DNA of 64,000 nt, taken from NCBI GenBank assembly GCA_964017185.1, contig OZ024876.1, forward strand, positions 11,905,726 through 11,969,725. The letters are read 5' to 3'. Source of the stretch: Rugalucina vietnamica (lineage: Eukaryota; Mollusca; Bivalvia; Lucinida; Lucinidae). The notes beneath the pieces were generated by a model. The model worked only from the letters and a program-made list of their open reading frames with translations, was not told the DNA's origin and did no database searches. The position numbers and the translations under genes are program-made. Below are positions 1 through 64,000 of the stretch, in pieces; the stretch's first letter is position 1; each line of letters begins with the position of its first letter.

Positions 1-1340
1 TTGTCCACCAGGTGACTTCAAGGTCAAGGTCATGAAAAGGTCAATTTTTCAGGGGGTAAAATGAAGTTTTTTGTGGAAGAAGCAAACAAATTAAAGTGTT
101 AATTTTTATCTTATTAAGCTTTTTCATTTACATATGTGTTGCTAGGTTCAATATCATTCAGACAATTCACCTGCTGGCCTTAAATTACCTTTTAAGGGTC
201 AAGGTCAAGGTCAAAAATGTAAGAAAATGGTTTAAACGGGCATTTTCTTACCAGTATTTTGTTATTTTTCAAAGAGTTTGGTGCAAAATTGCCTAAATAT
301 TTGTTTTGAAAGCTTGAGATATGTTGTATATGAAACAAAGGTTAAGAAAATATGGCATTGAATCTGCAGTGACCTTCGAAAAGTCAAGGTCAAGGTCACG
401 TTAGAGAAAGATAACACAAAATTGGCTTTTGTTTGCTCATGTTATAGTTGATTTGGCCATAATTTAGGCTCAAGTATTTTTTTCCTTATTGAATATTTAT
501 GCACATTACAACGAAGTTTTTCACGCTGAGATATATTTGTCCACCAGGTGACTTCAAGGTCAAGGTCACGAAAAGTTCAATTTTTCAGGGGGTAAAATGA
601 AGTTTTTGGTTGAAGAAGTAAACAAATTAAAGTGTTAATTTTTATCGTATTAAGCTTTTTCATTTAAATATGTGTTGCAAAGTCCAATATCATTCAGACA
701 ATCCACCAGCTGGCCTTAAATTACCTTTTAAGGGTCAAGGTCAAGGTCAAAAATGCAAGAAAATCGTTTAAACGGGCATTTTCATACCAGTATTTTGTTA
801 TTTTTTCACGGAGTTTGGTGCAAAATTGCTTTAATATTTGTTAAAACGCTTGAGATATGTTGTATATGGAACAGCAGTTAAGAAAAAATGGTATTGAATA
901 TGCAGTTACCTTCAATGGCATTGAATCTGCAGTGACCTTCTGAAACTAAATTCTTAAGGTAACAGAATCAAGAAAATGACATGAAAATGTCATTTTTGGC
1001 CAATATTCAATTTTATGCTGCAATAATTGCTCCATGACATTCGAGTTATCATGGATGATTATAAATGTTTACACAAAGTCTTTCAATCTGTGATAATTTT
1101 GTCCACCAGGTGACTTCAAAGTAAAGGTCAAGGTCTCAAAACTTTGAATTTTAGGGGGTAAAATGGAGTTTTTGTGTTAATTGTAAACACATTAAATTAT
1201 TAATTTCAATCATAGTATGCTTTTTCATTTAAATATGTGTTGCAAAGTACGATATAATTCAGACAATACACCTGTTGACCTAAAATAGCCTTTTAATGGT
1301 AAAGGTCAAGGTCAAAGATGCATGCATTTTGTCTTGCGCA
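1..1340 (+). repeat. AGGTCA-rich tandem repeat, left arm of a large inverted repeat
   Basis: Units begin with TTGTCCACCAGGTGACTTCA followed by AAGGTCAAGGTCA. They recur near positions 1, 539 and 1099, so the first two units are about 540 bp long. Each unit also carries a second AAGGTCAAGGTCA block about 200 bp downstream. The arm matches 2040-3250 in reverse complement and probably extends beyond the window start. No coding potential is visible. Confidence 0.85.
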
Positions 1341-1375
1341 TGTGATCCGGATTTCATTCCCCTCACCTATAGAGG

Positions 1376-1790
1376 TTCTCCAGAGCTACTGTGAGGTTAG
1401 GGCCCAGTAAAACCGGTTAAAGTCCCCCCAGTAATTTTGTTTTACTGATCGTTCCAAGGCGGTGCTTCTGTTGTGGTTCTATTTGTTTTTGTTTTGGGGT
1501 CGAATTTTCTGCTTTTTGAACCTTATGTGGATTTACATATTTTTATTTAAGTTTGGGTAACTGAGTGGCCACCTGTTGAGAAATAGCTGCTTCTTCGGAT
1601 AACGATGTGTTTTCTGGTGCCTGGTTGTCGGTTTAGTTTTTTCCCACCTCGGTTTCTTTCTGATTGCACCTTTTCCTGATCGTACACAAATTTGAGAGGC
1701 CTTATACACTCCCCATGAAAGAACATTTTCATCTAAGGCAAATCTGAAAAAAAAAATATTAGTGGGCACTTCATAAGCAAAGTTTTCAAG
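1376..1790 (+). mobile_element. Naiad/Penelope-like element, 3' end fragment
   Basis: This matches, in the opposite orientation, the 3' untranslated end of the Naiad at 29914-33803. Shared blocks include GTGAGGTT, CAGTAAAACCGGTT, ACTGATCGTTCCAAGGCG, CTGAGTGGCCACCTGTTG and GATTGCACCTTTTCCTGATC. Only the non-coding 3' end is present. It sits in the spacer of the 1-3250 inverted repeat. Confidence 0.75.
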
Positions 1791-2039
1791 GACAATTAAA
1801 TGTGAGCACTAAAGCAAGATCTCATAAATTCATGTTTTCATAATACTGAGATTGGACCTGTGGCACTCCATACTTTTCTATACTGATACCTATATCTAAA
1901 CATAAATCAGTTAAACATGCATGATTATAGCTGTTTCATATGCTGTACATTATATTTCAAACTTTAAAAAACAAACATTAAACAGTTTCGCACCAAAATC
2001 GGAGGAAAATAACAAAATACTGGTAAAAAAAGCCAGTTT

Positions 2040-3250
2040 CAGCCATTTTCTTACATATTTGACCTTGACCTTTACCATTAAAAGGTTATTTTAGGTCAAC
2101 AGGTGTATTGTCTGAATGATATCGAACTTTGCAACACATATATAAATGAAAAAAAAGCATACTATGATTGAAATAAATAATTTAATTTGTTTACAATTAA
2201 CACAAAAACTCCATTTTACCCCCTAAAATTCAAAGTTTTGAGACCTTGACCTTTTAAGTTTACTTTGAAGTCACCTGGTGGACAAAATTATCACAAATTG
2301 AAAGACTTTGTGTAAACATGTATAATCAGCCATGATAACAAGAATGTCAAGGAACAATTATTGCAAAATAAACTCGAATATTGGCCAAAAAATGACATTT
2401 TCATGTCATTTTCTTGATTCTGTTACCTTGAAGAATTCAGTTTCAGAAGGTCACTGAAAATTCAATGCCAATGAAGGTCACTGCAGATTCAATGCCATAT
2501 TTTCTTAACTGCTGTTCCATACACAACATATCTCAAGCGTTTTAACAAATATTATTACAATTTTGTACCAAACTCTGTGAAAAAATTACAAAATACTGGT
2601 AAGAAAATGCCCGTTTAAACCATTTTCTTGCATTTTTGACCTTGACCCTTAAAAGGTAATTTAAGGCCAGCAGGTGGATTGTCTGAATGATATTGGACTT
2701 TGCAACACATATTTAAATGAAAAAAAAACATAATACGATAAAAATTAACACTTTAATTTATTTACTTCTTCAACAAAAACTTCATTTTAGCCCTGAAAAA
2801 TTGAACTTTTCGTGACCTTGACCTTGAAGTCACCTGGTGGACAAAAATATCTCAGCGTGAAAAACGGCGTGGTGATGTGCATAAATATTCAATAAGGAAA
2901 AAAAAACATGAGCCTAAATTATGGCCAAATCCACTATAACATGAGCAAAAAAGCCAATTTTGTGTTATCTTTCTCTAACGTGACTTTGACCTTGACTTTC
3001 CGAAGGTCACTGCAGATACAATGCCATATTTTCTTAACCTTTGTTTCATATACAACGTATCTCAAGCTTTCAAAACAAATATTTAGGCAATTTTGCACCA
3101 AACTCTTTGAAAAATAACAAAATACTGGTAAGAAAATGCCAATTTAAGCCATTTTCTTGCATTTTTGACCATGACCTTGACCCTTAAAAGGTTATTTAAG
3201 GTCAGCAGGAGGATTGTCTGAATGGTATTTGACCTTGACCTTGAAATCAC
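2040..3250 (-). repeat. AGGTCA-rich tandem repeat, right arm of the inverted repeat
   Basis: This is the reverse complement of the left arm. It runs through GACCTTGACCTTGAAGTCAC and CACCTGGTGGACAAA blocks at 2255-2285, 2810-2845 and 3225-3265. The arms are about 1.2 kb long and separated by about 0.7 kb (1340-2040). Confidence 0.85.
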
Positions 3251-3640
3251 CTGGTGGACAAAAATACCTCAATATGAGATACTTTGTAGTAGTATGCATA
3301 AATATCCAATAAAGTAAGTAAGAAATTTGAGTCTCAGTTATGCATAAATCAACTTGAACATGGGAAAAGGCCAATTTTGTGCCATTTTTCTCTATTCTAT
3401 GACCTTGACCTTGGTCACTGAAGATTATATGCAAAATTTTCTAAAGAGTAGTTTCAATTGCAACATATCAAATAATTTACAACCAATTATGTCCTCTTAT
3501 TAGAATTCTATGAGACCAAAATGACAGACACTCACAAAGTTGTGTTTTGTGACATTACCCTCATTGTTGCTATAGTTACGCATATTCAGACCTTACTTCC
3601 CAAACATGTCTATTCAGAACTTGGTTAACAAAACACTGTT
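3250..3640. repeat. Degenerate AGGTCA-rich repeat tail
   Basis: Continuation of the right-arm family: CACCTGGTGGACAAAAATA at 3249 and GACCTTGACCTTGGTCACTG at 3401. It fades into unique sequence before the next element. No gene is seen. Confidence 0.6.
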
Positions 3641-6226
3641 GTATTTCGTAACCAGAGGACCATTGGTCCTGAGAACGCTCACCTGAAGCCTGATCTTGGA
3701 GTATTAAGTCATAATGAAATGACCTTGACCTTGAATACTCACACACCTTTATTGACTTCATAAGTTGTCTGCATCTGCAAAGTTTCAGGTCTCAGGCTGC
3801 AATAGTTTCCAAACCCAGTGATTTCTGAGAAAACCATAATTTTAATTTTGATATTTAAATGACCTTGGGCCAAGGTCAAGACATGACCTTGGCCTTCATT
3901 AATTACTTACCTTCAATGACTCCATTAGTTGTCTGCATCCAGCAACTTTCAGGTCTCAGGCTGCAACAGTTTGTTTTCGCCTTTTCCCATGTGAAAGCCT
4001 ATGTTTCCAAAATTGACCTTGCCGTAAAATAGGTCATGGTCATCATAGGGTCATCATTTCAACAAACAATGATGGGCTGGAGTCCCAAATGCTACATACC
4101 AAGTTTCATGAAAATTGGCCTGCCAGTTCTTGAGAAGATTTTTGAAAGGTTTTTACCATATAAGGGCGTGGCGGCCATCTTGGTCATGTGACCTGGATTT
4201 CGCGATCAAACTTTCGTCTCCCCTACACATGGATGCTCCACATAAAATTTCACTTTGATTTGCCAAGCAGTTTCAGAGAAGATCTTTGAAAAGTGTGTAT
4301 GGACAACAGACTGGCCAAGGTCAAGAGATGACCTTGACCTATATTAATCACATACCTTCATCTACTCCATTAGTTGTTTGCATCTACCACTTTTCAGGCC
4401 TCAGGCTGCAATAGTTTTAAAAAAATCCATAGTTTTCACTTCTTCCTATGTAAAAGCCTATGTTTCCAAATTTGACCTTGCCGTAAAATAGGTCAAGGTC
4501 ATCCAAGGGTCATCATTTTATCAAACTATGATGGGCTGAGGTCTCCAATGCTACATACAAAGTTTTGTGGAAATCGGCCCACAGGTTCTGGAGAAGAAGA
4601 TTTTTTACAGGTTTTAACCATATATGGGCGTGGCGGCCATCTTGGTCGCGATCAAACTTTCGTCTCCCCTACCCATGGATGCTCCACATAAAATTTCACT
4701 TTGATTGGCCGCGCAGTTTCAGAGAAGAAGATCTTTGAAAACTGTGTATAGACAACAGACTGGCCAAGGTCAAGAGATGACCTTGACCTACTTTAATCAC
4801 ATACCTTCATCTACTCCATTAGTTGTTTGCATCTACCACTTTTCAGGCCTCAGGCTGCAATAGTTTTCCAAAAATCCATTGTTTTCACTCTTTCCTATGT
4901 AAAAGCCTATGTTTCCAAATTTGACCTTGCCGTAAAATAGGTCAAGGTCATCCAAGGGTCATCATTTTATCAAACTATGATGGGCTGAGGTCCTTGATGC
5001 TACATACCAAGTTTCGTGGAAATCGGCCCACCGGTTCTGGAGAAGAAGATTTTTGAGTGGTTTTTACCATATATGGGCGTGGCGGCCATCTTGGTCATGT
5101 GACCTGGATTTCGCGATCAAACTTTCGTCTCCCCTACACATGGATGCTCCACATAAAATTTCACTTTGATTGGCCGCGCAGTTTCAGAGAAGAAGATCTT
5201 TGTAAAGTGTGTATGGACAACAGACTGGCCAAGGTCAAGAGATGACCTTGACCCATATTAATCACATACCTTCATCTACTCCATTAGTTGTTTGCATCTA
5301 CCACTTTTCAGGCCTCAGGCTGCAATAGTTTTCAAAAAATCCATTGTTTTCACTTTTTCCTATGTAAAAGCCTATGTTTCCAAATTTGACCTTGCCGTAA
5401 AATAGGTCAAGGTCATCCAAGGGTCATCATTTTATCAAACTATGATGGGCTGAGGTCCTTGATGCTACATACCAAGTTTCGTGGAAATCGGCCCACCGGT
5501 TCTGGAGAAGAAGATTTTTGAGTGGTTTTTACCATATATGGGCTTGGCGGCCATCTTGGTCATGTGACCTGGATTTCGCGATCAAACTTTCGTCTCCCCT
5601 ACCCATGGATGCTCCACATAAAATTTCACTTTGATTGGCCGCACAGTTTCAGAGAAGATCTTTGTAAAGTGTGTATGGACAACAGACTGGCCAAGGTCAA
5701 GAGATGACCTTGACCTATATTAATCACATACCTTCATCTACTCCATTAGTTGTTTGCAACTACCACTTTTCAGGCCTCAGGCTGCAATAGTTTTCCAAAA
5801 ATTCATTGTTTTCACTTTTTCCCATGTAAAAGCCTATGTTTCCAAATTTGACCTTGCCGTAAAATAGGTCAAGGTCATCCAAGGGTCATCATTTTATCAA
5901 ACTATGATGGGCTGACATCCCCGATGCTACATACCAAGTTTCGTGGAAATCGGCCCACCGGTTCTGGAGAAGAAGATTTTTGAGTGGTTTTTACCATATA
6001 TGGGCGTGGCGGCCATCTTGGTCATGTGACCTGGATTTCGCGATCAAACTTGAAATGCCACTACCCAAGGAGGCTCCACATAAAATTTCAACTAGATTGG
6101 CCAAGCGGTTTCAGAGAAGAAGATCTTTGAAATTGTGGACGACGACGGACGACGGACGACGGACGGACGCCGGATCATGGCTATCCTATTAGCTCACCTT
6201 GTGAGCCTTCGGCTCAGGTGAGCTAA
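3640..6226 (+). mobile_element. Hairpin-ended non-autonomous element with about five 460-bp tandem units (Pearl/Helitron-like)
   Basis: The left end reads AACCAGAGGACCATTGGTCC then GAGAACGCTCACCTGA. The right end is a GAC(GGAC)n tract followed by the hairpin AGCTCACCTTGTGAGCC/GGCTCAGGTGAGCT at 6190-6222. Between them the core TTGACCTTGCCGTAAAATAG recurs near 4012, 4471, 4920, 5385 and 5847, giving units of 449-465 bp. Each unit also has a GGCGTGGCGGCCATCTTGGT block. No transposase is present. Both ends recur, inverted and with fewer internal units, at 12234-13256. Architecture with a variable core repeat array recalls bivalve Pearl elements; the class is inferred. Confidence 0.75.
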
Positions 6227-6229
6227 ATA

Positions 6230-7800
6230 TGCGCGTATATCTGCAACCGACTGCACTCACTATGAGAATTGTCCCTGAAAATGCTTCAAAATCACATTTT
6301 TCAAATCTTCGATACCCCACCCACTTTGCAGGGCCACGATAAAATCAGAGGTTTTCCAAATCAATGCTTGTTTTTTGTATTTCGAACCAGAATGTGTTAT
6401 ATATTCATAAATAGGGACCAGAAGTTGGATCTGAATTTGTATAAAGTAAGTGTTTCAGCTGGAAAATACCCAGTTTAAGTGATTTTCGGACACACTTTTA
6501 GCCAAAATATTCATTTGCCGTTTCCATGGCAACGGCTATGAAATTGGACCAAATGAGTGTTGATTATAAAGGTTTGAGTTTATATAACCAAGATAAGAAA
6601 GTTTCAGCAAAATCGGTGATTATGTGTTCCACGGCCCTGTGAAAAAATTTAATTTGTTACAGAGAATTGCTCTTAATGTTAATTAAGTGGGTGGGGTAAG
6701 GTTATCCTGTCATTGAGTACCTTAGACAGTAAAGCATATTTATGAGTATTTTAACATTATGCTAATGATTTACACAATAAAAATAATCAAAAAGATGATG
6801 TTTGATATATAGTATGAAGTTACCAGCAATATAGTCTATTTGCCATTGATATTTAAGATGCGACCATGTATGTTTGTTCTAAGTGTTACCATGGTAACCA
6901 TTGTTTTACTGGTGAACAATTCATTGGTTTTGCACTAAATATACAATATGTCTCTTGACTATAGCATTTTATCACATTTTACTCGTAATAATTTCTGTTT
7001 CAGGTTGAAAATGTACCAGTTTCCATGTTAATTTAAGTGGGTGGGGTACTTCTACATTGTCATTAAACACTTTAAATACAATAAATCATTGCTTTATAAG
7101 TATTTTTAGATGCTATATATCATTATATAACTGTTTAAAATTCTCATTTAGTGTTAAGTCAAAAATATTTGGATAGCCCCATTCTTTAACCTTGATATTA
7201 TAAAAACACAATTTTATGGGGTCTCGTCCTAGTAGGTAGATTTAGATGTCTCTGAAATTTTTGTTTATGAAGTGCCCACTAAGATTTTACATTAACTGGC
7301 CATGCTGACAATGATCTTTCATGACAACTATGTGAGGCCTCTTAAATTTACCTCAATTTTTTTCTTCATGTTCTCAAAATATGCTGAAAAATGACTTTTT
7401 TGATAAAATTGAAAAATGGGAAACCCCACCCACCTTACAACTACCATAGCTAGAAGACAGTTCATTATACTAAGATGCTAAGTTACAGTAATTTTGAGTA
7501 TGTATATCTGAACCATTGTATGCATTCAAATTTTAGAAAGCAAGTTATGTGATGTCTAGGTTGTGTTTGAAAAAGTGCCAATTTTCACTCAAAAAATGCT
7601 GTTTTGAAGCCCTAAATCTTCTATTGTGGTTACCATGGCAACCATGCATATTTTCAAAAAACTAACATTGAAAAACCTGTTTTTGTGTGGTCCCTAATAT
7701 ATCCGTAAAGTATGAAGGAAATTCATGACCATGCGTGCCGAGCCCCCATAAGGATTTGGCTGGTTTTTACACGGAATTGCTCTTAAATGTCATGACTGGC
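6230..7800. other. AT-rich non-coding stretch with a weak internal duplication
   Basis: No coding signal is seen. The phrase AAGTGGGTGGGGTA occurs near 6684 and 7035, each time followed by a similar CATTGTCATT-like run, suggesting an old internal duplication of a decayed element. Flanking phrases such as AGAATTGCTCTTAA also recur near 6661 and 7777. Confidence 0.4.
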
Positions 7801-8397
7801 GAGATGTGCTTTAAAATATAACCACCCAAATAAATGACTAAAGCTTATATATATGGACCACTTTTTCTGGGCAGGCCCAGATCTACTTACATGCAGAAAT
7901 TAACCAGTCATCGGATGGTCAGTCAGTCAGTTAAAAGCTAAACATGGAGGTACGAGCAGCCCATCTATTTCTCATGGCCCCACTTGAATGTACGGGGTCC
8001 CGTACTGAATGTGTCTGGTTTCAAAACCAATACGGCGGGTTCTTAATCTATGGCCTTTCGCCACAGACTACGGCAATCAATGCACTCGGGCTACCCGGGC
8101 GCGCGTTCTCAAAATCACAGTTGCAAAATAAGAATCTGAGAGAATACATAACATTGTCTCGCTCCTTGCCACCAGCCTGTCTACATGCCCACATGGCTAG
8201 GAAATATTTATAATGAAGAAAAAAAGGAAAAATATATCGAACTTTATAGCCTTGTTTGGATTTCGTTGTCGGTAATATATTTTAGCGTCACTGATGATGG
8301 TTCATTACCCGAAATAGAGCAATATAGCCCTTACTACCTCTCTTTTTGAGTGTTTTCTCTGCTTTCCAAAGGATCTTACCTTTATATGTTATTTGCA

Positions 8398-8398
8398 G

Positions 8399-8446
<48 letters not shown>
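8398..8446. repeat. (ATT)n microsatellite
   Basis: About 16 uninterrupted ATT triplets. The flanking 7.8-9.1 kb shows no convincing gene. Confidence 0.95.
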
Positions 8447-8447
<1 letters not shown>

Positions 8448-8674
8448 ATCATGTTTCCTTGGATTATTTCCATCACCACATTTGTCTTCGAGAGGCTATG
8501 ACATTACAGCTGTGAACATGTATGTGTGTGTTGCTATGATGCATTTTCACTGCAGGGCACAAGTACGGCTCGAAAATTACTCAATTTAAAAGAAGAAAAG
8601 AAAACAAAACAAAGCATAAACAATGTAAAATGATAATAAAGTAACAAAAATAAAAAATGACAAGAAAAAAAAAG

Positions 8675-8762
8675 AACACTTGCAGGTTTTGAACTCAGAA
8701 CCCACGTTGCAAGTTGCATTTGCGAGGCGTGCGTGTTATCCACTGCACCACGGAGTCTAACG
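8675..8762 (-). mobile_element. tRNA-derived SINE head / tRNA pseudogene
   Basis: On the minus strand the sequence holds TGGTGCAGTGG, which fits a Pol III A box. About 45 bp further on is GGTTCTGAGTTCAAA, a degenerate B box. No paired acceptor stem with a CCA-compatible end is seen, so this is not a functional tRNA. Confidence 0.6.
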
Positions 8763-8789
8763 TGGTATATACAATAAACCAATGTTGAT

Positions 8790-9939
8790 ATTCAAAATCT
8801 TTTATCTATGTATTATGCCGCTTACGCGATATAAAATTATTAAATTTTCGTGTTGCTCCGGTAAGCTTTTCGACTGTTCCCGGTACGGTTCGTTAAGTTT
8901 TTACGGAAACTACACCTTAGTTAAAGTCACAGTATATTTTCAATCAATTTTATATGTGAAAAAAATTTTTTTTGGGTCACAAGTTTTGTGCTAAAATGGT
9001 GCCTAAACATGGGCATTAAAATTCTCATTTACGCGCCTTAATTTGGGCTAAAATTAAGGGAAATACCTTAATTTTGCCTTATTTACATTTTTCGATTCTA
9101 CCCCAAATATTATAAAGAGTTCTAGGCGTGACTTAAGGCGGGGTACCGTAGTAGGCTTGCGCACTCACATAGTCTCGCGTCATCAATAAAATGTAAACAA
9201 CATGTAGCCATGTGCGGTTCGTCAATGCCTGAATGCGGAAGCAAAAAATACTAAAATCCAGTGATTCTACAATGGAATATGGAGGAGATGGGGAGCGGGG
9301 AATAGGAGGAATGTTATGCAGGTCCCATGACGAGGCGACTTCAAAACGTCTAGACATTTGGTAAGGGTACAGTGTCAGTTCTGATTTTCAAATATAAAGC
9401 TAAATAATGTACATGTATATTTTGCATTTCGCTTTACGCATTCCGCTTAAGCCAGTTAAGGAGCCACTGAGATGCCACATGGATGGGCGTATAAATAAAT
9501 CTGTAGAATAGCACCTTGTCCACCTCCAATTTAGATATTGTATAATAGTTGGAAGTGGTATAGAGACACGATTTTATTACATGTACATGTACTGTAGATC
9601 TATTTTAATTGAGGTTCGATACGGGGTATATTGACTACTTATGACAAGTATTCGCTTCTCAAAGGGAAATAACAGTGTCGAGCTATAAATTAAGATTTCG
9701 ATAATCACAGATCATCACACTTTTCAATGTATATAACCAGTAACAATAAATCATTCATGTTATACATACCAGGTCATATTGCATGATTTTATCGTTTTAG
9801 GCATTGTTAGTGAAAGCCAGACACAGATTCTACCAAGACCTATTGAGAGGGCTGATCGAGGTAAAGTTTCATTGAGTGATACATTTTTATTTATTTCCAC
9901 TATGGATCACTATGGTTTCCAATCGTTTCGTACCCGAAT

Positions 9940-9970
<31 letters not shown>

Positions 9971-10080
9971 CCAACCCATGTCATTTTGAAAACCACTTCG
10001 GTCTTTTCATACACATTTATGTTCATTTCGCACCCAATTAAAACCATTAGTTAAAAATTGTTGATAGTGACATGAAGTCA
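8790..10080. other. Non-coding stretch with poly-T tract
   Basis: No gene or recognised repeat is seen apart from a run of about 30 T at 9941-9970. Short open frames here lack any family resemblance. Confidence 0.5.
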
Positions 10081-10084
10081 GATC

Positions 10085-10240
10085 CCAACAAACCCATGGT
10101 TCTGACTTTATGTCACAATCAACAATTTTTCAGTCATGTTGGGGCGACGCCAGCGGTTCCTGGGTTTCTGGGTGTCAAGCAGTGTTATGCGAACCTTAAA
10201 AGTGCCTTGTTGAAGAACACTGCACAGTGGAAGTAGTTAT
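10085..10240 (-). mobile_element. SINE fragment (core and 3' part)
   Basis: It shares the core of the SINEs at 28970-29178 and 60111-60321: CAATTTTTCAGTCATG, then a CGACGCCAGCGGTTCCTGGG variant of the GGAGCCAACGCTTCCTGGG block. The tRNA head is missing and divergence is higher. Confidence 0.6.
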
Positions 10241-10244
10241 CGTG

Positions 10245-11205
10245 GTTATCTTGCTGCAGACTTGTCCTCTACCACTAATTTTGATCGCGTGCACAAGATT
10301 AAACTTATAATTGTATTATATTATTCTTTTAGGCAAAGAAGTACTGTGCTAACTTACATAGTAGAAGACGGTTTAATGCTCGGAGGTGTTGGGGAGATGC
10401 TTAAGCCATGTTCTAACTGTCCCGGGTTATCTACGGTTAACCAGGATAAATCGTATCGGACCGGAAATGAACCATAGAGCCACCATGGACATGCGTGGCA
10501 AGCCGGGACATTCCGGTGCAGAACTGGGCGACACCGGGACAAAGCGTTCGAGCATGATAAACCGAGATGATCCGACGTAAAGTGGGGGTAATTAAGACGA
10601 CACCGTGCTATTCGACACAAGCTCATGAAGCTGTCCCTTCACCGGAACTCCTTTATGACGAACAGACCTTTAAAAGTTTGCCCACCGTGAAAGCCCGTTT
10701 TGGGCCCGGTCGTCACCGACACCATCGTTGACAACCATCCGGCTTAACATCGGGGTTTACCGAAGTAAAACCGGAATCCACCGGTATGCATAGGCTTATA
10801 GTGACAACACTGTGTTAGAACACAGCAAAAACGTGGCTCCACCGGGTTATAAAAGTGAAATAAATGAAGTTATTTTATACTTAGCAGTGAAATTAATGTA
10901 TATCAAAAATGGATAAAAGTGATATTTTCACTGCAGAATTGTTACTGATATTTTCATTTGTGATTGATATCAGCCGATATTTTCACTGTAGAGTTTGGAT
11001 TACTTCTGACGTTTCCATTCACTTGACGTCATTAACTGTGCCTCACTTCAGACATTCAAATGCCTATAACTCCGTTATTTACGAAAGAAAACATATTAGT
11101 TAGAACGTTAGGAACAATATGGTACCAAAATTATTTGTGTTTTCAAAAATATTTGGTTTTTGCATTTTCACCGCCTGCTTTGTGAATAGGAAAATGCCCG
11201 TGTAT
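10245..11205. other. Non-coding stretch with a CCGG-dense segment
   Basis: Between about 10420 and 10850 the motifs ACCGG, CCGGG and CCGAC recur every 20-40 bp in otherwise AT-rich DNA. Open frames on both strands across 10354-10626 are short and mutually overlapping, so I do not call a gene. Confidence 0.35.
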
Positions 11206-11209
11206 TGTA

Positions 11210-11352
11210 TAAAATAAAAAGAAAATTTACTTTTTATCGGTAAATACCAAATATATTTCATCTCGTGACTTGAAAACATCTAAATTTTCACTCGTGCTAC
11301 GCACTCGTGAAAATTTTGATGTTTTCAACTCACTCCATGAAATATATTTCTG
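11210..11352. repeat. Fold-back element
   Basis: AAATATATTTCATCTCGTGA at the left pairs with TCACTCCATGAAATATATTT at the right. An inner palindrome (TTTTCACTCGTGCTACGCAC and its complement) sits at the centre. A sister palindrome with CGGCACTCATGAAATAT lies at 14800-14945. Confidence 0.75.
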
Positions 11353-11353
11353 G

Positions 11354-11445
11354 CGGCCCCCGTGACCGAGTTGGTTAAGAGCGCTGATATTTCATCAGTG
11401 ATGTGCGCATGTCAGTTTCGATACTTATTCGGTCTTTGATCTGTC
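11354..11445 (+). mobile_element. tRNA-derived SINE head
   Basis: GTGACCGAGTTGGTTAAGAG is a good leucine/serine-type A box. GTTTCGATAC 60 bp downstream is a weak B box. There is no closing acceptor stem, so it is a SINE head or tRNA pseudogene. Confidence 0.55.
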
Positions 11446-11818
11446 TGTGGTCATTGTCGAGCTACTTGTGTGTAATACAGTTTCTTTCTAGTCTTTCCTT
11501 GCATGAGGGAATAAAGAGATTTTGAATTGACTTGATACGCTGAGACCAAGGATCGACGTATCTTGCTCCAGCTGAGTACGTACGACGTACTTCTGGCGGT
11601 CCTGTGGCGTAGGTGTGACTAGTCAAAATATGTGTGGCCGCCTTCTTTACAGAATGATGGACCACAATGCTACCTTTGTACTGACGCTTCGATCGTTTTG
11701 CATTTTCGATTGAATTTCAAAACATAATTTTTAAAATAAATCTTATTTTAAGGGCTTATTTTATGGTAATCGACTGATATTTTATGGTAATGAACTGCAG
11801 CATAAGAAAAAAAAAAAA

Positions 11819-11965
11819 CAATCTGCATATGCGAAAGCTTCCCAGTAAATGCATAGCTGATCAGCACCTTTATTTTCGCTACACTGAACGTGCTATCCCT
11901 CTTCTTCTAACATCCAAAATTTCAAGCTTCTCTGAGCCTTCTTCTGTGCACGTGGTTGTACAGGC
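11819..11965. mobile_element. Palindromic MITE fragment (GAGCCGCC family)
   Basis: Matches the family internally (AATCTGCATATGCGAAA, TAGCTGATCAGCACCTTT, TTTTCGCTACAC, ATTTCAAGCTTCT, TTGTACAGGCC) but lacks both terminal inverted repeats. Confidence 0.7.
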
Positions 11966-12114
11966 CAGTTAGTGTCAAAGCTGGTCGAAATCATAGATTG
12001 TTGGGTCATATGTATAAATTGCTTATAAAATTAGTAAAATGCATGCAGTTTGATGACACAAGAGCAACACTCAAACAACGATATATATACACCGTTTCTA
12101 GGTGATGTAGCTGT

Positions 12115-12232
12115 CATACTATTGCGTATCGACTCGCATATCTACGGCGTATCAATATACGAAAGGTCCGTCACGCGTACGTCCTACATACGTGAGCATA
12201 CGTAGCTCATACGCCGAGGTGCTACTTTTTGT
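12115..12232. repeat. TACG-rich CpG-dense tract 1
   Basis: Short irregular repeats of TACG/CGTA-type words (CATACGTGAGCATACGTAGC and similar). It abuts the hairpin element that starts at 12234. Related tracts are at 13260-13610, 13965-14222 and about 14950-15110. Confidence 0.6.
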
Positions 12233-12233
12233 T

Positions 12234-13256
12234 AGCTCACCTGAGCCGTTAGGCTCACAAGGTGAGCTTATAGGATGGCCATGATCCGGCGTCCGTCCGT
12301 CCGTCCGTCCACAATTTCAAAGATCTTCTCCTTGGCCAATCAAAGCCAAATTTTATATGAAGCATCTATAGGAAGGGGGAACCAATGTGTAAATAAATAA
12401 TCCAGGTCACATGACCAAGATGGCCGCCATGCCCATATATGGTGAAAACCCTTCAAGAATCTTCTTCTCCAGAACCAGTGGACAGATTTCAACAAAACTT
12501 GGTATGAAGCATTGATGCCTCAAGCACTACAATGTATATAGAAATCATGACCCTGTGATGACCTTGACCTATTTCACGGCAAGGTCAACATAGATCGCCA
12601 ATGCATTTGAATGGGGAAAACTTTTAAAATGTCATATTAAGTGAAAGTCTTGCAGGAAATGGGCAGTAGGACTGAATATTAATGATTCTGAAAACATTGG
12701 ACCCCAGGGGCTCATATGCCCCCCCCCCCCCGGGGCAATATACATGTTCATTACCATAATACTCAAACATCATCTCCTCTGAAACCGTTTGGCCAATTAA
12801 AGCCAAACTTTATGTGAAGCATTAATAGGAAAGAATAACCAATAGGTACATAAATAATCCAGGTCACATGACCAAGATGGCCGCCATGCCCATATATGGT
12901 AAAAAATCTTCTCCGGAACCAATGGACCGATTTCAATGAAACTTGGCATGAAGTATTGATGACTCAAGTACTACAATGTACTCGTATGTGTAAATCATGA
13001 CCCTGTGATGACCTTGAACTTTTTTACTGCAAGGTCAATGTCACATAATGTAGAAAGCTGTTAAAGGGAAAAACTTCAGGAAATGGGCAAATGGACATGA
13101 TATTTATGAATTTGAAAAAGAAATTGACCCTAGGGGTTATTCTGACCCTGCCCTGGAGCTTTATACATGTATATGAACATTATAATCAAAGAAATTTACT
13201 GTATATATCTCAGATCTCAGGTGAGCGTTTACAGGACCATTTGTCCTCTGGTTTAT
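12234..13256 (-). mobile_element. Hairpin-ended element, short copy with about two internal units
   Basis: Reverse-oriented relative of 3640-6226. The hairpin AGCTCACCTGAGCC/GGCTCACAAGGTGAGCT and (GTCC)n come first. Two units follow, each with CACATGACCAAGATGGCCGC (12410 and 12866). The far end reads CTCAGGTGAGCGTTTACAGG then ACCATTTGTCCTCTGG. The same ends with fewer units define one family. Confidence 0.75.
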
Positions 13257-13259
13257 GTG

Positions 13260-13610
13260 TGCACTTAAAAATTCGTAGCCGCTGACGTACGTGGCAGGTC
13301 CGATACGCCGTACATACATCACACATACGTCGTACATACGAAAGCAACGTGGCAGATACGCCGTAGATACGTAGCTCATACTCCTGATACGCCACACGTA
13401 CGTCGCAGGTAACATGCCACGAAACCGTGGCGTATATACAGCGTACATGTACCTTTCGTATCTGCTACGTACGTGTGACATGTGTGACGTATGTGTGTCG
13501 TATCCTCGACTCTCTTTTCGTATCTACGGCGTATCAGCGACGTACGTGTATCAATAGCGTATGTGCTATGTACGTTTCGCTGCTGTGGAGTATGTGGAAT
13601 AAGGAGTATT
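13260..13610. repeat. TACG-rich CpG-dense tract 2, internally inverted
   Basis: The left half is written as ATACGCC/ATACGTC words, and the right half as CGTATC/CGTACGTG words. The strand switch is near 13425-13435 at GCCACGAAACCGTGGC, a small hairpin. Overlapping open frames on both strands are by-products of the repeat. Confidence 0.65.
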
Positions 13611-13964
13611 AGGAATATTTTGTGGCGTTCCAAGAGAATCTTAATTCTTCTATATAAATGTTTTCGTTTTTCCGAAGTCATGGATCAGATGTTTCTCACG
13701 GCCCGGGGTACCGTGTAGGGTTCTTTAAGGCTACGCTTGGTGTAGCCTCTGTCTTTGTTCATTTCGTCTTTTAATAGACCAGTATTGGGAGCTTGGAGAT
13801 GTCACCCCCTTGTGTTTTTTTTTCTTCGGTGTTAATCTATATTATCCAGATTTCTCCTGTGGCATCTTCGACCTTTGATACTAGTAATTGATAACAGTAA
13901 ATTTAAAATGTGCGAATTGTATGAACAAAGTGAACACAACCGTTTGTTCTCATAGATTTTAAAA

Positions 13965-14222
13965 AGCAGATACGCCGCAGATAAGAATAGAACGTAGTAC
14001 ATACGCCGTAGATACGTCACGCGTACACTTCATACGCCATACATACGTAACACGTACGTAGCACATACGCCTGGATACGCCGTACATACGAAAGTGAAAT
14101 TCAATACGAATACAGATACGTCACTGATACGCCACGGGAACGTACTTAGGAACGTCACACATACGTGACCTACATACGTCGCTTGAACAAACTGATACGG
14201 CTCAGACCTCGGCGTATCGACA
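13965..14222. repeat. TACG-rich CpG-dense tract 3
   Basis: Same word composition as the other tracts (CATACGCCGTAGATACGTCA, CATACGCCTGGATACGCC). A further remnant is at about 14950-15110. Confidence 0.6.
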
Positions 14223-14285
14223 TTTTATTATATGGCAAGTGATGAAATATAGAGAAATATGTATTAGATATAACCAATATTTGAA

Positions 14286-14352
14286 AAAGTTATATTTTCA
14301 CATGTGAAAATATAAAAAAAGTTATATTTTCACATGTGAAAATATAAGATTT
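14286..14352. repeat. Tandem palindrome
   Basis: TATATTTTCACATGTGAAAA and its continuation occur twice in a row. Each copy is itself a near-perfect palindrome centred on CACATGTG. Confidence 0.85.
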
Positions 14353-14410
14353 GGGAATACGCAAATTACGATTCCGCCGTTTCATTTCTAATTTATACAT
14401 AACTACATTT

Positions 14411-14645
14411 GAGCCGCATCGTGAGAAAACCGGATTTTTGCCTAGGCGAAAACAAAGGCGCAGATCAGCTTCGCGGTAACCGCGAAGCTGATCAGCGCCT
14501 TTGTTTTCGCTACTCGGATAGTATAATTCCTCTTCTACTCATAGCCAAAATTTCAAGTATCTAGCCTGCTCCTGTGACTGTATAGACCGATTTGTGTCGC
14601 ACCTGGTCGGAAACCCCGAAGACCGGTTTTCTCACGATGCGGCTC
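14411..14645. mobile_element. Palindromic MITE, complete copy (GAGCCGCC family)
   Basis: Terminal inverted repeats GAGCCGCATCGTGAGAAAAC / GTTTTCTCACGATGCGGCTC are flanked by ATTT on both sides, a 4-bp target duplication. The centre is a long hairpin built on GATCAGCTTCGCGG/CCGCGAAGCTGATC, extended outwards by GCGAAAACAAAGGCGC. Confidence 0.9.
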
Positions 14646-14789
14646 ATTTTATAATCTATGCTATTGTTGACGCAATGAACGTTCACACACAATAGCGACG
14701 TAATGACGTGACGTAATGACGTCATTTAAGATTTTGACGTCATATGCTTTAGCGCGTAACGTTACAATGACTACATGCAATATAATAAA

Positions 14790-14945
14790 AAGAAAATTCA
14801 AGTTTTTGTCGTGAATATGAGTTTTATTTCATCTCGTGAAGTGAAAAATTATATATTTCATTCGTGCCTTCGGCACTCATGAAATATAAAATTTTTTCAC
14901 TTCACTCAATGAAATAAAACTCATATTCACTCCAAAAACTTGAAT
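14790..14945. repeat. Fold-back element
   Basis: AATATGAGTTTTATTTCATC and GAAATAAAACTCATATT form inverted ends around an inner GAAGTGAAAAATTATATATT palindrome. It is related to 11210-11352. Confidence 0.75.
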
Positions 14946-15229
14946 ATCCTCTATATCATAGATACGCGAGCGATATGCCGCAGATACGTGAATATGTGAC
15001 AAAGCTATTAATCGTTACGTTTACGTGGCGTATTAGGAGTACCTGCTGCGTTGCACTCGTATGCATGTTATTGACGTATGCACGGCGTATCGGAACTGCT
15101 GCGTTATGGTACGTAATCGTAAAATTTGTAGCACCTCAGGCTGCCAGTTGTACGAGTTGTATATCGAAGAATGCGAGCTACGTATACTCTTTAACTTAGG
15201 TTGTTCCCGGGTCGACATGGCTCATACTC

Positions 15230-16290
15230 CACAGACTCGTTTTCTCGTTTTCAGTAACCCAGGCATTGAGAATTTTTGCGGTAAGCGTAAGTTTTCTCTG
15301 ATTTCATTGATTTCATTGCAATGCCACCCCGTATGAAGGCTGACCACAAAACACAACATTGTTTTAGGGAGGAAATATGACGTTGTGGCTATGATGTTGG
15401 CATAAAAATGAATGTGCCAACGTTCGGGTAATGCATTATAGAGAATGCAGAATTGCTACAGAACGCGGTTCTTGAACGGTCTTTCATGCGCTGTTATCTT
15501 TCTTAATTTCCCCCTATGTAGCCTCTCCGCAAATAAAATCGATTATGTATGACAAAATACCACTTTGCTTAGGGCACACACTATTGCCACAAGTAGTCAT
15601 GAACAAGATTTGTCAATGCACACGATCATACTTTCAATATTTTTTATTTTACAGTAAATCTTAAGTATATGTAATTATGTTTGGTCGTAAATAGAGTTTA
15701 GCACGTGTTTCTATTTACTTCCGGAATTCCAAAACTTTGCGCATAAAATTCGAGTGTGAAGGCGGGCAAAAATATATATTTATCACTGTCACTCATTTAA
15801 GTCAAATTTTAATTAGTCTTTAATTGGTTTATCTGTAATGCATTTGGGAAGTTTTCGACAGATCCTTGTTCGGCAAACGAAGCACTAGAACATATCAAAA
15901 ATTATCAAAATTGAAAAAATTAATTGAAAATTTACTGACACTTTAAGGACGATCAAAAAGTGTATTACAAATGCACTATTTAAGGAAAATCCTAGCTAAG
16001 GTATAAACTTAACTTAAACCGCTAAGGAGGCCTTAACTTAAGGAATGATTGTAATTCTGGGCCCTGGTGTTTAACTATGGTCACTATAGTTTTCGCGAAA
16101 ATCTACTTGAAATCCGCTGTGTATGTTCAGTAAAACTACCAATAAACTGCGCGGCATGGTCAGACTTGAAACATGAGCAGCAGAATATACACGGTTTCCG
16201 ATGCGTTTCTTTATTGAAATGGACCGGAATGTGTCTATAATTAATAGACACTCGTATGTGTCTTGGGGTACTTTTAGGCAGAATAGAGTA
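15230..16290. other. Non-coding stretch
   Basis: AT-rich with no gene, tRNA or clear repeat that I can recognise. Confidence 0.5.
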
Positions 16291-16291
16291 A

Positions 16292-16494
16292 GAGCCGCCG
16301 AAAGAGAAAACCAACAATCTGCATAGGCGAAAACAAAGGCGCAGATCAGCTTCGCAGTAATCGCGTAGCTGATCAGCGCCTTTGTTTTCGCTACACGGTA
16401 GTACATCATCAGTTCCTCTACTTTCTAGATCTGAAATTCCAAGCTTCTAGCATGCTTTTGTGACTGTACAGTCCGTTTTCTCACGCACAGGCTC
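16292..16494. mobile_element. Palindromic MITE, degenerate copy
   Basis: It starts GAGCCGCCGAAAGAGAAAAC and ends with CGCACAGGCTC. The internal GATCAGCTTCGC hairpin is retained with mismatches. One end is shortened relative to complete copies. Confidence 0.8.
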
Positions 16495-17044
16495 ATATGT
16501 TTAATATTATATGCTTAAATGTAGATAATTAAAGTTATTATTAGCCTGATATAAGTACCATACAAGTGTGTGCTGCGGCGTACGATGGAGGTAATAGCTG
16601 GCATCAACTGCCTATGCTTGGGTCCCTGAAGACTACCGTCACGTTGTCACCACTCCTTACCCATTTCTATTAATGTTTGCCTTTGTTCTTTTTATAAAAC
16701 AACCCCTGATATGAGGTCTGGTCATAATTTTGATCGAAGAAACCGTTGTCTCAGCATTAACGATAGAACAATTATTCCCACTCTCTGAGTTCCCACTCCA
16801 CCTCCTTCTGCCATCCGTAACCCAATGTGCAACTGCAGGAAGTTAATTTCATTATGTTTAAATGAAACACATCTGATACTTGTATTTTTATGCATATGAA
16901 ATACTACACAATTACACAGCAGTCAGGCCATTCCGATAATCATAGTAGGTCCATCCGGTAAAGGAACCACGTGAATGCCACGAGGTGCGACTGGTACAGA
17001 GCGTGCGACTGGTACAGAGCGTTTCGCGAAAAGCATTTATCACC

Positions 17045-17138
17045 GAAATAAAATGCATATATGGCCGATCGGGAATCGAACACCCAACCTCTCGGTTGCA
17101 AAGCGAAAAAGCTATCTACTTGACTACCGTGACAATAG
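17045..17138 (-). mobile_element. tRNA-derived SINE head / tRNA pseudogene
   Basis: On the minus strand GTGTTCGATTCCC is a good B box, and CGGTAGTCAAGTAG upstream resembles an A box. The acceptor-stem ends do not pair. Confidence 0.55.
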
Positions 17139-17224
17139 CTAACACCCGAACTAACCCATAAACTGTTTTCTTTACATGGGAAACTACTCTAATTGTTTCT
17201 TGTTAGGGAGCCATCATTTCTTAG

Positions 17225-17850
17225 ATGGAAAATTTTCAAGATTTTTGATATCAAAAATAATCGCTTTGATTTTTTGATATCAGAAAATCGAATTTTTGAT
17301 ATCAGAAAATCGAATTTTTGATATCAGAAAATCGAATTTTTGATATAAAAAATCGCTTTGATTTTTTGATATCACAAATTCGATTATTTGATATCAGAAA
17401 ATCGAATTTTTGATATCAGAAAATCGATTTTTTGATATCAAAAAATCTCTTTGATTTTTTTGATATCACAAATTCGATTTTCTGATATATAAAATTCGAT
17501 TTTTTTTTATATCACAAAGTTTTTTTTGATATAAAAAATCGCTTTGATTTTTTGATATCACAAATTCGATTATTTGATATCAGAAAATCGAATTTTTGAT
17601 ATCAGAAAATCGATTTTTTGATATCAAAAAATCTCTTTGATTTTTTTGATATCACAAAGTCGATTTTCTGATATATAAAATTCGATTTTTTTTATATCAC
17701 AAAGTCGATTTTTTGATATCAAGAAATAACCCTGATTTTTTATATCACAAATTCGATTTTTTGATATCACAAATTCGATTTTTTGATATCACAAATTCGA
17801 TTTTTTGATATCACAAATTCGATTTTGTGATATGAAAAATACTGATTTTA
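17225..17850. repeat. GATATC minisatellite
   Basis: A variable 17-30-bp unit around TTTTTGATATCA, followed by CAAATTCGAT, GAAAATCGAA or AAAAATCG variants, is repeated about 25 times. A block of about 155 bp (17340-17510) is repeated at 17530-17700, showing higher-order duplication. Confidence 0.9.
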
Positions 17851-17859
17851 TAGTAAAAC

Positions 17860-18043
17860 GGCGCCTCATACAAACCGAGATGTACAAGCACAGAAGCAGG
17901 CTAGAATCAGATTTGGGAAGAACAGGAAGTGTTCTATCCGTCTAGCGAAAACAAAGGCGTGATCAGCTTCACGATTACCGCGCAGCTGATCTGCGCCTTT
18001 GTTTTCGCCCATGCAGATTGTTGGTTTTCTCATGAGGCGGCTC
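17860..18043. mobile_element. Palindromic MITE, 5'-shortened copy
   Basis: The right half is intact and ends CATGAGGCGGCTC. The left end lacks part of the terminal repeat. The central GCGAAAACAAAGGCG hairpin is present. It abuts the GATATC minisatellite. Confidence 0.85.
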
Positions 18044-18452
18044 ATTAATCGACTTACTACGGAAGCCGTATTATGTGTACAGTCAGTGCAATCAAATAAA
18101 AGATAGTTGCATCTCAAATACCTTTCATTTTAGTTATGTCCCGAAAAAAAGCGTCTATAAACTGGTTACCTCTCCCACCCCACCTCCCTTAGTGATTTTA
18201 TAATGCTGACCTTTCCTGTGTGGTATTTCACGGTGAGGAAACTACATAGACGGAGCCATTGGCTCTGTTAAGGAAATCTTGTGTGGGGTTTTCCGGTTAC
18301 GTGCGGCGCCGTCAGTCTCGGCTGTTTCGGTGGACACGAAAACGTAAGTTTTCCATTTATTGTCAAAATTTGATTTTATACTGAACACTAGCGAGAAAAA
18401 GGGAAATTGTATGAGAGGCCCATGACTTTCAACTTACTTCCTTGTCTGTTTC

Positions 18453-20323
18453 CGAGTTCCAAGTCGGAGCGGTTTTGTCTGAATCACTTTTGTCGTGAGC
18501 CACGGCGAGGTAAACAAAGGTTATTTCTTATAATGTCCACAAGCTTTCTATTGCTCTTTCTGCATAAATATTACTTATCTAAATGTTTAGACCGTCCGAA
18601 TGTATGAATTTATTATCTAATCCTTCCCCACTCACGAAAAAACAAAATTTGAATCAAAATGAAAAAAATTGAGAAAAAATAAACAATGGCTCCGTCCATA
18701 TCGGCCGGCTCTGTCTATATCGGCTGGCTCCGCTGTATGATTTTCTCTCGCTATTGGGTTTACCAGTCAAAAGTGAGATTTTTTTGAAAGTTATTTTTAG
18801 AATGGTGATGCTTTGTCGAACCATCCATCATTTCGAAAAGAGCGAACCCGTGGTTAAAGTGGTTGACTTCAGTGCTCTTGATCATTCGTCCATATCACCC
18901 TGTGGGTGCATGGCACTCTCGGGCAACGTGGACAAGCCAAGTTCTGCTTGCGGGTGTGTCAGGTGTTTTTTCTCGGGATACTCCCGTTTTCGTCCCTCCC
19001 GTTTTCGTCCCACTTACCGATCCATTCGTCTCAATACCAGTGAAACAGCTTGGGGGACGCAAAACTGAATAAAACCAACATTTGAGAATAACCTTTGTTG
19101 AAGTTTGGCAGTTTTGTCTGAAGTTGACACTCCAGACTTGAATAGGCCTACTTACTGCACGAAGTGCGAAGAGCTATTGTAGTCACCTCGTTCCGCGTTC
19201 CCGTGCGCGCCCGCGTCCGCGTTCCCTTCACACTGATTAATAGTTTTTATAAGTCCAGATCATGACAACAACTTATCATAGAGGGTCCAAGCTTGGACCA
19301 TAGGTACTCAGTAGGGTTGGCTTTTATTCCATGACATGGGCCCCTGGGTCCTTGCCCGGGGGTTGGGGCTAGGGGTTAAAATCTAGAACACCTTCAAACT
19401 GACTTTTCTGCGGTATAGTTTTCTATGTCTAAATTTTGGCTACCACTTATCATAGAGGGTCGAAACTTGGACAATATATACCCTGTAGGGTTGATTTTCA
19501 TTCCGTGACAGTGGTTCCTAGGTCCTTGCCCGGGGATGGGGCTAGGGTTTAAAATCTAGAACACCCTAGAAAGATTGACTTTTCTGCGATATAGTTTTCT
19601 TAAAGTCCAGATCATGGCTACAACTTATCTTAGAGGGTCCACGCTTGGTCCACACGGACCATAGGTACTCAGATCACGGTTGGCTTTCATTCCATGATCT
19701 TCCATGACAGGGGTTCCTGAGTCCTTGCCCTGGGTTGGGGTGGTGCTTAGGGTTAAAATCTAGAAAATCTTCATTATTTTTTATTTGTACCTTACACCAT
19801 CAAGGCCATGAGATATATGAGTTTGATGAACTGTGTGAGTCAGAGTTGGCCCCAGTTTGACAAGGCAAGATGCTGTCGAGCTACGCTGTCATGCTACAGC
19901 TCTTATTTCAATCATATTAGGGCACGCATTCGTGATTGCGAGTATTTGGCCACTTCATGTAAATGTGTAGAGATTTAACAAATAATCACAAAATATAGTG
20001 CCTACAGAATTGCAATATAATATAAAACTCACCCTCATACAGCGGAGCCAACCGATATAGACAGAGCCGGCCGATATGGACGGAGCCATTGTTTATTTTT
20101 TCTCATTTTGTTTATATTTTGATTCAAATTTTGTTTTTTCGTGAGTGGGGAAGGATTAGATAATCAATTCATACATTTGGACGGTCTAAATATTTAGATA
20201 AGTAATATTTATGCAGAAAGAGCAATAGAAAGCCAGTGGTCATTATAGAAAATGAACTTTGTTTACTTCGCAGTGGCTCACGGCAAAAGTGATTCAGACA
20301 AAACCACGCCGACTTGGAACTCG
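18453..20323. repeat. Long inverted repeat pair (about 290-bp arms)
   Basis: 18453-18741 and 20034-20323 match in reverse complement: GAGTTCCAAGTCGG, GAATCACTTTTG, GAGTGGGGAAGGATTAGAT, GGACGGAGCCATTGTTTATT, GGAGCC and others. The 1.3-kb spacer holds three tandem copies of a unit of about 178 bp (near 19255, 19435 and 19610) sharing CTTATCATAGAGGGTC and GGGTCCTTGCCC. No transposase is seen. Confidence 0.75.
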
Positions 20324-20451
20324 CATAGTATAGACTATACGAAAAAAGAAACATCACCAGTATGACACAGACCAAATTCTCCGTATAAGTACTATATACT
20401 AATAAGTTAATTAATAATAACTCATAATATGGGACATAGGCAAACAGTATA

Positions 20452-20512
20452 GTCCCAGAGATGTGACGCCGCAGAACGCGGCGTCCCAACACCGCGTTCT
20501 GCGGCGTCCCAT
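20452..20512. repeat. Short GC-rich palindrome
   Basis: GACGCCGCAGAACGCGG pairs with CCGCGTTCTGCGGCGTC around a short loop. A related sequence (ACGCCGCATTTTGCGGCGT) lies at 25907-25927. Confidence 0.8.
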
Positions 20513-20804
20513 CTGGGGTTATTCTGTTTGCATATAGGAATTTTATCGAAAAATGGAATAAAATAAATCACACCTAAAGCCTGTGAAAACAAAAGTAGAC
20601 TCATCCAAATGATAATGATGGGAAAACTCATTCGTCAAAATGGGTTACTGAAAATATTAAACGTACATGTAAATAATTTTAAGGACATGTAAGCATTCCA
20701 ACATTTAAAAGGGTGATATTAATTTTTGCATATTGATTATTATTCCGACTTGTTGCTTTTTTAAGATATTGAATATCATCAATTACTAGCATATAAACAT
20801 ATTT

Positions 20805-21038
20805 GAGCCGCCTCGTGGAAAAACAAACAATGTGGTTTCCGAACAGGTCCGACACAAACCGAGCTGTACAAGCACAGAAAAGAGCTAGAAGCTTGAAATT
20901 TCGGATTTAAGTAGAAGAGGAATTGCACTATCCGAGTAGCGAAAACAAAGGCGCTGATCAGCTTCGCGGTCACCGCGAAGCTGATCTGCGTCTTTGTTTT
21001 CGCATATGCAGATTGTTGGTTTTCCCATGAGGCGGCTC
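20805..21038. mobile_element. Palindromic MITE, complete copy
   Basis: Ends GAGCCGCCTCGTGG and ATGAGGCGGCTC, flanked by ATTT on both sides. The central hairpin is intact. Confidence 0.9.
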
Positions 21039-21120
21039 ATTTAAATATTTTGGTCACCAATCGATTGTGAATAAAGCGTAAATCTGATTTTATTCATCAT
21101 GATTTTATATCAAAAAATTT

Positions 21121-21354
21121 GAGCCACCCCATGGGAAAACGAACAATCTGCATATGCGAAAACAAAGGCGCAGATCAGCGTCGCGGTAACTGCGAAGCTG
21201 ATCAGCACCTTTGTTTTTGCTACTCGGATAGTACAATTCCTCTTCTACTTAAATCCTAAATTTCAAGCTTCTAGCTCTTTTCTGTGTTTGTACAGGTCGG
21301 TTTGTGTCGAACCTGTTCGGAAACCACATTGTTAGTTTTCCCGTGAGGCAGCTC
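21121..21354. mobile_element. Palindromic MITE, complete copy
   Basis: Ends GAGCCACCCCATGGG and CCCGTGAGGCAGCTC. The internal hairpin GATCAGCGTCGCGG/CTGCGAAGCTGATC has mismatches. It lies in inverted orientation only 83 bp from the previous copy. Confidence 0.88.
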
Positions 21355-21537
21355 AAATATTGTAAGGCTTGTTTGTCCTGTCTGTCAATAGGTATATTGA
21401 TGCATAAAGCAAAAGCATAAAAAGCTTTTTTCATCAGGATAACATAGCATGAATTGTATAACCCTCTACACCAAACAATTCTAATAAAAAAACTGGTACG
21501 TTCACTTCATTTTCCTTAATTTTATATTATTCCAAAA

Positions 21538-21603
21538 TATAGATTGTGGGTGCTCGTTAGAACCGTCTCGACGAGCCGGTTCTAACGTGTACACACAGAC
21601 TAC
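21538..21603. repeat. Fold-back family 2, core fragment
   Basis: ATAGATTGTGGGTGCTCGTT and the following AGAACCGTCTCGACGAGCCG palindrome match the centre of the family seen at 34297, 37438, 38435, 45325, 60640 and 61340. Confidence 0.75.
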
Positions 21604-22237
21604 TATGTTTTGTGCAAGTTACAAAAAAATGAAAAAGTAATAAAAAAAATCATTTTTACAGCTGTAAGGAATATATGTAAATTGTATACACATTTTTCGT
21701 AATGTTCCGAGGTCCGAGCAAAGCCCTCATCTCGGTTTTCGACCAGACTTCACTTTAACAAACGTCAATGTTTTTGAAATACGAAAATTATGAAAATATT
21801 AATTTTCCTGGTGAACTTAAAGGAACTCGTATGTTATATTGATTCACATACTGACCATTTTTAGTACTTCATACAATATAATTTCTCATGTCGCTTCCAA
21901 AATGTAAATAAATAAATAATATTTGAAGCATATGCATTTACACAAACTTAATCAAAATAAAGGGAAAAATATTCTTGAGGAAAGTTTGCTAAATCATTTT
22001 GAACGTACAAGTTTGATATCCATACTGATTTTACCGTTTATAACATCTGTAAGATTTTATGAACATTGCCGTTATCTTTCATTTAAAACCTTAGTTGAGG
22101 TTTTGAATTTAAATAAAAAAAAAAAACACTTTCATTACGTAAATCGCGAAGATTACCCAACTAACTGACACAAGTGCAGCAAACAAATGGGAATTTAGTC
22201 GAAAAGAGAGGCAATATAACATCGTTTTCGTGACAAA

Positions 22238-22457
22238 ATGGGCCGTCACACATTTATGTACGGTAGCTCTTTATGGGCTAAACTTGCGCTGGCCGCAGCC
22301 ATTATTGGAATGATTCTGTTTATTGTGGGCTACGCCACCGTGTCATGGATGGTGTATCAGACTACAACCAACTCCGTCCGGGTGGGGCTGTGGAATATGA
22401 ACTCTTGTGCTGGTACAGCGTGCTCTGAACAGGCTGTGGCTGATAGCTTCAAAACAG
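22238..22457 (+). CDS. Claudin-like gene, coding exon 1 (residues 1-73)
   Basis: Encodes the short cytosolic N-terminus, transmembrane helix 1 and most of extracellular loop 1 with the GLW...C...C signature. The donor is CAG|GTAACA. A palindromic MITE starts nine bases into the intron. Confidence 0.85.
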
Positions 22458-23359
22458 GTAACATTTGAGCCACCTCGTGGGAAAACCAACAATGTGGTTT
22501 ACGAACAGGTCCGACAAAAACCGGCCTGTACAAGCGCAGAAAAGAGCTAGAAGCTTGAAATTTCGGATTTAAGTAGAAGAGGAATTGTACTATCCGAGTA
22601 GCGAAAACAAAGGCGCTGATCAGCTTCGCGGTTACCGCGAAGCTGATCTGCGTCTTTGTTTTCGCTTATGCAGATTGTTGGTTTTCCCATGAGGCGGCTC
22701 ATTTCACCAAACTATAATACATGAGCCTTCGCATGAGAAAACCAACAATTTGGGTTTCCGACCAGGTCCGACAGAAACCGACCTGGGCCCCGCCCATTGG
22801 GGCCAAGGAGAAATAGATGGGCTGCTTGCGCCTCCAGGCAAAGTTTCTAACTCATCTGCTTACTGGTTAACCGCTCATATCTGAGCCAGCCCAGGAAAAG
22901 TGGTTTAGTCAAACCATCCGTACATATAAGCCTCATTGGCTTAGTTATGAAGCACATTTTGAGTGTCAAGACATCCTAATGTTGAGTAATGGTCCCATAA
23001 AATGGACGCAACGTCCCGACATGATAATTGCTGTTGACTGGGACGTTAAGCATCAATTCAAACAAACAAATATACAAACAAACAAATCTATTGTACAGTC
23101 ACAGAAGCAGGCTAGAAGCCTGAAACTTTGGATTAAAGAAGATGGATTGAATTATTCATGTAGCGAAAACAAAGGTGCTGATCAGTGCCTTTGTTTTCGC
23201 CTATGCAGATTGTTGGTTTTCTTATGCGGCGGCTCATATACGTAGCTTGACGATTCGCTGGCTAACCCTAACTCCGCTCCACTTCGGTACCTCGTTCCAT
23301 TTCCGTGGCGTTGCATCACTAAACACCGACGAGAACTTATCTTATACAATGCTACCAAA

Positions 23360-23393
<34 letters not shown>

Positions 23394-26300
23394 AAACGCA
23401 TACGATTTCTGTTATTTTTGGCAATTGAGCCGCCTCGTGGGAAAACCAACGATGTGGTTTCCGAACAGGTCCGACACAAACCATCCTGTATAAGCACAGA
23501 AAATAGCTAGAAGCTTGAAATTTCCGATTTAAGTAAAAGAGGAATTGTACTATCCGAATAGCGAAAACAAAGGCGCTGATCAGCTTCGCGGTTACCGCGA
23601 AGCTGATCTGCGTCTTTGTTTTCGCCTATGCAGATTGTTGGTTTTCCCATGAGGCGGCTCAATTATTTCTATGGTTTGTAAGGTTTATCTCCAGTATGTC
23701 ATTGATGCATTGTGGGTAGTTTGACAAGGGCTACAGATAGCAAGACAGTCGCTGCAAAGATCTTTTTGGTTTCCGAAGACGTGTACGGAAAATGTCACGC
23801 TTTTGATCAGGGATCGATTTTGATTTTCCTTTATTTAAATTTCGCCATTCACTCATTTATTCGGTTTTACGCAAGTTTGCTGATGCTAAAACGAAGATCG
23901 GTTGCTTTTCTTTTATAAGTTGTCATTCAATATAATGTAACATAATATGGAAAAGCATGCCATATGCCAAGGGGATTATGGAAATATGTTCCCTTTTGGA
24001 ATACGCCCTGCAGCAGATGATTTAAGCATTAAACAATAAATGTATATTCGAATACCGATCATCGAGTACAAGTAGGCAATGATCAGGAAAAGGCGCAATC
24101 AGAAAAACATTCCCACTCAAAAAACCGAGGTGAGAAAAAACTAAATTAACAATCGGGTACTTATACCATGAAAACATATCCTAAGCCGAATGATCAGCTC
24201 ATGTTACCGAACCTTCACTTAAATTATGATAAAATACATAAGGCGCCAACAACACAAAAAATTAAACACCAACACATAAAACAATAAGAACCACAACAGA
24301 AGTATCGCCTTGGAACTATCAGTAATATAAAATTACTGGCGGGCTTAAACCGGTTTTACAGGTACCTAACCTCACCCTCAGCTTCTGCAGTGGTTCGCAA
24401 CATTTAGTTAGATGTTCGGTCCTCGTGGTGAATCTCTTACTAGTCAATGAATCATCATGGACAAACAAATAAACTCCGTGATGAATCCTGAAAACGACGA
24501 CTGACACATTGAGTAAGCTGCCCGACGATGGAGATCCCTGGACGCCCAATAACTTACTAACTCCGGAGCAAAAGAAAAACACCTGTTGAACCCCAGTGGG
24601 CCAAGCAACAGGCAAGAAGCTCCGACCCCAACCGACTTAAATGAATAGCTTTATGTCGGGGCCATTATAGAGTCTAACGCCCGACCCACCGGCGTGCAAC
24701 CATGATTGGGTTAAAAACTAAGCATGCAGACTGTCGCATAACATTTAAGTTATATCCTATACGTTTGTAACGCGTAATGATTTTTCTGAATTGAAAAGAA
24801 AAAAAATCATTCTTTCCTATAAGTTTCTTAAGTTTGTAAACCAAGATAATTTTGGGAAAGTTCCTTAAATACCTTTATGTGCCGTCTCATAAAGCTGTTT
24901 CACTTTGAAACTGGTACACTATTCCGATGCTAAAGGACCAAGCAAGTAATTCTGCACAAAGGAAAGGATAGGCATGTACCCTAGATCAACATTTGAGCCA
25001 CCACATGGGAAAACAAACAATCTGCATAGACGTAAACAAAGACGCAGATCAGCTTCGCGGTAACCGCGAAGCTGATCAGCGCCTATGTTTTCGCTACACG
25101 GATAGTACAATTCCTCTACTTCCTAAATCCAAAATTTCCAGTCTCTAGCATTCTTCTGTGCTTGTACAGCCCGGTTTGTGTCGGACCTGTTCGGAAACCA
25201 CATTGTTGGTTTTCCCACGAGGCGGCTCATTTGATCACTTTGAAAGTCTGTGATTTGCAAGCCTTGAAATGTATTGAAATGTACAAAAATTGCCTACCCT
25301 TTGGATTGGTACTCTTGAAAGTGCATTCCTGAATCATACTTACATCGATCGCCAGGCGCATGCCTCATTCTTTAAGCTGACATAATTTTATAGCCCCTTG
25401 ATATGTCGTAATAATGTTCTTTTTATACAGCATCAACACGATTAAAAATGAAGAAACCGAAACGTACATACATGTATTTACTGGTCGCCGCCATTTTGAT
25501 CTCCAGTAAATCAGCGTAAAAACCGGTAAAACTGCCATAAACTCCGGCAAATCGACGTATAGGTTGACCAGTGTGTTCATAGCGGTTCGTACTTTAAGGT
25601 TTCTATTCCACGAGATGATATGGCGATTTATTTTACATTCCAGATAATTTCACAGCAGCCCAAGCCCTCGAGACGATAGCTTTGATTCTGTTTATCGTAC
25701 TTCCGTTTCTCGTGGGGATCTTCGTCTGTGTTTCATCCGCCAGGGTGCGGTGCGTGGCACTGTGCGCAATCGTCGTCTGCTTTCTAGCAAGTAAGTAAAC
25801 AATCTTAACACATTTATTCTGGATGGTTCTACTTTCCTTTTATGTGGGATCAAATTGCATTTCATTTTTCAATGCACACTAAGCAAACAGAATAGCCCTA
25901 GATGATACGCCGCATTTTGCGGCGTCCCATCTGATGCTTATATAATGTTTAACTATATCCCATAAAAAGCACACCTGGGTTATAAGAGCAATGAGAAGTT
26001 AGTTCGATTTTCGTTTTTCGTTTTTCGATATTCAAAGAAAAGAAGTTAGTTCGATATTCGTTTTTCGTTTTTCGATATTCAAAAAATAAGTTAGTTCGAT
26101 TTTCGTTTTTCGTTTTTCGATATTCAAAAAAAGAAGTTAGTTTGATATTCCTTTTTCGTTTTTCGATATTCAAAAAAATAAGTTAGTTTGATATTCGTTT
26201 TTCGTTTTTCGATATTCAAAAAAAAAGTTAGTTTGATATTCGTTTTTCGTTTTTTGATATTCAAAAAATAAGTTAGTTCGATTTTCGTTTTTCGATATTC

Positions 26301-29300
26301 GCCCCCTTGGCGTTTTTGTGCTCAAATTTGTACTTTAGCGAACGTGCTCATTGTGAATATCATGTTCGCAGTGGAGGTTCTCACTTTCACCCATCTACGA
26401 CAGAAAAACTTGGAAAAATTTTAATATCGAAATATAGAATTTTATTTCGATTTTCGTTTTTCGATATTCGCCCCCTTGGCGTAAGAGTGTTGTAGTATGA
26501 CTTGAAGTATTTGTAACATTAAATCCAATACAAAAAGCGAATATCGAAGATGGCTGGCCCACATACTAGGCGGAAAGAAAACCAGAAGAAACCCATACTC
26601 ACCCTGGTCCGTCATTACGTACAGGAAATTAAAGCAACGTATAGATTACTAAAGCGCAACGTATAGTTTACTAAAAAATGGCGGATTTTGGTGGACACGA
26701 ATCGGTGAGTAAGATTTGTTTATTGATTCTGATGTTCCTTTTTTGTTTATCTTAATCAAACACACGGACCAGCAAAACTATTGTGTTATTTGCCTCGATC
26801 GGTACATTCTGCAGGAAATCACCCATTTAAGTATAATGTTCGACACCCTTAGACAGCTGATTGCCAAATCGTGTGTTTTGAACTTCTCCGAGAAGAAAAC
26901 CTTATATTGTGGTCAAAGTTCGATGGTAAATGGGTTGATTTTTGATGTCGAACATAGATACTGACCTAATAAGACGATCTGGCCAAAAAAATTTTTTCAA
27001 ATGTCCTTTGATAGCGAAATTATTAATGATTTTTCATTACAACGCATTCGACACCTAAAACGGTACAACGAAAAAACAACTAAAACGTTCTAATTTGGGT
27101 AAAATAAACCTTATTACGATACTATGGACTCAGTTATAGATCCTCTTAATGTCTGTCCACAATCTAAAAACAATCAAAAACGTATTAACGTAAAAATTCT
27201 TGAACGAGTTGATAACTTTGTATTTACACAGAAAGGATAGGACAGGAACAACGTCGCAACAGGAACTTCTCTTTGGGCGCTGGTTAGTTAGTTTGTGTCA
27301 CTTGGCTTAACGTCTCAGTCTGTAATTCATCAGCATCACTGACACATTTCTGGCCTGAAATACAGCAAAAAAAATCAATTTAGGTTTATTATACGTTAGA
27401 TAAAGTAGAAAATATAGCCCAGGAATAGACACAATTAAATTTAAAATCCAAACCCAGACACCAAGCGGGAAAGATATAGACTTAACAAGAACAAACATAA
27501 TAGATCAACAGAAGGTTCAGGATGCCTGAACATGAAAATGTGACAACACACATGAAGAGCAAGATGACTAGCTCTTTCCAAGGAAGGTAGCCATCCGGCT
27601 TCCTTCAACTAAATACAAATTAAGCGTATACAACAGAAGCTGACATGCCAAACATACAACATAAAGAATCACAGTAGAATCGCCTTGGAATGGTCAGCAA
27701 AAGAAATTTTACTGGAGGGCTTAAACCGGTTTTACTGGCGCCAAACCTCGCCCTTAGTCTACTGTGATTCAATAACAAACAATGTTCGGTTCTCATAGAA
27801 GCGTCCTAGCTCGTCAATGAAGCATCACAAAAAACAAATGTAAACACTGTGATGAAACAAAAACGAGGACTCAACAGTAACGCCGACACTGAAAAACCGC
27901 CGGGAGCAAAAGAAAACAACTATTTCAACCTTGGTGGACCCGACCAGAGACATATGTTTATCCCGTAACCTTAACTTGTTGTCAGGTCCCTCCCATCTGT
28001 AAGACAGCTTTAGTTCTGTACCGTCATTGAGTCTGAGGGCCCATGCACCCACCGGCGTGCACTTAAAGAGGAAAGTAAAGTTTTTTACCGTATCTGGATT
28101 AAAAACTAAGCATGCAGTATATTGCATTAAATTCAACCGATTCTTCGATATCGATTGGCTATCTTTTTTTAAATTTAACAGCAAAATGATCAGATTTTGT
28201 CTTTTCATTATTCTCATCCAAAATTTTCTTAAATTTAAGGAAGAGGCTAATGACAAACGTTTGTCAATAGCGAAAACACGTTAAATCTGCTATTTACAAA
28301 CGTTTGTCAATAGCGATTTTTCGATAAAATCGCTAAATGACAAACGTTTGTCAATAGTCAAAATTACGAAAAATCACTATTGACAAACGGCTATATTATT
28401 TTTTAATTAGCCAAGTTAAAAAATGATAGCAGCAATGTACAATGTATCATCATCGTCTCCAACATCTTGGGCGGGGAAAACTGCATTATTAATTGGCACA
28501 TATGACTGGCAAATATTTACGTTTGTAAATAGGAAAAAATATGTAAACTCGCTATTGACAAACGTTTGGATATTAATTAATGTTGAATTAGTCAAGTTTG
28601 CAAACAGCTGATAGTAACAAACGTACATGTACCAAGTATCATCATAAAATTAATCCTTATGCAGGGAAAACGTCCGAACGTTTTTTTTATATGAAATACA
28701 GAAATAGGCTCACGCAAATAGCAAATGTGCATGCATAATATCTCAATTTATCAATCGAAGCTTATTTTGAGCCCAGAAAAATCGTATATTAATCGAGGTT
28801 CCGGTTTCATATGATCTTAGCTGTTTGGAAAACTCAATACTGACAGACTAACCGTGTTTTACAGTAGACTAACAAGCGTCTTACCTGATTCAGTTTAACC
28901 GCCCTTTTGGATTGCAATATTTATCTTAAGACGAACTGGTCATCAGCTGGAGCGAACATGGGACTTCTTCAGTTTTTTTTGTGTTGAGGCTTTACGTCCC
29001 TGTCAAAAATTTTTCAGTCATGTCGGGACGGAGCCAACGCTTCCTGGGTTTAACCAGTACTGTTGGGAGTTAATGTGTCTTGCTCAAGGACACAACACGA
29101 TGACGCCTGTGGGGATCGAACCCAGGACCTCTCGATTCGGAGTCCGACGCTCTACCACTACGCCACCGCGCTCCCATAGACTTCTTCAGTGTAAGATCCT
29201 TTCCCATAATGTGCTTATGTGCTTAGTGGGGCTCAAACCCATGAGTTGGTTGAGTAGAGTTTGTTGGTTGAGGGATTGTTTATTGCCCAAGTCAGCAAGT

Positions 29301-32300
29301 AATTTCGGGACTGAGGCTGCGTTTCTCAAAGTTTTTTTTAGCTCACCTGGGCCTTATAGTATAGTAGTCGAGCCGGCGTCCGTCCGTCCGTGCGTCCGTC
29401 AGTGCGTCCGTCCGTCCACATTTTCAAACTTGAATATCTCTAAGACAACAAGGCCAATCGTGATCAAATTTTATCTAAAGCATCATCGGGGAGGGGGAAA
29501 TGTTTTATTAGGTTTTGGGCCAGGTCCGATCAGAACTCTGGTTTCCATGGCAACAGATAGCTCCCATAGACTTACAATGGGAAAAACATAAAAAAAAATC
29601 TTCTTCTATGAAACCATAAGGCCCAGAGCTTTCATATTTTGTATGTAGCAATGTCTAGTGGTCCTCTTCATAAATCCTGCCAACCGTGCCCCTGGGGTCC
29701 ATACTGGCCCCGCCCCGGGGGCGTCATGGGAAAAATATAAAAATAAAATCTTCTTCTCTGAAACCACAAGGCCCAAAGCTTTCTTTTTTTGTGTGTAGCA
29801 GTGTATAGTGGTCCTCTATATAAATCCTGCCAATCATGCCCCTGGGGTCAAAAATGGCCCCGCCTCGGGGGTCATTAGCTCCCATAGACTTACAATGGGA
29901 AAAACATAAAAAAAGGTACAAGTAGGCAAAGATCAGGAAAAGGCGCAATCAGAAAAAGATTCCCACTCCAAAAACCGTGGTGGGAAAAAACCAAACCAAC
30001 AATCAGGTACTTATACCATGAAACATATCGTAAGCCGAATGAGCAGCTATTTTCCCAATAGGTGGCCACTCAGTTACCTTAACTTAACTAAAAATATGAA
30101 AACATACATAAGGCGCCAACAGCACAAAAAATTTTTTCAAACACCAAGACATAAAACGAAAAGAACCACCACAGAAGTATCGACTTGGAACGATCAGTAA
30201 CACAAAGTTACTGGCGGGCTTAAACCGGTTTTACATGGCCATAACCTCACCCTCAGCTTCTGCAGTGGTTCATAACATTTAGTTAGTTATTCGGTCCTCG
30301 TGGTGAATCTCTAACTAGTCAATGAATCATCAAGAACAAACAAATAAATCATGATAAACATCCTGATGAATCAAAAACCAGGACTCACAGACTGAGTAAG
30401 CTGCCCGACGATGGAGATCCCTGGGCGCCGAATAACCTACTAACTCCGGAGCAAAAGAAAAACACCAGTTGGACCCCGGTGGGCCAAGCAACAGACAAGA
30501 AGCTCCGGCCCCAACCAACTAAAATGAATAGCTTTATGTCGGGGCCATCATAGAGTCTGACGCCCGACCCACCGGCGTGCAATTAAAGAAGGCAGCATAG
30601 TTATCAACCATGATTGGGTTAAAAACTAAGCATGCAGACTGTCGCATAACATTCAAGTTATAACCTATACGTTTGTAACGTGTTATGATTTTTCTGAACT
30701 GAAAAGAAAAATCATTAATTCCTTTAAGTTTCTTAAATTTGTAAACCAAGTCACCATAAAATTCAGGTTCCGAAAGGCCCTCACTTAAAAGCGTCTTTAA
30801 CCCAACATTATATTTGGAAATCAATTCATAGTGTCTACGATAAAATTTAGAAAATGTTTTTCGAAGTTTATGATACCGATAGCCTTGTTGGAGAAGTTTT
30901 GCCGTTAAACATTTATTTCGAGCGTTGAAGTCTGTAACATGATTGCAGACTCTAGCAAACCTAATAAGTTGCGAAATGTATACACCATAAGAAGCACGAC
31001 GAGGAACGTCACCATCCAAAAAAGGAAAATTTACTATATCAAAATCAAAGTCATCGCGCTTGTCATAAATTTTAGAAGAAACAAATCCATTTGCAACAGA
31101 AAGATGTAGATCTAAAAAGGGGGCTTCAGTATCTGAGATATTGGCTTTGTTCAACTGAAGTTCAGGTGGATAAATTTGATTGACCATACCTTCAAAATAA
31201 GGGTTGTCAATGTTCAAAAGGTCATCGAGGTACCTAGATGTGGAATTAAAAGCCTCGATAACATCAGCTTGATTATCATGGTTAAGAGAATCCATGAAAT
31301 CTCTTTCGTAGCAGTATAAAAATAAATCAGCTACGAGAGGTGCGCAATTTGTACCCATCGGAATTCCAACAATTTGTCTGTATAACTTGGTCCCAAATCT
31401 AATATAAATATTATCAAGGAGATAGGATAAGGCGTCGCATACATTCTGACATGACCAAAGTGTATACCGACTTTGGTCAGAGGAAGTGAAAAAAGCCTTT
31501 CTGTCATTACATGCCAAATAAAGTGAACCATAGTTTTTTAATGCCCTTTTGAAGGTCCACTCTATCAAATCAAGAAGTTTTTCTTTAATTAGATTATGTG
31601 GTAATGTTGTATACAGAGTAGAAAAATCATATGTAGACAAGCTTGTCGCACGGAACCCTCTACACTTCAATTTACTGAGCACCTCACCAGAATTTTTAAT
31701 TGACCAAAACCAATTTTTATTTGAAGTTTCATAGACTGTCTCACAGTATCTTATAACATGAGATTTGATAGCAGTAAGACAGGAAGTTAATAATTTAGAA
31801 AGTTCAGTGGTAGTACAAGAGCTAGAATTTGCAATAAATCTAGCTTTGTATGGTCTTTTGTGAAGCTTAGGTAACCAATACATCGTAGGAAGTTTGTCTT
31901 GGCCTTCATTGACACAAACAGAAAACTTAACAGGTAAATCGTTTAAGTGGGCATTAACTACAGACACCTCATCAGTATCTGTCTCCAGATAAGCCCTGGT
32001 ACCATCAAGCTCCTGTTTTAAGGTGTTAACGTAGTGAAGCCTACAAACGACAACAACATTGTTTGCGGCTTTATCTGCCGGAACCAAGACATACTTTCTA
32101 TGAAATTCTTGGATACCCTGCTTCAAATGCCTAAATGACGATTTGGGTTTAGGAGGTAAAAGATTAGTATTTTGTGAATAAAACTTAATACGTTTATCCA
32201 CAATAGTGAAGATACTTCTTTTCCATTCTTTAAGAGCATTATCCTCAACACCCTCTCGTTTACACCATCGATTACCGAAATCATTTAATGCAGATGAAAT

Positions 32301-35300
32301 TTCCTCTCTACATTTGTCGAAATTAATGTAGGAAGGGAATCTATATTTCGGACCTTTAGAAACAATTTTGCGAATTCTAGAATCCGAAATTATTTTTAAA
32401 TTTCCAGTAACAATATGTCCAGCGGGTTCATAAACATATTTTGAATCTTTACAATCTCAAGACTTAGGAGTATTAGCATGGATATCAAGATCAGAAACAA
32501 GTTTATTGAAATTAAAAATTGTATTTCTGATTGGTTTGTTATATTTGTAACAAATAATAGGAGGTTCTGAATTTTGGAAGTAGGTAGGTATAGACTGTAT
32601 CACTGATTTATCCTGGAATATGCTTGGTAAATCAATAAAGTCAATTCCTTTATTGATGAAAGGAATTTTAATAAAACTTCTAATGTGATTAGATTCGGAA
32701 TCGATAAATGGACGAAGAGCATGCTGAGTATAACATCTTGTTAACAGTGCAGCGTCATACATTTGATGATTTCTATCGTAAAATCTATTAGCCTCTGTGT
32801 CCAAGGAACGTAATGCAGCAATAGGTAGAGAACTAAGATACGACAGCATTGGATGTCGACCGTGAATCCTTAGTTTAACAGCTAAATCATTAAGAGAAAT
32901 GTTCAATTTCAATGCAGCACACCGTTTACGTTTGTCATTACCCTTTTTCCGTATACCATGAGATCTAGATTTACGTTTACGAGAGTCCGAAAGTGTAAGT
33001 ACATCAAAATCGGGCATTTTGGAAATATTGCCTTCATGGTAAATGTTGTCGTTAAATCCCAGTGGAAAGGGTGTTTGCAGTAATTTTATCCATTTAAGTT
33101 CAGTTTCAAATCGTTTAATGTTTTTGAATCTAACTGAAGAATTTTCATCATATGAGATTTTCTCCACTGGTTGAACTTTAACATCATTGGGAGAATGACC
33201 AGTGCGCTTAAAATGCTGGTACAGAAAGGTATCATTATTTTTGGGCTTTCTGATTCTACGATAGTGCTCACCAAATCGTTTTTGCAAAGTTCGACAAGTT
33301 TGTCCAACATATTGCATCCTACAATTGTTTGTATTTCAAGTAAGAACATATACAAGATCCTTTGATTTTCAGTCTAAATCGGAATCATTAACCACTGAAA
33401 ATGTCCTACCATTCACAGATGAAGTGATAGTAGTCTTAGAGCATAAATGATTGCAACAGTTGCACTTCTTGGCATTGCACTTAGAAATACTAGGGTACAT
33501 TCCAGGTCTCTTGAACGGATTAATATATTTACGTAAAATTGGTGATTTGAGTGGAGATAACCTAATCTGAAGATTATTACGAAACATATTAGAATTAGAA
33601 GCTCCGTGTAGATTAACAGTAGATGCCGAAAATAAATTAAGAGGTGTCACCCTTACAGTAGGTAATAAATTTTGAAAATTGTTAGTTGAATGAGGAATCC
33701 GTACAGTAGACGCGGCATGCAACCTAAGGGGAGTTAATGTAATTCCTAATCTTTTTGTGATAGTCATAGTTGGGAGTATTGTGTTGATACTGCCAAAAGG
33801 AGCGAAACCACAAGACCCAGAGCTTTCATATTTTGTTTGTAGCAATGTATAGATGTCCTCTTTATAAATCCTGCCAACCGTGTCCTTGGGGTCTATACGG
33901 GCCCCGCCCCGGGGGCGTCATGGGAAAAACTTTAAAAAATCTTCTTCTCCGAAACCACAAGACCCAAAGCTTTCATATTTTGTGTGTAGCAATGTATAGT
34001 GGTCCTCTTTATCAATCCTGCCAACCGTGCCCCTGGGGTCCATACGGGCCCGCCCTGGGGGGGGGGGTCATGGGTAAAACATAAAAAAATCTTCTTCTCC
34101 AAAACCACAAGGCCCAGAGCTTTCATATTTTGTTTTTAGCAATATATAGTGTTCCTCTTTATAAATCCTGCCAACCGTGCCCCTGGGGTCCATACGGGCC
34201 CCGCCCCGGGGGCGTCATGGGAAAAACTTTAAAAAAATCCTCTTCTAAAGAGCTATTTTGTAACATGTTTCTGAAATTCTGCTTAAAGTACCCGGAAGCT
34301 TACGAAAACTTGCCCATGCAAAATACAGGGGTTTTGTAAAGTTGTAAAAATGAGAATTTTCAGTAGAAAGTGTTTGATATTTTTCTTATTTTTGCTCAAA
34401 ACATTGATTGTGAGTACACGTTAGAACCGCCTTGACGAGTACCCACAATCTATGTTTTGGAGCAAAAATAAGAAAAATAGATATACCACTGCACACCCCA
34501 GTTTTACTAATATAAAACTGGGGTATAATGGGGTAGTTATTTCACGGACATGTTTTCCTGATGTCAGGGACTGGAGGCTGACTGAGACTTGGAACACGTA
34601 TCAAAATTTTGGTGTCGGACAGGTACACATACTCTTGAAGCCTAATCCATAGATGAAGGTAAAACATCAAATGTCATGATCAAGAATTTAACCCACTATT
34701 TTCGCCTTTCTTATTTAAGCGTTTGGAGTTTAATTTTTGTTTCATAATATGCATCATCAAAGACCCTTTTTTCGCTATCAAGTATCTACTTTTGCATTTA
34801 ACTTTTCCCCTCTTTTCGCTTAGCTATCAAGAATATATTTTCGCTACCTGGTCCTATTTTAAGCGATACTCGAGTAATCGATTGTTAAATCAGACACGCG
34901 TCTATTGTCTATTGCACCTGTAATGTGCAGTTGCACCAGTATTGTGCAGTTAGCCTGAGATAAAGATTCCGACAGAGTAATGGCTAGAACGTCCGCTTCG
35001 GGAGCGGGAGGTCGTGGGTTCGATCCCGGGCCGGGTCATACCAAAGACTTAAGACAAGCACTGGCTTCTCTTCTCCCAAAACAAAATATAGCATCACTAA
35101 CATCGCATGTCTAATATGAAAAGTCCGAATAATAACAAAAACGTCCGAAAATAATCAATGTCTGTATTCACTAGAGGACCGTATGGAAGACTGGCCGTTG
35201 TGCTAAATACGTTATCCTCTATAAATATAGAGATTATTATTATTACTATTGGCCTGCCCAGGTAAAGTGGTTCAAGTAAAACCATCCATACATATAAGCA

Positions 35301-37316
35301 TTTTTGGTTGAGTGGTTGTATTTGAAGCACTATTTGGATGTCATGGCGTCCTATGTTGGGTAAAAATCCCATAAAATGGAGGCAACGATCATGGCTGTTT
35401 ACTGGGACGCTAAGCCGCAAGCCAACTCAAACAAATAAACAAAGCGCTCCAGTAACAAAATTGGAAGATACAGATACGATCTTAGACTAATATAGTACAT
35501 AATCATTGGACAACATAAGTGCAGGAGGTTTCTGAACGATGACGTAAGGGCTGTAGAAGCTAGGGGTCGTATTATAAAGTCACTGTGTGACAATTAATTT
35601 GCACATTCTATTGCGTAAGCGGTTTACGTAAATGGCATGCGTTCAGTAGACTAAAATACCCTCAGAAACACATTCTTTACAGTGGCTATCTTTTGGCTTT
35701 GACTATGCGCGGGAGTTTAATAAGAGCTTTTCAACATCAGTGAAAGTGGCCAAGTGGTATAGCGTCTTGGGTGCGAACTCCACTTGTGCCTTGTTATGTT
35801 TTTGAGCAAAACACATTAACTCTCCATAGAAATAGCAAATACCCAGAAGCGGTCGCTCCTCCCAAACTTCAACTTGAATTTAACATTGTTGACGTGGGCA
35901 TCAAACAAAACCCTTTGTATGTTTGAAAGGTGCATGTTTATGTCTGTATCAAGTTACAAATATGTGTGTTAATAATTCTAATAAAATATATAAATCATTG
36001 AAAACATACGAAATATCTGTTCTATATCTATGATTCACAATAAATAATAAACTAGTCCGAGTCCGATATTATTTTGCTGGTCTTCATTTCATTTACAACC
36101 GTTTGGAAATATTCATTGAAAAAAAGGCTTATGATAAGCGTTTCTCATTAGCGATTTTTCGTATAAATCGTATGAGACAAAAGTTTGTCAATAGCGAAAA
36201 TAATTGAAATCCACTATTTACAAACGTTTGTCAATAGCGATTTAAACATTAAGTCGCCATAAAACTCGAGTTTGGCTTCATATGATGGTTTTGATGCCTA
36301 TTTTAATGTTTTAGGGTTTAACCTGTGAGCTATATCAGCAAATCTTGAGATAAAAGTATAAATGAAAACTTTGGATGAAATAAAACGCTATAGTAACAAA
36401 GAATGTAACATACAGTATCGTAATAAGGTTTATTTTACCCAAATTAGAACGTTTTAGTTGTTTTTTCGTTGTACCGTTTTAGGTGTCGAATGCGTTGTAA
36501 TGAAAAATCATTAATAATTTCGCTATCAAAGGACATTTGAATTTTTTTTTTGGCCAGATCGTCTTATTAGGTCAGTATCTATGTTCGACATCAAAAATCA
36601 ACCCATTTACCATCGAACTTTGACCACAATATAAGGTTTTCTTCTCGGAGAAGTTCAAAACACACGATTTGGCAATCAGCTGTCTAAGGGTGTCGAACAT
36701 TATACTTAAATGGGTGATTTCCTGCAGAATGTACCGATCGAGGCAAATAACACAATAGTTTTGCTGGTCCGTAAGGTGTGTTTGATTAAGATAAACAAAA
36801 AAGGAACATCAGAATCAATAAATAAATCTTACTCACCGATTCGTGTCCACCAAAATCCGCCATTTTTTTAGTAAACTATACGTTGCGCTTTAGTAACCTA
36901 TACGTTGCTTTAGTTTCCTGTACGTAATGACGGACCAGGGTGATACTGTAACTTCCTTATATAGTGTAATATGTTCAAAAATGACATCGGCCGAAAAAGG
37001 CATCGTTCTGAAATTTCAATGTAACCATTTATACATGTAATTTTCAGTGTTTTTCACGCTGGTTGGTATGATAGTATGGATGGTGTACGTTACCGACCCT
37101 TACGTCGCCTCGTGGTCCATGGGCCTCACCGTGCTCGCCGGCATACTGGCAGGGATCGCCGGCCTCCTTATTATCTGTGACGGCCTAACTGACGACTACG
37201 ACGATTACGACGACCGCCGACGGTACGACGACCGACCACCGACCTATAAGACAGCGCCGCCAACACCTCGTATTATCCAGGGGACTCGGAGACTCGTGCC
37301 CGTCAGGGTCTTGTAA
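22238..37316 (+). CDS. Claudin/PMP22-like tetraspan membrane protein (3 exons, 211 aa)
   Basis: The spliced reading frame is 22238-22457, 25644-25790 and 37048-37316. Both introns are phase 1, and GT-AG junctions keep the frame. The predicted product has four hydrophobic segments at about residues 13-36, 82-104, 110-136 and 145-168. A GLW followed by Cys57 and Cys62 lies in the first extracellular loop, the arrangement of the claudin/PMP22 superfamily signature. An NFT glycosylation site is at 75. The cytosolic tail is Asp/Arg/Tyr-rich (170-184) and then Pro-rich. The length of 211 aa fits claudins. The start ATG has A at -3 and G at +4. Family members build septate or tight junctions or act as membrane adaptors; the specific role is unknown. 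Intron 2 is enlarged by a 10.3-kb transposon. The family assignment is fairly sure, the subfamily is not. Confidence 0.85.
22467..22700. mobile_element. Palindromic MITE, complete copy, at intron position +10
   Basis: Ends GAGCCACCTCGTGGG and CCCATGAGGCGGCTC, flanked by ATTT on both sides. Its left target duplication is intron 1 bases +6 to +9 of the claudin-like gene. The internal hairpin is intact. Confidence 0.9.
22723..23235. mobile_element. Palindromic MITE interrupted by a SINE
   Basis: The left part (22723 to about 22786, GAGCCTTCGCATGAGAAAAC) and the right part (from about 23090, ending GCGGCGGCTC) belong to one copy. Between them lies a 0.3-kb SINE. The central hairpin is shortened to a single GTGCTGATCAGTGC. 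Confidence 0.8.
22787..23089 (+). mobile_element. SINE with AAAC tail (family B), nested in a MITE
   Basis: Shares with 40440-40700: CTGCTTGCGCCTCCAGGCAAAG, AAAAGTGGTTTAGTCAAACC, and the 3' end GTTGACTGGGACGTTAAGC followed by AAACAAACAAA. The tail is shared with SINEs at 28970 and 60111, suggesting a common LINE partner. Confidence 0.75.
23360..23390. repeat. Poly-A tract
   Basis: About 31 A in a row in intron 1, 36 bp before a MITE. Confidence 0.95.
23427..23660. mobile_element. Palindromic MITE, complete copy
   Basis: Ends GAGCCGCCTCGTGGG and CCCATGAGGCGGCTC, flanked by AATT on both sides. It is nearly identical to the copy at 22467, so both are young. Confidence 0.9.
24070..24850 (-). 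mobile_element. Naiad element, 3'-end fragment B
   Basis: Collinear with 29920-30760 of the main Naiad: CATTCCCACTC, GGTACTTATACCATGAAA, ACATAAGGCGCCAACA, GGGCTTAAACCGGTTTTACA, GATGGAGATCCCTGG, GTGGGCCAAGCAACAG, TAAGCATGCAGACTGTCGCA. It carries the 3' untranslated part and the last codons only, a typical 5'-truncated retroelement. An open frame at 24319-24615 covers the C-terminal tail that is frame-shifted in the main copy. Confidence 0.85.
24995..25228. mobile_element. Palindromic MITE, complete copy
   Basis: Ends GAGCCACCACATGGG and CCCACGAGGCGGCTC, flanked by ATTT on both sides. The central hairpin is intact. Confidence 0.9.
25644..25790 (+). CDS. Claudin-like gene, coding exon 2 (residues 74-122)
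   Basis: The acceptor TTTTACATTCCAG and the donor A|GTAAGT are both strong. It encodes the end of loop 1 with an NFT sequon, all of transmembrane helix 2 and the first half of helix 3. It enters and leaves in phase 1. Confidence 0.85.
25995..26480. repeat. TTTTTCGATATTCAAA minisatellite
   Basis: About seven units of 40-45 bp with GTTAGTTCGATTTTCG, CGTTTTTCGATATTC and an A-rich linker run to about 26300. Two single blocks with TCGATATTCGCCCCCTTGGC follow (26292-26312 and 26459-26481). It lies in intron 2 just outside the large transposon. Confidence 0.88.
26600..27123 (+). repeat. Left long terminal inverted repeat with a gene-start-like module
   Basis: It contains an ATG open segment (26678-26704, MADFGGHES) ending at a GTGAGT donor. 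Then CAG and a second open segment (from 26772) follow that begins QNYCVICLDRY in the compatible phase and runs to a stop at 26962. The CVIC pair could bind zinc. The product is not recognised. The same module is inverted at 36414-36942. Confidence 0.7.
27530..28256 (-). mobile_element. Naiad-related element, divergent 3'-end fragment C
   Basis: An open frame at 27825-28256 encodes a C-terminal tail with CLVFNPDTVKN and FKCTPVGAWALRLNDG, homologous to the end of the main Naiad (CLVFNP, FNCTPVG). The 3' part shares GGAGGGCTTAAACCGG and GAATCGCCTTGGAATGGTCA. The sequence is clearly a different subfamily. It is 5'-truncated just after the last part of the RT region. Confidence 0.75.
28247..28600. 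repeat. CAAACGTTTG palindrome cluster
   Basis: GACAAACGTTTGTCAATAGC and close variants occur about six times in both orientations, with TTTTTCGATAAAATCG between them. A matching cluster lies at 36129-36245 near the other end of the same large element. Confidence 0.7.
28970..29178 (-). mobile_element. tRNA-derived SINE (family A)
   Basis: Minus-strand head with TGGCGTAGTGG (A box) and GGGTTCGATCCC (B box). The core contains CTTGAGCAAGACACATTAAC-like and CCAGGAAGCGTTGGCTCCG. The end reads GACAGGGACGTAAAGCCTC. It is nearly identical to 60111-60321. Confidence 0.85.
29914..33803 (-). mobile_element. Naiad (permuted Penelope-like) retrotransposon, nearly complete
   Basis: Boundaries are set by interruption of the 150-bp-unit repeat on both sides and by collinearity of the 3' end with fragments at 24070 and 1376. 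The domain order is endonuclease then reverse transcriptase, the permuted order that defines the Naiad/Chlamys clade and differs from canonical Penelope. The 3' region carries the conserved CAGTAAAACCGG-type hairpin sequences. The 5' end may be slightly truncated, because the repeat starts within 40 bp of the first ATG of the frame. Confidence 0.88.
30534..33767 (-). CDS. Naiad polyprotein: GIY-YIG endonuclease + reverse transcriptase with three in-frame TGA codons (putative selenocysteine)
   Basis: One frame of about 1,078 codons contains only TGA stops, at 33369-33371, 33336-33338 and 32457-32459 (codons 133, 144 and 437). Codons about 113-125 hold a Cys cluster, CNAKKCNCC. Codons 138-240 form a GIY-YIG nuclease: VYV, YVG (153-155), Arg164, His168, a catalytic Glu near 223 and Asn239. 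The third TGA is followed by Asp-Cys, giving a UxC in place of the CxC linker motif. The RT follows: DKAANNVVVV (near 565), LPKLHK (about 632), GIPMGTNCAP (about 801) and YLDD (846-849). A frame change near 30580 truncates the tail, since the homologous continuation lies in another frame (30385-30582). Reading TGA as selenocysteine is inferred from position and from known clam Naiads. Confidence 0.82.
34297..34565. repeat. Fold-back family 2 copy
   Basis: Centre ACACGTTAGAACCGCC...GAGTACCCACAATCTATG, flanks TTGATATTTTTCTTATTTTT and CAAAAATAAGAAAAATA. The right side holds CCCAGTTTTACTAATATAAA and ends CGGACATGTTTTCCTGAT. Part of the central palindrome is deleted. Confidence 0.8.
34975..35100 (+). 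mobile_element. tRNA-derived SINE head
   Basis: TGGCTAGAACGTCCGC acts as an A-box region and GTGGGTTCGATCCC is a perfect B box. It is followed by a SINE-like body rather than a matching acceptor stem. A SINE family B tail follows at 35248-35440. Confidence 0.65.
35248..35440 (+). mobile_element. SINE family B, 3' fragment
   Basis: GCCCAGGTAAAGTGGTTCAA, AACCATCCATACATATAAGC, TACTGGGACGCTAAGC and AACTCAAACAAATAAACAAA match the copies at 22787 and 40440. Confidence 0.7.
35748..35925 (+). mobile_element. SINE family A, old divergent copy
   Basis: TGGCCAAGTGGTATAGCG is a tRNA A-box region. TTGAGCAAAACACATTAACT, CCCAGAAGCGGTCGCTCC and ATTGTTGACGTGGGCATCAA followed by ACAAAAC are the diverged core and tail. 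Confidence 0.6.
36129..36245. repeat. CAAACGTTTG palindrome cluster, second site
   Basis: Contains ACAAACGTTTGTCAATAGCG and TAGCGATTTTTCGTATAAAT. It is inverted relative to 28247-28600 and lies near the opposite end of the large element, so it may be subterminal repeat. Confidence 0.6.
36414..36942 (-). repeat. Right long terminal inverted repeat of the 10.3-kb element
   Basis: Reverse complement of 26600-27123 with only scattered mismatches. The ATG module lies at 36837-36863 and its donor reads ACTCAC on the + strand. It ends 105 bp before claudin exon 3. Confidence 0.85.
37048..37316 (+). CDS. Claudin-like gene, coding exon 3 (residues 123-211)
   Basis: The acceptor is TTTTCAG. It encodes the second half of helix 3, extracellular loop 2, helix 4 and the charged tail, ending at TAA. 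The GC content is much higher than the flanking introns. The C-terminal VRVL could be a PDZ ligand; this is speculative. Confidence 0.85.
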
Positions 37317-37437
37317 TTTTAATGGACTTTAGTATAAGTATGGAGAAGTGAACATTTTTTTGACAATTTTCTGACTTATCGTCTAAGTTGATTCTTCTAC
37401 ATGTACATTTATGCTATCTAAGCAAGCTTATACAGAA

Positions 37438-37905
37438 AATATGCCCATGCAATAAACAGAGATTTTTTCAGCTGTAAAAATTGAAAATTTCACCGGAAAC
37501 ATTTTGATATTTTTAATATTTTTGCTCAAAACATACATTGTGGGTACACGTTAGAACCTTGATCAGCTGACTAACCTGCACTCCGATACACCTCGTGACC
37601 TCGCTCCTCTCCCGTATGGAGAGGTCTAACGGAATACCGATGGAAATATTCCGTCTAGTTAGAACCGCCTCGTGGAGGCGATTCTAACGGGTACCCACAA
37701 TGTATGGTTTAGTCCAAAAATAAGAAAATTAGGCATACCCATGCACACCCCAGTTTTTCTATATAAAAGTGGGATTTACGGGGGTATACATTTCACGGAC
37801 ATGTTTTCCCGATGGTGCAGTTTTACCCCTCCATACCCCAGTTTTGCTATATAAAAGTGGGGATCAAGGGGGTATTCATTGCACGGACATGTTTTCCTGA
37901 TATAA
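37438..37905. repeat. Fold-back family 2, expanded copy
   Basis: ATGCCCATGCAATAAACAGA to GGACATGTTTTCCTGAT. About 90 bp with TCTCCCGTATGGAGAGGTC sits in the centre, and the right-hand block CCCAGTTTT...CGGACATGTTTTCC is duplicated. It lies just past the claudin stop codon and contributes an AATAAA at 37451, which could serve as the polyadenylation signal. Confidence 0.75.
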
Positions 37906-38049
37906 ATAATTATCATAAGCTTTGGCGTTCTTTTGACTTTCTACGAGTGTATTTAGATTTGTTGACAAGTACAAGTACCTAAACTTGTGTTGCTCTAAAG
38001 ATTACGTACAACTATAATACTTGTGTATGGTGGAGGGATAACAACAACA

Positions 38050-38293
38050 GGACCCAGTTGTTCAAAGCATCGTTAGCTTAACAATATCGTTAAGACATAA
38101 ATTTGATAAGCAAATTTCAGCTAAAGTAACAAATACACTGTTATTTTTTGTTGAAAAAATGTGAGAATCCTTTGCAGAGCAAAGGATTCTCACATTTTTC
38201 CAACAAAAAATAACAGTGTATTTGTAATATTAATGTTTGAAATTTTAACGAAACGTTAACTAACGACGTCATTAGTTTTGAACAACTGGGCCC
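38050..38293. mobile_element. Fold-back family 3 (GGRCCCAGTTGTTCAAA MITE)
   Basis: Ends GGACCCAGTTGTTCAAA and TTTGAACAACTGGGCCC. The centre is a long palindrome with AATACACTGTTATTTTTTGT, TGAGAATCCTTTGCA and their complements. Further copies are at 46864 and 47284. Confidence 0.85.
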
Positions 38294-38434
38294 AGGTGAA
38301 CAGCTAGAAAATGTTAAAATTACATCAAATTATCAAAACATCAATTTTAAAGAGTCTTGAACATTGCTGTTTGCTATATTTTCAAGCAATTACCCCAGTC
38401 TTTAAGACTGCGAGAAGTCCCAACAAAATCATTA

Positions 38435-38605
38435 CGAAAGCACGCCCATGTTATACACTGATTTTTCATAAGTTGTACAATTTGAAAAATTTCAGTGGAA
38501 AAGTTTTGATATTTTTCTTATTATTGCTCAAAACATAGATTGCGGGTACACGTTAGAACCGCCTCGGCGAGGCGGTTCTAACGTGTACCCACAATCTATA
38601 TTTTG

Positions 38606-38663
<58 letters not shown>

Positions 38664-38725
38664 GCTAAAATTTTCATTTTTTACAACTTTAAAAATTTAA
38701 AAATCTCTGTATATTACATGGGCAA
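38435..38725. repeat. Fold-back family 2 copy with a long poly-A
   Basis: The central palindrome ACGTTAGAACCGCCTCGGCG / CGAGGCGGTTCTAACGT is perfect. About 50 A at 38610-38660 sit in the right arm where other copies have AAAATAAGAAAAAT. Confidence 0.85.
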
Positions 38726-39527
38726 GTTTTCGTAATGTAAATGAAAGAACGCGTTCCTGCTCATTCTTCATATTCATGGGTTCAAAGGGAGTGGGCGCAC
38801 TGCCCCACCTCACTCTAGAAGAATAAAGCTTTCGATCATATTTCTTTTTCGTCTTGCACTAAAAAGCTTGACCCGACATTATGAAAACATGCTTATATAA
38901 ATGCAATATATAGAGATTTTTGTGTGTATAAGAGACAGTCATAATAAGTATGTTTGCGAAAGTTCGGCCGACTATAGTCACGCAGTTAGACTAGCTACTA
39001 GTCTGTAAAACATATTAATGTTTTCATTTCTATTATTTTCTCTATATTGAAATTTCTCGAGTCTCTAAGCTAGTCTATCAATGATTTTTTCTTCAATCCT
39101 CTTTGCTGAGTTTTAGAAATCGAGCCCCATCAGGTGACTAGACAAGCCGCAGAGATTTAAAAAAAGAAAATTACAAAAGGCGTTTTTTCTTCATTTCTAA
39201 GCCTTAGGCAAGGCTATCACGCAGTTTTCGAGAAAAATACAAAAATAGCCTCGTCAGTATATATCAAAAGATGAATTCACCCGTCTACTCCGTTTCTTTG
39301 TTTACATTCGATTTTTCACAAACCGAAGCGGAACCTGCTTATACCTGGACGATACAAGATTATAGACGATTAGAGAATAGACTCCGTGAAATTGAGGTAC
39401 AAATGGACATGTTTTCCTGATAGAGTTCATTGGTTTGATACAGTGGCTGCTGACAGACTCATTTCCCTTTTATGTGGAGCACTGTGGCCCAGTGGTAAGC
39501 GCAGCACCCCATATGGGCTGTTTGGGC

Positions 39528-39624
39528 GCCCAGATAGCTCAGTCGGTAGCTTCTGACTAGCCATGTACCCTCTGCGTGCAAGTTCGAATCCCACTGGCGA
39601 TGCCAGTAAAAGTATCGATTATTG

Positions 39625-39657
<33 letters not shown>
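39528..39657 (+). mobile_element. Short tRNA-derived SINE with A tail
   Basis: TAGCTCAGTCGG is a perfect A box and AGTTCGAATCCC a perfect B box. About 20 bp later the sequence runs into about 34 A. The acceptor stem pairs poorly, so I call a SINE rather than a tRNA gene. Confidence 0.7.
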
Positions 39658-39661
<4 letters not shown>

Positions 39662-40109
39662 AATTGTTTCTGCATCGGTATGTCTCAATGGTTTGACTAG
39701 CTGCCGCCCTCTGTGCGCGATGGTGATGGTTTCACAGGATATTTCCAGGCCGAACGTCGAGAACTGCCCTGGTTTTCCACCACCACTAGGTCTGTCGGCG
39801 TCTGTGATGCAGAATTGCTTAGAGCTAAGCAGCATTGCTTAAGCCGTGTTCATGTGCAACATTTGCACCCGGGTGTGTTTTTGCACCCGGTTGTATTTTT
39901 GCACCCGGGTGCAAATTTGCACCCCCTATGTAGCGTTCACATGTCAATAAATTGCGTTCATACTTAAATTGGTTTTGCATTAAACTTGATGCAAAAACGT
40001 CAGTTCTGTGGAGAAAGTCTTTATGTCAAGATGTATTCTTTAGCTCCATATAGTCTGAGGCGAATGCGGCGAATGATGCAGACTGCAGTCTGCAAGTGTT
40101 GAGAGAGAA

Positions 40110-40390
40110 GACCGATGATCAGTGACGGAACGAGGGCCTGCTTTAATGGATTGTGTGACAGACTGCGGGAAGAGCTTCAGAGGAATCCGCATGTGCACGA
40201 TGTACTTTCGGTGGAACTGCAGGAGGCAGGGTGGAACTGCAGGAGGCAGTTACCTTGTATTACATGTACCTAACTGGGACTTCGGAATACGGGACGATCG
40301 GTAACCTTTTTAGAATTGCCAAGTCCACTGTTTGCGAAAGTGTTCAAATGGTATGCTCGGCGATTGTGGACGAATTGTTGAATTGTTAAA
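40110..40390 (+). pseudogene. Harbinger transposase remnant
   Basis: One frame reads YGTIGNLFRIAKSTVCESVQ followed by MVCSAIVDELL and then a stop. This is the helix-turn-helix-like part typical of Harbinger/HARBI1-type transposases. An upstream frame with GKSFRGIRMCTMYFRW resembles the FRM region. A small tandem duplication (GGTGGAACTGCAGGAGGCAG twice) and frame changes separate the two, so the gene is dead. Confidence 0.7.
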
Positions 40391-40439
40391 TTTCCAGAAG
40401 GAGAAGCACATAACACAGTCTAATTTTCAAATCTATTTG

Positions 40440-40700
40440 ATTAAATTGTTGGGCCCCCGCTCATTAGGGCCTAAAGAAATACCCTGGCTGCTTGTGCCTC
40501 CAGGCAAAGCTTGTTCACTACTTACCGATCATCTAACTACTGGTTAACCGTCTGTGTCCGCCCAGGAAAAGTGGTTCAAGTCAAACCATTCATACGTACA
40601 AGCCTTTTGTGGCTTAGTTGGATGGCCATATTTCAAGCACTTGTTGAATGACCTTAGCCGTTGACTGGGACGTATTTAGCAATTTAAACAAACAAACAAA
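40440..40700 (+). mobile_element. SINE family B copy inside the Harbinger element
   Basis: CTGGCTGCTTGTGCCTCCAG, AGGAAAAGTGGTTCAAG and GTTGACTGGGACGT, ending in AAACAAACAAACAAA. It matches 22787-23089. Confidence 0.75.
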
Positions 40701-41685
40701 AATTGTATTTTTAATTTTTTTATTCAACAAAATTACGATAAAAAACAGCCAGTCCATTACAAAACTCATACATCAAAATTGAAGTTTGCGTTCATATGCA
40801 CAAAATACACCCGGGTGCAAAAAAAACACCCGGGTGCAATTTTAATTTGCACCACCCCGAAAGTAGGGGCAAATTTGCAACCGGGTGTATTTTCTTAAAA
40901 CACCGTTCACGTGACATAAAATACACCCGGGGTGCAAATTTGCACCCGGTGTGCAAAAATACACCCGGGTGCAAATGTTGCACATGAACACGGCTTTAGT
41001 TGACGTCTATATCCTGTAAGCAAAGAATCGACGGTTCCGTTCCAACCCCAGAACAGAGGACACTTTCTTTGTACACTACAAACTGTACACATTCCACGAG
41101 GCCTATTTACTTCACGTGGTGTATGTATTACTGTCATCTCTTTGTGAACAGAGGGCACTTAAAATAAAGTCCTGAGATGGTTGATGTTTGGTGGTCTGGT
41201 TTAGCATGATATCTTCGCAAATTCTGTTACATTGATGTTTACATGTATAGGCCTATTTGGTGACATAACAGTTTAGTAAATATCTGTGGAGTAACGACTG
41301 GCATACTCCATCCGGTGAAGATGGCATCTCATTTCCGAGTCTAACATTTCTAGACTGCGGAGTACGTATGTCCGGTTGGTACCGTTGTTTACCGCCCTTT
41401 GCGATGAATTTAGAAGCTGGCCTAGGATTTCCGGACATGTCCGGGTACTTCCGCACTTATTGGGGGAGGGGTGTGTGTGTTTATGTCTGGACTTTTTCAT
41501 AAATTCTGCCTTTTATGGGCGCATTTCATCTATTCATTGATAAATATTATATGATTGCTGCGTTGAAATGAGAATGAGCTATCTGATTTTTGCAAAGATT
41601 ATCCCACACTATTGAACACACACTGTATTTAATTGGAAGTGACGTCATGACTGAACATGATGTAAATTGCACATTGCTAATCAGC

Positions 41686-41967
41686 ATGGCTACCAGGCCA
41701 CTTCATTTTGCAACGGCAGCTTTGTCATTTTGTTTGTTTGCTCTTTTGGTGTACCATTTTTACCACAAGGATGACACAATCAGAGCTTCAGTAGGTGTCC
41801 AGGTTAGGAGAACCAAGCACCGACACTTTGATGTTGTTGGAAAGACAGAATTTCGGTCTGATTTCAAAGATTTGAAGCAGCTTCTGGATAAAACGTTAGT
41901 TCAGAGAAACGAGCTGTCAAAACAACTCAACATGAAACAGCAGCGTCTCGGACAACTTGAATGCGAG
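41686..41967 (+). CDS. Methyltransferase gene, coding exon 1 (residues 1-94)
   Basis: Membrane anchor plus linker and coiled coil. The donor is GAG|GTAGGG. Upstream sequence (40999-41640) shows no other exon or clear promoter element. Confidence 0.75.
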
Positions 41968-44931
41968 GTAGGGTCCGTATGAACTACTGTCCTTACACCA
42001 TCTTTAAGAAACCACCCTTTTCATTTCAAAATTTTCAGAAACCCTCAGAAAATAATGACCTTGACAACCTTTAAAATTTGTATTCTGCCAATTTCTGGTT
42101 AAAAATCTTGAGAAATGAAAATAGGTTCAATGCAAAAGATTTTTCTTGAAGTGTTTCAGAAAAGTGAAATTTTGAAAGAAGAAGTTTCTGAAAGATTTAG
42201 GACTAATTTCTTGAGGACATGTTTCAGAAAAAGAATGATTTGAAAAAAAAAGTTTCTGAAATAGGCTATTTTGTAAGGACAGTAGAGTTTATTGGGCATA
42301 CTTAAGAGATCAACTGGCTAACCCGCACAGGCACTGATCAGGCACTATGTTTAAAACACTTAAAGTCTTCGCAACCTTGGTTTGGAAAGGTCTAACGGAG
42401 CACCGATGGAAATATTCCGTCTACATCGTAGGAGTAGGCTTATTACAGATAAAATTCTGCGAAAATAGCCTACATATATATATCCGAACAAAGTTGCAAT
42501 ATTGCACTTAAATTAAATAGGTTAAGCGAGCAGTAAATGTAGATCTAAGTGCGTTTTCAATGCATTTTTTTAATTGATACATTTTAATCTGACAGTAGGA
42601 TCTATACTATTTTCCCTTCAGAAGAATCCTGGAGTTGCCACGAGTGACACTGGGGGTTGGTGCCGCAGATCTAGCACCGAGAAAGGCGGGCAACACCAAA
42701 CTGATGTGGCGCTGGTGGACACGCTCGCAACATTGTTTCAAGGTACTAGATGAGCATGTGCGTGAGAAAACCAACAATTTGGGTTCCGAAGTTCCAGGTC
42801 TGACACAAACCGGGCTGTACAGTCACAGAAGCAGGCTAGAAGTTTGAAACTTCGGATTTAAGAAGAAGAGGGATTGTACTATCCGTGTAGCGAAAGCAAA
42901 GGCGCTGATCAGCTTCGCGGTTACCGCGAAGCTGATCTGCGCCTTTGTTTTTCGTCCAAGCATGTTGTTGGTTTTCTTATACAGTGGCTCAGATAACTTA
43001 AGTAACTTACAAAGTGCGCAAAAAAAATATACCGCTGAACAAGACAATACAGGAAAGTCGTTAAAATATCCTTGGCTTATACTATATCTAGTATTCCACG
43101 CATAATCATACTATAATTTGAGCAACGTTTGTCTGTTTGTTTGTTTGTTTGTTCCCCTACTCCTCCCAGGTCCTTGGGCCGATCTTCACCAAACTTGGAG
43201 GGAAGGTGGAGGGCGGCCCCGGATATTAGCTTGAGGGGTTCATTTTTTGAAAGGTCAAGGTCATCGAGGTCAAAGGTCAAATTTATGTTTTTTTTCTGTT
43301 TGTTCCTCTACTTCTCCCATGTCCTTGGGCCGATCTTCACCAAACTTGGTGGGAAGGTTGAGGGCGGCCCCAGATATTAGCTCGAGGGGTTCATTTTTAA
43401 AGGTCAAGGTCATCGAGGTCAAAGGTCAAATTTCTGTATCTCGGCAGCCCTTGGTCCGATTTGCATGAAACTTGGTGAGTGTATACAGGTTGATCCCTGA
43501 TTAAGATTTATGGGTCCGATTGGGTCAAAGGTCATCGCGGTCAAAGGTCAAATTTGTTTTTTTTTTCTGTTTGTTCCTCCCAGGTCCTTGGGCCGATCTT
43601 CACCAAACTTGGAGGGAATGTTGAGGGCGGGCCCGGATATTAGCTCGAGGGGTTCATTTTTTGAAAGGTCAAGGTCATCGAGGTCAAAGGTCAAATTTCT
43701 GTATCTCGGCAGTCCTTGGTCCGATTTGCGTGAAACTTGGTGAGTGTATACAGGTTGATCCCTGATTAAGATTTATGGGTCCAATTGGGTCAAAGGTCAT
43801 CGAGGTCAAAGGTCAAATTTATGTTTTGTTTCTGTTTGCTCCTCCCAGGTCCTTAGGCTGATCTTCACCAAAGTTGGAGGAAAGGTGGAGGGCGGCCCCG
43901 GATATTAGCTTGAGGGGTTCATTTTTTGAAAGGTCAAGGTCATCGGGGTCAAAGGTCAAATATATGTTTTTTTCTGTTTGTTCCCCTACTTCTCCCAGGT
44001 CCCTGGGCCGATCTTCACCAAACTTGGTGGGAAGGTTGAGGGCGGCCCCGGATATTAGCTCGAGGGGTTCATTTTTAAAGGTCAAGGTCATCGAGGTCAA
44101 AGGTCAAATTTCTGTTTCTCGGCAGCCCTTGGTCCGATTTGCATGAAACTTGGTGAGTGTATACAGGTTGATCCCTGATTAAGATTTATGGGTCCGATTG
44201 GGTCAAAGGTCATCGAAGTCAAAGGTCAAATTTATGTTGTTTTTTTCTGTTTGTTCCTCCCAGGTCCTTGGGCCGATCTTCACCAAACTTGGAGGGAAGG
44301 TTGAGGGCGGCCCCAGATATTAGCTCGAGGGGTTCATTTTTTGAAAGGTCAAGGTCATCGAGGTCAAAGGTCAAATTTCTGTATCTCGGCAGTCCTTGGT
44401 CCGATTTGCGTGAAACTTGGTGAGTGTATACAGGTTGATCCCTGATTAAGATTTATGGGTCCAATTGGGTCAAAGGTCATCGAGGTCAAAGGTCAAATTT
44501 ATGTTTTGTTTCTGTTTGCTCCTCCCAGGTCCTTAGGCTGATCTTCACCAAAGTTGGAGGGAAGGTGGAGGGCGGCCCCGGATATTAGCTTGAGGGGTTC
44601 ATTTTTGAAAGGTCAAGGTCATCGTGGTCAAAGGTCAAATTTATGTTTGTTTGTTTTTTCTGTTTGTTCCACTACTTCTCCCAGGTCCTTGGACCGATCT
44701 TCACCAAACTTGGTGGGAAGGTGGAGGGCGGCCCTGGATATTAGCTCGAGGGGTTCATTTTTTAAAGGTCAAGGTCATCGAGGTCAAAGGTCAAATTTCT
44801 GTATCTTGGCAGTCCTTCGTCCGATTTGGATGAAACTTGGTGAGTGTATACAGGTTGATCCCTGATGTGTCTTATTTGTCTTCATCGCCACAATCATCTT
44901 ACTGCTACGTCGAGACGGGTAAAATTTACTA

Positions 44932-44983
<52 letters not shown>

Positions 44984-46146
44984 TTGTTGTATGTGGTATT
45001 AAAATGATAATATTTCTAAAAGTTTTGTTATTATTATTATTATCATCATTATTAGTAGTAGTAGTATTTATTATTTTCTTTTATTCTCTTTTATTATACC
45101 GAAAGGACCTGATAGTTTCGCGCGATTGGTTCAAGAAAACCCTAAAATCATCGAATTTCCTACGTGTATATAATAACTTTCCTCAGCAACATGTTTGTAC
45201 GGGAGGAGAAGCTGGTGGGAAGGCGCGTATGTCTGCTCTGACACGCTAAATGTACTTAAAGTCTGCGGTAATATTGCTTGAAAAATTTTAGATTAGCAGC
45301 ATTAAAACATCAGGATAAATTTTCCATGTATTGAATACCCCCCTTAAACCCCACTTTTATATTGTAAAACTGGGGTATGCAGGGGTATGCCTATTTTTCC
45401 AATTTTTGGTCCAAAACATAGATTGTGGGTACTCGTTAGAACCGCCTCGGCGAGGCGGTTCTGACGTGTACCCACGATCTATGTTTTGAGCAAAAATGTA
45501 AAAAAATATCTTTTTTTTTCCCAAAGAAATTTTCATTTTTTTATAGCTGAAAAGAATCCCTGTATATTGCATGGGCACGATTTCGTAATGGTATATATTT
45601 TTACGGCGTTCTTAATTTAGATATTTTACGTGTCTTTTCTCTATTTTATCAGGAAAGTCTGTGGCAAGTTTTGGCGATGGTCCGGGGCGATACAAACAGT
45701 TACTCCTGGCAACGGGCAAGTTAAAAAGCTACGACGCCTATGACGGTGCACCATTTACGGACACGACTAGCGAGGGGCGGGTCAAGTTCCTGGACCTGAC
45801 CCTGAGACAGTACGGTCTCCCACTGTACGACTGGGTGATCAGTATAGAGGTGGCGGAACACATCCCACGGCAGTTCGAGAGTATGTTTATCGACAACATT
45901 GTCCGCCATGCTAGGGAAGGAGTGGTGCTGAGCTGGGCGATTCCGGGTCAGGGCGGGTTCTCCCATGTGAACAACAGACCGGTCCAATACGTGAAAGAGC
46001 TGATGGAAGGTCTGGGGTTCAAGCACGACCCCGAGTGGTCGGAGAAGTTGAAAGGGGCGGCAACTTTGTTCTGGCTCCGGGGGAATACCAATGTTTATCG
46101 GAGAACAGATGACATTAATGCAACAACACTGGAGAGAGAAGCTTAG
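41686..46146 (+). CDS. Membrane-anchored class I SAM-dependent methyltransferase (3 exons, 298 aa)
   Basis: Exons 41686-41967 (phase 0 end), 42622-42742 (phase 1 end) and 45653-46146 join in frame. A hydrophobic segment at about residues 7-24 followed by YHKDD suggests a type II anchor, probably in the secretory pathway. Residues 58-94 look coiled-coil-forming. The methyltransferase fold starts at ASFGDGPG (139-146, motif I, SAM binding). It continues with YDAYDG (161-166), FLDL (180-183), the YDWVISIEVAEHIP segment (193-206) and LSWAIPGQGG. Together these are a Methyltransf-type domain. The substrate is unknown. The start ATG at 41686 has A at -3 and G at +4. An in-frame ATG at 41647 would add 13 residues. 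No catalytic residue beyond the SAM site can be assigned. Confidence 0.85.
42622..42742 (+). CDS. Methyltransferase gene, coding exon 2 (residues 95-134)
   Basis: The acceptor is TTTTCCCTTCAG and the donor AAG|GTACTA. It encodes a polar linker and the helix VALVDTLATLFQ that packs before motif I. In frame with both neighbours; other frames are broken. Confidence 0.8.
42752..42990. mobile_element. Palindromic MITE, complete copy, at intron position +10
   Basis: Ends GAGCATGTGCGTGAGAAAAC and TTATACAGTGGCTC, flanked by AGAT on both sides. Its left target duplication is intron 2 bases +6 to +9 of the methyltransferase gene. The central hairpin GATCAGCTTCGCGG/CCGCGAAGCTGATC is intact. Confidence 0.88.
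43120..44880 (+). repeat. Higher-order satellite rich in DR1-type AGGTCA pairs
   Basis: The block GTCCTTGGGCCGATCTTCAC recurs near 43170, 43320, 43583, 43852, 44007, 44267, 44536 and 44691. Spacings of about 150, 262 and 269 bp define a three-module higher-order unit of about 684 bp, present about 2.5 times. Every module ends with GGTCAAGGTCATCGAGGTCA followed by AAGGTCAAATT. Open frames on both strands are repeat artefacts. It lies in methyltransferase intron 2. Confidence 0.92.
44930..44983. repeat. (TAA)n microsatellite
   Basis: About 17 uninterrupted ATA/TAA triplets, followed by a TTA/TCA/GTA triplet-rich run to about 45070. Confidence 0.95.
45325..45595. repeat. Fold-back family 2 copy, inverted
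   Basis: Starts near GTATTGAATACCCCCCTTAA. Centre GTTAGAACCGCCTCGGCGAG/GAGGCGGTTCTGACGTGTAC, ending with TGTATATTGCATGGGCACGA. It lies 58 bp before methyltransferase exon 3. Confidence 0.85.
45653..46146 (+). CDS. Methyltransferase gene, coding exon 3 (residues 135-298)
   Basis: The acceptor is CTATTTTATCAG. It holds the whole SAM-binding core. It ends with TAG and is strongly GC-enriched over its surroundings, as expected for coding DNA here. Confidence 0.88.
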
Positions 46147-46204
46147 TTATCATCATCATGGGACTAGCTCGCCCTATATACCAGCGATGCAACCAAATTT
46201 GCTA

Positions 46205-46365
46205 CTGCACATCACTCGTCACGTGACGAAATGGAGTGCGGTGATTGGAAGCTAGGTCGATTGGGCAAAAACCTGTATGGGAAAAATGACTGTTCGCTGT
46301 AGGTTATTGCCCAATCGACCCTGCTTCCAAATGACCGCACTCCATTTTGTTACGAGACGTGTTGC
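46205..46365. repeat. Fold-back in the methyltransferase 3' UTR
   Basis: CGTGACGAAATGGAGTGCGG and AAGCTAGGTCGATTGGGCAA at the left pair with TTGCCCAATCGACC and CCGCACTCCATTTTGTTACG at the right, around a loop of about 35 nt. It would form a long RNA hairpin between the stop codon and the AATAAA at 46476. Confidence 0.85.
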
Positions 46366-46475
46366 ATGAATCTGCACTGTATGGACATGAAGAAATTTGA
46401 CCATCACGTGTATATAGAGTGACTAGTACCGCAAACCGTTGTGACTGAAATTTTAAACCTATAAAATATCATACA

Positions 46476-46481
46476 AATAAA
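46476..46481 (+). promoter_or_regulatory. Polyadenylation signal AATAAA
   Basis: First canonical AATAAA after the methyltransferase stop codon, 330 bp downstream. The cleavage site is not determined. Confidence 0.6.
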
Positions 46482-46863
46482 GATGAAAACAGACAATATC
46501 TTGATATGAACCAGACATTTGTATTGTTTTCAAGATGTCCGCCACGAAAAAAAGACAAAAAGATAACAGAAAAAAGTGTTGTTATTCTCGTAACTTCATT
46601 ATGTTTTAGGCAACATTTACAAATCACAGAGTAATCAAACGAGTGTCACCAAGCACGCCAAGAGCCAACATGCAGTGTAATCAAAATGTTATAAATTTAA
46701 AAAAGTGCAAATGATGCTTTGACCGTGCCGGTTGTCTTCACGTGACAAAGGTTTGTAATCATTAGCAAAGGGCACCCTTTTGTTTTACACATTTTCCAGT
46801 GTCATGTGTCGCATGTGGTCATGCATGGTTCTTACCAAAGAGTTGGATGATTGAAAACATACT

Positions 46864-47108
46864 GGACCCAGTTGTTCAAAGCATCGTTAGCTTAACGATA
46901 TCGTTAAGACATAAATTTGTTAAGCAAATATCAGCTAAAGTAACAAATACACTGTTATTTTTTGTTGAAAAAATGTGAGAATCCTTTGCAGTGCAAAGGA
47001 TTCTCACATTTTTTCAACAAAAAATAACAGTGTATTTGTAATATTAATGTTCGAAATTTTAACGAAACGTTAACTAACGACGTCGTTAGTTTTGAACAAC
47101 TGGGCCCT
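46864..47108. mobile_element. Fold-back family 3 copy
   Basis: Ends GGACCCAGTTGTTCAAA and TTTGAACAACTGGGCCC. It is almost identical to 38050-38293 over its length, including the AATCCTTTGCA palindrome. Confidence 0.88.
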
Positions 47109-47283
47109 GGTCAACAAATAATTAGCTATGCCAGAGGTCAACCGACACCGTCAAAGTATTTGCACTATACGTTCACAATGACAATATGTTCAACTTATAA
47201 GAGCTCTATAAAAAGTCAATGCGATTTCTTCATGCCGAGAAACCGTCCCCATCAATCTTTTTTTAAAGCTTTGGGAACATCAG

Positions 47284-47543
47284 GGCCAGTTGTGCAAAAC
47301 TAACGATGTCGTTAGTTAACGATTCGTTAAAATTTCAAATGGCAATATTACAAATATACTGTTATTTTTTGTTGAAAAAATGTGAGAAAGGATTCTCACA
47401 CTTTTTTCAACATTGCAAAGGATTCTCACATTTTTTCAACAAAAAATATAAGTGTATTTGCTTTTGAAGTAGGCATTTACATAACGAGTTGAGGTCTTAA
47501 CGATGACGTTAAGCTAGCGAAGTTTTGAACAATTGGCCCCAGG
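47284..47543. mobile_element. Fold-back family 3, rearranged copy
   Basis: Ends GGGCCAGTTGTGCAAAACTA and TTTGAACAATTGGCCCC. The inner palindrome TGTTGAAAAAATGTGAGAA is repeated with an extra inverted piece. Confidence 0.75.
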
Positions 47544-47689
47544 ATAACAAGTCCATATATTATATTTACTATGAGGAAAATTTTAGTCATATGATTAGTG
47601 ACTTTGGAAAGCTCTATATCTATTTCAATCTGCTGCATGTTTTATTATTGATGCATGAACCACTTATGAACGTTTTTTTAGCTTGTGGA

Positions 47690-49080
47690 CAGAAGTCGTT
47701 GCGGCCGCAAGTTGATGGACACTTATCGTTGCTACAAATCATTCCAACCTTCATTTCCGATATGTCTTTAGTCAAACTGTCGAGGCGTTTAGAAGCTACA
47801 GTGACTAAAACAATGTCAATGGGAAACTGTGCAGTCTTTGGGAAACTGTGTCCGTTCCAAGGCGGTACTTCTGTAGAAGTTCTGTTTGTTTCATGTTAGG
47901 CCTATCATGTATGCATGTTGTTATATATACTAAGCAAATTAAATTTAGCAATTTTCGTAACATTCGTTAGTCTCTGCAGATAATGAACAAAAGTCATATT
48001 TTGGAATATAGAAGTAAGTGGTAACCTTTCGGCAAGAACTTGCAAGAGAAAATTTTCGAAAAAATCAAACCTTACGGCGATACTGACGTGACGTCACAAT
48101 TTAAGACTCATTATCAAAAAAAGTGGGAAATCAAAATCATGCTAAAGCAACTGTTTAGTCATCAAAACAAAGAAAAACATTTAAAACGTTCGGGAACGAA
48201 ATTTTATCGTCGTAAGTTTTTGAATTTTACGTTTTTTCCCTTGCTCCTACATTATAGCCTTACGGGTTCGTTTCTAATTGGAATTTCCCGCAAATCGGCA
48301 ATAAGTTGAAATGCTTGATGCATACCGATAGTTACAATAAAGAGTGTTTGCAAAATTCCCTGACCTGGCTTCACAACGTGAGCTTAAATAATGAGTTTAA
48401 CGTCAGCGTTATCTCACTAGCATGACGCGTTATGGCTCTGAAACTTTCAAGTGTTACTGACCACGTTATTAGCTACATTGTGCTTTGTCTTTCTTGTTTT
48501 GTTTTTTTGAAAATCCACAGAAACCAAGTAACGCGAAATTAAGATGAAATTAAGGCAATTTTGACCATTTGACGGCGCGTTGACGTCGTTTTTTCGGCAG
48601 GTGTAGTTTGTACCGAAAAACCCAACCTCATTTGTCACATAATCAACAACGTTGATAAACAAGGGATGAAAATGATGGGTGTAATGAACTTAACAAGAGT
48701 CAGCTGTTTGCATTGTGTTCAGTGGTTGAGAATTTTGCATTCACACCCTTTTTGTATTTCTTGGTTGTTCCAAAAGCTTCTTTAAAGGATGGCGTTTTTA
48801 AAGTCATCATATCATGCCCCTAAAACCCTGTTCTTGTCATTTAAAATAAAAAAAAATGTCCAAGCTTTCTCTTAGATGATCAAAAATATATATAACATCA
48901 AAAATTGCTAAATTTATTTTGCCTAGTATATTTAGTCGAGTTCGGATAACTGAATAACCATCTTTAGAGAAATAGTTGCTGACTCAGCTTATGAAAAATT
49001 TTGTTTGTATCAGGATTGTACCTGATTTTCTTTTTTTTCACCTGGATTTTAGGGCAGGGCTTTGGTTCTACTTGCACCTG
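47690..49080 (+). mobile_element. Possible decayed Naiad 3' remnants
   Basis: CCGTTCCAAGGCGGTACTTC at 47852 matches the conserved Naiad 3' block. GAGTTCGGATAACTGAATAA, GAGAAATAGTTGCT and CCTGATTTTCTT near 48955-49030 resemble the outer 3' end. The stretch between shows nothing else. An open frame at 47525-47899 is not recognised. Confidence 0.35.
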
Positions 49081-49108
49081 TCCCTGAACACTGTTTACCT
49101 GTTAATAT

Positions 49109-49315
49109 GAACCGCCTCGTGGGAAAACCAACAATGTGGTTTCCGAACAGGTCCGACACAAACCGGCCTGTACAAGTACAGAAAAAAGCTAGAAGCTTGA
49201 AATTTCGGATTTAAGTTGAAGAGGAATTGTACTATCCGAGTAGCGAAAACAAAGGCGCTGATCAGCTTCGCAGTTACTGCCTATGCAGATTGGTGGTTTT
49301 CCCATGAGGCGGCTC
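49109..49315. mobile_element. Palindromic MITE with a collapsed hairpin
   Basis: Ends GAACCGCCTCGTGGG and CCCATGAGGCGGCTC, flanked by ATAT on both sides. Only one hairpin arm (GATCAGCTTCGCAGTTACTG) remains, so the second arm was deleted, probably by replication slippage. Confidence 0.85.
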
Positions 49316-49374
49316 ATATTACCTCACTACTTCCCAGATAAAAGTTTGAGTCGCATTTTAAATCAGAAACTCGG

Positions 49375-49562
49375 ATTTTGGCTTTGTTGGATCATATTTG
49401 TAACAAATCATATATGTAACACCTGTTACATATATGATCACATATGTAACATGTGTTACATATATGACTCGGAAATCAAGCATAAATGTAACATATTTTG
49501 TGACGAATATGATCGATGCAGGTTTTTGATGTGACATGAAATCACATATGTCACAGGTCAAT
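49375..49562. repeat. TGTTACATATATG palindrome cluster
   Basis: CATATATGTAACACCTGTTA then CATATATGATCACATATGTA and related phrases form nested short palindromes. A related cluster with TTTGTAACACACTTTATCTG lies at 58325-58440. Confidence 0.65.
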
Positions 49563-49909
49563 TTTGATTTAAAAACAGTACAAAAAATGCATATTTACAT
49601 CTGAAACGCATTTGTAGCAGGTGTTTATTCACCAGATGGGCCAATATCTTGATACTGATTTGTTGTGTCACTTTGTCCATCGTCGTCATCGGCGATGACG
49701 TCGACGTCACTCTTTCGCGTCCGCTCCATATTTCCTCAACTCTTTAAAGGATATTAGTAAATTTTTTTTCTTTATTTTAAGAGGGTAACCCAATTGGTAA
49801 TACCAATCTTCCTTGGGGCCCTCTGAAACAAGTTAACATATATACAACAATTGTACAAAATCATTTTATGCAATAAATGGTCAAGTAGATTAATGGATAT
49901 AATGTGATG

Positions 49910-49952
<43 letters not shown>

Positions 49953-50020
49953 ATGTGACATAATAACAGGAGAAATAAAATGCGTAGATTGGCGGTGGAG
50001 GCAAAGTTATCAAAATATAA

Positions 50021-53000
50021 CTAACTTTTAATCCACTCAGAGCATCTTTTGCTAAAAATATTTAAGGATGAAGATTGTTTTATTTCTAGCGGGATACTAT
50101 TCCATATTACTACTCCAGAGAAAGACAAGCTACCCTTAAATAAATTACATTTCGCCTGAGGAAGTACATAGTTTTTATTTGCGACCGATCTTAAATTTGA
50201 AAGTGTGCTATCCAATCTGCCTTCTCTCATTTGAAATAATTCAATCAAGTAACCGGGAGCTAGATTGTTATAAACTTTGTACATAATTTTTGCCTTGCTA
50301 AGGAAAACACTCTGATCAAATGACAAAATATCCAGTTGTTCTAAAGATTCATTTAAACTTTTATAATCTGTTGATAAAATTAATTTACAGGCCCTCCTCT
50401 GCAATTTATTGATCTTATTGACATTAAAATTAGATGAATTGCTCCATATTATACTACAGTAATCAAACTGGGGCTTAATATATGAATTATAATACAGAAG
50501 TTTGTGATCTAGTGATAAATAAGATTTGATTTTGCTTAAAAGCCATAAATATGATGAAACTTTCTTTGATATATGTTGATAATGATCATTCCAGCATAAG
50601 TTTTCATCAACATAAACACCTAGGATTTTATCACTTGTGGTCATTCTAATGTCCATATCACTATATGTAAGAGTTAATGTGCTTTCATGTAAGTTATTTC
50701 TTTTCTGTCTACTTGTGATCAACATTACTTTCGTCTTCAATGTATTTAATACCATACCGTTTTTTCTACACCAATCATGAAGCAAGTTTAATGACTTTTG
50801 TAAATTTCTTTGAAGAGTTTTCAAATCAGAATGCTGCTCATATAAGGTGGTGTCATCTGCATATAGATCAACAAACGATACGGTATCATGCAATAACAAG
50901 GGTAAGTCATTTATGAAAAGTAGAAATAACAAAGGACCTAAAATAGATCCTTGGGGAACTCCACAATTTACTACTGATGAATCAGACAACTCATTATTCA
51001 AAACAACACGCTGAGTTCTGTTAATCAGATACGAATTAAACCAAGATAAACAAGAGTCACTACATTTATAAGACTGCAATTTTTTCAATAGAATTTGATG
51101 GTCAACAAGATCAAACGCCTTGCGAAAATCAACCATTACACAGCCTACTAGTTTTCCACTGTTTAAGGCTTTTAGCCATGAATCCACCATAAGAATCATA
51201 GCAGATTCCGTCGAATGTTTTGCACGAAACCCACTTTGAGATTTGTGTAACAAACTGAAATTGTTTAAGAACAACGAGAAATTAATATCGACCCATTTCT
51301 CAATTAGTTTCGATACAGTCGGAAGAATTGAAATGGGTCTGTAATTATTGATATCGTCTTTATCTCCTGATTTAAATAGCGGCTTAACTTTTGCCTCTTT
51401 CCATACACTAGGAAATGTACCAGAAGTAATGCTTTTGTTTATTATGTAAACAAGACTTGGGGCTATGATGTTTGCAGACAATTTTAGAATTTTAGGACCT
51501 ATGTTATCCAAACCAGTTGACTTGCTTATATTTAGATTTGATAAAAATGTATTTACAAATGCCGCATTAGTTAACGGAATTTTAAATTCAACATCATGTG
51601 GAACTTTAGATTCAACAAAAGTGTTAAGGTATTCAAATTCAGAGTTTATAATTGGCTCTTGTAATTTAGAAGCTACGTTCACAAAATAATTATTAAAAAG
51701 TTTCGCTAAATCCGATTCAGCCGTTATTATGTTATCTTCGCATTTTATAGCAAAATTGTTTTCATTGTCGTTTCCTTTGCCTTTTAAACCAAATTCTTTA
51801 AACAATTTCCAAATAGTTCGTGGGTCTGACTTTCCTTCTTCAATTTTTGTTTGATATGTTTTCTTCTTTGCTATGTCAATTAAGTTCGTTACTTTATTCC
51901 GCATTTGTTTATACTCGGAGATGTTACCATTTAGTTTATATTTATTTCGTTGTTTCATGCAATCAAGTATTTCTGAGGATAACCATTCAGGTTGGTATTT
52001 TTTCTTAACCCTATGACTTTTAATTGGTGCATGTTTATCAAGAATTTCTAAAAATAATGTATTCCAAACATTAACTATATCATCAACATTATCAAACTGC
52101 TCTAATATTTCCCAGGGAACACTACTTAAGTCAGATAGAAAATTGGCCTCTTCAAAGTTTTTAAAAGACCGATATGTAATGACTTGATGTGTATTTTTAC
52201 TAACAGACGCGTGTGATTTGCGGTTACAAAATACGGCAAAGTGATCACTAATGCACATTTTTTCAACAGAAACAGATTGGATAGTTTCTTCATTATTGGT
52301 ATATATGTGATCAATCAGCGTTTGTGATTCTTGCGTTACCCTTGTAGGTTCACTTATTAATTGTGTTAAGCCTAAAGATGAAGTGAAGTTTCCCCAATCT
52401 CTTTCAATTTCACAATTCAATAAGTTTCTATTAAAGTCACCTAGGATTATAAACTCTTTATTTTGATCGGAAACAATGTCGATAAAATCCTCAAATCTAT
52501 CATTAAATTCTACTTTTGTGTCAGGCGGTCTATACATATTACCGACTAAAAAAGACTTTCCGTTATTTGGACATATTTCTAACCACAGGCATGCTATATC
52601 ATTAGTTTCTAAATCCTCTCTACGTTTGGCAAGGATGCCTTCCCGCACATAAACAATTATACCTCCACCACCATTATCGTTGTTGTCTTTTCTGAATGGT
52701 GACTGAAAACCGTTTACTTTGAAAATACTGTTAATTTTATGACTTTTCAATTTTGTTTCACTCATTCCAAAAATATGCAATTTACTGTTTTCAGGTGCAG
52801 TCAGTATAGCACTTATTTCAGAAAATTTACTCATTTTGTCACCACATATTCCTTGAACATTAAGATGGCCAATATTTATACCTTTACTATTTAGGTCAAT
52901 GGAAAATGTATCTAGATTGTTATTATTTGCAAAAGATGATATTTCATTAAAGTGAACATTATTATCTGAAATACTATTTAAATGTTCAGGCAATTGTTGA

Positions 53001-53209
53001 CTTTCAGAATCACTATTTCTTTCTATACAGTCATTTAAGATACCGCTTTCAAAGCTAACTGAATGTTTATCGAAATTTTGTAGATGTTCAGCATCTACAT
53101 TAAGTATTGATCTATTACTGGACTTTGTAAATGTATTAGTATTAGACACATATATTTGACTATTACAATTACAATGAAACAAATTACAATTCACACATAC
53201 TCTCTGCAA
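50021..53209 (-). CDS. LINE ORF2: APE endonuclease + reverse transcriptase
   Basis: The frame encodes about 1,060 residues. Residues 5-15 form a Cys/His cluster (CVNCNLFHCNC). An APE-type endonuclease follows: HLNVQG (115-120), SETKLK with the catalytic Glu at 151, GDFNRNL and SDHFAVF. The reverse transcriptase has YRPISILP, SGFRAKHSTESA, DFRKAFDLVDH, CGVPQGSILGPLLF and the catalytic YADD at 783-786. The thumb and C-terminal region are complete, with no RNase H. No ATG lies between the ORF1 stop and codon 126, which is already inside the endonuclease; the listed start is a TTG. ORF2 therefore needs readthrough, reinitiation or a non-AUG start. Enzymatically this copies its RNA at a nicked target site. 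Confidence 0.88.
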   Translation of the reverse strand: MQRVCVNCNLFHCNCNSQIYVSNTNTFTKSSNRSILNVDAEHLQNFDKHSVSFESGILNDCIERNSDSESQQLPEHLNSISDNNVHFNEISSFANNNNLDTFSIDLNSKGINIGHLNVQGICGDKMSKFSEISAILTAPENSKLHIFGMSETKLKSHKINSIFKVNGFQSPFRKDNNDNGGGGIIVYVREGILAKRREDLETNDIACLWLEICPNNGKSFLVGNMYRPPDTKVEFNDRFEDFIDIVSDQNKEFIILGDFNRNLLNCEIERDWGNFTSSLGLTQLISEPTRVTQESQTLIDHIYTNNEETIQSVSVEKMCISDHFAVFCNRKSHASVSKNTHQVITYRSFKNFEEANFLSDLSSVPWEILEQFDNVDDIVNVWNTLFLEILDKHAPIKSHRVKKKYQPEWLSSEILDCMKQRNKYKLNGNISEYKQMRNKVTNLIDIAKKKTYQTKIEEGKSDPRTIWKLFKEFGLKGKGNDNENNFAIKCEDNIITAESDLAKLFNNYFVNVASKLQEPIINSEFEYLNTFVESKVPHDVEFKIPLTNAAFVNTFLSNLNISKSTGLDNIGPKILKLSANIIAPSLVYIINKSITSGTFPSVWKEAKVKPLFKSGDKDDINNYRPISILPTVSKLIEKWVDINFSLFLNNFSLLHKSQSGFRAKHSTESAMILMVDSWLKALNSGKLVGCVMVDFRKAFDLVDHQILLKKLQSYKCSDSCLSWFNSYLINRTQRVVLNNELSDSSVVNCGVPQGSILGPLLFLLFINDLPLLLHDTVSFVDLYADDTTLYEQHSDLKTLQRNLQKSLNLLHDWCRKNGMVLNTLKTKVMLITSRQKRNNLHESTLTLTYSDMDIRMTTSDKILGVYVDENLCWNDHYQHISKKVSSYLWLLSKIKSYLSLDHKLLYYNSYIKPQFDYCSIIWSNSSNFNVNKINKLQRRACKLILSTDYKSLNESLEQLDILSFDQSVFLSKAKIMYKVYNNLAPGYLIELFQMREGRLDSTLSNLRSVANKNYVLPQAKCNLFKGSLSFSGVVIWNSIPLEIKQSSSLNIFSKRCSEWIKS

Positions 53210-53269
53210 AATGCTGAACTTATTACAAATCCTTAAACTGTTTGTACTTGTGGCAATTGTGCCGTGTCC

Positions 53270-55432
53270 CTATTGCGAGTACCAGCAATCAGCGACTTCA
53301 TGTCCCGGCATATTGCATCCAAAACATAGTCTTCTGCCTCCCCTTTGTCCATTTGATTGTCCATAGTATGTATTTTGTCCATGCCCCCTGTTTGGTCCGT
53401 TAAACTTGCTATTTCCCGTGTACTGTCTGTTTGATTGTTCATATCGTGCTCCCGTGTGTGTCCCGTTTGATCGACTGTTTCCCGAGTATCGTCTGTACGA
53501 TTTCCCATTTCCCGTTTGTGGTCGCCCGTTTTCCTCCTTATTGTGCCGATACGACTGTCGTCCATTTCCCGGTCTGTTGTCTTGAGTGAGTTGCTGCCTC
53601 GAAGATGACATTACGCAGAACTGAAAATTGTCAACGATATTTACATTTCTGTTCATGGCGTCTAGCATTCGACGTGTACCCGGATGTGCCAGATGTATTC
53701 CATCACTGCCATAATAGCGACTAGCGGGCATTCCGTGCTTATCAAACAGCAAATCATATGTCTCGACTATGCATTTGACATTATGCATTTTCCAGTGATC
53801 GGCTACTCGTCTGATAGAGGTATTGATATTGGATACATCTACATCTCCACGTGGCAAAACTTGACAAATATGTACACAGCATTCTGGATTTGCAACAGTA
53901 ATGAAGCTCAGTAGCTCATCGTAATTATCTTCAAATTGATTGATATCTGTAATGCTTGAAGCGTCGTTTCCACCCACGCATATCACGATGTTATCAAACG
54001 TTCCCAAGTTGTACACCGATAATTCAGTCCAAATGTCTTTGACTTTGGCACCGCCTTTGGCGCAGACTGTAGTCCCGTTCTTTAGCCCTTTAGTGTTTAC
54101 TGCCTTTAGCAAAGAGTCGCCAACAAGCAACGTTCTATTACGCGGTCTCGGCGGTGGAAGCTGCTGATCATTTATTGGACTTGCCCTGTTGGTGATACGT
54201 ACTGTCACTGGCTGCGGCGGAGTAACACGGCCACGTGGAGTCTGTTCACTAGTACAGGAAATAACAGAGGCGTCAACGGTTTCTTTCAGACCGGGAGTAA
54301 ATACTTGTTTCAGACGTGTCTGAGAAGAGCCATCACAAAAACTTCCGTCAGAGAGATTCCCGTATCCTTCATCTATGGCGCTAGGTTGTGACACGTTACG
54401 GCACTCGCTTGGTAAAACATGGCGTTGCTGTGCTTTCACCGAATCGGCGTATGACACTTGTTTATTTGTACTTTCAATCATTTTCACTAAGGTGGATTTT
54501 AGGTCATTTAACTTGAGTTCCATCTGTAGAAGGACATCTGTCTTCAGGGACTTTATACTGGAATCAAGCTGAGCTATTTTATTCATTATACTGCTAATTT
54601 TCAAGCTGGTTATTTCGCTACTCTCTGTTGTCATACCATCTTGGCGTTGTACTATAGGGGTGCTTGTGTATATGGGTAAAGTATTGACATTTTCACATGT
54701 TGCCGTCCCGCTACCCATTTTCTCCGCAGTAAACTCTACCTGGACTTGTGGCGTTGGTAAGAGACATTTCTTCAGCTGAGTGTCTGATTTTTGCGTTGGC
54801 ACCGGCTCAGGCTGTTGAATGAAATCCTCATGACTCTCAGACTGTGATGTATGTTCAGACGACCGACTCCCCGACCGACATTCCGACGGCGCATGCTCGT
54901 GAATTTGGCTGTCTCCCGTGCATGATGCATCTGATTGTAACTGGCTGTCTAACAAATCATCCGAAAGCGGCTGTCCGGTACTTGATTCTTCGTATTGGCT
55001 ATCCACCCCCTGCATGAACCGTTTAAACAAGGACTGAATGACTTTTGGAAACCGTTCATTTCTCCAAAGTTTATAACCCATGCCGCTCAACTCGACTGTT
55101 TTAAAATGGCTATCCAGCTTCAACTCGCATTTCACTCCTTTAATATGCGTCGAGCACTTGGACACGAACGTGGTTTCGTCCTTTTCAACATTTTGCTGAA
55201 AATCTGAATGCGTTTTGCTTTGAAACATATCAAAGAGAACTCTTGACAGGAATGAAATGATTATTTTAGATTCATGTAATTCTGTCCTGTATAATGTACC
55301 TTCTAGTAGGTCACTAGATATCACAGTATTATCAGCATTCATTGTCTCAGTAACCGATTCACCGGAACTTGAATCAAGATGCGCAAAATTGCTACAGCTA
55401 GAATTGTCAGATTCAATGATTATGGTGTCCAT
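53270..55432 (-). CDS. LINE ORF1: SGNH esterase + CCHC zinc knuckle protein
   Basis: 720 residues from an ATG. The N-terminal third is acidic and low-complexity. A probable coiled coil (ISSIMNKIAQLDSSIKSLKT region) follows. Residues about 433-595 are an SGNH/GDSL hydrolase: GDS at 438-440, GGND near 487 and DGIH at 577-580 supply the Ser, Gly/Asn and Asp-His blocks. A Gly/Asn/Arg-rich tract follows. The C-terminus holds a C-x2-C-x4-H-x4-C zinc knuckle at 703-716. Esterase-bearing ORF1 proteins are known in the CR1/L2 group, where they are thought to act as RNA-binding and chaperone proteins. It ends in TAG at 53270-53272, in the same frame as ORF2. Confidence 0.87.
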   Translation of the reverse strand: MDTIIIESDNSSCSNFAHLDSSSGESVTETMNADNTVISSDLLEGTLYRTELHESKIIISFLSRVLFDMFQSKTHSDFQQNVEKDETTFVSKCSTHIKGVKCELKLDSHFKTVELSGMGYKLWRNERFPKVIQSLFKRFMQGVDSQYEESSTGQPLSDDLLDSQLQSDASCTGDSQIHEHAPSECRSGSRSSEHTSQSESHEDFIQQPEPVPTQKSDTQLKKCLLPTPQVQVEFTAEKMGSGTATCENVNTLPIYTSTPIVQRQDGMTTESSEITSLKISSIMNKIAQLDSSIKSLKTDVLLQMELKLNDLKSTLVKMIESTNKQVSYADSVKAQQRHVLPSECRNVSQPSAIDEGYGNLSDGSFCDGSSQTRLKQVFTPGLKETVDASVISCTSEQTPRGRVTPPQPVTVRITNRASPINDQQLPPPRPRNRTLLVGDSLLKAVNTKGLKNGTTVCAKGGAKVKDIWTELSVYNLGTFDNIVICVGGNDASSITDINQFEDNYDELLSFITVANPECCVHICQVLPRGDVDVSNINTSIRRVADHWKMHNVKCIVETYDLLFDKHGMPASRYYGSDGIHLAHPGTRRMLDAMNRNVNIVDNFQFCVMSSSRQQLTQDNRPGNGRQSYRHNKEENGRPQTGNGKSYRRYSGNSRSNGTHTGARYEQSNRQYTGNSKFNGPNRGHGQNTYYGQSNGQRGGRRLCFGCNMPGHEVADCWYSQ

Positions 55433-55699
55433 GTTGGAATGTATATAATCGTAAACGTATGTACGATAGTCACAGAATATAGTTTACAGTTTATATATTT
55501 GCTAAAAATATTAAGTAATGAGCAAAGTCTCCTTTGTAATATATACTGGCTACATTATCTTGATCAAAAGCTCGTTACTGTACGACAGATACAGGAATTC
55601 ACAGTCCGTAAATACGTAGTTAATAACAGTTTTTGTTTTAAACCAGGAAGTTCATGGTAAAATACGATGAATATAATGTCCGGTATCGTGGCTGCTCTC

Positions 55700-56825
55700 T
55701 GTTTATATATATAAACATATATATATAGGGGCCACAACGTGAGAAAATGTACCTTCGGACAATTGGTGAGTATTTGATAAACAACGTTATTTTGAATGTA
55801 TAATATTTCTGGAGTATGTTAGTCTTTATTTGAACAGATTATTCAGGTTATTTTGTGAGTTATGACCAATTTACTATATGAACCCTACAAACGTCATTTA
55901 CCTGAAAAATGAAGTCAAAGTTGCGTAATGCATTTCTGCGTGTTAGTAGAACCTACAAAACTCGATGCATTTGCTTAAAACTGCTTAAGCACTGATCAAA
56001 CCCCGTATTGTTACGGCAATATGTTGAAATTATTTTGTGTATTTCATTGCGATGTGGTTGCTATGGTTACCTTTTAATAACGATAGATATAGGAAAAATA
56101 TATAAAATGGACTGAGACAAGGGCAGATAACTCCAAGTATTGAAATAAATATGTTTTAAAACTCATTCAGTTGAAAGATTACAATTACAGTGATATTTTT
56201 AAAGCATTTATATTACATGATTTTTCCTCTTTTTGCAGCTTTCTACTAGTGATGACAGAATGATTAGCTTAAGGACAGTTAGACGTCACTGACACTATTT
56301 TTTGCTCTTTTTTCAAAACTGATAGTTTATGAATACATGAAGTATATTCTACATCATGTGCAAAAATTAAAATCATATCTTTGTCAGAAATGCTAGAATT
56401 TGATCAAATTTCCAAAGTAACTGTAAAATGTGGATAAGTTTGTTCTATCAATTTACCACTGATTGCCAATGGCCAATTGATTTCACACACTATAAAGATT
56501 TTTCTGTACCAGGAGGCTGAAGAGCCAGTAGGCTATTAATCAACTTAGACAGTCAAGAACTGTCTTGCCTTGAGAAAACCTGTGTTAGTTCTTGCACAAT
56601 ACATAAAAAAATAAAATGAAAAAAAAAAAAAAAAAATAATAAAATAAAGAAAAGATTAGCTGTGTTTCTGCTGCAAAGTTCAGGACTTTGTTTAACACAT
56701 TTAAACATCCCTATTATTAGAAACTGGTTAGTTTGTGTATCCGTTAAATGGCCTAGACACATGTAATTCTCACAGTGGGGCATTGTTCTTTTTACACAGC
56801 ATCATTCATTGTTCATGATATTATA
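55700..56825. other. Non-coding stretch
   Basis: AT-rich with an A run at 56618-56645. No gene or named repeat is recognised. Confidence 0.5.
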
Positions 56826-56828
56826 TTT

Positions 56829-57052
56829 GAGCTGCGTCATGAGAAAACTGGACTTTTGACTATATATATACGACAACAAAGGCGGAGATCATCTGTGCAG
56901 TAACTGCACAGCTGATCAGCATCTTTGTTTTTGCTTCACTGATACTACAATTCCTCTTCTTCCTAGATCCAAAACTTCAAGCTTCTAACCATGTCATGTA
57001 GCTGTATAGGCCGGTTTGTGTCGGACCTGGTCCGAAACCCTGAAGATTAGTC
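56829..57052. mobile_element. Palindromic MITE lacking its right terminus
   Basis: Starts GAGCTGCGTCATGAGAAAAC. The centre is GATCATCTGTGCAG/CTGCACAGCTGATC. The sequence stops matching after GGTCCGAAACCCTGAAGATT. Confidence 0.8.
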
Positions 57053-57059
57053 CATGTAT

Positions 57060-58320
57060 TATCTTAGCTTATCTTTTTTCTCAAATTGGTTGCATAAGCT
57101 TGATCAGAACTTTTTTTCTTTTCTTTCTTTTTTTTTTTTCTCTTTACTGTATATCTAGTATTATCTTACTATATGTAGTTGATGAATTTCAATGTAAAAA
57201 GTGTAATATTGTAAACTATGAAACTAGTCATGGTTTGCATCCAACCTCTCGGGTTTGGATGTACATAGGTTTTCCCAAGGCAAAGGCTAACATCAGACAT
57301 ACTGAAGACAGTAAAAAGGCAATAAACTTGCCCCAATCCATTCATTTCCTGTAACAGTTGGTTTTCCACATCCATCATTAAGGGATAGCAGATTATGCCT
57401 CCCTTTTGAAGATTTCCTGGAGAAAGTTCCACTACTTAGGGCAGGTCATTAACTAATGACCGTGAAATGTATTCATGCCTGCAAATCAGGCTATTGGTTA
57501 AAATAAACAATATTTTCATAATTTTGGCCTACTATGATAAAGCAGACCAGCCCAAAAGGTGTGTAGCAAAGTCTTCCAGAGTGCTGATTGGATGTGTGTA
57601 GATGCCATGTTCTAGTCTACCTATTCAAAAGGATTATAGACATTTTGTATCATCAAACAGTTTTAAGGTTTATCTGACAATTAGATTTTCAAAAGAACTT
57701 CGATTTCAAAGTAGTATAATTCTTTTATTTATGGACAGATCTACATAATATTTGGTGGGTGGGTGGTTTGAAGTATGACAAAGATAAATATATCACAGAT
57801 TTTCCTAACTTTGAACGGTTCTTGATCTATCAAGGATTTTGTTAGGGATGACCAATTAATTATGAACTGCATGACAAAATGTGCTGTATTTCTGCTTTGA
57901 GGCATTATTTCGAAAATCCCTGATACATTATTGTAGATCTCTACTAACTGATGGCTGTCACAGAAAAAGGTACCTCTAACTCAAAAACTTAAAAAGAAGA
58001 TGCAAATAAACTGCAAAAAGACAATTAAAATTGTCTCATTGAGCCAACAAAAGGCTACAAAATATTCTCAACACATACATATATCAGTAGAAAGAACATC
58101 TTCTCTTCTTTCAGGTGACATGCAGATTATGCTTGTAACATTTTCCTAAGGTAGGCTAAATGCCTTGCAAACATGACTACTATCAATATTTTAGCGATGG
58201 GAATGACTGTCCTTAATGTGCTAACTATTGTTTTGCAATCGAGAATAAAATCAGTAGTGTAAAGAATATAATGATGTTGCTATTGCTGTTAATTGTTTGA
58301 ATACAAATAGACAACTAAAC
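57060..58320. other. Non-coding stretch
   Basis: A T/C-rich run is at 57110-57145. I see no exon, RNA gene or repeat with confidence. Confidence 0.5.
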
Positions 58321-58445
58321 CTGTTACATATATGCTTCTCATGTCAACCCCCATTTCGGACAAACACATTTGTAACACACTTTATCTGTTACGAATGTGA
58401 TCATGTACGTAACAAATGTGTTACACAAATATGATCCAACATGGC

Positions 58446-58632
58446 TTATACGAAAATAAAGGCGCAGATCAGCTGTGCAGTAACTGCATAGCTGATCAGC
58501 GGCTTTAATATCGCCACACGAATAGTACTATTCCTTTTCTACTTATAGCCAAAATTTAAAGCTTCTAGCCTTTTTCTGAGCATGTACAGTCTGGTTTGTA
58601 TCCGACCTGCCGGTTTTCTCGCGTCGAGGCAC
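58446..58632. mobile_element. Palindromic MITE, left end missing
   Basis: GATCAGCTGTGCAG/CTGCATAGCTGATC hairpin, then ATAGTACTATTCCTTTTCTA and CCGGTTTTCTCGCGTCGAGG. It directly follows the TGTTAC palindrome cluster. Confidence 0.75.
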
Positions 58633-58974
58633 ATTGAGATGAACCACAGTATTTTCACGAGTGAACGTCCCACGAGGACGGACGTTATCTTACGAGGGTC
58701 ATTGAATAAGTCAGGCAATGCCCTCAATACCTCTCAAACGATATTTAAAATCAGAATAAGTATGCATACCAAATGTGGCCATGAATGTTGCCTACTGGTG
58801 TATGAAATATGGAGTATTACCGTTATTCGAGCTGATACTGTAACAACTTGTACGCTGTACTGTGAGAGCTCATGGCGGGGAAAATCGTGATTTTGTCTTT
58901 TACTGGGGGTATGGTAAGCAAAATCTTCACTGTGTTTCTTTGACAGCTGGTCATATCAGTGTTGTGTGACATTT

Positions 58975-59181
58975 CAGCCGCTTCATGAGAAAACCAACAA
59001 TATGTATATGCGAAAAACAAAGACGCAGATCAGAGCCTTTGGTTTCGCTACACGGATAGAACAATTCCTCTTCTTTCTAAATCCAAAACCTTTGAGCTTC
59101 TAGCCAATTTCTGTGACTGCAGACCGATCTGTGTCGGACCTGTTCAGAAACCACATTGCTGGTTTTCTCATGAGGCGGCTC
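58975..59181. mobile_element. Palindromic MITE with reduced hairpin
   Basis: Ends CAGCCGCTTCATGAGAAAAC and GTTTTCTCATGAGGCGGCTC, flanked by ATTT on both sides. The hairpin is shortened to GCAGATCAGAGCC. Confidence 0.85.
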
Positions 59182-59706
59182 ATTTTCGGAATCCTCACGT
59201 GCTCCACAACTGCAGCTATTGCAACAATGTTGCCTTTTTAGCTTTCGGCATGCACGGTTGATCATTAGACAACAAAAGAAAACTGACAGTTTTCCTTCGT
59301 GTCAGTGTCATTGTATATTTTGAAAACTTTGTAAGCTATAGCTAACATATTAATGGAGATAAGTTTTGATAAAGATGTGGTATGGTCTTTTGAACGCAAA
59401 TAAAACGTGCATTTACAGGACGGTTATATACAAAATATATTATACTTTGTTGTACAACCCTAATTTTATGTTAAAATCGTTGCCAAAATGGTCACATATC
59501 GAAAAAGCTGCAATTGCAAGCGATACATTTATATATCGTTGAAAAGTTTAAAAGAGGACTATGCTATTTCTATGAAGTCGGGCCATAAAAATGCCTTATA
59601 AGGACGCAGCCATGGTCTTTTACCTTCGGGTCTTTAGTTTCCTAGCAACCGTTGTAGTCTCAGCACGACTAATACTTTCCCATGATGTAGATCCATACAT
59701 TTGCAG

Positions 59707-59708
<2 letters not shown>

Positions 59709-59805
<97 letters not shown>

Positions 59806-59806
59806 T
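59709..59806. repeat. (CA)n microsatellite
   Basis: About 48 CA dinucleotides with a single interruption at 59765. Long frames through it on both strands are artefacts. Confidence 0.95.
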
Positions 59807-59941
59807 TCATCGTATTTATCTCATCTTGGGATAATAGATTTTGTTTTATGATGCCATTGTCAGAACTCATTAAATGACCCTCATATATTCTTCAATGCCT
59901 TTGGCAACGTTGTGCTAGGATGCTAAATGCGATTAATATTT

Positions 59942-60376
59942 GAGACGCGCCATGAGAAAACCAACACTGTGGTTTCCGAACAAGTCCGACACAAATTAGA
60001 AGCTTGAAATTTCGGATATAAGTAGAAGAGGAATTGTACTATACGTATAGCGAAAACAAAGGCGCTGTTCAGCTTCGCAGTCATTGCGAAGCTGATCTGC
60101 ACCTTTGTTTGTTTGTTTGTGTTGAGGCTTAATGTCCCAGTCAACAATTTTTCAGTCATGTCGGGACGGAGCCAACGCTTCCTGGGTTTAACCAGTACTG
60201 TAGGGAGTTAATGTGTCTTGCTCAAGGACACAACAAGAATAGATGACGCATGTGGAGATGGAACCCAGGACCTCTCGATTCGGAGTCCGACGCTCTACCA
60301 CTACGCCACCTCGCTTCCTCAATCTGCACCTTTGTTTTCTCATATGCAGATTGTTTGTTTTCTCATGACGCGGCTC
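59942..60376. mobile_element. Palindromic MITE interrupted by a SINE
   Basis: Left end GAGACGCGCCATGAGAAAAC, right end GTTTTCTCATGACGCGGCTC. The SINE at 60111-60321 splits it just after the hairpin. Confidence 0.88.
60111..60321 (-). mobile_element. tRNA-derived SINE (family A) with exact target duplication
   Basis: The minus-strand head has TGGCGTAGTGG (A box) and GGGTTCCATCTCC (B-box region). The core matches 28970-29178 and the tail is AAC-rich. The flanks ATCTGCACCTTTGTTT (60095-60110 and 60322-60337) are a perfect 16-bp duplication of host MITE sequence. Confidence 0.92.
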
Positions 60377-60639
60377 ATTTTCTGCATTTTCACTTGTGAT
60401 TGTTGCTTATTTCGTACTGTACGTGACCATAGTAACCTGACAGTGTACTTTTAGTGTCAATACGACATTAGCCATGTCGAGACTATTGGCCTTTAGCAAA
60501 CTTGGGAATATAGTGCATGTACACAGAACAGAAGTTGGGAATCGAACGTTTACGGGTTCTTAGACGTAGGGACAGATTTTGCGGAAAAAAGCCATACTGT
60601 AGTAGAACATGTAATGTGCTGCACGTTCAGAATTTATAC

Positions 60640-60881
60640 AATCATCCAGAAAACATGTCCATGAAAAGTATGTCCCCTTGAACCCTACTTTTATATCATA
60701 CGGTAAAACAGGGGTATACATGGGTATACACTTTTTCCTATTTTTGATCCAAAACATTCCGGAGATTGCGGGTACTCCCCTCGCCGAGACGCTTCTAACG
60801 TGTACCCACAATCAAATTTTTTAGCAAATATATTCAAAAGTATCAACATTTTTCAAATGAAAATTTCAAGGTTTGCTTCTG

Positions 60882-60928
<47 letters not shown>

Positions 60929-60960
60929 GGATATTGCATGGGTAAGTTTTCGTAATGTGC
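60640..60960. repeat. Fold-back family 2 copy with poly-A
   Basis: ATCCAGAAAACATGTCCATG at the left, centre GGGTACTCCCCTCGCCGAGA to CTAACGTGTACCCACAATC, then about 45 A at 60880-60925 and TATTGCATGGGTAAGTTTTC. A MITE right-end fragment (to about 61012) abuts it. Confidence 0.8.
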
Positions 60961-61339
60961 GCCTTTGTTTTCGCATGTGCAAAATGATGGTTTTCTCGTG
61001 ACGTGGCGCAATTATAAAACTACGTGACGAACTGCTTAAAAGGATAATTTCTGTTTACTAATGAATTTGTTAATAATTAGTTATTAGTTCGTAGACATTA
61101 ATTTTGTGGTATTTTATTGGTCTTTTAGTGGTCTTTTATTGATTGTGCCATTCCATAGCCATGGTTATATTGGGACGAATGGATTATGACAGTACGACTT
61201 GATCTCATTGATCACCCTGAGACAACCGTTGAACCGCGACTGACAACAACACATTAACCGGCGACTATTCGGGGCCACACACCGGTCTGGGAACAATTAG
61301 CCACTGACAGTGTATTTGCATCTTAGCTGGTTAGTGTAT

Positions 61340-61429
61340 GACGAAAACTTGCCCGTGCAATGTACAGAGATTTTTTAAGTTGAAAAAAAAAAAGAAAGAA
61401 AGAAAAAAGAAAAAAAAAAACATTCGTTT

Positions 61430-61474
<45 letters not shown>

Positions 61475-61700
61475 TTTTTCTTATTTTTGCTCAAAACATA
61501 GATTGTGGATACACGTTAAAACATAGATTATGGGTACACGTTAGAACCGCCTCGCCGAGGTGGGTCTGACGAGTACCCATAATCTATGTTTTGAAACCAA
61601 TATAAGAAAAATAGGTATACCCCTGTCAACCCAGTATTGCGATATAAAAGTGGGGTTCAAGGGGGTATACATGTCATGGACAGGTTTTCCAGGTGGCTTG
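61340..61700. repeat. Fold-back family 2 copy with poly-A/poly-T arm
   Basis: ACTTGCCCGTGCAATGTACA, an A/G-rich run then a T run of about 45 (61427-61472), then TAGAACCGCCTCGCCGAGG and the CCCAGTATTGCGATATAAAA block. It ends near GGACAGGTTTTCC. Confidence 0.82.
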
Positions 61701-61824
61701 TTGTTCTCAGTCAAGTAGGTGGTATCTGGACAACCGAGCGTTACAAACAAAAACTTCAAAAAAAAAAAATATAGGAAATTTAGCACTCACCTTATACTTT
61801 CCATTAATTTACATAAAGTAACAC

Positions 61825-62019
61825 GAGCTTGTGCATGAGAAAACAAACATTTTGCATAGGCGAGAACAAAGCCGCGGATCACCTGTGCAGTAACTGCACA
61901 GCTGATCAGCGCCTTTGTTTTCGCTACAAATATAGTACAATCTTTCTTCGAAATTTCAAGCTTCTGGCCTTCTTCTGAGACTGTACAACTTGGTTTGTGT
62001 CCGACCTGGTCGGAAACTC
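61825..62019. mobile_element. Palindromic MITE, right end missing
   Basis: Starts GAGCTTGTGCATGAGAAAAC. Hairpin GATCACCTGTGCAG/CTGCACAGCTGATC. It ends at CGACCTGGTCGGAAACTC. Confidence 0.78.
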
Positions 62020-62204
62020 AAAATAACAGTGTACTGGCTTTTGAAGTCGATATACTGAACCTCTGGGTGCAAAGAACAACGACATTTATATTATATAACC
62101 CATTCTTATATATTTTCATATTAAAACAAAACAATATACAAGTTGACGCTATTTACATGGTTTCATCATTTTTATAATTGCACCAAATATTACTTCTTAT
62201 AACT

Positions 62205-62440
62205 TTATTTGAAAGAAAACCAAAATTTTGCATATGCGAAACCCAAGGCGCAGATCAGCTTCGCAGTAACTGCGAAGCTGATCAGCGCCTTTGTTTTCGC
62301 TTCATGGATAGTACAATCTCATTATTTTCTAAATCTAAAACTATTATTTCCGGCCTCTATTTCCGGCCTTTGTGCTTGTACAGCTCGGTTTGTGTACGAC
62401 CTGTTCAAAACACAATTTTGATTTTCTCATGACGCGGCTC
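62205..62440. mobile_element. Palindromic MITE, degenerate left end
   Basis: Hairpin GATCAGCTTCGCAG/CTGCGAAGCTGATC is intact and the right end is TCATGACGCGGCTC. It carries a small TATTTCCGGCCT duplication. Confidence 0.82.
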
Positions 62441-62804
62441 ATGATTACAGAAAAAGTCGCGTGCTAGCGATGACGCTAATACCACGATATCACTAATTAA
62501 TTAGTCCAACTCTGTGACAATATCGTAGAAGGTTTTGTTTTAATCTTTTTTCAACGTGATAATAATGTCGCATATCTCTGCTTCCCGTTTAATCTATCAA
62601 GCTTTGACACATCCAAGAGGTTAAATCTCCACAGTTAATTATTTTTTCTGACAACATCGAGTGACATCGATACTATAAGTAGCGTCCTTCCTGAATCATT
62701 GTTCGTATTTCCCTTTTGCTTTCATTCGACCAAACATAATCTTACCGGTACTTTAATCTTAGCTGTCGCATTTCTGTAATAAGCAGGAAGATATTATAGG
62801 GATC

Positions 62805-62928
62805 AAACATGATTTTCCATTCATTAACATTCGCTAGATCCCGCGGGGGTGTTGAAAACCGAGGGCGTATCCCGAGGTTTTCAACACTCCCGAGTGACCT
62901 AGCGAATGTTTTGTATGAATGACAAAAT
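62805..62928. repeat. Stand-alone hairpin element
   Basis: GATTTTCCATTCATTAACAT and CATTCGCTAG, then GGGTGTTGAAAACC, pair with GGTTTTCAACACTCCCG, CTAGCGAATG and GAATGACAAAATC. It looks like a compact fold-back transposon; no other copy is in the window. Confidence 0.75.
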
Positions 62929-63235
62929 CATTTTTGATCGCTATTATTGCATAAATTCTGCAGAAAGAAATGATGGCGCTCTATATTTTACAGCATCATC
63001 ACATTTTCATACGCGTTAAAGTATTCGTTGTTATGCTTGTTCCGGGCGGACTTCAGTTTCTCATTATTAACACGTGCTTTGCGTGGCGCCCGGTAACGAG
63101 CATAAGTAACTTGGCACGTGCGCGCGTGAATTGCTTTTTCTTCGTTAATATCGTGTGACACGGGTATTTATGCAGTAATAATTGACAATGTACGCACAGT
63201 AAGAAACGTTCTAGAGCCCAAACTGATATTCCACA

Positions 63236-63300
63236 TTTCAGCCACGACGCCAGAAAACCGGTCTCAGGTCTGACACAACCCGAACTGTATAGGCTGATTT
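63236..63300. mobile_element. Palindromic MITE, left-end fragment
   Basis: CAGCCACGACGCCAGAAAAC then CAGGTCTGACACAACCCGAA match the left end of the family only. The rest of 63300-64000 holds no gene. There is a direct duplication of about 28 bp, TTTACTAATGAAGGCAGCAA, at 63647 and 63676. Confidence 0.6.
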
Positions 63301-64000
63301 TTTTCAATGTGCAGGGCGGAGCCTGTCAATTTTTGATTGACAATGACAAAGTTGACCATTACATTTAAAAATAGGTAGTTCTCACTTGGACTAATACTTT
63401 GACCCACTTGTTATTGTTGAACCAATCAGTGTCAAAATTTAACCTCATGCACCGAAAATGATGGGTAAACACATACTGTCACAGAAAAATATTCTGTACT
63501 ACATGACTGTATTTATGTATGACCATATCGAAAAATTCCCTTAGTAAATGCCTGGTAAACATTCTTGTTGTATGACTCTCTGTTTTTCTTTTCAAGTTTA
63601 AAACTTTAATTCTGATACAAATAAATATCAAAGATGCAGGCTTACATTTACTAATGAAGGCAGCAAAAAAGTGCATTTACTAATGAAGGCAGCAAAAAAA
63701 GTGCACTAACTTCTTACTGGAAGTCACAGTACGAATCTGTAAAGTGTTGTTCTGTCATACTACAGATTTGTTGAATTTGACTGACAGCTCAGTCAAGTTA
63801 TCAGCGAATCTGTTGCTGCAACAGCAGCAAAAGAAAAAAAAGAAAAAAAAAAAAGGAATAAACGGTCAAGTTAGCTGCAGTGAAACTTTTTGTCACCTAT
63901 TGTTTTTGTTTAAATATCCACAAACACACCTTTTCTATCCCTCCTATTACCCGAGTTACAGACAAAAGTTCTCTGTCATCATTAAAAGAGGAAAATTTTC

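Follow-up and report, generated by a model that had tools for sequence, protein, structure and literature searches.

A Naiad retrotransposon copy from Rugalucina vietnamica with three predicted selenocysteine codons and a SECIS element across its stop codon

Results and Discussion

Structure of the locus

The window, the whole 64-kb stretch of Rugalucina vietnamica DNA analysed here, contains on its minus strand a 3,889-bp copy of a Naiad retroelement (29915..33803), which lacks the ~340-nt 5' leader present in most other copies. The element is inserted into a 150-bp tandem repeat, whose left part lies at 29577..29871 and whose right part, built of the same repeat, at 33805..34246. Its ORF (30534..33767, minus strand) starts at an ATG at 33767, ends at a TAA at 30536-30534, and is 1,078 codons long when the terminal TAA is counted. 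A script count in the minus-strand frame found in-frame TGA at codons 133, 144 and 437 and no internal TAA or TAG. The initial annotation had described the same ~1,078 codons with these three stops, and the count bears it out, on the minus strand; a plus-strand reading of 30534..33767 was dropped, as it contains many stops. The open frame is far from what chance would give, since 500 base shuffles of the ORF sequence contained on average 54.9 TAA plus TAG (minimum 35) and 19.0 TGA.

Naiads are a clade of Penelope-like elements with an N-terminal endonuclease of the GIY-YIG type, a linker CxC motif, an insertion-in-fingers domain and a C-terminal reverse transcriptase (RT) related to that of telomerase. 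Pfam and PDB sequence searches with the protein of the element alone gave no significant match; PF01541 was detected in three of ten alignment rows and RVT_1 in five, the element's own protein carrying neither. The domains were recognized by their predicted folds. The top PDB match of the N-terminal AlphaFold model, whose GIY-YIG endonuclease domain spans approximately codons 90–230 (33078..33500, minus strand), is the I-TevI catalytic domain (1ln0; probability 1.00, TMt 0.74), a match that is confident by probability and not by E-value (8.3e-3). The RT domain, located approximately at 30936..32108 (minus strand), is TERT-like: in the PDB fold search of its model, 17 matches reach E ≤ 0.001, and 16 of them, at ranks 1–16, are telomerase entries. 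Telomerase reverse transcriptase thus provides the best fold match, although it differs in function and has no endonuclease. The assignment to Naiads made in the initial annotation is backed by this combination of an N-terminal GIY-YIG fold and a TERT-like RT fold.

The three TGA codons

The TGA codons, all predicted to encode selenocysteine (Sec, U), fall on conserved cysteine positions. Codon 133 (33369..33371, minus strand) lies just before the GIY-YIG core, in a column with Cys in 4/4 of the distant relatives that cover it. Between the GIY and YIG strands, codon 144 (33336..33338, minus strand) takes the first of the Cys positions and is Cys in the four distant relatives with a letter there. 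Codon 437 (32457..32459, minus strand) opens the CxC motif in the linker; this motif here reads U437-D-C439, and both columns are Cys in 6/6 distant relatives. Only 10 of the 885 columns with at least three letters in the alignment with distant relatives are all-Cys, and the chance that three random codons would all hit such columns is ~1e-6. In the endonuclease, C149, H168 and H185 are invariant in a 13-row alignment. The Naiad endonuclease carries a CCHH motif, which is to our knowledge absent from Chlamys, and on our reading of the alignment U144, C149, H168 and H185 form a putative CCHH-like site.

A fourth invariant Cys column is encoded here by TGT, at codon 575 (32043..32045, minus strand), and TGT is found in 39/39 copies from the same genome (see below). 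The protein records of relatives that cover this codon (n = 55) carry 46 C, 8 W and 1 R, the W occurring in some sister families, in which the codon is probably TGA. Six Cys-encoding relatives, 28–33% identical, share with the element the domain order where covered, the invariant Cys columns and the RT motifs; unlike the element, they have Cys at each of the four sites that they cover.

A SECIS element across the stop codon

The 3' end of the ORF overlaps a SECIS element (30492..30559, minus strand; Rfam RF00031, SECIS_1, 37.4 bits against a gathering threshold of 35), the sole Rfam match above gathering in the 64-kb window. This SECIS was absent from the initial annotation. It begins within the ORF and does not lie wholly in the 3' UTR, with the core AUGA at 30551-30548, the AAA at 30535-30533 and the GA at 30505-30504. 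The stop codon is located inside the element, its TAA giving two of the three conserved adenosines. Around the SECIS there is an extended hairpin (30464..30593, minus strand) with a 15-bp basal stem (30575-30561 / 30490-30476), in which 38 of the 42 pairs link coding sequence with 3' UTR. Folding of 30455-30600 gave an MFE of -63.6 kcal/mol (z -5.0), which none of 200 shuffles equalled. The C-terminal tail of the protein, SDSMMxPT*, is found again in relatives.

Protein records of relatives

Some relatives 52–79% identical to the element have Cys at codon 133 (one record), 144 (four records) or 437 (one record). Among the 80 records covering codon 133, 36 have W, 33 end exactly there, 5 have C, 4 a gap, 1 R and 1 L; another 8 records end exactly at codon 437, and the pieces between TGAs have therefore been called as separate ORFs. 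Truncated records of this kind, and the fact that UGA is the leakiest stop, speak for programmed UGA readthrough or regulated truncation, yielding short and long products with a residue other than selenocysteine inserted. Generic readthrough, however, would not be expected to show three successive UGAs, each at an invariant Cys site, together with a SECIS, and we regard this explanation as very unlikely. No relatives were found in the viral_contigs, genome_contigs, plasmids and phages collections.

Copies in the same genome and selection

At least 40 near-full-length copies, 99–100% identical, were scored in the genome, so that Sec use by a mobile element becomes directly testable in this animal. 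Thirty-nine gapless full-length copies (34 distinct) were compared. All three codons are TGA in 39/39 of them and TGT or TGC in none, a conservation that does not represent many independent events, because these are the best-scoring copies and ~99% identical. The terminal TAA is kept in all 39, and one extra stop is present in 3. Distinct codon changes among the copies amount to 111 synonymous and 96 non-synonymous, out of 2,073 and 7,620 possible, respectively; this synonymous excess is purifying selection. The suspicion that TGA might be private to the window copy, raised beforehand as the way in which the selenoprotein reading could fail, thus found no support, and the purifying selection named as favouring recoding was observed.

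Decay, with the three TGAs as private nonsense mutations of a dead element, does affect individual copies: the window holds degraded fragments, three of the 39 copies have acquired an extra stop, and one further, decayed copy in the genome has TGG at codon 437 and TAA at codon 540. For the family it is disfavoured, and has an even smaller probability than readthrough, because the TGAs are not private to the window copy; the same three recur in 39 indel-free copies with a synonymous excess, all at invariant Cys sites and accompanied by a SECIS. In an own-genome protein search with a query covering codon 437, 64 of 17,176 candidates were scored; the internal stops in these rows were one TGA only in 60, two TGA in 2, TGA plus TAG in 1 and TAA only in 1. 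The divergent DNA copies in the flanks of the fetched copies are represented only by pieces outside the TGA codons.

Table 11 reads TGA as a stop and table 4 reads it as W, a combination found for no other codon, and the W at codons 133, 144 and 437 in 36, 36 and 5 protein records of relatives appears to stand for TGA, most simply through the use of table 4 by the gene caller. That TGA is truly read as Trp by the element or its host lineage, as these W taken literally would suggest, is the least credible reading, as the ORF holds eight TGG codons, the six distant relatives carry Cys and not W at the TGA columns, and the window also holds a LINE ORF that runs for 1,062 codons with no TGA.

The copies also define the borders of the element. 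When aligned with the window copy, 38 of the 39 fetched copies match from its first base and 35 to its last. The ~340-nt leader is found upstream whole in 30 of the 39, partially in 7 and is absent in 2, as it is from the window copy. Head-to-tail copies spaced 4,226–4,230 bp occur on C11, C15, C3 and C7, and the leader sits between the tandem copies in the three loci checked; such tandem copies, or pseudo-LTR structure, are typical of Naiads. The 39 copies differ from the window copy by 0.20% over the final 26 codons and by 0.46% over the 3' arm of the SECIS, as against 2.0% over the remaining 3' UTR; the short 5' UTR, at 0.22%, has diverged as little as the SECIS arms.

A predicted selenoprotein of a mobile element

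The locus is best explained as a young, nuclear, high-copy Naiad-type Penelope-like retrotransposon copy without its 5' leader, whose intact ORF encodes a single protein that is a selenoprotein, a reading to which we give a probability of about 0.93. The earlier proposal of a probable selenoprotein-encoding transposon is thereby strengthened by the all-Cys columns, the SECIS and the TGA codons shared by 39/39 copies. We infer that Sec is inserted at UGA 133, 144 and 437: the host Sec machinery, comprising tRNA-Sec, SBP2 and EFSec, would read the three codons under the direction of the one SECIS that straddles the stop. Of the three Sec, two would lie at the GIY-YIG endonuclease, that at 144 in the CCHH-like site; the UxC linker would hold the third, and Sec may have a role at such metal-type sites. 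The full-length protein would nick DNA and copy its own RNA with the TERT-like RT, resulting in transposition.

Selenoprotein-encoding Naiads are reported to have been described in clams and spiders by Craig, Yushenova, Rodriguez and Arkhipova in 2021 (Mol Biol Evol 38:5005). Selenium-using Naiads are thus already known, and the element adds a further example. They are reported to share with it an N-terminal GIY-YIG, a CxC-type linker and a C-terminal RT, and likewise to have several Sec, a high copy number and a tandem arrangement. The present element differs in having three predicted Sec and a Cys at the fourth site, which is probably Sec in sister families, and in a SECIS that straddles the stop codon, an overlap that we do not claim to be unpublished. 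The predicted replacement of Cys by Sec in a selfish element would make it dependent on host selenium, and raises the question of why invariant Cys sites of the endonuclease and linker became Sec, as well as how a stop-spanning SECIS works.

SECIS elements within coding regions (Mix, Lobanov and Gladyshev 2007) are, according to a passage of PMC2397514, functional but less efficient than those in 3' UTRs. The SECIS of the element likewise overlaps translated sequence; it differs in that it contains the stop codon itself, and does so in many transposon copies. Its 5' arm, which holds AUGA and two of the three adenosines at the apex, consists of the final coding sequence together with the UAA, and a ribosome that had passed all UGAs and arrived at the UAA would open this arm and unfold the SECIS. 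The recoding signal may in this way be fused with the end of translation, making Sec insertion self-limiting, with the C-terminal peptide conserved for the RNA and not for the protein, a suggestion that we put forward tentatively and consider rather doubtful. If true, few full-length proteins would be made per RNA, and the RNA would be spared for reverse transcription.

Other features of the window

No tRNA was found in the window by ARAGORN (bacterial code), and the Rfam matches above gathering in the window, the only region scanned, include no hammerhead, the copy in it being devoid of the 340-nt leader. We know of no canonical hammerhead ribozyme in Naiads. An older, divergent copy is represented by two pieces at 27648..28136 (minus strand), with no SECIS match in 27880-28110. 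A 5'-truncated older copy (24066..24845, minus strand; 83.6% identical) keeps the TAA stop and has AUAA as its SECIS quartet, its SECIS scoring 18.1 bits, under the cut-off. Both divergent DNA copies are decayed. Finally, a 3'-UTR fragment, 76.6% identical, is found in the opposite orientation at 1391..1681 (plus strand).

Reading frame and domain organization

The initial annotation had claimed about 1,078 open codons with three TGAs and neither TAA nor TAG, and this was borne out on the minus strand, where a single frame of 1,078 codons runs from an ATG at 33767 to a TAA at 30534. TGA occurs in frame at codons 133, 144 and 437, and no TAA or TAG precedes the terminal TAA; base-shuffled sequences contain on average 54.9 TAA plus TAG and 19.0 TGA (500 shuffles). 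The plus strand of the interval is closed. The accompanying reading, a probable selenoprotein-encoding Naiad, stands on the conservation of the TGAs, the Cys columns, the SECIS and the folds.

The encoded protein (P0001), searched alone against Pfam, gave no significant match; among the ten rows of an alignment of relatives, GIY-YIG was matched by three and RVT_1 by five. AlphaFold modelling of the full-length protein (mean pLDDT 69.3, pTM 0.51), followed by a PDB fold search, put telomerase at ranks 1–16, and the best PDB match of an N-terminal 260-residue model (mean pLDDT 61.2) was the GIY-YIG domain of I-TevI (probability 1.00, TMt 0.74, with a modest E of 8.3e-3). Naiads reportedly combine an N-terminal GIY-YIG domain, a CxC linker and a TERT-like RT, and this is the architecture predicted for the element. 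The CCHH-like site of the GIY-YIG domain comprises U144 (predicted Sec), C149, H168 and H185. The three UGAs would be decoded by the host Sec machinery, DNA would be nicked by the GIY-YIG domain with Sec at this putative metal-binding site, and reverse transcription would be carried out by the TERT-like RT. Selenoprotein Naiads are said to have been published already for clams and spiders, so the element would join a known kind.

Copies in the same genome

A search of 1.09 Gb in 47 contigs listed at least 40 near-full-length copies, the window's included, and one short piece (40 of 3,922 candidates scored). All but one of the 40 are gapless across the entire ORF; the exception, L033, is missing 14 bases at its start and was left out. 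The initial annotation expected recoding to leave TGA conserved across full-length copies under purifying selection. Codons 133, 144 and 437 are all TGA in 39 of the 39 gapless copies listed (34 distinct), which equally share TGT at codon 575, the fourth invariant Cys column, and a final TAA; three (L012, L023 and L044) carry one additional stop each. Distinct codon changes among these copies, which are close kin and hence not independent, number 111 synonymous and 96 non-synonymous against 2,073 and 7,620 possible single changes (1,103 and 2,128 for transitions alone), which indicates purifying selection. A second, protein-level search, whose query spans codon 437 and whose hits overlap the 39 copies, scored 64 of 17,176 candidates; the internal stops were one TGA in 60 rows, two TGAs in two, TGA plus TAG in one and TAA alone in one. 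This last row (L048, 97% identical) reads TGG at 437 and TAA at 540, and is a decayed copy, not a Cys version.

The fetched copies delimit the element to 29915–33803 (3,889 bp, minus strand), its first base being the start in 38 of 39 and its last base being reached in 35 of 39. It interrupts a 150-bp tandem repeat (29577–29871 and 33805–34246). An upstream leader of ~340 nt, whole in 30 of the 39 fetched copies, partial in seven and absent in two, is missing from the window copy, which is therefore 5'-truncated directly upstream of its intact ORF. Head-to-tail copies spaced by 4,226–4,230 bp occur on contigs C11, C15, C3 and C7 (three loci inspected). Older pieces of the element lie at three other sites in the window; in one (24066–24845) the SECIS quartet is AUAA and the SECIS score 18.1 bits.

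TGA sites in related proteins

Relatives were the best matches listed (10; the best 120 of 728; the best 120 of 1,576, from a search covering the 7,994 candidates with most shared words); 246 proteins were aligned and one record, P0011, was left out. Some are 98–99% identical to the element and may derive from the same genome. Six distant relatives (28–33% identical) have Cys at columns 133, 144 and 437 in 4/4, 4/4 and 6/6 cases, and just 10 of the 885 columns compared are all-Cys. Among the matches listed, the 80 records covering codon 133 divide into 36 with W, 33 that terminate at precisely this codon, 5 with C (four of them distant relatives), 4 with a gap, 1 with R and 1 with L; the 47 covering codon 144 show 36 W, 8 C (four distant), 2 gaps and 1 end; the 20 covering codon 437 show 8 ends, 7 C (six distant) and 5 W; and the 55 covering codon 575 show 46 C, 8 W and 1 R. 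Because the same codon is read as stop in some gene calls, as W in others and as Cys in distant kin, the simplest reading would be a TGA that gene callers translated with table 11 in some records and table 4 in others.

Candidatus Thiodiazotropha are symbionts of lucinid clams. Relatives 78–83% identical, among the matches listed, lie in contigs labelled with this name and may represent host contamination; a bivalve host is accordingly likely. Two Naiad pieces in Candidatus Thiodiazotropha MAGs (P0170 and P0175, on contigs of 4,012 and 3,222 bases) look like clam DNA stranded in bacterial bins.

A SECIS overlapping the stop codon

The sole gathering-level RNA match within the window in Rfam is SECIS_1 (30559–30492, minus strand; 37.4 bits, cut-off 35). 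Its motifs are AUGA (30551–30548), AAA (30535–30533) and GA (30505–30504), which places the stop codon TAA (30536–30534) inside the SECIS, contributing two of the three A. The region 30455–30600 folds at -63.6 kcal/mol (z -5.0) with an extra 15-bp basal stem, and 38 of its 42 pairs join a coding base to a 3'-UTR base. This 146-nt stretch is the same as the window's in 24 of 39 copies. The 39 copies, which are related to one another, differ from the one in the window (no significance is claimed) by 0.20% in the last 26 codons and 0.59% in the preceding ORF, 0.46% in the SECIS 3' arm (30455–30533) and 2.0% in the remaining 3' UTR, and 0.22% in the 36-nt 5' UTR.

At the C-terminus, the alignment comes within eight residues of the end in 80 of 120 records examined, 68 of which stop exactly after the homologous residue, usually as ...SDSMMAPT (39 records) or ...SDSMMVPT (16 records). 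Sixty-one of these fall below 90% identity overall and are aligned as far as the tail; over the last 16 residues their identity to the element is 90%, a value somewhat inflated by choosing alignments that reach the end, compared with 68% for the 47 residues before the tail and 73–83% for the RT blocks. Three cluster representatives, P0180 (...VGRISD; 1,743 members), P0189 (...VGRALD; 2) and P0198 (...VGRASD; 5), stop six residues short, which suggests that the final residues are dispensable for the protein; what is conserved at the tail may be the RNA. According to PMC2397514, a SECIS in a coding region is functional with an efficiency below that of a 3'-UTR SECIS. The overlap of SECIS and stop may make Sec insertion self-limiting, and is the feature that deserves specialist attention.

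Other features of the window

A second retroelement, which we take to be CR1-like, has long open frames at 50021–53209 and 53270–55432 (minus strand), encoding RT plus exo-endonuclease (1,062 codons) and, upstream, a GDSL/SGNH domain. A near-perfect inverted repeat (34374–34483), matched below cut-off by several microRNA families, is probably a small foldback element. No tRNA was called in the window; two tRNA-like sequences of 43 nt, inverted relative to each other on either side of the locus (29112–29154 and 34985–35027, 79% complementary), are probably SINE pieces. Long tandem arrays occupy 3971–6137 (unit ~465 bases) and 43253–44648 (unit ~265 bases).
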